From: Methanobacteriota archaeon | Lineage (GTDB): Archaea > Thermoplasmatota > Poseidoniia > Poseidoniales > Thalassarchaeaceae | Direction of reading: 5' to 3' | Length of the DNA: 36,552 nt | Assembly (NCBI GenBank): GCA_002718215.1 | Contig: PBDV01000025.1 | Location: forward strand, 24,732 to 61,283 | The notes under the pieces: generated by a model | The model's input: only the letters and a program-made list of their open reading frames with translations | Database searches by the model: none | What the model was told of the DNA's origin: nothing | Shown: positions 1-36,552 of the stretch, piece after piece | How positions within the stretch are numbered: position 1 is the stretch's first letter | Layout: each line of letters opens with the position of its first letter | Position numbers and translations under genes: made by a program

Positions 1-237
1 ATATTACTAGAGATGGGGGTCCCTGACGGTGAAGGATTCCCCTATCATCATCGGCCAGAAGACATTATTCAAACCACAACTAAAGAAAATCAGAAGACCT
101 TTTTGATTACTCATTCTTATGCTTCTGGTAAAGACGAAAAAACTGGATTCAGTATGCCTTCTTTGCCCCAAAATGCAATTCAAATTGAAGACGGACAAGT
201 TTTCAATCTTGAAATTTCAGGAATTAAATTAGAATAA
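1..237 (+). CDS. C-terminal fragment of an unknown protein (5' end outside window)
   Basis: The frame is open from base 1 to a TAA stop at 235-237, so this is the tail (about 78 residues) of a gene that starts upstream. An internal ATG at 13 exists, but nothing marks it as the start. The tail is polar and ends in a short hydrophobic stretch that could be a final beta strand (VFNLEISGIKLE). I recognise no motif. It lies upstream of orc1/cdc6 on the same strand. A replication gene such as the DNA polymerase D small subunit is a common archaeal neighbour, but I see no residues that support that here. Confidence 0.5.
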   Translation: MLLEMGVPDGEGFPYHHRPEDIIQTTTKENQKTFLITHSYASGKDEKTGFSMPSLPQNAIQIEDGQVFNLEISGIKLE

Positions 238-392
238 TGACCTCTGGAAAGGGGTAGGTAATTTGTACAAAAAAGACATGGTGCTTGATTTCTCATGGAC
301 AGGATTAAGTCATTGACGCAGGTGTGCCCCAAGTCCCGTTCGCGCAGCCGGTTAACACCGTGCCTGTTTGAACATGAAGGAAGTGAGACAAT
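238..392. other. spacer upstream of orc1/cdc6; possible promoter or origin region
   Basis: This 155-bp spacer has no convincing gene. Its right half (about 310-370) is clearly more GC-rich than the surroundings and contains near-palindromes such as GGTTAACACC. Archaeal origins often lie beside orc1/cdc6. One element at 245-257, TGGAAAGGGGTAG, loosely resembles the TGGAA...GGGG core of origin recognition boxes. There is a single imperfect copy and no repeat array, so calling an origin would be speculation. A purine-rich ribosome site (GAAGGAAGTGAG, 376-387) precedes the ATG at 393. Confidence 0.3.
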
Positions 393-1628
393 ATGGCGAA
401 TATTTTCGATTCTGCAAGTCGGAAAAATTCTGTATTTGTAGACAGAAGAGTATTCGACCCACATCATTCCCCCCCTACTCTAAATCATAGAGATACACAA
501 ATTAGAGCCATGGTGATGAATCTTGCAGATGCATTAGAAGGTCATATTCCTGGAAATATGATTCTTTTCGGACCTTCAGGCGTAGGAAAAACTGCTGCGA
601 GTCGCTTTGTAGGTCAGCAACTCGAAGAACGTGCACAAGTAATTGGAAGCAGTGTATACACCCATGAAATAAACTGTCAACACGTCAATACCCGTTATCG
701 CGTACTACATAGGATTGCAGAAGGCCTTCAACAAACTGGCGATCAAGTTATTCCATTCACTGGTTGGCCAGCGGACAGAGTTCTTTCTGAGACAATAAGA
801 AGGATGGATCGACAAGGAGGTGTGCATATTCTTATTCTAGATGAGATGGATCAATTAGCTTCAAGATCTGAAGATCAATTATTGTACGATTTGACCAGTC
901 TCAATGTCCTTCTCAGAGAGAGTAGAGCATCTATTATAGGAATCAGTAATGACTTAGGATTTACAGAAAAAATTCCAGGCCCTATTCGTTCAAGGTTATC
1001 TGCTGAAGATATTGTTTTCACGCCCTATGATTCTGATCAATTATCCGATATATTGGTTGAACGAGCAAAAATTGGCCTTAGAAAGGGGGCTTGGGACGAA
1101 GGGACGCTTCGATTCTGTGCTGACCTTTCAGCGAAAGAACACGGAGACGCTAGAAGAGCAATTGATTTACTTCGTGTGTCCACAATAAGAGCCGAATCAA
1201 ACAATAGTGATACGATCGAAATTGAACATATTCAGTCCGCTCATAAACAAGTCGAACATGAAAGAGTAATTGCTCTGCTACATGGCCTTCCTCTTCATCA
1301 AAAACTCACGATGACTTCCATTATTATCAACGAACGCAATGGAATAATAACACAAACTACTGGAACGATTTGGGAAACGTATACTCAAGCTTGCGGTTTG
1401 GCTGGGATGAAACCATTGACTTCTAGGTCATTATCTTCGATAATCAATGGTTTCCATTCAGCAAGTTTAGCACATGTAAAGAATGTCAGTCTTGGAAGAA
1501 GAGGTCGAACCAAGCACGTGTCCAGTCTTATTCCTAGGGGGATTGATGCAATCCGTATAATGTCCGAAGTTGATGAAACAGTCAAATTAGCTGCTAATGG
1601 CTCCTACAAACTTCAACGGCGGTTGTGA
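393..1628 (+). CDS. cdc6: Orc1/Cdc6 replication initiator ATPase
   Basis: Archaeal Orc1/Cdc6 binds origin DNA and loads the MCM helicase. The 411-residue protein has the family's usual length. It shows a Walker A motif GPSGVGKT at residues 60-67 and a Walker B motif LILDEMD at 147-153, followed by the AAA+ lid (GDARRAIDLLR at about residue 250) and a C-terminal winged-helix region from about residue 290 with MTSIIINERNG. The ATG at 393 is preceded by a purine-rich ribosome site. It stands alone with short flanking spacers, and the downstream membrane-protein gene is on the same strand. The assignment is firm. Whether the neighbouring spacer is an origin is open. Confidence 0.95.
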   Translation: MANIFDSASRKNSVFVDRRVFDPHHSPPTLNHRDTQIRAMVMNLADALEGHIPGNMILFGPSGVGKTAASRFVGQQLEERAQVIGSSVYTHEINCQHVNTRYRVLHRIAEGLQQTGDQVIPFTGWPADRVLSETIRRMDRQGGVHILILDEMDQLASRSEDQLLYDLTSLNVLLRESRASIIGISNDLGFTEKIPGPIRSRLSAEDIVFTPYDSDQLSDILVERAKIGLRKGAWDEGTLRFCADLSAKEHGDARRAIDLLRVSTIRAESNNSDTIEIEHIQSAHKQVEHERVIALLHGLPLHQKLTMTSIIINERNGIITQTTGTIWETYTQACGLAGMKPLTSRSLSSIINGFHSASLAHVKNVSLGRRGRTKHVSSLIPRGIDAIRIMSEVDETVKLAANGSYKLQRRL

Positions 1629-1683
1629 TTGTTTAACAATTTCATCCGGCAACGGTTAAGACGGCTTCAATGGTCGGCGGTTC

Positions 1684-2244
1684 ATGGCCGAAGACGAAAG
1701 TCCCGATACATCCATGGGATTTGATTGGGTTCCTGAGGTTCCTTTTCTAGGTAAAATTGCAGTCATGACTGGCATTTGGGCTTTGGTTGTGGACATAGTA
1801 AACATAGCAATAGGAGCATATGCTTCTGGTCAAAAAGTAGTTTGGGCCGGATTTATTTCCTACGGTAACTTGGCAGAAAACACATTTACAGCACATAATG
1901 GAATTGAAATCACTCCTGGAGACATTGTTTTCACAATTATTGGAGGAGCAATCCTTGCACTTGGAATACTAATACTACAGAAAACCGAGGAAGGAGGAGT
2001 AGTTTCTTGGTTATCGTCTCTAGTATCCCCTAGTAGGTGGAAGTCACTTTTCGATTTTACAGAAGGACTCAATGTAACCCTTGGATCGTGGTTAATGATT
2101 TCAGGCGTAGTTTTCTACTTTTCATGGTCAATAATAAACAACACATGGGTAGACCCTGGCGTATATGCTGTGACGATTCCCCTGATTGGTTTTGGTTCGA
2201 TCTTACCAATGCTTGAAAACGATGCAGAAAATGTTGACGAATGA
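1684..2244 (+). CDS. small multi-spanning membrane protein, unknown function
   Basis: I do not recognise this 186-residue protein. After an acidic, short N-terminus it has four hydrophobic segments, at about residues 22-46, 75-98, 133-152 and 158-175, which predicts a four-helix integral membrane protein with an acidic C-terminus (ENDAENVDE). The start ATGGCCGAAG lies in the context GGTTCATGGCC with no ribosome site. The same context is seen at 11308, so translation may be leaderless. It follows orc1 by 55 bp and is convergent with the glycosyltransferase, 1 bp separating the two stops. Confidence 0.7.
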   Translation: MAEDESPDTSMGFDWVPEVPFLGKIAVMTGIWALVVDIVNIAIGAYASGQKVVWAGFISYGNLAENTFTAHNGIEITPGDIVFTIIGGAILALGILILQKTEEGGVVSWLSSLVSPSRWKSLFDFTEGLNVTLGSWLMISGVVFYFSWSIINNTWVDPGVYAVTIPLIGFGSILPMLENDAENVDE

Positions 2245-2245
2245 C

Positions 2246-3235
2246 TCAGTGTCCTCTACGTCGAAATATAGCATCTGACAAACCCAATATTCCCCCATAC
2301 CACAAGGAAGCACTCCAAAGGATTTGAGTCCATTTGGTAAGGGAAAACAGCACGAAGATGAGTGTGGTTCCTGTAATTCCCCACCAATACGGCTTAGGAG
2401 TAAGAACTAGACCAAGACCGCACATTGAGAATCCAATGAGCAAAATCGGCAATAAGAAAACGACCTTTTCAGCATCACTAACAAAATCATGTTTCATAAT
2501 TGAACCACTAGGGTTTTTTACACCTTGAAAACCAAATCTTCTAACAATTCTGAAATGTGCTCGCGCATCTCTACATCTCTTCCTAAGAAATAACAAGAGT
2601 CCTTCCTCTGCCACATGTTGAACTAATGCAGTCGATTCATAGATGATTGACCCCCCACTCTGAATTAACAACAAACTAACTTCCATATCTTCAGCATGAT
2701 ACCAACATGGATTGAAACCACCAATTGCAATCAACGCTTCTCTACGAAACATAGAACAAGGGCCATTTGCCAATGTAACTAATCTTGTTCTTCGTTCATA
2801 TTTTCTTTGAATTGTTCGAGAACGAATTTTTGAAACACGAGTATTTCCTTCGGAAAAAATAGTTCTACCTGTTATCGCTACAACATTTTCACTAGTGTAT
2901 TCGTCATAAGCAGATATCATAGCTGAAATCCAATTCGAATGAGGGCGACAATCAATATCTGTAATTGCAACCCATTCTCCATTGGCTGATTCAAGAGCGA
3001 GTTGTCTACCTGCTGAAAGCCCAAGTGGTTCAGAACTAATAACAGAAATTTCGATCTCATGATCTAATTTTGAATCTCGAAAATTCAACATCTTCTCCAA
3101 TGTTCCATCCGAGGAGCCATCATCTACTGCAATAATTTCAATTGGCCTATAATCTTGAGAAACTAATGATGAAAAACACTGTTCAACCCAATTTTCAGCA
3201 TTCCGTGCACAAACCGTGATACTAACGAGAGTCAA
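2246..3235 (-). CDS. family 2 glycosyltransferase with C-terminal membrane helices
   Basis: This 329-residue GT-A glycosyltransferase transfers a sugar from an activated donor to an unidentified acceptor at the cytoplasmic face of the membrane. The N-terminus has the GT2 pattern: beta strand VSITVCARN, then IIAVDDGSSDGT at residues 34-45, and the metal/donor motif TDIDCRP at 92-98. Further on is GGFNPCWYHAEDMEVSL at about 172-188, the ED acceptor motif. Three hydrophobic helices occupy about residues 255-325 and should anchor it. Its ATG overlaps the stop of the upstream coaD fusion by 4 bases (ATGA), so the two are translationally coupled. The substrate cannot be read from sequence; surface glycan or N-glycan assembly is plausible. 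Confidence 0.88.
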   Translation of the reverse strand: MTLVSITVCARNAENWVEQCFSSLVSQDYRPIEIIAVDDGSSDGTLEKMLNFRDSKLDHEIEISVISSEPLGLSAGRQLALESANGEWVAITDIDCRPHSNWISAMISAYDEYTSENVVAITGRTIFSEGNTRVSKIRSRTIQRKYERRTRLVTLANGPCSMFRREALIAIGGFNPCWYHAEDMEVSLLLIQSGGSIIYESTALVQHVAEEGLLLFLRKRCRDARAHFRIVRRFGFQGVKNPSGSIMKHDFVSDAEKVVFLLPILLIGFSMCGLGLVLTPKPYWWGITGTTLIFVLFSLTKWTQILWSASLWYGGILGLSDAIFRRRGH

Positions 3236-4239
3236 GGAGTTGCCTCCTCGATGAATGCATCGAGGAAACGACGGGCTCGATGTTTAGCGTTAATATCGAT
3301 TGTTCTGACTACTAATCCTTCATTGGGTTGACCGTACATCAGAACACTATCAAGAGGCAACATGAGAATTAGTGGGATGGGAGCTAAATCTTCTTCTCCG
3401 TCTACATTGATAACAACTGATTCCTGATTGCTTGTTGCTTCAAAACATCCCTGCATCATACTGGCAGTCAACATTCCAGGCGGATTCTGAACCTCGATGA
3501 TACGATATTCATTCGTTCGAATTTGACTAGATTTTCCCCATTTCCTTCGTTGAGTTTGTCCATCGATAACTGAAATCCAGGGGATTCTACCTGATTCTTG
3601 CATTGCCAAAACGGTTACATCACCTACTGCAACGATAGGTACATCATCGGGAATTGAATTTAAGGCTGAATCCATAGCAATAGCAGTATTATCTTCTGGC
3701 CCTTTATGCAAAACACCCATAGGTTGCTTTAATTCATCATCAAGAACTTCTGGCATGCGAAAATTCGTATGAATTTCCCAATCTTTAATCCAATAATTTC
3801 CTGATTGATCAACTAAACCAGAACGAATCCGTGATGATGAAAGAATTTCTCCTTCTTCATCCAATACATGTTCAACGATTATTATTTTCAATGGTTCTAA
3901 TCCTCTTTTTTCCCTTATTGAATTGATTTCATTACAAGTAGAAACTGTTTCATTAGTACAACCAATTACTGAACATTCCTTCATAGAAATTGCAGGACCA
4001 AAACGATCTTCTAGAACGAAACAACTGGCATTTACTCCTTCTTCTTTGAGGAAAATTTCAAGATTTGAAAGCCGTACTTGAAGAGATTGGATTGAAGCAT
4101 TCTTCGATTTTACCATATTATCTGAAACAACATGAATTTGCAGATAGTTACATTCTGAAGCAGTTGCAAGAATGAGATTCTTGTGCCCAGAATGGAGGTG
4201 GTCGAACGTCCCCCCTAGGACCCCAACTGACTCGCCCAT
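3232..4239 (-). CDS. coaD: fused phosphopantetheine adenylyltransferase and GTP-dependent dephospho-CoA kinase
   Basis: The protein should catalyse the last two steps of coenzyme A synthesis. Residues 1-155 are an archaeal PPAT: GGTFDHLHSGH at 9-19 is the nucleotidyltransferase HxGH site, and SSSRIRSG at 134-141 is the family's second motif. Residues about 165-330 match DUF359, shown in Thermococcus to be a GTP-dependent dephospho-CoA kinase: VGDVTV at 205-210, VDGEEDL at 279-285 and YGQPNEG at 302-308. The fusion mirrors the domain order of eukaryotic CoA synthase with an unrelated kinase domain. The ATG at 4239 has no clear ribosome site. The GC-rich stem-loop region lies directly upstream. 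The downstream glycosyltransferase overlaps it by 4 bases. Confidence 0.92.
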   Translation of the reverse strand: MGESVGVLGGTFDHLHSGHKNLILATASECNYLQIHVVSDNMVKSKNASIQSLQVRLSNLEIFLKEEGVNASCFVLEDRFGPAISMKECSVIGCTNETVSTCNEINSIREKRGLEPLKIIIVEHVLDEEGEILSSSRIRSGLVDQSGNYWIKDWEIHTNFRMPEVLDDELKQPMGVLHKGPEDNTAIAMDSALNSIPDDVPIVAVGDVTVLAMQESGRIPWISVIDGQTQRRKWGKSSQIRTNEYRIIEVQNPPGMLTASMMQGCFEATSNQESVVINVDGEEDLAPIPLILMLPLDSVLMYGQPNEGLVVRTIDINAKHRARRFLDAFIEEATP

Positions 4240-4284
4240 ATCTACCGGTACACGGGCTCAGAATTGAAACATGCGTAGAAATGT

Positions 4285-4533
4285 GCCCCGGGGCGTAACT
4301 TCCTGTATCATCGCCGTAGCTCACAGGCTTGACCCTGCCCCAGGGCGTCTGTTGGACGGTGTGGTTGTCCCATGAATCATTCCATTCGGTCAACTGGGGA
4401 CCCATATACCGTCCAGCCGTCGTTTGCATCACGGATCATTCCAAATGGTCCCCGTGAACTTCGATCGACGGCGAAGTCCCCGTACGTGGTGCCGGGCATC
4501 ATCCTTCCTTCCGGCGAGGGAGGTCGTCAGCAC
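4285..4533 (-). ncRNA. candidate structured RNA: four tandem stem-loop modules in a GC-rich gene-free stretch
   Basis: The 351 bases at 4240-4590 carry no convincing gene and are strikingly GC-rich for this genome. They contain four consecutive nested inverted repeats. Module 1: arms 4489-4494/4528-4533 enclosing 4503-4509/4517-4523. Module 2: 4416-4422/4466-4472, then 4429-4434/4452-4457, then 4437-4440/4444-4447. Module 3: 4354-4360/4408-4414, then 4367-4371/4397-4401. Module 4: 4285-4294/4337-4346, then 4302-4306/4323-4327. Each module carries the same pentamer (ATGAT on the minus strand; plus-strand starts 4498, 4435, 4376, 4307), spaced 63, 59 and 69 bases. Two helices pair through G-U on the minus strand but would be C-A mismatches on the plus; one shows the reverse, so strand is only a preference. 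It could be a free RNA or a leader of the CoA gene. No family recognised. Confidence 0.5.
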
Positions 4534-4590
4534 GGTGTTGCCGTCGGGGCAAACGTAGCCAGTTCAGGGTGCAATATGAATTCATCGTGA

Positions 4591-7149
4591 TTAACGAGCA
4601 AATGAATTTCCTAGGCGTTCACCGATTGCTAATGTAATTTCAGAATCACCAGTAGAATCTTGTAATCTATGAAATGGAGGCCACGTATCCAAAGGACGAG
4701 TTAGCCAACCAACATATCGATGTGTCTTTCCATTTCTAGGTGATTTCTCTTCTCTAAAATCATCTAATGAGTCAATAATATCTGAGATATAATTGATTAC
4801 TTCAGAATGATTTGTTTCCAATGAAAGAAAACGTCGTAAACGATCTGCTAATGTTAATCTCAATTTAGGATGCTTTCCCTCAAAACCAAAAGGTAAGGGA
4901 ACATTGTGTCCTTCGGGTCGGAGAACGATAGCTGGCCATGGTAATGAATTGTTCAATATTATTCGTCGTGCTTCAGAGTGTTCTGTCATCATTGTTAACA
5001 TATCAGCAGAATGAGAACTCCACCATCTCCAAGGTAGATACTTCACAAACAATATCTGATTCTCAATGGTTGGTTGAGTTCCTCTTTCATTCCATTCCGA
5101 AAGAAGAATCCAAAGATGTAAATCGTGAGATTCGGGTAAAGACCAGGCGAGTCGTCTAATCCGTTCGGACATTTCATCGAAATCTCCTTGTCTGACATTT
5201 GGATGGATTTGCATAAGATACAAGACTCCTTCTAACGAGTCTGCACATCTAAAGGGTGGAGTTTCAAGCCAAGTATTTACACACCAACGAACTATCTCTT
5301 CCGATTCAGAAGGTTTCATCCAATGAACAATAGAAAGAAGACGGCCTGCAGCCCAACCTCGAATCTCTGAGTTAGATGCATACATCGCTAATTTCCTAAT
5401 TGTAGCTCTAGATTCCTGATTCTCAATAATTCGTTTTGAAACAATTTCGTTAAATGTTTCCATCCACAACTGAGGAACTATTTCCCATAAATCTACAATC
5501 CGGTCTAACTGAGTATGATGAGGAGAAATCAACATCGACCAGTGAGCAGGAATTCGATTTCCTAGTCTAACCCATCGATCAACCCTATTGGAGGGTATAG
5601 AAGAAATCCATGAAGCTAAGGGGTTGGCGGATTCAATTCGGTTTGAAAATACCTCGTCACCTTCAGGAAAAACAGATGAGGCGTACAACAATAATTCGTT
5701 ATTGTCGTCATTATCTACAGGTCGTTCTAAAACAGGTAATATCTCAGAAATTTGTTTTAACTCATCGACGTTTTCAGGTATTTTCCAACCTTTGGGGAGA
5801 ATTGGAGCTCTCCTAGTTTCTTCGCCAATATACAACGGTAAACTACGCCCATTAGGTTCCAATAGTCGGAGAAATGGAAGATCATGAACCTCATCAGGCA
5901 ATAAAATAGACATCCCAGAATCATTGATTTGTGACCAAGGCGCAATCAATAGACGAATTCTGTCATAACGATGTAATCGACGGGATAAAGATTCACTAAT
6001 TGGTTCAGGTAAATCTAATGAAATCCATTCAATCGATTGATGATTCATAATACTCAAAATCAATGCCTTTAGAGCTAGGGGGCCTAAACCATCTGTTACA
6101 ATTGATTCAGGTAGTTGTTCATTTAATTCAAGAAATTCTCGATTCCCCCAATCCTCTCGAAATCTTCTAACGGTGATATCTGGCAATCTTGAGGGTCTAG
6201 AAGTACGTCCACTGTCTATCCAATTATTTAGGAATTGAAGTCTAGAGCGTCTGGCTACTGGACGTAAACGCGGATGAATGAGTTCTATCCATTCCTCTAA
6301 TACTATTCGTGGAAGAGGACCCGGCAACGTCTGAATTATCGCCTGCCTTCCAATTAACAATGATTCATTGCTTGAATTTTTCATTAATTGGCTAGCTATT
6401 TCCTCTGACGTCGATGTACAAACCACTGAAGTAGAAGTCATTACTTCTGAACCCCCTCTACCTATCGAGCCAAGATACCAAGATCCAGGAGTTGATTCGA
6501 TTGAATCACTAACCGATTGTGATTCTAAGGATGAATTAAACCAACGTCCAATAGATAATCGATCAGAGGATTCACTGTCAACTAACCTTAGCCGAATTAA
6601 TCCGAAACCAGTTCTATCCCAATCCTCTATTGTTTCGAGATTGGATTCTCTGGGTGATGCTATTCTATCAAACGAATTAGAATCGTAATACCTTACATTT
6701 CTTTCTCTTGCTTCTGCAAGAATTGTTCTTCCATCAATAGTTGGGAGATAAATTAAGGGCGATGGTGGTTTTCTTGTTAACATCAATAAAACATCATTTC
6801 CGAGTACATCTATAATTTGATACTGTTCATCAACAATTGAATTGAAAGGTACTAATGGAATCCGAGATAATTCGTCTGACTCCAGCATTAAATGGCCTTT
6901 TTGAGTCAAATTTATTCTTCCTCCACGCGTACCTGATGAACTCGTTGAATGAACTAGTTCCTCCTCACGCATTTTCTTCAATTCTACTGAAACATGTGGG
7001 ACACGTAAGCCTGATTTAGTTGCAATTGAGGAAACTGTTCCCGAGCCTTCAGACAAAGTCAATAGCAATATTCTTCGATGGCGGCCCCTGACTTTTCGAC
7101 GGATTTTGGGGATTGACTCGCTCAAAATTTCCCCGCCCCTTGGAATCAC
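4591..7149 (-). CDS. large protein with N-terminal winged-helix domain, function unknown
   Basis: This is an 852-residue protein. Residues about 18-95 form a MarR/ArsR-like winged helix: a helix-turn-helix with SSIATKSGLRVPHVSVELKK, then a basic wing TRGGRINLTQKG. The remaining 750 residues are soluble, Trp-, Arg- and Ser-rich and mostly helical-looking, and I recognise no family. There are no membrane helices. The frame opens with GTG at 7149. A TATA-like sequence (CTATTATAG) lies immediately before it, so a leaderless start at TTG 7125, about 30 bases downstream of that box, is an alternative. The only other upstream gene is divergent. It may regulate transcription or couple DNA binding to a large effector or sensor region, but this is inference. 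Confidence 0.75.
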   Translation of the reverse strand: MIPRGGEILSESIPKIRRKVRGRHRRILLLTLSEGSGTVSSIATKSGLRVPHVSVELKKMREEELVHSTSSSGTRGGRINLTQKGHLMLESDELSRIPLVPFNSIVDEQYQIIDVLGNDVLLMLTRKPPSPLIYLPTIDGRTILAEARERNVRYYDSNSFDRIASPRESNLETIEDWDRTGFGLIRLRLVDSESSDRLSIGRWFNSSLESQSVSDSIESTPGSWYLGSIGRGGSEVMTSTSVVCTSTSEEIASQLMKNSSNESLLIGRQAIIQTLPGPLPRIVLEEWIELIHPRLRPVARRSRLQFLNNWIDSGRTSRPSRLPDITVRRFREDWGNREFLELNEQLPESIVTDGLGPLALKALILSIMNHQSIEWISLDLPEPISESLSRRLHRYDRIRLLIAPWSQINDSGMSILLPDEVHDLPFLRLLEPNGRSLPLYIGEETRRAPILPKGWKIPENVDELKQISEILPVLERPVDNDDNNELLLYASSVFPEGDEVFSNRIESANPLASWISSIPSNRVDRWVRLGNRIPAHWSMLISPHHTQLDRIVDLWEIVPQLWMETFNEIVSKRIIENQESRATIRKLAMYASNSEIRGWAAGRLLSIVHWMKPSESEEIVRWCVNTWLETPPFRCADSLEGVLYLMQIHPNVRQGDFDEMSERIRRLAWSLPESHDLHLWILLSEWNERGTQPTIENQILFVKYLPWRWWSSHSADMLTMMTEHSEARRIILNNSLPWPAIVLRPEGHNVPLPFGFEGKHPKLRLTLADRLRRFLSLETNHSEVINYISDIIDSLDDFREEKSPRNGKTHRYVGWLTRPLDTWPPFHRLQDSTGDSEITLAIGERLGNSFAR

Positions 7150-7414
7150 TATAATAGCACTAGTTATTTCAACATTAATTTTTTACAACTTAAATTAGTA
7201 TAATTGTTACATTTAATTACAGTGTTGAGGGAATAAGTTAGGAAAAATAACCATTTTAGAAACAAAAGTAAGAAAAATGACTCAATTTATTGCCTGATTG
7301 TGTAACGAAATTAACGAAAGTAAGGCGGTCATTTGATAACCCCCCCGACTCTCCCCAAGTCATCGGCTGCCGGTGTAAGAGCAAACGAAATTTGGAAAGA
7401 ATGGAGGTGAAAAG
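7150..7414. promoter_or_regulatory. AT-rich divergent promoter region
   Basis: This 265-bp spacer separates the large winged-helix gene (minus) from the paired small helix-turn-helix genes (plus). The left half is very AT-rich, with the TATA-like CTATTATAG on the minus strand at about 7151-7159 and several A/T tracts. The right half has a C7 run near 7341. A strong ribosome site, GGAGGTG (7402-7408), serves the gene at 7415. I see no RNA gene or long repeat. Transcription starts are not determinable by eye. Confidence 0.4.
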
Positions 7415-7672
7415 ATGAGCGAAAATTTGCGACATCTCATCAGATCTTACCTTCAATCCCGCCCACGCAATACTGCGGAAATCGTTGAATACGCACGCGC
7501 TAATATGGATGGAGATGGGACCAGCATCGAACAGATAGAAAAACTTCTGAAAAACGATGCCCAAGTAGTGCGAGTGGATTTAGTTCGAAGGAGTGGGGTG
7601 CTTTCTTCTGGATACCGAATATGTGAATGGGCCACAGTTGATTGGATGAAAAATAGGAGCGGAAAACAATGA
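7415..7672 (+). CDS. small helix-turn-helix protein, first of a paralogous pair
   Basis: This 85-residue basic protein resembles a compact winged-helix DNA-binding domain: an N-terminal helix (LRHLIRSYLQSRP), a recognition-type segment (NTAEIVEYA... GTSIEQIEKLLKND) and a wing ending SSGYRICEW. The same layout recurs in the next gene: LR..I..L, then N-T-EI, GT, a helix ending K-D, R-x-G-L-S and Y-IC-W. It has a strong ribosome site GGAGGTG 6 bases before the ATG. Its stop overlaps the next start by 4 bases (ATGA), so the two proteins are made together and may act as a heterodimer. The target is unknown. Confidence 0.75.
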   Translation: MSENLRHLIRSYLQSRPRNTAEIVEYARANMDGDGTSIEQIEKLLKNDAQVVRVDLVRRSGVLSSGYRICEWATVDWMKNRSGKQ

Positions 7673-7923
7673 GAACCACAAGACTTAGAGAACGAATAAA
7701 GAGATTTCTAGCTGAAAAAGGCGAGGCAAATACGACAGAAATATTGGAACATGTCAATACAACAACTAGACATGGAACTACACCTCAGCAGTTGGGGAAT
7801 GTTTTGTCCAAAGACAAAGATATTGAGAAGGTCTCTACTACCAAAAGAGGTGGAGCACTATCTGGAAGATATGATATCTGTGTTTGGAGACTTAGAGATC
7901 AAGGAATCGGCGATCTCCACTGA
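7669..7923 (+). CDS. small helix-turn-helix protein, second of a paralogous pair
   Basis: This 84-residue basic protein is clearly related to the preceding gene product. It shares the pattern LRERIKRFL, NTTEILEHV, HGTTPQQLGNVLSKD, RGGALSGRYDICVW, which covers nearly the full length. The fold is most likely a winged helix. Translation is coupled through the ATGA overlap at 7669-7672. It ends only 9 bases from the convergent nadA stop. Tandem duplication followed by divergence explains the pair. A role in transcription control or nucleoid binding is inference from the fold only. Confidence 0.75.
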   Translation: MRTTRLRERIKRFLAEKGEANTTEILEHVNTTTRHGTTPQQLGNVLSKDKDIEKVSTTKRGGALSGRYDICVWRLRDQGIGDLH

Positions 7924-7932
7924 ATATTATTG

Positions 7933-9075
7933 CTAAACTTCTAGCATCCTGTTTAGTGCCAATATTGCATCATCTGATGTGCTTTTGTCTATTTTTATGA
8001 TGTTTCTATCCTCTCCTTGAATTATTGATTCAAGTTGTTCTGCTAGAAATCTCGGGTGAATCATATACATCGTAGAGCAAGGACAAATGGAATCATCCAA
8101 ACAATGAATTTCTTTATCAGGATAGAGTTCGTTGAGTCGTTGAACTAAATTGATTTCAGTTCCAACTCCGATAACTGAGCCAGATGGGGCTTCAGCACAA
8201 TATTTCCTGATGAAATCAGTGGAACCATCTGCATCAGCAGCTGCAACTACTTTAGATTCACATTCTGGATGAACTACAATTAATGCCCCTGGGCATTCTT
8301 CTCGAAGACTCTCAATTTGCTCTACTGTGAATCGTTGATGGACAGAACAATAGCCATGCCATAATACAAAACGAGCTGATTCTAAATCACGAATATCGGG
8401 ATGATTGTTTGGATCCCATACTACCATTTCATCTTCATTAAATCCCATCTTAAATGCAGTATTCCTGCCCAAATGTTGATCAGGAAAAAATAGTACCTTT
8501 CCGCGACCACCTGCTCGATCCAATGCCCACTGAATTACACCCATTGCATTCGTAGATGTGCAAACTATTCCTCCATGATGGCCCACGAATGCCTTCAAGG
8601 CCGCTGAACTATTCATGTATGTTACAGGAACTAGAAAATTATCCTCTTCACTTGCTTTTTCATCAGGGTTTGGCCTTGATTTGGGATCCTGAAGCCCTAG
8701 TTCTTCGATTAATGTGTACCAACAATCTTCAACATCCACTACATTCGCCATATCTGCCATCGAACAACCAGCTCTAGTTGTGGGCATAGAGACAATTTGT
8801 TCATCATTAGTGAGAATATCTGCACTTTCTGCCATAAAATGAACTCCACAAAACACAATATGTTCTGCAGTGCTTTCGGCTGCCATCTTAGATAATGTAA
8901 AGGAATCACCAGTCGCATCTGCATGTTCAACAATTGTATCTCTCTGATAATGGTGACCTAATATCATCACCCTACTCCCCAATTCTTCTTTTGCATCTAT
9001 AATCCTAGATTTGAATGCATCATCGCTTTCAGCCCCATTTATGGAGCAAGAGGTTACAGGCAATCCCAGAGACAT
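7933..9075 (-). CDS. nadA: quinolinate synthase
   Basis: NadA condenses iminoaspartate with dihydroxyacetone phosphate to quinolinate in de novo NAD synthesis and carries a [4Fe-4S] cluster. The sequence shows the signature HHYQRD near the N-terminus. The three expected cluster cysteines are in VFCGVHFM, GIVCTSTNAM and DDSICPCSTM; the last motif has a second Cys two residues on. SMADMA and MGVIQW are further family segments. I chose the ATG at 9075 (a TTG lies two codons upstream at 9081), giving 380 residues, close to the long-form family length. No nadB or nadC is in the window. It is divergent from bud32 across a 56-bp spacer that must hold both promoters. Confidence 0.95.
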   Translation of the reverse strand: MSLGLPVTSCSINGAESDDAFKSRIIDAKEELGSRVMILGHHYQRDTIVEHADATGDSFTLSKMAAESTAEHIVFCGVHFMAESADILTNDEQIVSMPTTRAGCSMADMANVVDVEDCWYTLIEELGLQDPKSRPNPDEKASEEDNFLVPVTYMNSSAALKAFVGHHGGIVCTSTNAMGVIQWALDRAGGRGKVLFFPDQHLGRNTAFKMGFNEDEMVVWDPNNHPDIRDLESARFVLWHGYCSVHQRFTVEQIESLREECPGALIVVHPECESKVVAAADADGSTDFIRKYCAEAPSGSVIGVGTEINLVQRLNELYPDKEIHCLDDSICPCSTMYMIHPRFLAEQLESIIQGEDRNIIKIDKSTSDDAILALNRMLEV

Positions 9076-9131
9076 GGGCAACCATGCGTTAGGCCCGGTG
9101 CATTTGAATCCATCTTCGTCTCCGAGACACC

Positions 9132-9791
9132 ATGGAGGACACGCCCCAATGGGTTTTAGGAGAAATTCTCCATGATGGTGCAGAAGCTAGAACTATCGCA
9201 GGTATATGGTTAGGCACTGATGCAGTAATGAAAATTCGGCGTCCAAAGGGGTACAGACATCCAAGCCTCGATAATTCCCTTACTAAACGACGACTATTTG
9301 CAGAAGCAAGAATTTTGGTTCATCTTTCAAAATCTGGAATTTCGATTCCCGAATTGTTAGACTTTGATGAAAAAACTGCTACATTAGTAATGACACGGTT
9401 GTCTGGTGCACCATTATTCGATATTCTAAGAGATTCTAAGAACCAAGAAAGGATTACACAATTAATGTATTCAACAGGAGAAGAAATTAGAAAATTGCAT
9501 TCATCGGGAGTTTCCCACGGAGATTTAACCACTCACAATTTATTGTGTAACGAAAGTGATACAATTCAAATCATTGATTTTGGATTAGGACGTTTAGCGC
9601 CAGAAATTGAAGCATTGGGCCAAGATCTTCAAGTTCTTTCTGAGTGTCTATCTGCAAGTCATCCCAGTCATGAAAATGCTATGGAACATGTTATCGAAGG
9701 ATATCGGAAAGGAAATGAGAACGGCCCCGATAAAAATGAAATCATAGCTAGATTTGAAGAAATTCGAGGGAGGGTTCGTTATCATGGGTGA
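9132..9791 (+). CDS. bud32: Bud32, kinase/ATPase subunit of the KEOPS complex
   Basis: Bud32 (PRPK) is part of KEOPS, which makes the t6A modification on tRNAs that read ANN codons. The 219-residue protein matches the small archaeal kinase: AVMKIRRPKGYRHPSLD with the ATP lysine at 34, FAEARIL with Glu58, the catalytic loop HGDLTTHN at 129-136 and the metal motif IDFGLG at 148-153. It is a stand-alone gene, not fused to Kae1 as in some euryarchaea, and Kae1 is not in this window. The ATG has no ribosome site and sits close to the divergent nadA start, suggesting leaderless translation. The next gene overlaps by 8 bases. Confidence 0.93.
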   Translation: MEDTPQWVLGEILHDGAEARTIAGIWLGTDAVMKIRRPKGYRHPSLDNSLTKRRLFAEARILVHLSKSGISIPELLDFDEKTATLVMTRLSGAPLFDILRDSKNQERITQLMYSTGEEIRKLHSSGVSHGDLTTHNLLCNESDTIQIIDFGLGRLAPEIEALGQDLQVLSECLSASHPSHENAMEHVIEGYRKGNENGPDKNEIIARFEEIRGRVRYHG

Positions 9792-10404
9792 TGAAAATAC
9801 TATTCTTTTTTTCACCTCAAATAAAGGTAAAATTGCCGAAGCAAAAGCAATTTTGAAGCCATATGGAATTAACGTAGAACCATTTGATTCGTTAATTGAA
9901 ATCAATGAAATACAATCAGCAAATCTTGAGGATGTAGCAGCAGACAAATTAACGAAAGCGATCGCAAATAATCACTCAAGAAATATTTTGGCCGTTATGG
10001 TAGAAGATGCTGGATTTTTCATAGATGAATTTGAGGGGTTTCCAGGTGTTTATTCATCCTATGTCCACAAAACATTAGGAATAAATGGAGTTCTACGCTC
10101 ATTGGTAGGAATAGAAAACAGATGTGCATCCTTTAGATGTGTAATTGGAATGCATATCGGTAGAAGAAATCTTTTCTTTACTGGTGAATGTAAAGGAACT
10201 GTATCAAGTGAAGTTCGTGGAAAGAATGGTTTCGGATACGACCCCATTTTCATTCCAAATGAAGGAGACGGTAGAACATTTGCTGAAATGAATTTGGAAG
10301 AGAAGGGGCAAATATCTCATAGAACAAAGGCCATCGACGCTTTCAAGGCACATTTTGATGAATTCAAACAATCGCCAACCTCAAACCACAGGAATGGGTC
10401 GTAA
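9784..10404 (+). CDS. rdgB: XTP/dITP diphosphatase (HAM1/RdgB family)
   Basis: This enzyme hydrolyses non-canonical purine triphosphates (ITP, dITP, XTP) and keeps them out of nucleic acids. Motifs visible from the ATG at 9784 are TSNKGKIAEAK (phosphate binding), VEDAGFFIDEFEGFPGVYS (substrate and metal site), GKNGFGYDPIF and SHRTKAIDAF. The frame is open 30 bases further upstream (ATG 9754), but the family normally begins just before the strand ILFFTSNKGK, so 9784 is preferred. That start overlaps the bud32 stop by 8 bases. Bud32 and this diphosphatase sit together in many archaea, which supports both calls. Confidence 0.94.
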   Translation: MGDENTILFFTSNKGKIAEAKAILKPYGINVEPFDSLIEINEIQSANLEDVAADKLTKAIANNHSRNILAVMVEDAGFFIDEFEGFPGVYSSYVHKTLGINGVLRSLVGIENRCASFRCVIGMHIGRRNLFFTGECKGTVSSEVRGKNGFGYDPIFIPNEGDGRTFAEMNLEEKGQISHRTKAIDAFKAHFDEFKQSPTSNHRNGS

Positions 10405-10420
10405 GGAAAGGAGGCAGGAC

Positions 10421-11251
10421 ATGGCAGGTTTCTCTAGACTAATGCTCTGGATGATTCTATTCATTGGAGGTGTTGGATTCCTGACACTAAGAGGAGCCTT
10501 AGAAGAAAATGCCCAATTTGGTGTTGCTGGAGGACTTTTGGTTCTCCTAGCATTCCTTATGTTTACTGGTGGAAATCCTGCCCCTCCCCCAATTAGAAAA
10601 CAAACAAAGAAGGTTGATGTTTCTGTTGAAAATGGAGAAGAGGAGGAAGATGAAGAACCTGTTCCAGTAAGTAGAACAAGAGGCGTTGATGTTATTACTC
10701 CAGAAGTAGAAACCGTCGAAAATGAAGACATTGTAGAAGTAGAAGTAATGTTGGATGATGTTGTTGAAGCAAAAGAGTATGTTGTAGAAGTGGATGCTCA
10801 GTCAATGTTGGAAACTGAAATTGATAGTGTAGTGATTAATCGGAGAGAGTCACAAAAAGAAATTAGAGATGGAATTGAAAAACGTCGTAGAAAGCAATTA
10901 GCTAAGATTAGAGGGGATACCTTGCGTTCTCGATATGAAAATGATCCTAGAGAGAATCTACAAGAAATTCTCAAAACATCAAATGAAATTCAGGTATTAG
11001 ATGAACCTGAGAACCCTCCTCCAGGTCACCCATATGGGCGCGTGCTAATTCGAATTGATGAGAATAAAATTCTCAGACTCCGAGTCCCATTAGATGTGGG
11101 CCTTAGAGTTGCAGAAAGTGAACCTGAACCTCTACCTGGTTTAGGCGATCTACCGCCTCCTCCTCTTCCGGGTGAAATCGGCGATCTACCGCCTCCTCCT
11201 CTTCCGGGTGAAATCGGTGATTTACCACCTCCTCCTGGCCCAAACTTGTGA
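10421..11251 (+). CDS. membrane-anchored acidic protein with proline-rich C-terminal repeats
   Basis: I do not recognise the family. From the ATG at 10421 the protein has 276 residues. That ATG has a strong ribosome site (AAGGAGG, 10408-10414) and is preferred over upstream ATGs at 10355 and 10394, which overlap rdgB. Two hydrophobic helices (about residues 7-22 and 32-51) are followed by a Glu/Asp-rich stretch, a basic helical segment (RRKQLAKIRGD) and a small conserved-looking region (PPPGHPYGRVLIRIDENKILRLRVPL). The C-terminus is a proline-rich repeat (12-residue unit GDLPPPPLPGEI). The bulk should be cytoplasmic if both helices form a hairpin. The role is unknown. Confidence 0.75.
   Translation: MAGFSRLMLWMILFIGGVGFLTLRGALEENAQFGVAGGLLVLLAFLMFTGGNPAPPPIRKQTKKVDVSVENGEEEEDEEPVPVSRTRGVDVITPEVETVENEDIVEVEVMLDDVVEAKEYVVEVDAQSMLETEIDSVVINRRESQKEIRDGIEKRRRKQLAKIRGDTLRSRYENDPRENLQEILKTSNEIQVLDEPENPPPGHPYGRVLIRIDENKILRLRVPLDVGLRVAESEPEPLPGLGDLPPPPLPGEIGDLPPPPLPGEIGDLPPPPGPNL
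11144..11251 (+). repeat. 36-bp in-frame tandem repeat coding a proline-rich tail
   Basis: Two identical 36-bp units lie at 11144-11179 and 11180-11215, followed by a diverged third unit that runs to the stop. Each encodes GDLPPPPLPGEI; the last reads GDLPPPPGPNL. The exact nucleotide identity of units one and two implies recent duplication. Such tails can bind proline-recognising domains or act as flexible spacers. Copy number may vary between strains. Confidence 0.9.
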
Positions 11252-11307
11252 AATTATTTCATCTTAAGTAGCAATGATGCTATGTAGCGAGTACACATCG
11301 AGCGTTC

Positions 11308-12141
11308 ATGGCCGAGCGACCTGATGTTGACGAACTTACCATCGAAGAATACCCCTCTAATGATGGGATTATAATCATGGCAACTGTAAATCGTCCTGAA
11401 AAATTGAATGCACTAAACTTAGCAGTTAAAGAAGCCATCAAGTCACTCTGTACATGGGCTCAAGACTCGGAAAAAGTTAGAGTGATTGTTTTTCGAGGTG
11501 CATCTCCACTCCCGCCCCCTGAAGGAAAAAGGCAGAAGCCACATGCATTTGTCGCTGGAGCAGATGTCAGTGAATTCGTTGGAAAGGATAGTGTTGGGAT
11601 TCGCCCTGAATTTGAAGATAATGTATGGGAAGCTGTTTGGAAACTGCGAAAACCAACAATTGCTCTAATCGATGGTTATGCATTGGGTGGAGGAAGTGAG
11701 CTTGCCCTTTCTTGCGACATCAGAATATCTACAAAAAGATCGATGTTTGGGACCCCTGAAATTAATCTTGGACTTATTCCAGGTGGAGGGGGTACGCAAA
11801 GGCTGACTTGGCTTGTAGGTTATGGGAAGGCCATGGAGATGATAATGGGAGGAGAAATGGTTGATGGCGAAGAAGCATATCGAATAGGAATGGTAAATCA
11901 TATCGTTGAACCTGATGATTTGTTAACTAAAGGAATGGAAATTGCAAATAATTTGGCATCAAAGTCTCCTCTAACTATTCAGATTGCTAAACAATCTGTT
12001 AGAACTGCTTTAGATAATCCAATTAGTGATGGGATTCTCTTGGAACACAACATGTTTGTTGATTTGTTCGATACTAAGGACAAGGAAATTGGAGTTGGGG
12101 CATTCATGGAAAGAGGTAAGCCCGAGTGGACTGGGGAGTGA
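11308..12141 (+). CDS. enoyl-CoA hydratase/isomerase (crotonase family)
   Basis: This 277-residue protein should hydrate trans-2-enoyl-CoA or catalyse a related CoA reaction. The crotonase landmarks are present: the oxyanion-hole segments AFVAGADVSEF and GYALGGGSELALSCDIR, and FGTPEINLGLIPGGGGTQRL. Both glutamates used by true hydratases (the GGGSELA and TPEI positions) are conserved. A short proline-rich insertion (about residues 69-80, PLPPPEGKRQKP) precedes the first motif and is unusual. The ATG sits in the leaderless-like context GTTCATGGCC. The stop overlaps the start of the ABC ATPase by 4 bases. A second, more distant paralogue lies at 33052. The substrate is undetermined. Confidence 0.9.
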   Translation: MAERPDVDELTIEEYPSNDGIIIMATVNRPEKLNALNLAVKEAIKSLCTWAQDSEKVRVIVFRGASPLPPPEGKRQKPHAFVAGADVSEFVGKDSVGIRPEFEDNVWEAVWKLRKPTIALIDGYALGGGSELALSCDIRISTKRSMFGTPEINLGLIPGGGGTQRLTWLVGYGKAMEMIMGGEMVDGEEAYRIGMVNHIVEPDDLLTKGMEIANNLASKSPLTIQIAKQSVRTALDNPISDGILLEHNMFVDLFDTKDKEIGVGAFMERGKPEWTGE

Positions 12142-12908
12142 ATCCCTTGTCTGAATATCTAGTTGAAGCAGAAGGATTAGCTAAAAGATTCGGGGACTTT
12201 GTAGCATTACAGCCTCTTGATGTAAAAGTAAAGGCAGGAGAATTCTTTGGTGTCTTCGGACCTAATGGGGCATGAAAATCCACATTTATTCGTTTGCTAA
12301 CTGGCCAACTGCGACCAACTGCAGGTACTGCAAAGGTTTTGGACATTAATGTGGAAAAAAAACCGAGATTGGTGAAAGCAAATATTGGGATTGTTCCTGA
12401 ATCCGAATCCCCTCCTTCATACCTTACTGCCTCTGAATTTCTTGAATTTGTTGCTCGTCTAAGAAAGGTAGACGATTCCAAAGAGAAAGTAAATTATTGG
12501 CTAGACTGGTTTGGAATGTCAGATAAAGCAGGCACACTTTGCAAGGATTTGTCTAAAGGTCAACGCCAAAAAGTAATGCTTGCGTCTGCTTTTATTCACG
12601 AACCAAGATTATTATTTCTTGACGAACCATTTGTTAATCTTGACCCAATATATCAAAGAAAATGTAGAGAATTGCTCATGGAACATATTGCAAATGGTGG
12701 TACTATTTTCCTATGTTCACACATTCTAGAAATCGCTGAAAGGTTGTGTACAAGAGTCGCAGTAATTGATCATGGGAGAGTTCTAGCTGCTGGACGAATG
12801 AATGAATTAAGAGACCATGAAAGCGAAACTCTTGAAGATATTTTCATTCGATTAGTAGGGAAATCTATCGATGAAATTGAAGCAGGAAACCAGGCCGAAG
12901 AGGAGTGA
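12138..12908 (+). pseudogene. ABC transporter ATP-binding protein interrupted by an in-frame TGA in Walker A
   Basis: Read from GTG 12138 (overlapping the upstream stop), the frame encodes a 256-residue ABC ATPase of the drug/polysaccharide-export type, apart from one TGA at 12273-12275. The stop falls exactly on the second glycine of Walker A: GPNGA-stop-KST instead of GPNGAGKST. GGA to TGA is one transversion. The rest is intact: LSKGQRQKVMLASA signature, LLFLDEPFVNLDP Walker B and the downstream histidine-like HILEIAERL region. The downstream ATG at 12294 would give 204 residues lacking the P-loop and so an inactive ATPase. Either a sequencing error or a genuine nonsense mutation explains it. 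The open permease gene downstream argues that the operon is not long dead. Confidence 0.85.
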
Positions 12909-14542
12909 TGCCAATGGGCGTTAGAAGGGAAGAGCCGGACCTAATGTCTGCTTTCCCGATTACATTTGTAATGATGTTCAAAGAAGAATGGAGGCAAAAC
13001 GTTGATTTCGCTAAAAGTAGACGAATTTTGTTGTTTCCGGCTTTACTAGGCGTTGTCTCTATGGCATTAACGATTGGACTCAGATTCCTGACTGGTGATG
13101 CAATAACTGGTGTGGATGCTGAAGAATTATCTAGAGAAACTTTCACATTCGATGAATTACGTTCTGGAATACACTTGATGGTTTTTCTTTTTTCCATGGG
13201 AATGGGTACATTCGCATTCTTAGGCCGTTCAATTGTTTCTCAAAGAAGTGGAGGCAAGAACTTCCTTCTTGCTTCACCAGCCATGCAACCTATTGATTTA
13301 CAATCGACTTATCTTGCGTATTATCTCAAAGAAGTCGGTTTCTATATTGTATTGATTCTGACACCAGTAACTATTGGAATGGGACTAGGGATTGCTTCTC
13401 AATCATTTTTGAATATTACAACCCCATTATTATGGACATCCTTAATTCCATTTTTAGTTTGTATTTCTTTAACTATGGCTCAAGGAATAGCAATTTCTTT
13501 CTTTGGTTCTACACTAATGAGTAGAGGGCATCAATGGAATTTCTTAGTTCCAATTATTGGAGCATTTATCGCTTCTATGGTCTATTTTGGAGCAATTCCA
13601 ACTGATAGAGCAATTATTGGATTGTGGGCCCATTCTACTGCTATATTATGGTGGACGCCTTTTGCTTTCATCGGTTGTGCAATTTTAGCCTGGATCTCAG
13701 CAGGTTTGCTTCCGGAAGATTTCGAAGTTCAGATTACCGGAAGAGATGAATTATTTATTCCAGTTTTAGAACGTCTGGATAAAATTGGTATGAAATCAAA
13801 TAGCAGAATCAGGATTCTAATCGCTAAAGAAATTGTAGACGTATTGCGGTCAGGAACTTTATTGAAAATGTTGGGATCTTTTGCTGTACCTCTACTTTTT
13901 CTTCTTCTTCTTGCATGGGGAGCAGATTTTGCTTCATTTCCAATCCCTTTCAATTTACTATCGTATGCCCCCTTTATTGGGTTCTTTGGATTTAATTTCT
14001 ATTCGTGGTTAAATGCCATCGATGCCCCAGACCATCTGAATACAATGCCAGTATCTGTTCCAGAATTATTGCATGCAAAAATTTGGACATATTTTCTCCT
14101 AACTAGTTGGATTGGAATAATTTTCATTTTACTAATGGCACAAATGCTAGATCAATGGGATGATGCTATTTCAGCGATGATAGTAATGCTTGCTAACTCA
14201 ATTTACATAGTATCTCTTTCAGCTTGGTTAATGGGTCTTCGTCCAAACAAAGCAATTTTTGATAGTGGAATAATGGCGAGATTTTGGCTAGCAACTGCCT
14301 TTCCATTAGTTGGCCTATTCCTATTGTCCTGGACTCATGGAGATACCACTTTATTGGAAAATTGGGGGATGCAAGTCTCAACAAGTGGTCTTGATGCAGA
14401 AGCTCAAGCAATCGCTTTGGAAGAGAGGCAAACCACTGATTTAACTGGAATCTTAGGAATTTGTGCAATACTACTCGCACTTTCATTCCTATTCCTTAGG
14501 CTACTATATCGTAAGTGGGGTAGAGCCCCATTTGAAAACTAA
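12908..14542 (+). CDS. ABC-2 type transporter permease
   Basis: A 544-residue integral membrane protein with roughly ten to twelve hydrophobic helices in two blocks: about residues 35-265, then about 315-545. A cytoplasmic linker holding a second amphipathic start (SRIRILIAKEIVDVLRSG) lies between them, so the two halves look like an internal duplication of a six-helix unit. The position directly after an ABC ATPase (TGATG junction at 12906-12910) makes it the partner permease. The N-terminal MMFKEEWRQNVDFAKSRR is typical of ABC-2 exporters. GTG 12905 or ATG 12908 are both possible starts. The substrate is unknown. Confidence 0.85.
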   Translation: MPMGVRREEPDLMSAFPITFVMMFKEEWRQNVDFAKSRRILLFPALLGVVSMALTIGLRFLTGDAITGVDAEELSRETFTFDELRSGIHLMVFLFSMGMGTFAFLGRSIVSQRSGGKNFLLASPAMQPIDLQSTYLAYYLKEVGFYIVLILTPVTIGMGLGIASQSFLNITTPLLWTSLIPFLVCISLTMAQGIAISFFGSTLMSRGHQWNFLVPIIGAFIASMVYFGAIPTDRAIIGLWAHSTAILWWTPFAFIGCAILAWISAGLLPEDFEVQITGRDELFIPVLERLDKIGMKSNSRIRILIAKEIVDVLRSGTLLKMLGSFAVPLLFLLLLAWGADFASFPIPFNLLSYAPFIGFFGFNFYSWLNAIDAPDHLNTMPVSVPELLHAKIWTYFLLTSWIGIIFILLMAQMLDQWDDAISAMIVMLANSIYIVSLSAWLMGLRPNKAIFDSGIMARFWLATAFPLVGLFLLSWTHGDTTLLENWGMQVSTSGLDAEAQAIALEERQTTDLTGILGICAILLALSFLFLRLLYRKWGRAPFEN

Positions 14543-14550
14543 TTGACGGT

Positions 14551-15168
14551 GTGTTCATGAGCGGGTCATTCACATCAGACATTATGTCGGAGGTTCTCGT
14601 GCTTACTGGCCTTCCTGGTTCTGGTAAAAGCGTGGCATCAGCAATCGCAGAAGAAATCGGTATACCCGTTGTGACAATGGGTGATGTTATTCGAAATGAG
14701 ACTGCAAAACGAGGTCTTGAAGCGAATTCAAAAAATATTGGAATGGTGGCGGTTGATCTTCGGACAAAATTCGGAGAAGACATTGTTCTTCGAAAATCGT
14801 GGTCACGTATTTCTGAAGCATTGGAAAATCATCCACTAATTATCATTGATGGAATGAGAAGTTCTGCAGAAGAAAATGCATTGATTGAATTAATGGGAAA
14901 ACGGCCTAAAATACTCGCAATAATTGCCTCTGAAGACGCTCGTAACTCTAGATTAATTGAAAGAAAGCGTTCGGATGATGCGGAAGTAATTGTCGAAAAG
15001 AAAGTGCAAAAACATCACGCAATTTCAGAACGAGATATTAGAGAACGAGGGTGGGGCGTAGAATCATTACTTGAACGGGCAGATTTCCGAATTGAAAATG
15101 AAGATAGTATTGAATCCTTCCGGGAAACTGTCAAAGCACTGTTGGAAGGCCTAAACTACACCGATTGA
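14551..15168 (+). CDS. UPF0200-family P-loop kinase (dephospho-CoA/adenylate kinase-like)
   Basis: This is an archaeal P-loop NTPase of the UPF0200 group, related in fold to dephospho-CoA kinase and adenylate kinase but of unproven substrate. Visible are GLPGSGKS (Walker A), IPVVTMGDVIRNE, a DG-motif IIIDGMRSSAEE, a basic lid region LIERKRSDD and the family segment RDIRERGWGVESLLERADF. A second ATG at 14584 directly before EVLVLTG matches the usual family start better; 14551 adds eleven residues. Dephospho-CoA kinase activity is probably already supplied by the DUF359 domain at 3232, which argues for a different job here. Confidence 0.85.
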   Translation: MFMSGSFTSDIMSEVLVLTGLPGSGKSVASAIAEEIGIPVVTMGDVIRNETAKRGLEANSKNIGMVAVDLRTKFGEDIVLRKSWSRISEALENHPLIIIDGMRSSAEENALIELMGKRPKILAIIASEDARNSRLIERKRSDDAEVIVEKKVQKHHAISERDIRERGWGVESLLERADFRIENEDSIESFRETVKALLEGLNYTD

Positions 15169-15223
15169 AGGCCAAAGGTTATCCCAATCCTCGTGCCTTT
15201 CAGGTACGTTCAGAGGTGGCACC

Positions 15224-16750
15224 ATGGCACGACGAGGGCGGAAGAACCAAGGTCAAGGCCGAAGAAAACAGCAACAATCTCAGTTTGAAGAAATGGACAA
15301 GTACCCCGTTTCTCCTCCTCATTCATTCGCTAGAATTGTTCGAGATTTACGTACTTTGAACCTTATCTATCAAGTAATTGAACCACCACTCAACAAAAAG
15401 GAGACCGAACAAAAAGATCAAATTATGAATATCTTTGTTCAGGCTCTAAATGCAGACATAGAAGAAATTGACGCTGACCCTGTGGCATACCTTCGTGCTG
15501 CTATGGACCAGATTATCAAGTCCTATCGAATGAAAATCAGTAAGAAATCAAGATCCAAGATTTTCTACTATATTCGTAGGGATCTCATTGGTTACGGAAG
15601 AATGGATGTTCTGATGAATGATGCTAATGTAGAAGATATTTCTTTAGACGGTACAAATGTACCTATTTTCGCATACCATAGGAAATTTGAATCAGTAGAA
15701 ACTACAATCGCTTGGCCTACGGATGATGAATTGGAAGCTTATGTGATTAAACTCGCACAACGTTGTGGAAAACATATCTCTGTAGCAGAACCTCTTTTGG
15801 ATGCTACTTTAATGGATGGTTCAAGAATCGTAATGAAGCTAGGTAGAGAAGTTTCTACACGTGGTTCTGCTTTCTGTATTCGACGATTTAGAGAAGACCC
15901 GTTCAGCCCTTGTGATATTGTGGCATTCAGAACAATGACTAGCCTAATGGTTGCATATCTTTGGATCGCATTCCAACAAGGTGTTTCCATGCTATTCGTA
16001 GGAGGTACTGCATCTGGAAAAACCACAACACTAAACGCTATGTGTTTATTCATTCCGTGGCAAATGAAAATCGTAAGTATCGAATCAACACGTGAGGTTA
16101 ACATTCCTCAACCAAACTGGATTCCAGGGTTAACACGGCAAGGATTCGGAGGTGAATCGTCTGAAGGTGAGATTACCGAATTCGAATTGCTCAAGGCAGC
16201 TCTTAGAGAACGACCTGAATACATCATCGTGGGTGAAATACGTGGAGCAGAAGCATACGTACTATTCCAAGCAATGGCTACTGGTCACTGTTCATATTCA
16301 ACTGTACACGCAGACTCAGTGGCCTCACTAGTTCATCGGTTGGAGAATAAACCAATTGATATCCCTCGGGTTCTACTTCCAGCATTGGAAGCAGTTGCAA
16401 TTCAGATTCAGACCAGAATCAATGGCCGGCGTGTTAGACGAACTAAACAAATTGTTGAAATTGTTGGAGTTGATCCTCATAGTCAAGAAGTAATTACAAA
16501 TGAAGTATTCAAGTGGGACCCTTCAAGAGATGATTTTGACTTTAGTGGAAAATCGTATGTTCTAGAAAAGGTGATGGTAAAAATCAACTTTTCTCAAGAA
16601 AAGATGCGGAATGAATTACGAACAAGGAAACGTATCTTAGATTGGATGGTTCTGAATGATATTCGTAAATCCGATCAAGTAGCTCAAATCATTACAGAGT
16701 ATTACGTCCGACCTGACGAAATTCTCGCTCGCGTGGACGGCCTACGCTGA
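15224..16750 (+). CDS. type IV pilus/archaellum-type secretion ATPase (FlaI/PilB/TadA family)
   Basis: A 508-residue hexameric ATPase of the GspE/VirB11 superfamily that should power pilin assembly at the membrane. It has an N-terminal helical domain, then Walker A GGTASGKTTT at 260-269, an Asp/Glu box IVSIESTRE near 283-291, Walker B EYIIVGEIRG at 332-341, and the His box GHCSYSTVHAD at 354-364. The basic, Gln-rich N-terminus (residues 1-20) is unlike core FlaI. It is followed by two platform proteins and two pseudopilin-like genes, so it heads an operon (gap 18 bp to the next). No archaellin, flaH, flaG or flaF is visible, so a pilus or secretion system is more likely than an archaellum, but genes elsewhere cannot be excluded. 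Confidence 0.93.
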   Translation: MARRGRKNQGQGRRKQQQSQFEEMDKYPVSPPHSFARIVRDLRTLNLIYQVIEPPLNKKETEQKDQIMNIFVQALNADIEEIDADPVAYLRAAMDQIIKSYRMKISKKSRSKIFYYIRRDLIGYGRMDVLMNDANVEDISLDGTNVPIFAYHRKFESVETTIAWPTDDELEAYVIKLAQRCGKHISVAEPLLDATLMDGSRIVMKLGREVSTRGSAFCIRRFREDPFSPCDIVAFRTMTSLMVAYLWIAFQQGVSMLFVGGTASGKTTTLNAMCLFIPWQMKIVSIESTREVNIPQPNWIPGLTRQGFGGESSEGEITEFELLKAALRERPEYIIVGEIRGAEAYVLFQAMATGHCSYSTVHADSVASLVHRLENKPIDIPRVLLPALEAVAIQIQTRINGRRVRRTKQIVEIVGVDPHSQEVITNEVFKWDPSRDDFDFSGKSYVLEKVMVKINFSQEKMRNELRTRKRILDWMVLNDIRKSDQVAQIITEYYVRPDEILARVDGLR

Positions 16751-16768
16751 CCTAGAGGAGGCGGAATC

Positions 16769-17839
16769 TTGGCGAAGAAAAGAGACCTGAAGTCAAAGAA
16801 ACAATATGACTTTGAAGGAATGACTCTGACTTCATGGCAGAAGATTTCAACTACCTTTTTTGGTGGTATCTTTCGAGAGAGATCTCGAAAAGATCTCGAA
16901 CTAAAGAAACTTTTAGTTCAAGCTGATATCAGGGTAATGCCAGAAGTATACAAATCAACACAATTGATGAGCACTATTGCTGTAATGATTGGATGTGGCG
17001 CCCTAATAGCATTGGTTTTCTTACCGGGCGCAGGACTTATTGAAATCTACGAATCGATCCAGGATGAAAGTACTGTGATGCCATGTATGGATTGGGAATT
17101 CTGGCATAAAGCGGATATCAATCCATCACTTCCAGGTAATGGTTGTCCACACTATGCCACTCAAGTTTTCCCATTCTTGTGGAAGGTAATGGTCGTTGTT
17201 CTTCTAGGTTTAATTGTCCCCTATTCTGCTAACAAATACTTTGGTGGTGAAGCCGAGAGAAAGAAAACTGCTCGTGCAGAGCGATTGGAAAAGTTCCTTC
17301 CATACGCTTCATCTTACACTGCAGCAATGGCAGCAGCAAATGCAACTCCAGTGAAGATTTTCAGATCTCTAGCAAAAAATGGAGACATTTATGGCGATAT
17401 TGCTTACGATTCTTCAATGATTTATCGAGATATGACTTTATTTGGATATGATATCATTACTGCAGTTAAACTAGCGGTAGATCGTGCTGCTTCTACTTGG
17501 GTTACCGAATTCTTCCAAGGAATGGTGGGGACTCTATCTTCTGGAGGTAATCTGAAATTGTATTTCCTAAATCGTGCTGAACACTATATGAGAGAAAATA
17601 GGATTAGGCTTACTGTGTTCTTAGAAACACTGGCAATGTTTGCTGAAACATACATTGTTGTTGCAGTTGCAATGCCATTGTTCCTAATCGTAATGTTAGT
17701 CATTATGTTCTGGGTTTCGGGAGCAGGATCACAGATTTCTGAAGGCATGGTATATGGAATTGTAATGGGATTACTTCCAATGATTCACATTGCCTATTCT
17801 CTATTCGTTTGGCTAATGTCCCAAGAACAGGAAATGTAA
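16769..17839 (+). CDS. pilus platform membrane protein, first of two (FlaJ/TadB-like, T2SSF domain)
   Basis: This 356-residue inner-membrane platform protein should sit on the ATPase and route pilin subunits. It starts at TTG 16769, set by the strong site GAGGAGG (16755-16761, 7-base spacer). Layout: a basic N-terminus, TM helix about 66-86, a short outside loop (87-135) with Cys106 and Cys126 that could form a disulfide, TM about 137-155, a T2SSF helical domain about 170-285, and TM helices about 288-310 and 330-350. Canonical FlaJ carries two such domains in one chain; here the function is split over two genes, as in TadB/TadC and haloarchaeal pil clusters. Confidence 0.88.
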   Translation: MAKKRDLKSKKQYDFEGMTLTSWQKISTTFFGGIFRERSRKDLELKKLLVQADIRVMPEVYKSTQLMSTIAVMIGCGALIALVFLPGAGLIEIYESIQDESTVMPCMDWEFWHKADINPSLPGNGCPHYATQVFPFLWKVMVVVLLGLIVPYSANKYFGGEAERKKTARAERLEKFLPYASSYTAAMAAANATPVKIFRSLAKNGDIYGDIAYDSSMIYRDMTLFGYDIITAVKLAVDRAASTWVTEFFQGMVGTLSSGGNLKLYFLNRAEHYMRENRIRLTVFLETLAMFAETYIVVAVAMPLFLIVMLVIMFWVSGAGSQISEGMVYGIVMGLLPMIHIAYSLFVWLMSQEQEM

Positions 17840-17851
17840 GGAGGTGAAATC

Positions 17852-19390
17852 ATGGCTCGGAAAGATCGAAAGAAAAAGAAGATCAAAGTTAGATTAGAGC
17901 TTCCTAAGGATGATAAAACTGAGACTAACTTTTCTATAATTCTAGCAGTATGTATGATGTTAGGAATGGGGTGTATGGGTTTTTGGATTACCAACGCAGA
18001 CTTGGTGTTCAAACCCATGAATCAAATGCCAATGTTCCTCAATTTAGCGTGTCCTGATTCATTCGACCCGAATATTCCAGTTCCACCCACCTACGCTGAC
18101 AATGAATCCTGCTTCCTCACTAAGGAATCACCATCTGTCGAAACATGGAATGAAGAATGGGAAAAAGTCGGTTCCCCGGGTGCAGCAGCTTTCTTCGTAG
18201 TGCCAGGGATTGAACAACAACGATTAGGTTCGATGCCTCATCCACCCCAATTCGTTGATGTAGAGTGTGTCGCTGAAGCAGACAATAGTGGAACATTCAC
18301 ACTTTCAATTGTTGAAAGAGCATACGATATGACTACTACAGTGCTGTATAGTGAAGGACATGTTTCAAACAGTGAAGATTGTGGACTTGCAAATGTCCCA
18401 GTTGAAGCAAACACACAATACGAGATTTGGGTAGAAGTTGCTCCAGATCAACCGCCAATTAGAACATTTGAATTTACACTTAATGTAGATGCGTATGATG
18501 GAATACCTGAAAATATGAACAATAAATCATTGTGGATTGGACCAGAAGTTCCAATCGGACCATTTTCTCTTCATCCTACAATTTTCGTGAATTTCTTTGG
18601 CCTAGGGCTTCTGATAATGGTTTTCCCACCTGCATTGTATAGTGATGCACAAGCAAGGAAAATTAAGGCGATTGAAGATAAATTCCCGGATTTCCTAAGA
18701 GATTTGGCAGAATATTGGAAAGGTGGTTTATCCATGGTAGTATCAGTCAGAACTCTAGCAAGTTCAGAATATGGTGCACTGAACAATGATATCCAGAAAA
18801 TGTCGGATCAACTTTCATGGGGGATTCCATTTGGGGACGTCATGAGAATGTTTGCTGGAAGAGTAAATACTCCTCTTGTCCATAGAGCCGTTTCTCTAAT
18901 TGATGAAGCAAACAAAGCTGGTGGAAAAATCTCCGATATCCTAGTTACAGCAGCAAATGACTCTCGAGAAATAAAGTTCCTAGAAGGTGAACGAGTTAGG
19001 GCAATTGCATCCTACATTTCTGTAATCTGGGTTTCTTATCTAGTATTCATGGGGGTAATTGTAGTTCTATCGAAGGTTTTCATCCCCGCTATTGCAAATT
19101 CGAACAGTGGAGGCGAATCAGAAAGCATTGGAAACATGCAAATCAATGCTGTGGACCCTCTATTTTTCTTGGTGGTCTTCTTCTATGGTGTTTCTGCTCA
19201 AGCCGTAGGAAATGGGGCAATGGCTGGATTAATGGCTACTGGGAGATTAGCTAATGGAATGAAACACTCCGGATTCATGCTAATTCTTGCACTACTTGCA
19301 TTCAACTTCGTAGCTTTCTCTCCAGATCTCATTGGAGTCCCAATAGCAGAAGGATTAGTACATTCCATAGGGCGAGTAGCACCAGGGTGA
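17852..19390 (+). CDS. pilus platform membrane protein, second of two, with a large ectodomain
   Basis: This 512-residue partner has a T2SSF domain at about 277-385 (KFPDFLRDLAEYWKGG..., GGKISDILVTAAND) and about five to six membrane helices (27-46, 243-262, 388-415, 435-460, 470-490). Between the first two helices lies a predicted outside domain, residues 47-242, with exactly four cysteines (67, 87, 139, 177) and a beta-rich, Pro/Asn/Asp-rich composition. Most FlaJ/TadC proteins have only short loops there. The ribosome site AAGGAGGTGA is close to ideal, 4 bases before the ATG. Its stop overlaps a possible GTG start of the next gene. Confidence 0.88.
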   Translation: MARKDRKKKKIKVRLELPKDDKTETNFSIILAVCMMLGMGCMGFWITNADLVFKPMNQMPMFLNLACPDSFDPNIPVPPTYADNESCFLTKESPSVETWNEEWEKVGSPGAAAFFVVPGIEQQRLGSMPHPPQFVDVECVAEADNSGTFTLSIVERAYDMTTTVLYSEGHVSNSEDCGLANVPVEANTQYEIWVEVAPDQPPIRTFEFTLNVDAYDGIPENMNNKSLWIGPEVPIGPFSLHPTIFVNFFGLGLLIMVFPPALYSDAQARKIKAIEDKFPDFLRDLAEYWKGGLSMVVSVRTLASSEYGALNNDIQKMSDQLSWGIPFGDVMRMFAGRVNTPLVHRAVSLIDEANKAGGKISDILVTAANDSREIKFLEGERVRAIASYISVIWVSYLVFMGVIVVLSKVFIPAIANSNSGGESESIGNMQINAVDPLFFLVVFFYGVSAQAVGNGAMAGLMATGRLANGMKHSGFMLILALLAFNFVAFSPDLIGVPIAEGLVHSIGRVAPG

Positions 19391-19395
19391 TTTCT

Positions 19396-19842
19396 ATGGA
19401 GAACAAGGAAAGGGAGGAAAACGCCCAAGTTCACATGATTGAAATGATTACTCTGTTTTGGTTATTCTTCCTTTGTGCTGCATTTGTAATTCAATTACAA
19501 GTTCCAGATACTAATCCAATAGCTTCAGATGCTGCTTTACTAATTGCTGCTGAAGATGCCCATTCTCTAGCATCTGCAGAAACTGATTCTAACGGAGATT
19601 CAATTATTGGGTCCCATTTAGCTGCTGACGAACGACATGAAGCATGTACCCTTCTAATCGAAAATCTTCCTGATACAGTTACCGGAAATTGTTGGTTAGG
19701 AGTTGATGCTCAAGCAATGGAAAGAGCAGGAGAAGGGGAAATACCTCCTGCACAAAGTCTTACTGTAATGCATTTACATTCTATTGAAGGAAAGATTTGG
19801 ACAGTAGGACTACAAGTATGGCACATAGGAAGTGGTGCCTAA
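19396..19842 (+). CDS. pseudopilin-like protein with N-terminal membrane helix (first)
   Basis: This 148-residue protein starts at ATG 19396 (a GTG at 19387 overlaps the upstream stop). A short charged N-terminus ending EENAQVHMIEM leads straight into a hydrophobic helix (ITLFWLFFLCAAFVIQLQV) and then a soluble outside domain with two cysteines (CTLLIENL and GNCWLG). This layout matches small pilin-like proteins encoded behind the ATPase/platform pair in haloarchaeal pil clusters, whose N-termini read (R)GQAHTLE-hydrophobic. The likeness is from memory of the pattern and not a search. It probably contributes a minor pilin or fibre-initiating subunit. Confidence 0.65.
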   Translation: MENKEREENAQVHMIEMITLFWLFFLCAAFVIQLQVPDTNPIASDAALLIAAEDAHSLASAETDSNGDSIIGSHLAADERHEACTLLIENLPDTVTGNCWLGVDAQAMERAGEGEIPPAQSLTVMHLHSIEGKIWTVGLQVWHIGSGA

Positions 19843-20270
19843 TGAACAACAATAATCAAGATGAAAATGCACAGATGTTGTTAGCCACAGGAATAGTGCT
19901 TCTATTGGCCCTGTTATCAATGGCAATTTATGGGGTAAAAGTAGTTGGAATGGGAGAGCCATACGACTCTTCTGATGATGCTGTTCTCCAAACTGCAACA
20001 GAAATCGACAATGTATGGGAAACTACAATTCAGTACAGAGTTTCTGAATTAGAGGGGCTTGGTACCGATTCAGAAATTTGTTTTAATGCAGCAGAAAGTG
20101 TACAAAAAGACCTCATGAGACATGGCGAACATAGAGGAGTGGAAGTGATTCTAGTCGGACTAAATGTTTCAATTGATGGAAACGAATGTAATGTCTCAGC
20201 AGAAGCTGGAATTGCTGATAGAAATAGTAGAATGTTAATGATACTAGAGGCGTCTGTAATTCTACCTTAA
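19842..20270 (+). CDS. pseudopilin-like protein with N-terminal membrane helix (second)
   Basis: A 142-residue protein starts at ATG 19842, whose A is also the last base of the upstream TAA. The N-terminus MNNNNQDENAQMLLATG runs into one hydrophobic helix (IVLLLALLSMAIYGVKVV) and then a mixed outside domain with Cys residues in EICFNAAE and NECNVSAE. The shared ENAQ motif just before the helix ties it to the preceding gene product and suggests common processing or assembly. It closes the pilus operon; its stop abuts the convergent kinase gene with no spacer. A function as a pseudopilin is inferred from layout and location. Confidence 0.65.
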   Translation: MNNNNQDENAQMLLATGIVLLLALLSMAIYGVKVVGMGEPYDSSDDAVLQTATEIDNVWETTIQYRVSELEGLGTDSEICFNAAESVQKDLMRHGEHRGVEVILVGLNVSIDGNECNVSAEAGIADRNSRMLMILEASVILP

Positions 20271-20879
20271 TTATTCGATTTTCTGACGGATTCGTAACAT
20301 TGGATCATCATGCAATAATGGATCTATTCTAACCCAATCTGCAACTCTAGCTCGCTCCATTATTGCTCGCTGAACAATTCTAATTCGATCAAATGCCAAC
20401 ATATAACGCTCTGAACCACGATAAGTACCTGCCTCTCGTTTCATGATAAATTCTCTATGTTGATTTTCAGCATCTGCAGTTGCTACAATTCCAATGGCTC
20501 TTCCTCCTGCCTCTCTCCAATCCCGCAACCATGATGATTTCGGAATGATATGAACGCCTTCAACTACCAAATCCACACCTTGAGTGCGAGCCCTATCTAT
20601 CACTGCATCAATTCCTTTTTCTACTGCTTCAGCCGAATCCAACCAATCATTAACTGGATCACCAGTTTCACCTGTAGAATATGATGAACGGTGCAGAGCT
20701 GGGGAATCAGCCAAACTAGCACTAATCCTCATTACCTCTCGAATAGTATCAGTAGAAACGCATCGACTAAAACCAAGTTCATGTGCAATCATATGCGCAA
20801 GTGTAGATTTGCCTGTCCCGGTAGCACCTGCAATAATTGCTAACCGAGGAGACCTTTCTACCGTAGAGTCCTCAGTCAT
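20271..20879 (-). CDS. 2-phosphoglycerate kinase-like P-loop protein
   Basis: This 202-residue P-loop kinase resembles archaeal 2-phosphoglycerate kinase (COG2074), the first enzyme of cyclic 2,3-diphosphoglycerate synthesis in thermophilic methanogens. Visible are GATGTGKST at residues 18-26, VSTDTIREVMR at 41-51, an internal ALHRSSYSTGE segment and the typical VVEGVHIIPKSSW motif. The known proteins often have an extra N-terminal ATP-cone domain, which this short form lacks. No cyclic-DPG synthetase is in the window, so the substrate may differ. It is the last gene of a pyrB-pyrI-kinase run, 27 bp after pyrI. Confidence 0.75.
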   Translation of the reverse strand: MTEDSTVERSPRLAIIAGATGTGKSTLAHMIAHELGFSRCVSTDTIREVMRISASLADSPALHRSSYSTGETGDPVNDWLDSAEAVEKGIDAVIDRARTQGVDLVVEGVHIIPKSSWLRDWREAGGRAIGIVATADAENQHREFIMKREAGTYRGSERYMLAFDRIRIVQRAIMERARVADWVRIDPLLHDDPMLRIRQKIE

Positions 20880-20906
20880 GATTTCACTTAATCCTCTAAA
20901 TCGTTT

Positions 20907-21380
20907 TCAAATTAGGTTGTTTACAATATCATCAACTGATTGAATTCGGCCACAATATGCACATCGAAGTTCCAATGGATCTTTAGAATGTACTAATATT
21001 CTATGCGGAAGGGGTTCTCGAGGATTTGTAGTGATACAATTGGAAAAGGAGCAGCGAGCAATGTTCCGCAATTCAGTGCCAAGTTCTACTGTTCTTTTCT
21101 CTACAACTCTATAATCACGGATAATAGATACTGAAGCATTGGGTGCGATTATTGCTAATCGATCAAGTTCTTCCTGAGTTAGTTCCCTATCTTCAACTTT
21201 CATTACATCCTTTCGTTCTAACTTCTTACTTGGAACGTTCATTACCAACGAAATTGGAGTACTACGGCTATCTAGCAAACCAAGCATACCCAATATTTTC
21301 AATGATGAACCAGATGGTACATGATCAATTGCTGTACCATTTTGAATTGCAGTAACTCTACGCATGCCTTCTTCACTCAT
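20907..21380 (-). CDS. pyrI: aspartate carbamoyltransferase regulatory chain
   Basis: PyrI binds nucleotide effectors and holds the catalytic trimers together in the allosteric enzyme. The 157-residue protein has an N-terminal effector domain (RRVTAIQNGTAIDHVPSG, then LKILGMLGL) and a C-terminal zinc domain with Cys110, Cys115, Cys140 and Cys143 (CSFSNC and CAYC). The ATG at 21380 overlaps the pyrB stop by 4 bases. The extra residues MSEEG before the usual start are tolerable. Coupled translation with pyrB should keep subunits in ratio. Confidence 0.95.
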   Translation of the reverse strand: MSEEGMRRVTAIQNGTAIDHVPSGSSLKILGMLGLLDSRSTPISLVMNVPSKKLERKDVMKVEDRELTQEELDRLAIIAPNASVSIIRDYRVVEKRTVELGTELRNIARCSFSNCITTNPREPLPHRILVHSKDPLELRCAYCGRIQSVDDIVNNLI

Positions 21381-22312
21381 TCACTCACCACCTCTGAAAC
21401 TTGAACGCCAAGCAAACGACAAAGAAGAGACATTCGGGCTACAACACCATAGAAAGCCTGCTCAAAATACATTGCATGGGGTGTTGAATCAACATCGGAG
21501 GAAATCTCGTCAACACGTGGAAGTGGGTGCATCACAATCATGTTCTTCTTGGCCGAATCAAGATCTGATCTAGAAAGTTTGAACACTCCTGCGACTTTAT
21601 GGTACTCATCTTCATCTGGAAACCTTTCTTTCTGAATTCTAGTCATATAAATCACATCAAGGTCTTCAATCGAACCATGCAAATCACCAGTTTCAGTTAT
21701 TGAAACTCCCGCAGAACGAAGATCGGAAGTTATCTCTTCTGGCATACTCAATGATGCTGGAGAAATGAACGTTAAGGTACATCCAAATCGCGCTAATGCT
21801 TGAGATAAACTGTGAACTGTTCTACCATAGCGAAGATCACCCACTAAAGCTACATTTAATCCTTCTAAAGTTCCGTGAGAAGTACGTATCGTGAATAAAT
21901 CAAGAAGTGTCTGTGTAGGATGATGTCCAGCTCCATCACCCGCATTAATTACGGGAATTGATACCGCATCAGCAGAATATCTAGCAGCCCCTTGGCGAGG
22001 ATGGCGAATTACTGCAATATCTGCATAACCATCCATCATTTGCATTGTATCAAAGAGCGTTTCTCCTTTCACTACTGAAGAATTAGCAACATCACCTAAA
22101 TTCAAAACTGACCCCCCTAGTCTCTTCATTGCAGTCTCAAAAGACATTCTAGTTCTGGTCGATGGTTCAAAGAAAAGATTGGCTAAAACCTTTCCAGCAA
22201 GTATTGGAGCATGCGTTTCCCCCCTTGCAATTGGTAGCATTCTTTCAGCATCATCCAGTATCGAAATTATCTCTTCGTTCGTTAGGTCATCCACAGTGAT
22301 TAGGCCACTCAT
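21377..22312 (-). CDS. pyrB: aspartate carbamoyltransferase catalytic chain
   Basis: PyrB joins carbamoyl phosphate and aspartate, the committed step of pyrimidine synthesis. The 311-residue protein shows LFFEPSTRTRMSFE (carbamoyl-phosphate loop, STRTR at 51-55), the 80s-type SSVVKGETL loop, DGAGHHPTQTLLDL, DLRYGRTVHSL and MHPLPRVDEI. The start is ATG 22312, which has a clear ribosome site (GAGGAGG); the frame is open another 54 bases upstream, but that extension is not family-like. The ribosome site lies inside a potential hairpin (22317-22341). Divergent from the GHMP kinase gene. Confidence 0.96.
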   Translation of the reverse strand: MSGLITVDDLTNEEIISILDDAERMLPIARGETHAPILAGKVLANLFFEPSTRTRMSFETAMKRLGGSVLNLGDVANSSVVKGETLFDTMQMMDGYADIAVIRHPRQGAARYSADAVSIPVINAGDGAGHHPTQTLLDLFTIRTSHGTLEGLNVALVGDLRYGRTVHSLSQALARFGCTLTFISPASLSMPEEITSDLRSAGVSITETGDLHGSIEDLDVIYMTRIQKERFPDEDEYHKVAGVFKLSRSDLDSAKKNMIVMHPLPRVDEISSDVDSTPHAMYFEQAFYGVVARMSLLCRLLGVQVSEVVSE

Positions 22313-22316
22313 GCTC

Positions 22317-22341
22317 GTCCCCTCCTCAAAGGGGGGAGGAC
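22317..22341 (-). promoter_or_regulatory. hairpin overlapping the pyrB ribosome binding site
   Basis: On the transcript strand the arms at 22333-22341 and 22317-22325 pair over nine positions with one G-U and one C-A mismatch, around a seven-base loop. The 3' arm and loop together hold the pyrB ribosome site GAGGAGG, so folding would hide it. Loop and arms are G/C-rich in an AT-rich setting. This could give translational control of pyrBI, or could simply be a purine-rich ribosome site facing a pyrimidine run by chance. Confidence 0.35.
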
Positions 22342-22426
22342 TTCGACCATATTCCTTCCCGTTCAATCGGGTTATTTGTTCACACCACTCCGTCGGCTTG
22401 ATGAAAGGGGACTAGTTCCCATAACC

Positions 22427-23425
22427 ATGCTGATTAGTAGGACACCGGTCCGTGTCTCCTTCTGCGGAGGAGGAACAGACCTTGCCGCATTCTACGAAAA
22501 TCATCCAGATGGTGGAGCAGTAACCTCTCTTGCGATGGCACGTTACCTCTACGTCACAGTCAATCCACGATTCGATGATTCAATTCGGATTTCATATTCA
22601 TCAATGGAGTTCGTCGAAAATGTAGATCAAGTTCAGCACGAACTTGTTCGAGAAGCTATGAAATCAACAGGTGTTACTTCGGGAATTGAAATTACCACTA
22701 TTGCTGATATCCCTTCAAGAGGGACTGGGTTAGGGTCTTCTTCCGCAGTAACTGTAGGCCTCTTGAATGCATTATCTACCTTAGCAGGTAAACCAATGAG
22801 TGCTGAAGAATTAGCAGAAGAAGCATGTAGAATTGAAATTGATGTTCTCGGCCAACCAATCGGAAAACAGGACCAATATGCTGCAGCAATTGGAGGGGTG
22901 AATACCATTGGTTTCCTTCCCGATGGTTCAGTAAGTATTGATCCGCTGAATCTTTCTGAAGATGTAAAAAATTGTATTGAAAACGAGTTTATTCTAGTTT
23001 ACACTGGATTAACACGTTCTGCGAGTTCAGTATTAAAAAAACAAAAAGAAATGACTTCTAGCCGATTTCAAGAATTGACTGTACTTAGACATCAGGCATT
23101 TGAAGTAAGATCTGCATTGGAACAACATCATTTGGATTTAGCAGCCCATTTCCTAGAAGAGTCTTGGCAAATTAAACGAACATTAGTTGATGGAATTACA
23201 GGGGAAAATCTAGATCAATTACATGATTTAATTATGGATTCTGGAGCAACGGGAGCAAAACTCTTGGGAGCAGGTGGTGGAGGATTCTTCTTAGTTCATG
23301 CTCCAGGAGAGTATACCAGACGACGACTAAATGAGAGGCTAAAACCAGAGAATAGAATACTCCCCCTATTAATCGATGAACAAGGATCAACAATCATTTA
23401 TGACGATGGGAAAAGATGGGGGTGA
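22427..23425 (+). CDS. GHMP-family sugar kinase (D-glycero-D-manno-heptose 7-phosphate kinase-like)
   Basis: This 332-residue kinase is closest in pattern to HddA-type heptose-7-phosphate kinases and related L-fucose kinases that make nucleotide-sugar precursors. Motif 1 is ISRTPVRVSFCGGGTDL at the N-terminus, motif 2 GTGLGSSSAVTVGLLNAL (ATP loop), and motif 3 GAKLLGAGGGGFFLV. GKQDQYAAAIGG is also conserved. The ATG at 22427 starts right at the family's first strand; upstream in-frame starts exist (22376) but look spurious. No ribosome site is close. The 3' end overlaps the next gene by 10 bases. The sugar is not proven; a role in surface glycan precursors fits the neighbouring secreted protein. 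Confidence 0.85.
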   Translation: MLISRTPVRVSFCGGGTDLAAFYENHPDGGAVTSLAMARYLYVTVNPRFDDSIRISYSSMEFVENVDQVQHELVREAMKSTGVTSGIEITTIADIPSRGTGLGSSSAVTVGLLNALSTLAGKPMSAEELAEEACRIEIDVLGQPIGKQDQYAAAIGGVNTIGFLPDGSVSIDPLNLSEDVKNCIENEFILVYTGLTRSASSVLKKQKEMTSSRFQELTVLRHQAFEVRSALEQHHLDLAAHFLEESWQIKRTLVDGITGENLDQLHDLIMDSGATGAKLLGAGGGGFFLVHAPGEYTRRRLNERLKPENRILPLLIDEQGSTIIYDDGKRWG

Positions 23426-26223
23426 AACCCATTCGTCGTAGTGCACTGTTAATCATTGCAATACTGCTTCTAATGTCTACTCCCATTGGGCAAGCAGACG
23501 AAGGGAGTGAAACGATTCTGCATATTCATTTTTTGACTGATGGCTCTCCCCTTGAATTACAAAATGCTGAGATAGAATTAGTGAATGTCTGGTCAGGACA
23601 AATTATTCATCAAGAAATTACCAACGGAACAGATGTACAAATTGCTCTAGAAAATTCTGAAGTTATTCGCCTAAATATCAAAATACAAAACAGAACAACG
23701 GACGGATTTTCTTCGAGTAATCTACAAAGAATCCCTCTTATTCAACCAAACATGTCTGAAATAACAATAGTTGAAGCAAATTTTCTTGAAAATATTCCAA
23801 TAATATTAGACGGATTTGATCAAGAAACTTCATTCAAATTTTTAGGAAATCAAACGATTGATTGGAGTCCTTGGGAAGAAAACATCTCTTCAGGATTGCC
23901 AAATGGAACCTCAGGTTGGATTGAAAGTCATGTTGCAGGGGGAGATTGGAATCTAATTTACTGGAATGGAAGTCAAGAAATTAATGCAGTAAATCAGGGT
24001 AATCTGCGTCTAATGGCTCAAGATCATGGATGGAATGGAACTATTTTGGTTCGCCATTCGCCTAGTGGGTGGGAAAATTCATTCATGGTAAATGGAGAAG
24101 TGGACCATATTTTACCTCGAATAGATGGAGGCAAATGGCACATGTGGAGATTGATAGAAGGAATCCCTGAAATGCAATCCCATTCTTTTGACGATGCACT
24201 TTTTGAATCTCTTGACTCGTGGTTATCAGCCCCTCCAATTCCAATTAACAACCCTCATTCGACAATGTACCTAGATTTCGATGAAGATGAAATTGAGAAT
24301 AATGCAACAATTTACGCGAATTGGGATGCTTCAATTAGGCTTCCATCCTACATTGGACACCCTATGTTGCCTTTCTCACATCTTGGGATAACATACCAGA
24401 TTGATCGTTTCCTTGGAAATTGGGATGGCGTTGTTGATTCATCAGAATCAACATTATTTTCAGAAAAACTTCACTCTTTAGGATGGGTTGATGCTAAAGA
24501 AACCGGATGTTGTGCTCTTAATCATGAATCTATTAAAGCTACAAACCCAATTTATCCAACTGGCGCACATTTAGATCCGGCAATTAGTGATGTGTTCCAA
24601 GATGGAATGTCATGGGGTTGGGATGAATCAGGCAGACTTTTTGGCAATTCTGGAAATTCAGAAATTCAAATTCTTAGTATTCCATTTAGAGCAAACCTTA
24701 GAGATACTGCAAATTTATCCATTGAACTACCGCATGAATGGGAATTAAGATATTCTCCTCAGAATGAAGTGCTAAATGCTACAGCAGAAAGCATTCATGT
24801 TAATCGAAGTGAATTAATGGTGACTAGTGAAATTACCCTAAATATTGCAAAAAATGAACCCCCCACAATTTCTATTGATGGAACTGGAGCAACTGAAAAC
24901 TACGCTATTCTTGGTGGACCAATTAATCTCTCAATGACCTGTGTAGATAATGGTCCCGATATTACAGAAATGCGATGGAGAATCACAGACTCAAATGGAT
25001 TACAAATCGTTAATGGACCACATCTGCATTATTCTACCGATTCATCTCATGAAAATGGTGATGACATTCGTATTTTGGCTGAATGTGTTGATTCTCATGG
25101 CTCTATTGGAAGTATAGACAGAAATCTTATTCTTGATGGAAATGCCCCCCAATGGAGTGTAATTATGTTGGAAGATCATCCAAGTTTTTGGGCACAATTA
25201 AATCATTCAATGGATGAAATATACCTTGAAGTAAATGCAACCAGTACACTCATTTTTGATTTCAAAGCAGAAGATGATAATGGAGAACCAGTGTCAATTA
25301 CCCTCACATCAAATAGGAGTGAAGGTTGGGAACGAAGTGCCGAAAATCGATTATATTTCGCTGAACTATGGCCTCAAGGTGACGAAATTAATGGCATGCA
25401 TATGACCAATGAAGAAAGACATCTTGAAAGAGAACCGGCAATAAGATGGATTCAAGTTTCAATTTCAGATTCTGTCGGCAACATTATAGGAAAAAATTGG
25501 TCAATTACAAGTTTAGATCTTGATGCTCCAGTTCCAAGGCCTGCATTACTCATAGACAATGAAACATATGGTATCAACAATATTGGAACTCCTTCATCTC
25601 TGATCGAAATAGATATGGATGCATCTTTTGATGACCTAAATAATATTGAAGATATTTTGTGGTCTTCAGAATTGAATGGTCAAATTTTGTTTGAAAATGA
25701 AAGTTGGGAAATTGTATCTCGATTTACTCTCTCTCCATTGAATCCAGGAAGACATGATTTGGTTGTTTCAGGAATAGATCTTTCTGGAAACATTGGATAT
25801 CATAGTATGACAATTGAAATCCATCCTGATTTGAAACCATTCTTATCAATTACAGATGTGATGGTACCTTCAGGGATACAATCTGGACGACCTGGAGAAA
25901 TTACTGTCGTAATTGCCAACTCTGGATCTGAATCTACTAGTGCTGAAGTTTGTGTTCAAGAACAGTGTGTTTCAATTAGTGCAGTAGGTGCAACTTTAGA
26001 TGGTCCCGGAATAACCTCAGCATCCCTTACATTTGGCTCTCTTCCGGCTGGCTCAAGTCCTGTATCTGTAAAATGGAATATTGATTCAGAAACATACTCA
26101 TCTGAATCTAAAACTCCTTCAATTGAACCTGCATGGAGAGAATCTGCTCGCTTCATTATCAAAGTGATACTCATTGCGTATTGTGCTGGAATACTGTTTG
26201 ACCGACGGTTTGGAGGCACATGA
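23416..26223 (+). CDS. large secreted or surface-anchored beta-rich protein
   Basis: A 935-residue protein with an N-terminal signal peptide (basic MGVKPIRR, then LLIIAILLLMSTPIG, cleavage plausible after GQA) and a single C-terminal membrane helix (about 911-927, FIIKVILIAYCAGILF) followed by a short basic tail. The outside part holds many N-x-S/T sequons and repeated Ig-like segments: ISIDGTGATENYAILGGPINLSM resembles a PKD/Ig domain entry, and near the end a CARDB-like module (SITDVMVPSG...GRPGEITVVIANSGSES). No enzymatic motif is seen. The start overlaps the kinase gene. It is likely a cell-surface protein for adhesion or structure. Confidence 0.85.
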   Translation: MGVKPIRRSALLIIAILLLMSTPIGQADEGSETILHIHFLTDGSPLELQNAEIELVNVWSGQIIHQEITNGTDVQIALENSEVIRLNIKIQNRTTDGFSSSNLQRIPLIQPNMSEITIVEANFLENIPIILDGFDQETSFKFLGNQTIDWSPWEENISSGLPNGTSGWIESHVAGGDWNLIYWNGSQEINAVNQGNLRLMAQDHGWNGTILVRHSPSGWENSFMVNGEVDHILPRIDGGKWHMWRLIEGIPEMQSHSFDDALFESLDSWLSAPPIPINNPHSTMYLDFDEDEIENNATIYANWDASIRLPSYIGHPMLPFSHLGITYQIDRFLGNWDGVVDSSESTLFSEKLHSLGWVDAKETGCCALNHESIKATNPIYPTGAHLDPAISDVFQDGMSWGWDESGRLFGNSGNSEIQILSIPFRANLRDTANLSIELPHEWELRYSPQNEVLNATAESIHVNRSELMVTSEITLNIAKNEPPTISIDGTGATENYAILGGPINLSMTCVDNGPDITEMRWRITDSNGLQIVNGPHLHYSTDSSHENGDDIRILAECVDSHGSIGSIDRNLILDGNAPQWSVIMLEDHPSFWAQLNHSMDEIYLEVNATSTLIFDFKAEDDNGEPVSITLTSNRSEGWERSAENRLYFAELWPQGDEINGMHMTNEERHLEREPAIRWIQVSISDSVGNIIGKNWSITSLDLDAPVPRPALLIDNETYGINNIGTPSSLIEIDMDASFDDLNNIEDILWSSELNGQILFENESWEIVSRFTLSPLNPGRHDLVVSGIDLSGNIGYHSMTIEIHPDLKPFLSITDVMVPSGIQSGRPGEITVVIANSGSESTSAEVCVQEQCVSISAVGATLDGPGITSASLTFGSLPAGSSPVSVKWNIDSETYSSESKTPSIEPAWRESARFIIKVILIAYCAGILFDRRFGGT

Positions 26224-26263
26224 GTCCGCACGCTTCATGACGGGTGAGCCTTCGTTGTAGCAC

Positions 26264-27436
26264 ATGCAGGAGACCGAAGTCAGCCAAGATCCTGTTGAAA
26301 AGGCATTATCTCGATGGAAATTAAACTCTGATCGATTTGGTTTTATTGTGATGTTTGGGGCCATCATTTTGGGGACATATTCTGCATTTCCTGGAATTCA
26401 AAATGGTATTGATGCTTCAACAATAGTTCCATTGATTGCTCTTGCAGGAGCCGCATTATTAGTGTCAGATATAATTCAAAATGGGCCAGAAGAACGAACT
26501 AGAATGGCAACCCTCTCTGCATTAGTTGGCCCTCTACTAATCATTGCGGGAATTCAGGCCATAACTGTTGAGGGAAGATTTTCTCACCAATTAGCAGGGG
26601 GAATCGGTTGGATTGGAACAGGCGTAATTTTACTCTCCTGCAATGCTTTCATTCTTCAAAATGAGAATAATGTGAGTGTAGTCAGATATCGGGCAATGAC
26701 TAGGTTGCTTGGAATGGTAGTTGCAGCAGCTTGGGTTCTATCAAACATTGATGATGAGTCCATAATTTACTTCCTATTACCTATAATGATTGTATCGATT
26801 ATATTCTCAATGGACCTTCGACGAGGAAAAAAGGATAGGAAATCTAGAAAGATTTTCTCAGACAAATATGATTCTCTAATGCTACGTGTCTTGGAAGTTA
26901 GATCTAATGGAGAGATTATTGATCAATCTGCATCGTTGTTGAAACGAGCAAATGAAGTTGGATGGACCGATTATGAAGAAGGAATGAGATTGTTGGAAGC
27001 AGCTGAAGATGATATTAATCGAATTCTATCGCTTTCAAAGGATATTACAGATATAGAAAATGATGCGGAAGAAACTGTGGTCGTCTCAGAAGGAATTGCT
27101 CCAATGGCTGAACGACCTAGAAGGGCAATGTTGCAAGGAAAAAGAGAAGCAGAGTTAGGAAGTTTAAGAGAAGCTGAAAAACTGTTCAGAATGGCAAAAA
27201 TTAGGGCATTAGATATCATTGATCATTGGGAAGATGCGGAAAAGGCAATTCAAGATGCTAAAGATTCGATATCAGGGTTATCTGGTTCTGATTTTGAACG
27301 AATGCAAGCGTTGATGGAGGCAGCAAATGATGCAATGGAGGCTGAAAATCCGGGAGATGCTTTGACCATTGCTCAAGCTATACCCGGTCATGTTGAAAAC
27401 CTTGGAGAAGCCATGGGGGCAGCAATAAAAAGGTAG
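26264..27436 (+). CDS. six-helix membrane protein with C-terminal helical repeats; probably truncated by a frameshift
   Basis: The 390-residue product has six hydrophobic helices (about residues 25-45, 51-71, 82-103, 110-131, 144-162, 167-184), then a basic stretch DLRRGKKDRKSRK and a soluble helical region with coiled-coil character. The family is not recognised. The frame ends at TAG 27434-27436 just after an A5 run (27427-27431). One extra A, or a -1 shift there, continues in frame into the next ORF as IKKVEEATEILS, and the two halves share a repeated pattern: MQALMEAANDAMEAENPGDAL here and DDMLANANNALKEGDGSMA beyond the shift. The real protein is probably about 585 residues. Confidence 0.8.
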   Translation: MQETEVSQDPVEKALSRWKLNSDRFGFIVMFGAIILGTYSAFPGIQNGIDASTIVPLIALAGAALLVSDIIQNGPEERTRMATLSALVGPLLIIAGIQAITVEGRFSHQLAGGIGWIGTGVILLSCNAFILQNENNVSVVRYRAMTRLLGMVVAAAWVLSNIDDESIIYFLLPIMIVSIIFSMDLRRGKKDRKSRKIFSDKYDSLMLRVLEVRSNGEIIDQSASLLKRANEVGWTDYEEGMRLLEAAEDDINRILSLSKDITDIENDAEETVVVSEGIAPMAERPRRAMLQGKREAELGSLREAEKLFRMAKIRALDIIDHWEDAEKAIQDAKDSISGLSGSDFERMQALMEAANDAMEAENPGDALTIAQAIPGHVENLGEAMGAAIKR

Positions 27437-27453
27437 AAGAAGCTACGGAAATT

Positions 27454-28011
27454 TTGTCTCGAACTGATGGATTAGATACTCAAATTTGGGACGATATGCT
27501 TGCAAATGCCAACAACGCTCTCAAAGAAGGAGATGGGTCTATGGCAAGAGGATTGGCTGATTCGATTATTCGAGAAATTACGGCTACTGAGGAAGCTAAA
27601 TCATCAATGCAACGAGCACTTCGACAACGGAAAACATTGAGGAAACGTTGGGAGGGGCATAAGAAAAAGGATGAATGGGAAGAAAGATTACAAAATATTC
27701 TAGAAGATACAAAAGACGGAAAATGGAGACTAGCACTTGAAAAAATGGACCAATTAACTTCGGATTTAGCTGCCATGGCCGCTGCTGAAGGAGATGCTAA
27801 GGAATTATTGGATTTCATTGAAGAGGAATGGAAAGGTCTTCGAAATCGCCTTGACTCATCTGGAATTGGACCAGGGGATGAAGAACGAAAATCCTGTGAG
27901 GCTTCAGTTTCTAATGCCAAAGATGCTTTAGATTCGGGTGATGTAGAATCTTGTCTTATTTCATTAGGTGAATCTGATGAATTAATAGAGCGATTAAGAA
28001 GAAGAGTATAA
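27454..28011 (+). CDS. cytoplasmic helical/coiled-coil segment, likely the 3' part of the preceding gene
   Basis: Taken alone this is a 185-residue Glu/Lys/Arg-rich helical protein starting at TTG 27454, with no ribosome site. Its frame is already open from 27397 and lacks any ATG before 27499. Content is repeated helical hairpins (NANNALKEGDGSMARGLAD, then KDALDSGDVESCLISLGE), similar to the tail of the upstream ORF. I interpret it as the end of the same protein, separated by a one-base deficit in the A5 run. It terminates directly against the convergent xth stop. No enzymatic motif is present. Confidence 0.7.
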   Translation: MSRTDGLDTQIWDDMLANANNALKEGDGSMARGLADSIIREITATEEAKSSMQRALRQRKTLRKRWEGHKKKDEWEERLQNILEDTKDGKWRLALEKMDQLTSDLAAMAAAEGDAKELLDFIEEEWKGLRNRLDSSGIGPGDEERKSCEASVSNAKDALDSGDVESCLISLGESDELIERLRRRV

Positions 28012-28791
28012 TCAAAGTTTGAAATCTGCAACAACAGGTGCATGATCTGATACTTGTAAACCTCCTGCACGAACAATTCTAGCATTCTGAAAAGTTTCTC
28101 TTGCGGCATCATTTCCAAGAATGTAATCAATTCGCCATCCTTTGTCTTCTTCTCTTGCTCTGCCTCTATTGGACCACCAAGAGTAAGGTCCCTGGGTATC
28201 CCCCCAATCCTGCCGGCATAAATCATGCCAACCCATCCCTAAGAGACGGTCAAACCATGCACGTTCTTGAGGAAGGAAACCAGAAGTCATCTGATTAGAT
28301 CGTGCATTCCAAATATCGATTTCTTGATGAGCTATATTCAAATCACCTACAACTACTACTGGAGTATCAGTAGAAAGATTAGGAGAAAGCCATTGAAGCC
28401 AATCTTCCATCCATCTTTCTTTGAACTGTTGACGATCATCTCTAGCGGAACCACTTGGCAAGTAGGTGTTTATACAACGAATACCTGGATGTTCAGTGGT
28501 TAGAATTCTACCTTCTAGATCCATTGGATCATCACCTATACCCATCCCAGTACCAATTACATTCATTCCAACCTTAGACCATGTTGAAACTCCAGAATAC
28601 CCCTTTTTTTCTGCGGGATGCCAAGCCAAATCATATCCATTGGGAGATTCCCAATCTTTCGGTAATTGCTCTGGAAATGCTCGAACTTCCTGAAACATCC
28701 AGATATCAGCATCTAAAAGAGAAATGAAATCATCCAATCCCTTACGAATAGCAGCACGAATCCCATTGAGATTCCAAGAAACTATTCTCAT
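28012..28791 (-). CDS. xth: exodeoxyribonuclease III / AP endonuclease
   Basis: This 259-residue DNA repair enzyme cleaves at abasic sites and has 3'-5' exonuclease and 3'-phosphatase activity. Motifs: WNLNGIRAA (Asn7 region), FQEVRAFPEQLP with the metal Glu at about 35, YSGVSTWSK, GDLNIAHQEIDIWN with the catalytic Asp and Asn, a RIDYILGN strand and the C-terminal VSDHAPVVADF with the catalytic His. The length matches E. coli ExoIII. It is last in the moaE-to-xth run, three bases after the aldolase stop. Confidence 0.95.
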   Translation of the reverse strand: MRIVSWNLNGIRAAIRKGLDDFISLLDADIWMFQEVRAFPEQLPKDWESPNGYDLAWHPAEKKGYSGVSTWSKVGMNVIGTGMGIGDDPMDLEGRILTTEHPGIRCINTYLPSGSARDDRQQFKERWMEDWLQWLSPNLSTDTPVVVVGDLNIAHQEIDIWNARSNQMTSGFLPQERAWFDRLLGMGWHDLCRQDWGDTQGPYSWWSNRGRAREEDKGWRIDYILGNDAARETFQNARIVRAGGLQVSDHAPVVADFKL

Positions 28792-28794
28792 TCC

Positions 28795-29808
28795 TCAGGC
28801 CTCTAAATCTTCAGACCATTTTCCAAATCTTGCTAAATGTGCCATCTTACATCTATGTGCAAAGACGGAATGTGATTTCGAAAGATCATTCTGATTATCG
28901 GCCCACGTCTTCAGAGTAGTTGCCTGTAATGCTCTACCGTAAGAATACGATAATTCAAACGGATGGGGGCCCATGTTGTTCATCATGTTGAGGTGTGCCG
29001 TCGCTTCAACCTCGGTTTGGCCGCCTGAAAGAAAGACAATCCCAGGGATTTCATGTGGGACATGTTCATGCAGTAAATCTACAGTCATGCGCGCACAAGT
29101 TTCTACATCGATGCGCGTTGAATGATCCTTTCCTGGGAGCACCATGTTCGGTTTTAGCAGTACACCGGGTAGATAGACTCCTTGAATCTTGCACTCGTCC
29201 CATGTGGCAGACAAAGCATCGACAGTTACGTCGTAGCATCGCGCAGCATCGTGATTACCTTCCATCAGGACCTCAGGCTCGATAATCGGTACCAAACCTT
29301 GTTCTTGACAAATTGCGGCATAACGTGCGAGAGCGTGCGCGTTAGTAGAAATACAAGCATCCGAAGGCAAACCGTTTCCAATCTTAATGACGGCTCTCCA
29401 TTTTGCAAATCGTGCACCCATGCTAAAATATTCAGCACATCTCTCTCTCAGTCCATCCAATCCTTCCGTAACAGTCTCATTTTCATGACCTGCCAGGGGT
29501 TTTGCCCCAGTATCTACTTTAATTCCGGGTAATACATTTCTTGCATGAAGATAATCCGGAATTGATGTACCATCTACAGCTTGTTGACGAATCGTTTCAT
29601 CATATAGGATGACTCCGCTAATCGCCTCAGACATTGTAGGCATTGCAAAGAGGTTCGCTCTGTATGCATTTCGAGACTCAGGGGACGATGCTACCCCTAC
29701 GCCTTCAAGACGTTTTGACATAGTGCCATTGCTTTCATCTGCAGCCAAAATCCCTCTACCTGGGCCCACGAGGAAATTCGCAGTTTCTTCCAACAAGTCA
29801 GTATCCAT
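28795..29808 (-). CDS. class I fructose-1,6-bisphosphate aldolase (eukaryote/bacterium type)
   Basis: The 337-residue enzyme interconverts fructose-1,6-bisphosphate with the two triose phosphates through a Schiff base. It belongs to the glycolytic class I family (Pfam Glycolytic): GILAADES (Asp33 equivalent), FAKWRAVIKI with the Lys146-type residue, IIEPEVLMEGNHD, and the Schiff-base lysine in VYLPGVLLKPNM. FLSGGQTE and SYGRALQ bind phosphate. Most archaea use unrelated DhnA-type or FBPA/ase enzymes, so this gene probably came from bacteria. Its local GC content is visibly higher than its neighbours. The ATG at 29808 is chosen; the frame extends to a TTG overlapping the glpX stop. Its partner glpX lies upstream. 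Confidence 0.93.
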   Translation of the reverse strand: MDTDLLEETANFLVGPGRGILAADESNGTMSKRLEGVGVASSPESRNAYRANLFAMPTMSEAISGVILYDETIRQQAVDGTSIPDYLHARNVLPGIKVDTGAKPLAGHENETVTEGLDGLRERCAEYFSMGARFAKWRAVIKIGNGLPSDACISTNAHALARYAAICQEQGLVPIIEPEVLMEGNHDAARCYDVTVDALSATWDECKIQGVYLPGVLLKPNMVLPGKDHSTRIDVETCARMTVDLLHEHVPHEIPGIVFLSGGQTEVEATAHLNMMNNMGPHPFELSYSYGRALQATTLKTWADNQNDLSKSHSVFAHRCKMAHLARFGKWSEDLEA

Positions 29809-29852
29809 GTTCAATGGATAATGAATGGGTCCTTGAAGGGTTCGACCGAGAT

Positions 29853-30812
29853 TCAATCAGAAGAATACTGGCGATGCATGTAAGTTCGTTCACCTTTCTG
29901 CACATCAATTATCTCGCTATGTACCATCGCTTGACCATTTCTTTGAAACTCAACGCCTGGAAGATAACCCGAACAAACACCACTAGCCACAAAGATTGCA
30001 TCATCTGACATGCATAAATCGTCTCTCTGCCAAATTCGTTCAATGTCTCCGTCAATCATTTTCTCTGCCCTTTCTCGATGACCGTCATTTCTAAACACAA
30101 GTTGCCCCTCAAAATGGGCGCCCAGTCCTCTAAGAGCTGTTGCTGTTATTACTCCTTCAGGAGCTGCTCCAATTCCCATCAAAAGGTCAACTTCAGAAGT
30201 AGGACCAGCCGCATCTAATGCCGCTGAAACATCTCCATCACCAATCAAACGAATCCGGACATCCAATTCTCTCAGTTGGCGAATTAAATTCTCATGACGT
30301 GGACGATCCATTACTACAGTGAGAATATCTCGAATCGGTTTATCCAAGGCTGCAGAAGTCGCCTCGATATTGTATGCGACATCTGCTTCAAGAGAAATTT
30401 TTCCCGCTAATTCTGCAGAACCTGCTATCTTATCCATATAACAATCAGGAGCATGGAGCAATGTCCCTCTTGGTGCAGCAGCAAGTACTGCAATTGCATT
30501 GGGAGAATCTGTTGCGCAATTGTTGGTGCATTCTAGGGGGTCTACTGCAATATCTATGCTCAATGCTTCCGAGTCACCTTGACGACTCCCTAAAGGCTCA
30601 CCAATCCATAACATTGGAGCATCGTCTCTTTCTCCTTCACCAATAGCAACTCTTCCATCAAATGGTACTGAATCAAAGACTGTTCTCATTGCCTCTACAG
30701 CGGCCCCATCTGCTAGTTTTCTTTCGCCTCTACCTCTCCATTTGGCTGCAGCAATTGCTGCCGCTTCTGTCGCTTGAAGAAAGGAATCGGCAAGATCGCC
30801 AGTTCGTCCCAT
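29853..30812 (-). CDS. glpX: class II fructose-1,6-bisphosphatase
   Basis: GlpX removes the C1 phosphate of fructose-1,6-bisphosphate, the irreversible gluconeogenic step. From ATG 30812 it has 319 residues: ATEAAAIAAAKWRGRG, the metal region ERKLADGAAVEAMR, GEGERDDAPML, IDIAVDPLECT, DGDVSAA and GIGAAPEGVITATALR. The metal-site motif normally reads DP(I/L)EGT; here the glycine is cysteine (GGC to TGC, one base), while the ligand Asp and Glu remain. The frame extends to ATG 30851 inside moaC; the family start favours 30812. It lies immediately upstream of the aldolase, so consecutive gluconeogenic enzymes are co-transcribed. Confidence 0.93.
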   Translation of the reverse strand: MGRTGDLADSFLQATEAAAIAAAKWRGRGERKLADGAAVEAMRTVFDSVPFDGRVAIGEGERDDAPMLWIGEPLGSRQGDSEALSIDIAVDPLECTNNCATDSPNAIAVLAAAPRGTLLHAPDCYMDKIAGSAELAGKISLEADVAYNIEATSAALDKPIRDILTVVMDRPRHENLIRQLRELDVRIRLIGDGDVSAALDAAGPTSEVDLLMGIGAAPEGVITATALRGLGAHFEGQLVFRNDGHRERAEKMIDGDIERIWQRDDLCMSDDAIFVASGVCSGYLPGVEFQRNGQAMVHSEIIDVQKGERTYMHRQYSSD

Positions 30813-30837
30813 AACATATACGAGATGAAGCCAGTGT

Positions 30838-31296
30838 CTAAACCTGACCATTCGCTTTTTTCTTACTTACTACCCGAATACCATGAATTTCAGTATTGGG
30901 ATATTGTCCATTGTCGTCCTTCTCAATTGACTTAACCATATCAAGAGCGCAAAGAAGGCCTGTGGAAACAGCACATAACGCCTCCATCTCTACACCTGTT
31001 TTCCAATGGGCTGAAACGCTAACAAGACATACTAAATCATCTGAATCCCAATCCCATTCAACAGTACAAGATTCCAATGGAATTGGATGACAATGGGGAA
31101 TTGAACGATGAGTTTCTTTAGCTGCTTGAATTGCTGCTATAGTGCTTGCTTCTAACACGTCTCCCTTTTGCACTTGTCCATTCTGAATTGCTTTTTTTGA
31201 TTCGGAGCTCATAGTTAAACGCCCTGTTGCAACAGCAATTCTTTCTACAATTGGTTTGTGTCCTATGGATACGATTGCGTCTTTTCTTAATTTCAA
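30838..31296 (-). CDS. moaC: cyclic pyranopterin monophosphate synthase (molybdenum cofactor)
   Basis: MoaC acts with MoaA to form cyclic pyranopterin monophosphate. The 152-residue protein shows IPHCHPIPLESCTVEW (catalytic His region), KTGVEMEALCAVSTGLL and the catalytic DMVKSIEKDDNGQYP segment, ending IHGIRVVSKKK. I place the start at TTG 31296, which overlaps the moaE stop (TTGA) and is preceded by AAGGAGGG (31303-31310) at a 6-base spacer; the frame is open further upstream inside moaE, but that part does not look like MoaC. Coupled with moaE and followed by glpX. moaA is not in the window. Confidence 0.93.
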   Translation of the reverse strand: MKLRKDAIVSIGHKPIVERIAVATGRLTMSSESKKAIQNGQVQKGDVLEASTIAAIQAAKETHRSIPHCHPIPLESCTVEWDWDSDDLVCLVSVSAHWKTGVEMEALCAVSTGLLCALDMVKSIEKDDNGQYPNTEIHGIRVVSKKKANGQV

Positions 31297-31718
31297 CCTA
31301 AACCCTCCTTCCAATGGGTGCCGTCCTCTCGAATCTCCTTCTTCCAAAGAGGTGCTTGAGCCTTGAGGGTATCAATCAGCCAAGAACATGCCTGAAACGC
31401 TTCTTTTCTATGCTTTGAAGCGACATGAATCGACACAATGGGTTCTTCTGGACCCACATGACCTATTCGATGAGACATTGCTACTGACTCTATACCGAAT
31501 TTATCGATTGCATTGTTTGCTATCTCCTCCAAGACAATAGGCAATCGATCGATCCAAGCATCAAACTCAAGAGCATGAACTTCTATCCCGTCTTCATCTC
31601 CTCTTGTTAAACCAGTAAACGATACTATTGCCCCAGAACCGATAATTACAAGCTTTTCTCGGAGAAGATTGGGGTCGAGATTTTCTTCTTCGACCTCGAT
31701 GATTACCCTGTCCGCCAT
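31293..31718 (-). CDS. moaE: molybdopterin synthase catalytic subunit
   Basis: MoaE binds cyclic pyranopterin monophosphate and, with thiocarboxylated MoaD, inserts the dithiolene sulfurs. The 141-residue protein has the family landmarks GAIVSFTGLTRG, MSHRIGHVGPEEPIVSIHVASKHRKEAFQACSWLID and the catalytic-lysine stretch KAQAPLWKKE, ending DGTHWKEG. Start ATG 31718 is divergent from the FAD reductase, across an 82-bp spacer. It leads the five-gene run moaE-moaC-glpX-fba-xth. moaD is absent from the window. Confidence 0.95.
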   Translation of the reverse strand: MADRVIIEVEEENLDPNLLREKLVIIGSGAIVSFTGLTRGDEDGIEVHALEFDAWIDRLPIVLEEIANNAIDKFGIESVAMSHRIGHVGPEEPIVSIHVASKHRKEAFQACSWLIDTLKAQAPLWKKEIREDGTHWKEGLG

Positions 31719-31800
31719 TGTTCATCCATACATTGGACAGACCATGAGCGCTTCGGAGGATTCATGTCTCCTATCACAAGTCGATAGATGAGGACGCAGC

Positions 31801-33033
31801 ATGGCAGAGGATGATGTTATTCGCATTCTCGGGGCCGGCTTATCTGGTCTAGCTGCTGCAACCATCCTTGCTAAAGCAGGGAAAAAAGTAGAGGTTCATG
31901 AGATTCGTGGGAACTCAGGTGCACGATTTGATGGTGATTTTCAAGGATTAGAAAATTGGACTTCGCCTAAAGATTTCTTTGATGAAATGGTAGATTGGGG
32001 TTTGGATCCTAAGAGTTTCAAATCTACAGATTTCCGCGACATGTCTTTGATTCATCCCGATGATGTAGTAACTACGCCAAAGAGCGAAAGGATTGCTTTT
32101 CGAATAGTAGAAAGAGGAACTGACGAGCATTGTATAGATCAAGGATTCAAGAGAATGGCATTGGAAGCCGGTGTTACAATCCATTACAAATCTAATGTTA
32201 AGAGTGAAGATTGTACAATCATTGCAGCGGGTCCAAAAGAAACTAGTGCTGTTGCTTTTGGAGAAGTTTTTCGTACTTCGTTTCCAAATCATGTAGCATT
32301 TCAACTAAATGACAAACTAGCGCCAGGAGCATATTCATATCTTATTGTAATAGATGGAGTTGGACTAATTTGTACTTGCCTTTGGAGAAAACAAAAACGC
32401 TCAAATCGATACCTAAATGAAACAATTGCGTGGTATGAAAACGCCTATCCTGAATTGGATCGAGAACCAATAAAAAGAGTGGGTGGAAAGGGTGACTTCA
32501 GCATCCCATCTACCTATTACTCGAATGGCAAATATTACGTCGGTGAAGCAGGAGGTCTCCAAGACTTCATGTGGGGATTTGGAATGCGGTATGCAGTAAC
32601 TAGTGGAGTAATGGCCGCTAATTCAATTCTAAATGGAACAGATTACGATGCTACTATTCGGAAAAATTTGCTCCCCCTAATCAAATTGAGTGCAACAAAC
32701 CGAATGTTGCTCGATAGAGTCGGAGATCGAGGATTCAAACGATTAGCAAATATATGGATGCGTCATCAACGGAAAAATGGAGGAGATGGGCTTCTTTTCA
32801 TGGAACGTATCTATCGTCCCGATTTAATCAGAAGATTTCTATGGATGTTTACAAATAGGATTCTTCTAAAGAAAACAAAATTCCCTGATGGTAGAAAGGG
32901 AAGAAGAATGCCGTTTCGAAAGGCACTGAAACGAGACAGTTGGGAAATGAGTGATAGGGCCAAAGAAATTGCAGAAGAATGGAAGGGAATTCGTTCATCT
33001 GGGGGCAAAGTTTCCTTTTCAGAGTCAGATTAA
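31801..33033 (+). CDS. FAD-dependent oxidoreductase, geranylgeranyl-reductase-like
   Basis: This 410-residue flavoprotein starts with a Rossmann ADP-binding fingerprint, ILGAGLSGLAAATILAKAGK, followed by the ribose-binding acidic residue in VEVHE. A second FAD segment is YYVGEAGGLQDFMWGFGMRYAVTSG, the GD/GEAxG motif of the geranylgeranyl reductase/PHBH superfamily. The C-terminal 120 residues are basic and helical (RRFLWMFTNRILLKK) and may touch the membrane. In archaea this superfamily reduces double bonds of isoprenoid lipid chains. The gene stands ahead of a crotonase and a BoxB-like oxygenase, so a reductase role in that pathway is the alternative. No redox-active Cys pair is visible. Confidence 0.8.
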   Translation: MAEDDVIRILGAGLSGLAAATILAKAGKKVEVHEIRGNSGARFDGDFQGLENWTSPKDFFDEMVDWGLDPKSFKSTDFRDMSLIHPDDVVTTPKSERIAFRIVERGTDEHCIDQGFKRMALEAGVTIHYKSNVKSEDCTIIAAGPKETSAVAFGEVFRTSFPNHVAFQLNDKLAPGAYSYLIVIDGVGLICTCLWRKQKRSNRYLNETIAWYENAYPELDREPIKRVGGKGDFSIPSTYYSNGKYYVGEAGGLQDFMWGFGMRYAVTSGVMAANSILNGTDYDATIRKNLLPLIKLSATNRMLLDRVGDRGFKRLANIWMRHQRKNGGDGLLFMERIYRPDLIRRFLWMFTNRILLKKTKFPDGRKGRRMPFRKALKRDSWEMSDRAKEIAEEWKGIRSSGGKVSFSESD

Positions 33034-33051
33034 ACGGGCACTCAAGTTCTT

Positions 33052-33936
33052 ATGCCCCGTTCATATGGGAAGTCCATGTCCGACTGGCCTGAACTTAAAC
33101 CAATGAAGAATCGACTCGTCAATTATGGTGTTTCCGATAACGGAGTTGCTATTATTGAACTCATCTCTGATTCTGATGGAGAACCCCTCGAAGGGGACAA
33201 GACTTCAGTCAATACCTATACTCGTGAAATGTGGCACGATATTGATGATGCAATTCTTAGTGCTAGATTTGACGACAATGTTTCTGTAATCCTAATTACG
33301 GGGCATGGTGACAAATTTTTCTCTGCCGGTGCGAGTATCAAATATCTGAATAAACTTACACCACGCTACAAGTATTTCTTTTGCCTACATGCAAATGAAA
33401 CTCTTTCCCGTCTTGAGCAGACGCCAAAACTAGTAATCGCTGCACTAAACGGTCACACCGTTGGAGGTGGGCTCGAGATAGCTATGGCAGCAGATATTCG
33501 AATAGGGAGAAAGGGGAACTTTCAGGTTGGACTTCCTGAAGTCTCACTAGGTGTTTTGGCAGGAACTGGCGGAACTGCGAGATTATCCCGTCTCGTTGGA
33601 AAAGCAAAAGCAATGGAAATTATGGTTACTGGGAGAAAGTTCTCATTTGAAGAATCAAAGGAAATGGATTTAGTTCACGATATCTATGATTCAATGAGTT
33701 TGGAAGAATTCCGACAAGATGTTCTGGACTACTCTGGTAGATTTACTCTACCATTTGCTGCAGCAAAGGCAATTGGAAATATCAAACGAAGTGTTCAGAG
33801 TGGATTGGAAATCCCTCTAGAATATCATCTGGCTTTAGAACGTGAATTACAATCAGATCTCTTCCAATCAAATGATGCAAAGACTGGAATCAAGGCATAT
33901 GTCGATAAGAAGACACCAAGATTTGAAGGAAATTGA
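33052..33936 (+). CDS. enoyl-CoA hydratase/isomerase (crotonase family)
   Basis: The 294-residue protein has ITGHGDKFFSAGASIKYL and LNGHTVGGGLEIAMAADIRIG (oxyanion hole), then GLPEVSLGVLAGTGGTARL. Both acidic positions of true hydratases (GGGLEIA and LPEV) are present, so a hydratase reaction on a CoA ester is likely. It is more distant from the gene at 11308 than a recent duplicate would be. A start at ATG 33076 (MSDWPELKP) is also possible. It lies 18 bp after the FAD oxidoreductase, 71 bp before the BoxB-like gene. In the epoxybenzoyl-CoA pathway a crotonase-fold lyase (BoxC, much longer) acts next to BoxB; this protein is too short to be BoxC. Confidence 0.88.
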   Translation: MPRSYGKSMSDWPELKPMKNRLVNYGVSDNGVAIIELISDSDGEPLEGDKTSVNTYTREMWHDIDDAILSARFDDNVSVILITGHGDKFFSAGASIKYLNKLTPRYKYFFCLHANETLSRLEQTPKLVIAALNGHTVGGGLEIAMAADIRIGRKGNFQVGLPEVSLGVLAGTGGTARLSRLVGKAKAMEIMVTGRKFSFEESKEMDLVHDIYDSMSLEEFRQDVLDYSGRFTLPFAAAKAIGNIKRSVQSGLEIPLEYHLALERELQSDLFQSNDAKTGIKAYVDKKTPRFEGN

Positions 33937-34007
33937 ATAATTGTGATTCTGCACGACATTATGGGTCCGTGCTGATGTTGAAATACCACCGTTAGTTCGC
34001 GTTATCT

Positions 34008-35153
34008 ATGGGCACTACGGAGATTGTTGAGAAGTACCATCCAAATTTCGAAGGTTGGATTCAAGAGTTCCAAGAATGGCAAACACGTATCGGTTTTGAT
34101 ACGGCTTGGCTTGGAGATTATCGATTTGAAATTAGATTCGATTGGGACTCTGCAGGAGATGAAATAGAATTTGGTGACTTTTCTGGAATGCCAAAATGGA
34201 AAAGAAGAATGCAAATTCCTCAGCAGAATATCATTGATGCTATTCTAACAATGGTTAGTGTACAAGGAGATACAGAGTTTGCATCTGTTGAACAGCAAAA
34301 TCACCTGCTTGCAACTGCTCCCACGGAATATGACCGGAAATCCGCTCTACGAATCATGTGCGAAGAACAACGTCACGGATGGCAAATGGCTTACTTACTC
34401 TGTACATACTTTGGAGAACAAGGCATGCGAGAAGCAGCAAAACTTCTGGAAAGAAACGCACAAGATGGAACTCGTTTACTAGGTTCGTTTAATGCTCCGA
34501 TTGATCATTGGCTTGATTTCTTTTGTTTTACCCATTTCATAGACAGAGATGGTAAGTTCCAATTGAAAATGCTTTCAACCAGTTCATTTCAACCACTTGC
34601 AGCATCAATGGGTCCAATGTTGAAAGAAGAATCATTCCATCTAGGTACAGGCGCGAATGGACTACGTAGAATTGTTAAGGCTGGAGTAATTCCTATTGAT
34701 TTCCTACAAAAATACATCAATAAATGGGTTAGTACAGGGCTTGATCTCTTTGGAACAGACGAATCTACTTCTGCAGAATGGGCTTATGTCTATGGTGTAA
34801 AAGGAAGATATGACGAACGTGAATCTAAAGAAGATGCAGATCGAGAACACCTCAATGAGGCAAGTAGAGAATTATACTTTGATGAACTTAAGGCAGAAAT
34901 GGTGCGCATTAGTAAAGGAAGGAAAGAAGGAGAACCTGAACTCTTCATTCCTTCTGATAAATTCAATCGTGGAATTGGAAAATATGCTGGAAAATACTAC
35001 ACTGTAAATGGCGAAGAATTTGAAGGAACAGAACAAGAATGGGAAAATTATCTACAAAATATACTGCCAACAGATGAAGATGAAAAGTTGTTGATGGAAG
35101 AATACATGGCTCCTGGAGTTGAATGGATTCAGTACAGAGAATGGAAAGGATAG
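34008..35153 (+). CDS. BoxB-like diiron oxygenase (benzoyl-CoA 2,3-epoxidase family)
   Basis: This 381-residue ferritin-like protein resembles BoxB, which epoxidises the ring of benzoyl-CoA, a sister to PaaA of phenylacetyl-CoA epoxidase. Two ExxH iron-ligand pairs are visible: E120-QR-H123 in CEEQRHGWQMAYLL and E208-SF-H211 in MLKEESFHLGTG. A further acidic site is in VQGDTEFASVEQQ (residues 85-97). Between the pairs, LLGSFNAPIDHWLDFF and FTHFIDRDGKFQL match the BoxB stretch well, including DRDGKFQL. It is about 90 residues shorter than bacterial BoxB. No BoxA-type reductase is in the window. The true substrate is unknown; an aryl- or cyclic-acyl-CoA is likely. Confidence 0.8.
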   Translation: MGTTEIVEKYHPNFEGWIQEFQEWQTRIGFDTAWLGDYRFEIRFDWDSAGDEIEFGDFSGMPKWKRRMQIPQQNIIDAILTMVSVQGDTEFASVEQQNHLLATAPTEYDRKSALRIMCEEQRHGWQMAYLLCTYFGEQGMREAAKLLERNAQDGTRLLGSFNAPIDHWLDFFCFTHFIDRDGKFQLKMLSTSSFQPLAASMGPMLKEESFHLGTGANGLRRIVKAGVIPIDFLQKYINKWVSTGLDLFGTDESTSAEWAYVYGVKGRYDERESKEDADREHLNEASRELYFDELKAEMVRISKGRKEGEPELFIPSDKFNRGIGKYAGKYYTVNGEEFEGTEQEWENYLQNILPTDEDEKLLMEEYMAPGVEWIQYREWKG

Positions 35154-35172
35154 TCCTAAGGAGTTACTTTAG

Positions 35173-35733
35173 ATGCAAACTCTTTCATTGTTAGCAGTTG
35201 ATAGAGAACGGCTAAAGCCGTTTTTTTCCAGAGTACCTGAATTATTTGAAAAACATCACCACCATACAAGTCAAGATCCTAGTGGATATGAGGAATTGTT
35301 GTACAAAATCCATCGCCCTTACACTAATGATATGCTAGATATGATTGATGAATGGATGGGTCTTGAAAAAAGAAAAATTTCTGGCGAACAGGAAATAATG
35401 CTTAGACTCTTCCTACTAGCCATTCGATATCCAGATACTCTTCTTTTTGAGAGTCTAGATGATGTATTAGTTAATGATATTCGTAGACTGTCAGCATATC
35501 TTCATTTCAGTAGTCATACATACACAATTTGGGATGACGACACTAGAAAGGGATTGGCAAAATTAGGTTTTGTGATACCGGAAACCAAGAATGCAGATCC
35601 ATTCATTTATGGCGCATACATTGGAACTATTGAACTTCTAAAGGATTTAGCACCATTCACTTGCTTCCTAGAACATGATGTTCCGCGACAAAGACTTTTC
35701 CAGGCAGCATTGGCGGCTTATGGAAGGGAATGA
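35173..35733 (+). CDS. unknown protein between the BoxB-like and dehydrogenase genes
   Basis: I do not recognise this 186-residue, soluble, mostly helical protein. It has a His-rich N-terminal stretch (LFEKHHHHTSQDPSGYEELLYKIHRPYTND), a run of amphipathic helices (MIDEWMGLEKRKISGEQEIMLRLFLLAIRY) and a C-terminal GAYIGTIELLKDLAPFTCFLEHD. There are no membrane helices or P-loop. It lies 19 bp after the BoxB-like gene, just upstream of the dehydrogenase ATG at 35735, so it belongs to the same operon. A chaperone, small subunit or metal-handling role for the oxygenase is possible but unproven. Confidence 0.75.
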   Translation: MQTLSLLAVDRERLKPFFSRVPELFEKHHHHTSQDPSGYEELLYKIHRPYTNDMLDMIDEWMGLEKRKISGEQEIMLRLFLLAIRYPDTLLFESLDDVLVNDIRRLSAYLHFSSHTYTIWDDDTRKGLAKLGFVIPETKNADPFIYGAYIGTIELLKDLAPFTCFLEHDVPRQRLFQAALAAYGRE

Positions 35734-35734
35734 A

Positions 35735-36552
35735 ATGAATGTTCAATCAGTTGCTGTTATCGGAGCAGGAACAATGGGTGCAGGTATTGCTCAAATCTGT
35801 GCTCAAGCTGGATGGAAGACATTTCTTTACGATGCCTTTCCCGAAGGTTTAGACAAAGGCATGAAACGAATAGAGGAATTTTGGAACAAAGGAATCGAAA
35901 GAGGAAAAACTACTCTATCTCAAAAGGAAGAATGGAGTTCCAATCTTCATCGTTCTGACTCACTAGAAAATGCAGTTTCAGGAGCAGATTTAATCATCGA
36001 AGCAGTACCTGAAATATTAGAATTGAAACAGGCTATTTTTACCGAGATTGATGCACATGCTCCAATAAATTCTATTCTTGGAACAAATACCTCTGGATTA
36101 CCCATTCATGAAATTGCCTCTGTAACCCATCGACCTAATCGAGTAATCGGAATGCATTTCTTCAATCCTGTTCCAATAATGGGTTTACTTGAATTAATCA
36201 AGCATGATGAGACTTCAGAAGATACAATTGTGGAAGCCAAATTAATTGCAGAAAAACTGGGAAAGACCTCGATTTTAGTGCAGGATGTTCCTGGTTTTGC
36301 AACGAGTAGATTGGGTGTTGTTCTAGGAAATGAAGCAATTAGAATGTTAGCTGACGGAGTGGCTTCAGCAAGCGATATCGATACCGCAATGCGCCTTGGC
36401 TATCGGCATCCTATGGGTCCACTCGAACTCACTGATTTGGTCGGACTAGATGTACGTCGAGATATTTTGAACAATCTAGCAGATTCTTTTGATGATGAGA
36501 GATATAGACCTCATCCATTGTTAGTTAGATTGGTAGAAGAAGGATCTTTAGG
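35735..36552 (+). CDS. 3-hydroxyacyl-CoA dehydrogenase (3' end outside window)
   Basis: The frame opens at ATG 35735 and runs off the window without a stop, so about 272 residues are visible. The NAD Rossmann motif VIGAGTMGAGIAQ is at residues 8-20. The conserved catalytic region GTNTSGLPI and MHFFNPVPIMGLLEL (catalytic His) follows, and the C-terminal domain begins at QDVPGFATSRLG with the typical HPMGPLELTDLVGLD. The enzyme oxidises L-3-hydroxyacyl-CoA. It resembles Hbd/PaaH. Its place after the BoxB-like gene and a crotonase gives a plausible hydratase-dehydrogenase pair for ring-derived or fatty acyl-CoA breakdown. Confidence 0.93.
   Translation, partial: MNVQSVAVIGAGTMGAGIAQICAQAGWKTFLYDAFPEGLDKGMKRIEEFWNKGIERGKTTLSQKEEWSSNLHRSDSLENAVSGADLIIEAVPEILELKQAIFTEIDAHAPINSILGTNTSGLPIHEIASVTHRPNRVIGMHFFNPVPIMGLLELIKHDETSEDTIVEAKLIAEKLGKTSILVQDVPGFATSRLGVVLGNEAIRMLADGVASASDIDTAMRLGYRHPMGPLELTDLVGLDVRRDILNNLADSFDDERYRPHPLLVRLVEEGSL

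Follow-up and report, generated by a model that had tools for sequence, protein, structure and literature searches.

A four-hairpin RNA array related to HgcG/Pab40 box H/ACA guides in Poseidoniales and its predicted sites in 23S rRNA

Archaeal box H/ACA RNAs have been described as carrying one, rarely two or three hairpins each (PMC7991803; PMC3608112), the ACA lying 14-16 nt from the pocket in published guides (PMC7991803, PMC4652768) and the GA stem measuring about 10 bp in productive ones (PMC4652768). The closest described system is HgcG/Pab40 (RF00064), a three-hairpin RNA of Pyrococcus and Thermococcus. Experiments carried out in vitro show that Pab40 guides U2588 in P. abyssi, and the equivalent in T. 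kodakarensis is dependent on Cbf5, Nop10 and Gar1 (PMC6138745); U2588 is the target of Pab40.1, while the third motif, Pab40.3, guides L2016, the equivalent of U1915 (PMC4652768, PMC6138745). Judged by the pocket sequences, these two targets correspond to E. coli positions 2496 and 1915. The array analysed here, whose hairpins are designated H1 to H4 from the 5' end, resembles HgcG/Pab40 in the order and pockets of H2-H3-H4 and differs from it in a fourth hairpin at the 5' end, in the absence of an ACA box from H1 and H2, in having no direct Rfam match and in the target of the middle hairpin, which is L1932 in published work on P. abyssi but the A-loop in the prediction for H3.

Other described RNAs share single traits with the array. 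A. fulgidus Af4 is likewise a multi-hairpin H/ACA RNA and its last motif, closely related to Pab40.3, can target L1970 (PMC4652768), but it comprises three motifs (Af4.1-4.3), of which one targets 16S rRNA. The Haloferax Hvo1/Hvo2 guide also addresses helix-69 uridines (L1956/L1958, PMC4652768 numbering), although it has two motifs and its other target, L2621, is not among the sites considered here. Pyrobaculum H/ACA-like RNAs provide a precedent for non-canonical motifs (PMC4652768); they are devoid of a lower stem, whereas in our array the lower stems are intact and it is the ACA box that is absent from H1 and H2. Yeast snR191, snR46, snR10 and snR42, which guide 25S positions 2258, 2865, 2923 and 2975 (PMC8307265), are separate eukaryotic snoRNAs and are likened to the array by target position alone. 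A literature search covering few subscription journals retrieved no H/ACA RNA of Marine Group II or Thermoplasmata. Since the reviews give one and rarely two or three hairpins, an array of four is unusual.

The array lies in a block (4240-4590) of a 36,552-nt stretch of DNA, hereafter the window, and the block is flanked by two minus-strand genes (Table 1). An earlier note on this DNA had described the block as gene-free and GC-rich, which was borne out: no plausible gene was present among the open reading frames of 4240-4590, and GC content was 57% over the block and 60% over 4281-4554 versus 41% for the whole window. The block is present in a single copy in the genome, relatives are 67-92% identical, and its closest named relative comes from a Candidatus Thalassarchaeaceae MAG, that is, from Poseidoniales / Marine Group II. 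Our reading is that the block very probably constitutes the gene of a polyvalent box H/ACA RNA of about 275 nt, related to HgcG/Pab40 and with four predicted sites in 23S rRNA. RNase P or SRP RNA, to which GC-rich RNAs of AT-rich archaea usually belong, would be compatible with its size and GC content, but both were located elsewhere in the same genome (238 and 117 bits, respectively) and the block gave no such match at E up to 10; this identity, which we regard as having virtually no chance of being right, is refuted.

Table 1. Positions of the array, its elements and its neighbours in the window, followed by the predicted rRNA targets in E. coli numbering
Feature	Position	Strand	Description or evidence
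Probable four-hairpin box H/ACA guide RNA, HgcG/Pab40-like plus extra 5' hairpin	4281-4554	-	A1 alignment, pair counts, R1
H1	4478-4549	-	Pocket GGCAAC (4537-4542) / ACC (from 4490); lower stem CCCCG/CGGGG; ACA box absent
H2	4416-4472	-	Pocket AUCGAAG (4459-4465) / GCAA (from 4427); lower stem GCCGUC/GACGGC; ACA box absent
H3	4354-4414	-	Pocket AUGGGU (4400-4405) / CAACC (from 4367); lower stem GGACGGU/ACCGUCC; pair counts helices 6-7
ACA box of H3	4350-4352	-	15 nt from pocket; invariant in A1
H4	4285-4346	-	Pocket AGGGUCA (4330-4336) / GUUAC (4295-4299); 10-bp lower stem GCCCUGGGGC/GCCCCGGGGC
ACA box of H4	4282-4284	-	15 nt from pocket; invariant in A1
K-turn of H4	4307-4322	-	GA-GC-UACG-GC-GAU-GA-U, UACG tetraloop
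K-turns of H2 / H3	4433-4450 / 4375-4391	-	Equivalent to H4 K-turn
Promoter-like element CGATGAATTCATATT (BRE/TATA-like)	4573-4587	-	About 24-38 nt upstream of first stem
Fused PPAT (CTP_transf_like) + DUF359 kinase gene	3232-4239	-	Pfam, synteny
852-aa protein gene	4591-7149	-	Upstream neighbour of array
H1 predicted target	E. coli U2606		23S GGU[UU]GUUGCU; peptidyl-transferase region
H2 predicted target	E. coli U2496		UUGC[UA]CUUCGAU; peptidyl-transferase region
H3 predicted target	E. coli U2554, U2555 possible		GGUUG[UUC]GCCCAU; 23S A-loop
H4 predicted target	E. coli U1915		GUAAC[UA]UGACCC; helix 69 (intersubunit bridge)

The structure was modelled as 56 pairs on an alignment of 21 genomes (A1), with 500 shuffles and slid structures as controls. 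In A1, 91.9% of the cells were paired versus 79.6 +/- 0.6% in the shuffles, changes on both sides were found in 38 of the 56 modelled pairs and the covariation score was 0.397; none of the 500 shuffles equalled the pairing, the both-sided count or the covariation score. When the structure was slid by 1-3 columns the pairing fell to 29-51%. RNAalifold, run without a supplied structure, recovered identical lower stems as well as most pairs of the upper stems; 37 of its 57 pairs showed both-sided changes. Fold energy by itself was modestly unusual (z = -1.96, 10 of 200 shuffles folding equally well) and is weak evidence for structure; it is the comparison among genomes that establishes the modelled structure. 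The invariant columns of A1 were mainly those of pockets, K-turn GA pairs and ACA boxes. The four consecutive stem-loops previously proposed were thus confirmed on the minus strand, and the covariance analysis of homologues that had been suggested as a check came out in their favour.

A repeat protein had been argued against earlier, and the homologues agree: at most 5 of 34 were open in any of the six frames, so that no conserved open frame was found, and their lengths fell in all residues mod 3. On these two grounds a coding explanation was rejected. Judged from the comparative evidence, the block is a structured RNA gene on the minus strand.

The search of the window against Rfam gave no match, the block at E values up to 10 yielding only a chance snoR20, and no match was obtained for the Poseidoniales arrays L003, L176, L177, L190 and L191. 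A covariance model built for the array (R1) and used for genome searches matched the outgroup orthologue L196 over its full length with an E of about 1e-31, and L196 in turn matched HgcG/Pab40 over the whole model (1-276) at 92.7 bits, above the gathering threshold of 77. Because R1 links the array to L196 and L196 matches RF00064, the RNA of the window is a diverged HgcG/Pab40 H/ACA RNA; H2-H3-H4 is orthologous to the three-hairpin HgcG/Pab40, having diverged below Rfam detection. Of the suggestion that the block encodes an undescribed structured RNA, the structured part therefore stands, while the family is that of the box H/ACA guides; the Rfam check, negative for the window, is positive for its orthologue.

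Inspection of the hairpins revealed that all four consist of a lower stem, an internal pocket and an upper (GA) stem of about 10 layers, and that lower and GA stems covary. In the sequences of H2, H3 and H4 a K-turn with a 3-nt bulge and tandem G-A pairs is clear, the GA columns being invariant or nearly so; the H1 upper stem has GA/GA pairs and a UGA bulge but a longer apical arm (4494-4533). The pentamer ATGAT that had been noticed in each hairpin does recur on the minus strand, beginning at plus-strand positions 4307, 4376, 4435 and 4498 (spacings 69, 59 and 63), and represents the bulge of the K-turn together with the GA next to it. Pocket columns were invariant in A1 for H1 (GCAAC and ACCA, 21 genomes), H2 (CGAAG and GCAA) and H4 (GGGUCA), while the GA stem of H2 covaries (helix 4) and the lower stem of H4 is 99.5% paired with six both-sided pairs.

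In nearly all relatives, throughout the phylum, 15 nt separate the pocket from the ACA in H3, and 14-15 nt do so in H4. For H1, no ANA at 14-16 nt was found in the window or in nearly all relatives. For H2, an ANA (ACA or AAA) at 14 nt was present in 9 of 9 loci of the sister order (f3) versus 0 of 32 Poseidoniales loci. Each hairpin has the anatomy of an archaeal box H/ACA guide, and an ACA at the published distance accompanies H3 and H4 and is wanting in H1 and H2 of Poseidoniales. The L192 array (genome G102, family f2) stands apart from those of the other Poseidoniales checked in that both H3 and H4 lack an ACA at the customary spacing.

Targets were sought by scanning the complete 16S and 23S rRNA of a relative, the 10-layer GA stem setting the limits of the pockets and 300 shuffled rRNAs serving as control; the scan was not fully blind, pocket borders having been fixed after targets had been seen. 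E. coli numbers were assigned by alignment to rrlH, the local alignments being gap-free. Each hairpin returned a single best uridine in 16S+23S (Table 1), and shuffled rRNAs scored equally well in 36 (H1), 2 (H2), 4 (H3) and 4 (H4) of the 300 cases. An earlier scan with loosely bounded pockets had given a mixed ranking for H1 and for some variants of H3 and H4, which the 10-layer bounding resolved. Complementarity to rRNA flanking the uridine is strong for H2, H3 and H4 and modest for H1, whose pairing on the 3' side amounts to 3 bp; the H1 target is the weakest of the four predictions. In the 3' pocket of H1 (ACCA; 4478-4490) the fourth base is invariant yet mismatched, facing an A in the predicted target, and may leave room for another H1 target. 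In the case of H3, U2555 fits the pocket almost as well as U2554; the 15-nt ruler and the yeast site tip the balance towards U2554. In the 3' pocket of H3 (4358-4367) the second base varies by genus (CAACC, CUACC, CCACC) between invariant neighbours; it faces U2552 of the A-loop, where the target base is constant, and perhaps need not pair.

For comparison with yeast, Um2552 of E. coli is taken by us to be Um2921 of yeast. With the constant offset between these two, and with helix 69, the predicted positions 2606, 2496, 2554 and 1915 correspond to yeast 2975, 2865, 2923 and 2258. The table of PMC8307265 marks Um2921 as common with E. coli and the yeast pseudouridines 2975 (snR42), 2865 (snR46), 2923 (snR10) and 2258 (snR191) as conserved in human. 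This match lends partly independent support to the four predicted sites. The four hairpins together predict pseudouridines at four sites in the core of Poseidoniales 23S rRNA, the part that serves catalysis and contact with tRNA; in yeast, each of these positions is modified by means of a separate snoRNA.

Structure, conservation, guide anatomy, target complementarity and homology were computed, and from here on we infer expression, RNP assembly and the pseudouridine modifications. The array would have a promoter of its own and be transcribed on the minus strand; the K-turn of each hairpin would bind L7Ae and the hairpin would recruit Cbf5-Nop10-Gar1. By pairing with 23S rRNA, the unpaired pocket strands, two per hairpin, would flank a single uridine, which Cbf5 would isomerise to pseudouridine at the site predicted for that hairpin. 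H1 and H2 would work, if at all, without an ACA box. We lean slightly towards an archaeal H/ACA RNA of four units, one more than in those reviewed, in which H1 and H2 guide without ACA, perhaps being loaded from H3/H4 or by lower-stem stacking, so that a single transcript would serve two peptidyl-transferase sites as well as helix 69 and the A-loop. A less probable reading, though one with some standing, is that only H3-H4 (or H2-H4) is a working guide and that H1, perhaps also H2, is a degenerate spacer or a stabiliser of the RNA, as the missing ACA boxes of both and the 3-bp 3' pairing of the best H1 target might suggest; against it, the pockets of H1 and H2 are invariant while the stems covary, which points to purifying selection on guide sequences and not to decay. 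The preferred four-unit reading raises the question whether Cbf5 can use ACA-less hairpins when they are joined to ACA-bearing ones.

Cbf5 (TIGR00425) scored above the cut-off in five of the seven genomes searched (G015, G024, G153, G216 and G214) and was not found in the other two, G000, the assembly of the window (71% complete), and G006 (90% complete), both of genus g1; its absence there reflects either a gap in the assemblies or a genuine peculiarity of genus g1. In G015 and G024, cbf5 is directly downstream of a cytidylate-kinase-like (cmk-like) gene, named by eye.

Genome searches with R1 indicated that the array is widespread: it was found in 140 of 146 Poseidoniales genomes, in 16 of the 18 sister-order genomes that were re-searched and in 178 of a sample of 390 genomes from the phylum, where scores drop with distance and the weakest matches (about 20 bits and below), being little more than one hairpin or poorly aligned, are not to be over-read. 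H1 was recognised only in Poseidoniales. We infer that the ancestor was probably a three-hairpin RNA with ACA boxes and that the Poseidoniales ancestor would have gained the 5' hairpin and lost the ACA of H2. The HgcG/Pab40 range is hereby extended from Thermococcales to Thermoplasmata-type archaea (the phylum of the window), R1 detects an HgcG/Pab40-like RNA where Rfam does not, and an 'unknown RNA' of marine archaea is replaced by a concrete, testable function.

Of 34 relatives, 25 carried a TATA-like motif, TT[CG]A[ATC][AT], at -31..-22 relative to the start of the array, as against a mean of 1.6 and a maximum of 7 after shuffling. A scan for bacterial-type promoters and terminators found none; such signals are not expected to apply here. 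In all 41 Poseidoniales loci checked (the window, L023-L042 and L176-L195) the array is situated between the 852-aa gene and PPAT on the same strand, with a gap of only about 42 nt to the PPAT-kinase ATG in the window. This arrangement would suit the earlier proposal of a long 5' leader, a riboswitch-like element controlling the PPAT-kinase (CoA synthesis) gene, but the association is constant only within Poseidoniales: neither PPAT nor the upstream gene was near the array in any of the non-Poseidoniales loci (L160-L222). Moreover, the array shows nothing like a ligand pocket or an anti-terminator; its pockets are complementary to rRNA, and as an RNA it is orthologous to HgcG/Pab40. Since the array has its own TATA-like element and the synteny is confined to Poseidoniales, a stand-alone RNA gene fits better than a PPAT leader; the latter reading was not supported and is very improbable. 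Read-through from the array into PPAT is possible in Poseidoniales.

Elsewhere, the array neighbours an ftsY-like gene in G153 and a TATA-binding-protein gene in G216, both named by eye from translations. The 852-aa protein has a winged-helix-like N-terminal stretch with a weak HTH_5 match and no other Pfam domain. Further along the window, two adjacent small genes (7415-7672 and 7669-7923, plus strand) resemble tandem copies, and the first matches DUF3860 (PF12976).

Follow-up and report, generated by a model that had tools for sequence, protein, structure and literature searches.

The window, that is, the whole stretch of 36,552 nt analysed here, belongs to a Poseidoniales (Marine Group II) metagenome-assembled genome (MAG) of 1.58 Mb that is 71% complete. 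Five genes on the plus strand, separated by 18, 71, 19 and about 1 base, form an apparent operon. The first gene (31801-33033) encodes an FAD protein with weak matches to FAD folds, the second (33052-33936) a single-domain crotonase of 294 aa, the third (34008-35153) a BoxB-like diiron oxygenase of 381 aa, and the fourth (35173-35733) an unnamed helical protein of 186 aa. The fifth (35735-36552), assigned from family profiles, encodes a 3-hydroxyacyl-CoA dehydrogenase (HCDH), which is cut at the window end and is complete in the adjoining locus L166 (606-1553). The crotonase and HCDH genes lie where the initial annotation of this DNA, made from the sequence alone, had placed them. Divergent from the operon, on the minus strand, are moaE-, moaC- and fructose-bisphosphatase-like genes (29853-31718), named by sequence reading alone, which hold this position in the majority of the window family's loci and lie near it in family-2 loci.

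The oxygenase gene is an uninterrupted reading frame with an ATG start. Its product scored 41.7 bits (E 1e-10) against PF05138, above the Pfam gathering score of 28.5, and by this score and its intact ligands it is assigned to the ferritin-like diiron acyl-CoA oxygenase family. The TIGR03225 profile of BoxB, the benzoyl-CoA 2,3-epoxidase (PDB 3q1g, 3pm5), gave 217.5 bits (E 3e-64) against a curated cut-off of 499.1. By this equivalog test the protein is not BoxB proper; as its score is so far under the cut-off, we filed it in a BoxB-like sister subfamily, and its sequence suggests that it likely functions like BoxB. The archaeal form is about 30% identical to BoxB and shorter (~380 versus 470 aa), whereas the two are alike in fold, in the six metal ligands, in most second-shell residues and in tree position. 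The top PDB matches were BoxB crystal structures, with 3per at E 1e-50, and in profile comparison the family matched BoxB at E 7e-74 versus E 3e-31 for PaaA, whose model TIGR02156 scored 37 bits on the protein versus a cut-off of 280. The AlphaFold model (pLDDT 92) matched BoxB over 366 residues with a Z score of 43.1 and an rmsd of 2.9, in agreement with Foldseek; the other matches were SSO1313 (Z 24.8), PaaA (Z 22.5) and PaaC (Z 18.7).

The diiron ligands of BoxB are Glu120, Glu150, His153, Asp211, Glu240 and His243, and its substrate is oriented by Gln116, Thr119, Ser123, Phe193, Phe203/206 and Thr210 (PMC5489048). Alignment with BoxB identified all six ligands in the window protein: E90 (codon 34275-34277; BoxB Glu120), the first ExxH pair E120..H123 (34365-34376; Glu150 and His153), D179 (34542-34544; Asp211), which opens the stretch DRDGKFQL at residues 179-186, and the second ExxH pair E208..H211 (34629-34640; Glu240 and His243). 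The two ExxH pairs and the DRDGKFQL stretch reported in the initial annotation are thus found as described. We compared these positions among 122 distinct long archaeal proteins, obtained from 141 matches of more than 400 bits and more than 300 aa by removing duplicates. The six ligands are kept in 121-122 of the 122, and none of the proteins departs from Gln116, Thr119, Ser123, Phe193 or Phe203 (one X). At the Phe206 position, 91 proteins have F and 31 have Y. The Thr210 position differs from BoxB throughout: 87 proteins have I there, 34 have V and one has M. Five PaaA sequences deviate from BoxB at Gln116, Phe203 and Phe206. Conservation of the pocket points to an aryl carbonyl thioester as the favoured substrate, for instance benzoyl-CoA. 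The dN/dS ratio of the gene against close relatives was 0.02-0.04 in the three of six pairs with measurable dS, a rough value because dS is close to saturation. Because the ligands are retained throughout the homologues and dN/dS is low, the gene is real beyond chance.

In a tree of 42 rows, one group (100/98) united all 23 long archaeal forms with two BoxB proteins from bacteria and excluded PaaA, PaaC and the short archaeal forms. The two bacterial sequences, on a long branch, are either sister to the archaeal long forms or nested within them. Tree and fold place the protein with BoxB rather than in a non-oxygenase ferritin-like family; such a placement, or a loss of the diiron ligands, had been named at the outset as evidence against a BoxB-type oxygenase in an archaeal operon, and profile, fold, tree and ligands all bear that assignment out. 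The short forms, namely SSO1313 of Sulfolobus (PDB 4mud) and its counterparts in other Thermoplasmatota, keep the ligands but span only ~250-290 aa and carry V at the F203 position (4/4 compared).

BoxB-model matches were present in 131 of 145 Poseidoniales genomes, in all 33 with at least 90% completeness and in all 21 genera. Across a sample of the phylum, 100 of 292 genomes had a match (46 of the 158 of high quality), scattered other families included, while the sister family f3 had none in six genomes; the curated BoxB cut-off was passed by 0/145 Poseidoniales and 0/292 phylum genomes. Sulfolobus acidocaldarius was the sole match among 14 named control genomes. Each of 22 positive genomes, 15 Poseidoniales included, encodes exactly one PF05138 protein, and therefore a PaaC-like second subunit is lacking.

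Two further oxygenase loci are recorded here. The isolate NAT150 has two boxB-like copies (L002:10001-11140 and L003:3268-4407), which differ at 10 residues out of 380 and at 92 nt. They sit close to the ends of two contigs that follow one another in the same MAG, and reflect a recent duplication or else a bin of mixed strains. Genome G360 encodes a divergent BoxB-like protein of 472 aa on a very long branch (L145:3587-5005), and its contig of 13.9 kb also carries genes for an aldehyde dehydrogenase and a BoxC-like crotonase; this may be a third module type.

The initial annotation had not remarked on the nature of the crotonase encoded upstream of the oxygenase, which by profile, alignment, motif and tree is BoxC-like. 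The BoxC model TIGR03222 gave 75 bits over BoxC positions 18-212 against a cut-off of 712.3, which was reached in none of 24 genomes, 15 Poseidoniales among them. In all 15, the best BoxC match was the crotonase near the oxygenase, on the same contig and within ~13 kb. The window protein resembles the N-terminal half of BoxC (PDB 2w3p) but is single-domained, 294 versus 556 aa, and the second half is absent. Its Cys111, Glu142 and Glu163 align with C111, E146 and E168 of Mycetohabitans BoxC, which we take to be the proposed catalytic residues. It also carries the motif FC-x4-ET. Of 116 module crotonases, 115 share this motif; of the 84 other crotonases of the fetched loci, two do, both of them BoxC. 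Here the module crotonases were separated from the others at 200 bits against the window protein, and the others are few and mostly from the same phylum. In a tree of 49 rows, which kept 28 of 88 non-module crotonases after removal of near-copies and fragments, 21 module crotonases grouped with two BoxC N-terminal halves (97/84), and a wider group (100/99) added crotonases encoded near PaaA/PaaC genes on a Thermus and a haloarchaeal plasmid. One such plasmid, pTF24b of Thermus thermophilus (L164:6547-13242), carries a paaA/paaC set, two crotonases and an aldehyde dehydrogenase; one of these crotonases is related to the module crotonase, but without the Cys/NET motif. The nearest PDB match of the window crotonase, 2ppy, presumably a Geobacillus protein, is annotated as an enoyl-CoA hydratase and has the same motif in the alignment. 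According to PMC4498308, BoxC of bacteria is co-purified with BoxB, whose product inhibition it relieves, and this behaviour suits the adjacency of the BoxB-like and BoxC-like genes.

The gene for the 186-aa protein is the constant partner of the oxygenase gene, a feature that sets the archaeal system apart from BoxB. It follows the oxygenase gene directly in 117 of 118 distinct loci, L138 being the exception; the 118 are those of 123 distinct proteins whose loci extend 600 bp or more downstream, and L082-L091, from the same genomes as other loci, were omitted from this and the dN/dS comparison. The window copy matched no Pfam family, and single members of the family gave scattered weak matches. 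PDB matches to homeobox proteins had E values of 0.07 or worse, and this identity was dismissed. Foldseek returned nothing at E ≤0.001, and the weak resemblance to HhH-type DNA glycosylases (VIA-align Z 5.6) falls within the chance range for helical proteins. Such steady proximity to the oxygenase gene suggests that the protein is a subunit or a maturation factor.

The gene set around the oxygenase recurs across Poseidoniales, and the CoA-thioester pathway proposed in the initial annotation is supported. The crotonase gene lies 0.9-1.3 kb upstream of the oxygenase gene in 75 of 80 loci of the genome collection (the exceptions are L017, L045, at a contig start, L062, L073 and L076). By score thresholds, the HCDH and 186-aa genes are each present in all 58 family-1 loci that extend at least 8.5 kb to the right; 33 of the 58 have an aldehyde dehydrogenase gene, and 33 a second crotonase gene. 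In the window's own genome, the latter two lie just past the window (L166:1848-4136). The aldehyde dehydrogenase resembles the betaine-aldehyde class, and the BoxD model was absent among its 25 best matches. Among the family-2 loci that were examined, L150 alone keeps the window's order; in the others, the FAD and BoxC-like genes stand ~3-13 kb from the oxygenase gene instead of next to it. Outside these families, L136 (family f31) carries, within 14.6 kb, the aldehyde dehydrogenase, BoxC-like, BoxB-like, partner, second crotonase and HCDH genes, with the FAD gene absent. The short-form loci L140-L142 place the shorter oxygenase beside the same BoxC-like crotonase, and L139 beside HCDH and thiolase. 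In two family-2 loci (L146:10454-11077 and L147:10691-11311), a gene resembling HTH_10 regulators of the bacterio-opsin-activator type (PF04967 in L146) stands directly upstream of the boxB-like gene, the position of the crotonase gene in the window's family.

The electron donor of BoxB, BoxA, had been noted as missing from this locus, and the TIGR03224 model indeed exceeded its cut-off in none of 24 genomes, 15 Poseidoniales among them; only matches to its reductase half and its ferredoxin half were obtained. One candidate in the window's genome (C25:22880-23458) is a CysJ-like reductase, and since genomes G153 and G228, which lack the oxygenase, contain a match of similar score, it is not specific evidence for BoxA. 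A CysJ-like reductase together with separate ferredoxins is a possible donor. The FAD protein, initially suggested as the reductase, has no ferredoxin-NADP-reductase domain in profile searches and shows weak likeness to the FAD fold of geranylgeranyl reductases and amine oxidases, so that this role is unsupported, though not disproved. Outside Poseidoniales, no FAD gene was seen beside a boxB-like gene. Near PaaA-like oxygenase genes of family f23 lie genes for [2Fe-2S] ferredoxin-like proteins (L143:182-457 and L144:10533-10811), and proteins of this kind are candidate donors for the superfamily's archaeal members.

We also searched for the enzymes that would activate an aromatic acid in the 15 Poseidoniales genomes, of which the window's is 71% complete and the other 14 are 90-97% complete. 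PaaK, benzoate-CoA ligase (best ~59 bits versus 375), the alpha subunit of the aryl-pyruvate oxidoreductase IOR and the ADP-forming acetyl-CoA synthetase were over cut-off in none of the 15, and a phenylacetate route by PaaK, IOR or the ADP-forming synthetase was set aside on these grounds. With BoxA, BoxC, PaaK and the ligases all under cut-off, the classical ligase-dependent benzoate pathway is not supported. The acyl-CoA would then have to be supplied by beta-oxidation, by a ligase of an unrecognised kind, by a CoA-transferase or by a 2-oxoacid dehydrogenase complex, all of them putative sources. As no known activating enzyme was found, the cell probably makes it itself, at a guess from, for example, an aromatic amino acid. 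In the Thermoplasmatota genome G171 (family f21), which carries the BoxB/BoxC-like pair, a benzoate-CoA ligase is over cut-off (500.7 bits; L174, G171:C27:2646-4181, on a 5-kb contig), and a benzoate pathway is plausible there.

We consider it probable, with some reserve, that the oxygenase of the window belongs to an archaeal pathway of the BoxB/BoxC type that opens the ring of an aromatic acyl-CoA. By analogy with the bacterial system, we infer the reaction, the substrate, the order of steps and the role of the 186-aa partner as follows. The reduced diiron centre of the BoxB-like protein would use O2 to epoxidise the ring of the acyl-CoA. The most likely substrate has its ring attached directly to the carbonyl of the thioester, as in benzoyl-CoA and its close analogues; the change at Thr210 and the missing ligase leave room for an aromatic acyl-CoA other than benzoyl-CoA. 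The BoxC-like crotonase would hydrolyse the epoxide to a semialdehyde acyl-CoA, and the nearby aldehyde dehydrogenase would oxidise this semialdehyde. The PaaG-like second crotonase and HCDH may then pass the product into beta-oxidation by isomerisation, hydration, oxidation and thiolysis, with the partner serving as a subunit or maturation factor. Sequence comparisons support the roles of the first two enzymes well, and those of the later enzymes follow from family membership.

The best surviving alternative, which we nevertheless regard as unlikely, is an epoxidase of phenylacetyl-CoA or indoleacetyl-CoA on a BoxB-like scaffold, in a Paa-like pathway for phenylalanine or tryptophan. The Paa pathway includes an HCDH and an aldehyde dehydrogenase, and the second crotonase encoded near the oxygenase groups with E. 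coli PaaG (98/82). Aryl ligases being apparently absent from Poseidoniales, an aromatic 2-oxo acid could be converted to the acyl-CoA by a putative 2-oxoacid dehydrogenase complex. PaaABCE, the 1,2-phenylacetyl-CoA epoxidase, belongs to the same diiron superfamily and by analogy would share the use of an acyl-CoA substrate, but the archaeal protein has the pocket and tree position of BoxB and not of PaaA, the only PF05138 protein of each of the 15 Poseidoniales leaves no PaaC-like subunit, and IOR-alpha is over its cut-off in none of the 15. Moreover, PMC4498308 reports BoxB as inactive on phenylacetyl-CoA.

Somewhat less likely still is the hydroxylation or desaturation of a non-aromatic, cyclic or lipid-like acyl-CoA, with the crotonase and HCDH as ordinary enzymes of beta-oxidation. 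The near-universality of the gene in Poseidoniales suggests a central substrate, the crotonase retains both hydratase glutamates and has an annotated enoyl-CoA hydratase as its nearest structure, and no enzyme of aromatic activation was found. The BoxC-specific Cys/NET signature, the tree placement and the aromatic pocket residues would, however, have no reason to persist on such a substrate. A biosynthetic role, for example in a quinone or cofactor needing O2-dependent ring modification, would fit the core distribution in Poseidoniales and the short forms in other Thermoplasmatota and Sulfolobus, but is very improbable, as the linked HCDH, aldehyde dehydrogenase and crotonases point towards breakdown and no neighbouring biosynthetic gene was seen.

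The opening of an aromatic acyl-CoA ring by a BoxB/BoxC-type pair thus remains our preferred reading. The existence and expression of boxB in Marine Group II are already in print as an annotation, since 'benzoyl-CoA oxygenase (boxB)' was listed in 2016 among the genes that Marine Group II expresses highly in the Red Sea (PMC5069720). A survey of archaeal phenylacetate pathways, limited to PaaK-bearing genomes, reports them in Halobacteria only (PMC13186573). Our literature search, mostly outside subscription journals, returned no description of the BoxC-like crotonase, the 186-aa partner or the module in Poseidoniales.

The BoxB-like/BoxC-like module in Poseidoniales is real, conserved and near-universal, and the presence of the oxygenase gene in every high-quality Poseidoniales genome suggests that it is part of the core gene set. 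Poseidoniales are among the commonest planktonic archaea and are currently viewed as protein and lipid eaters. If the module is the core of a BoxB/BoxC-type pathway, they would open rings with O2 as routine metabolism, beyond that view. We tentatively propose, with limited confidence, that this is a ligase-free aerobic ring-opening pathway of the Poseidoniales core, in which a BoxB/BoxC-type pair works with a new small partner and a donor other than BoxA on an aromatic acyl-CoA that the cell itself forms from protein-derived amino acids. If true, such a pathway would represent an unrecognised and quantitatively large step of aromatic carbon in the surface ocean.
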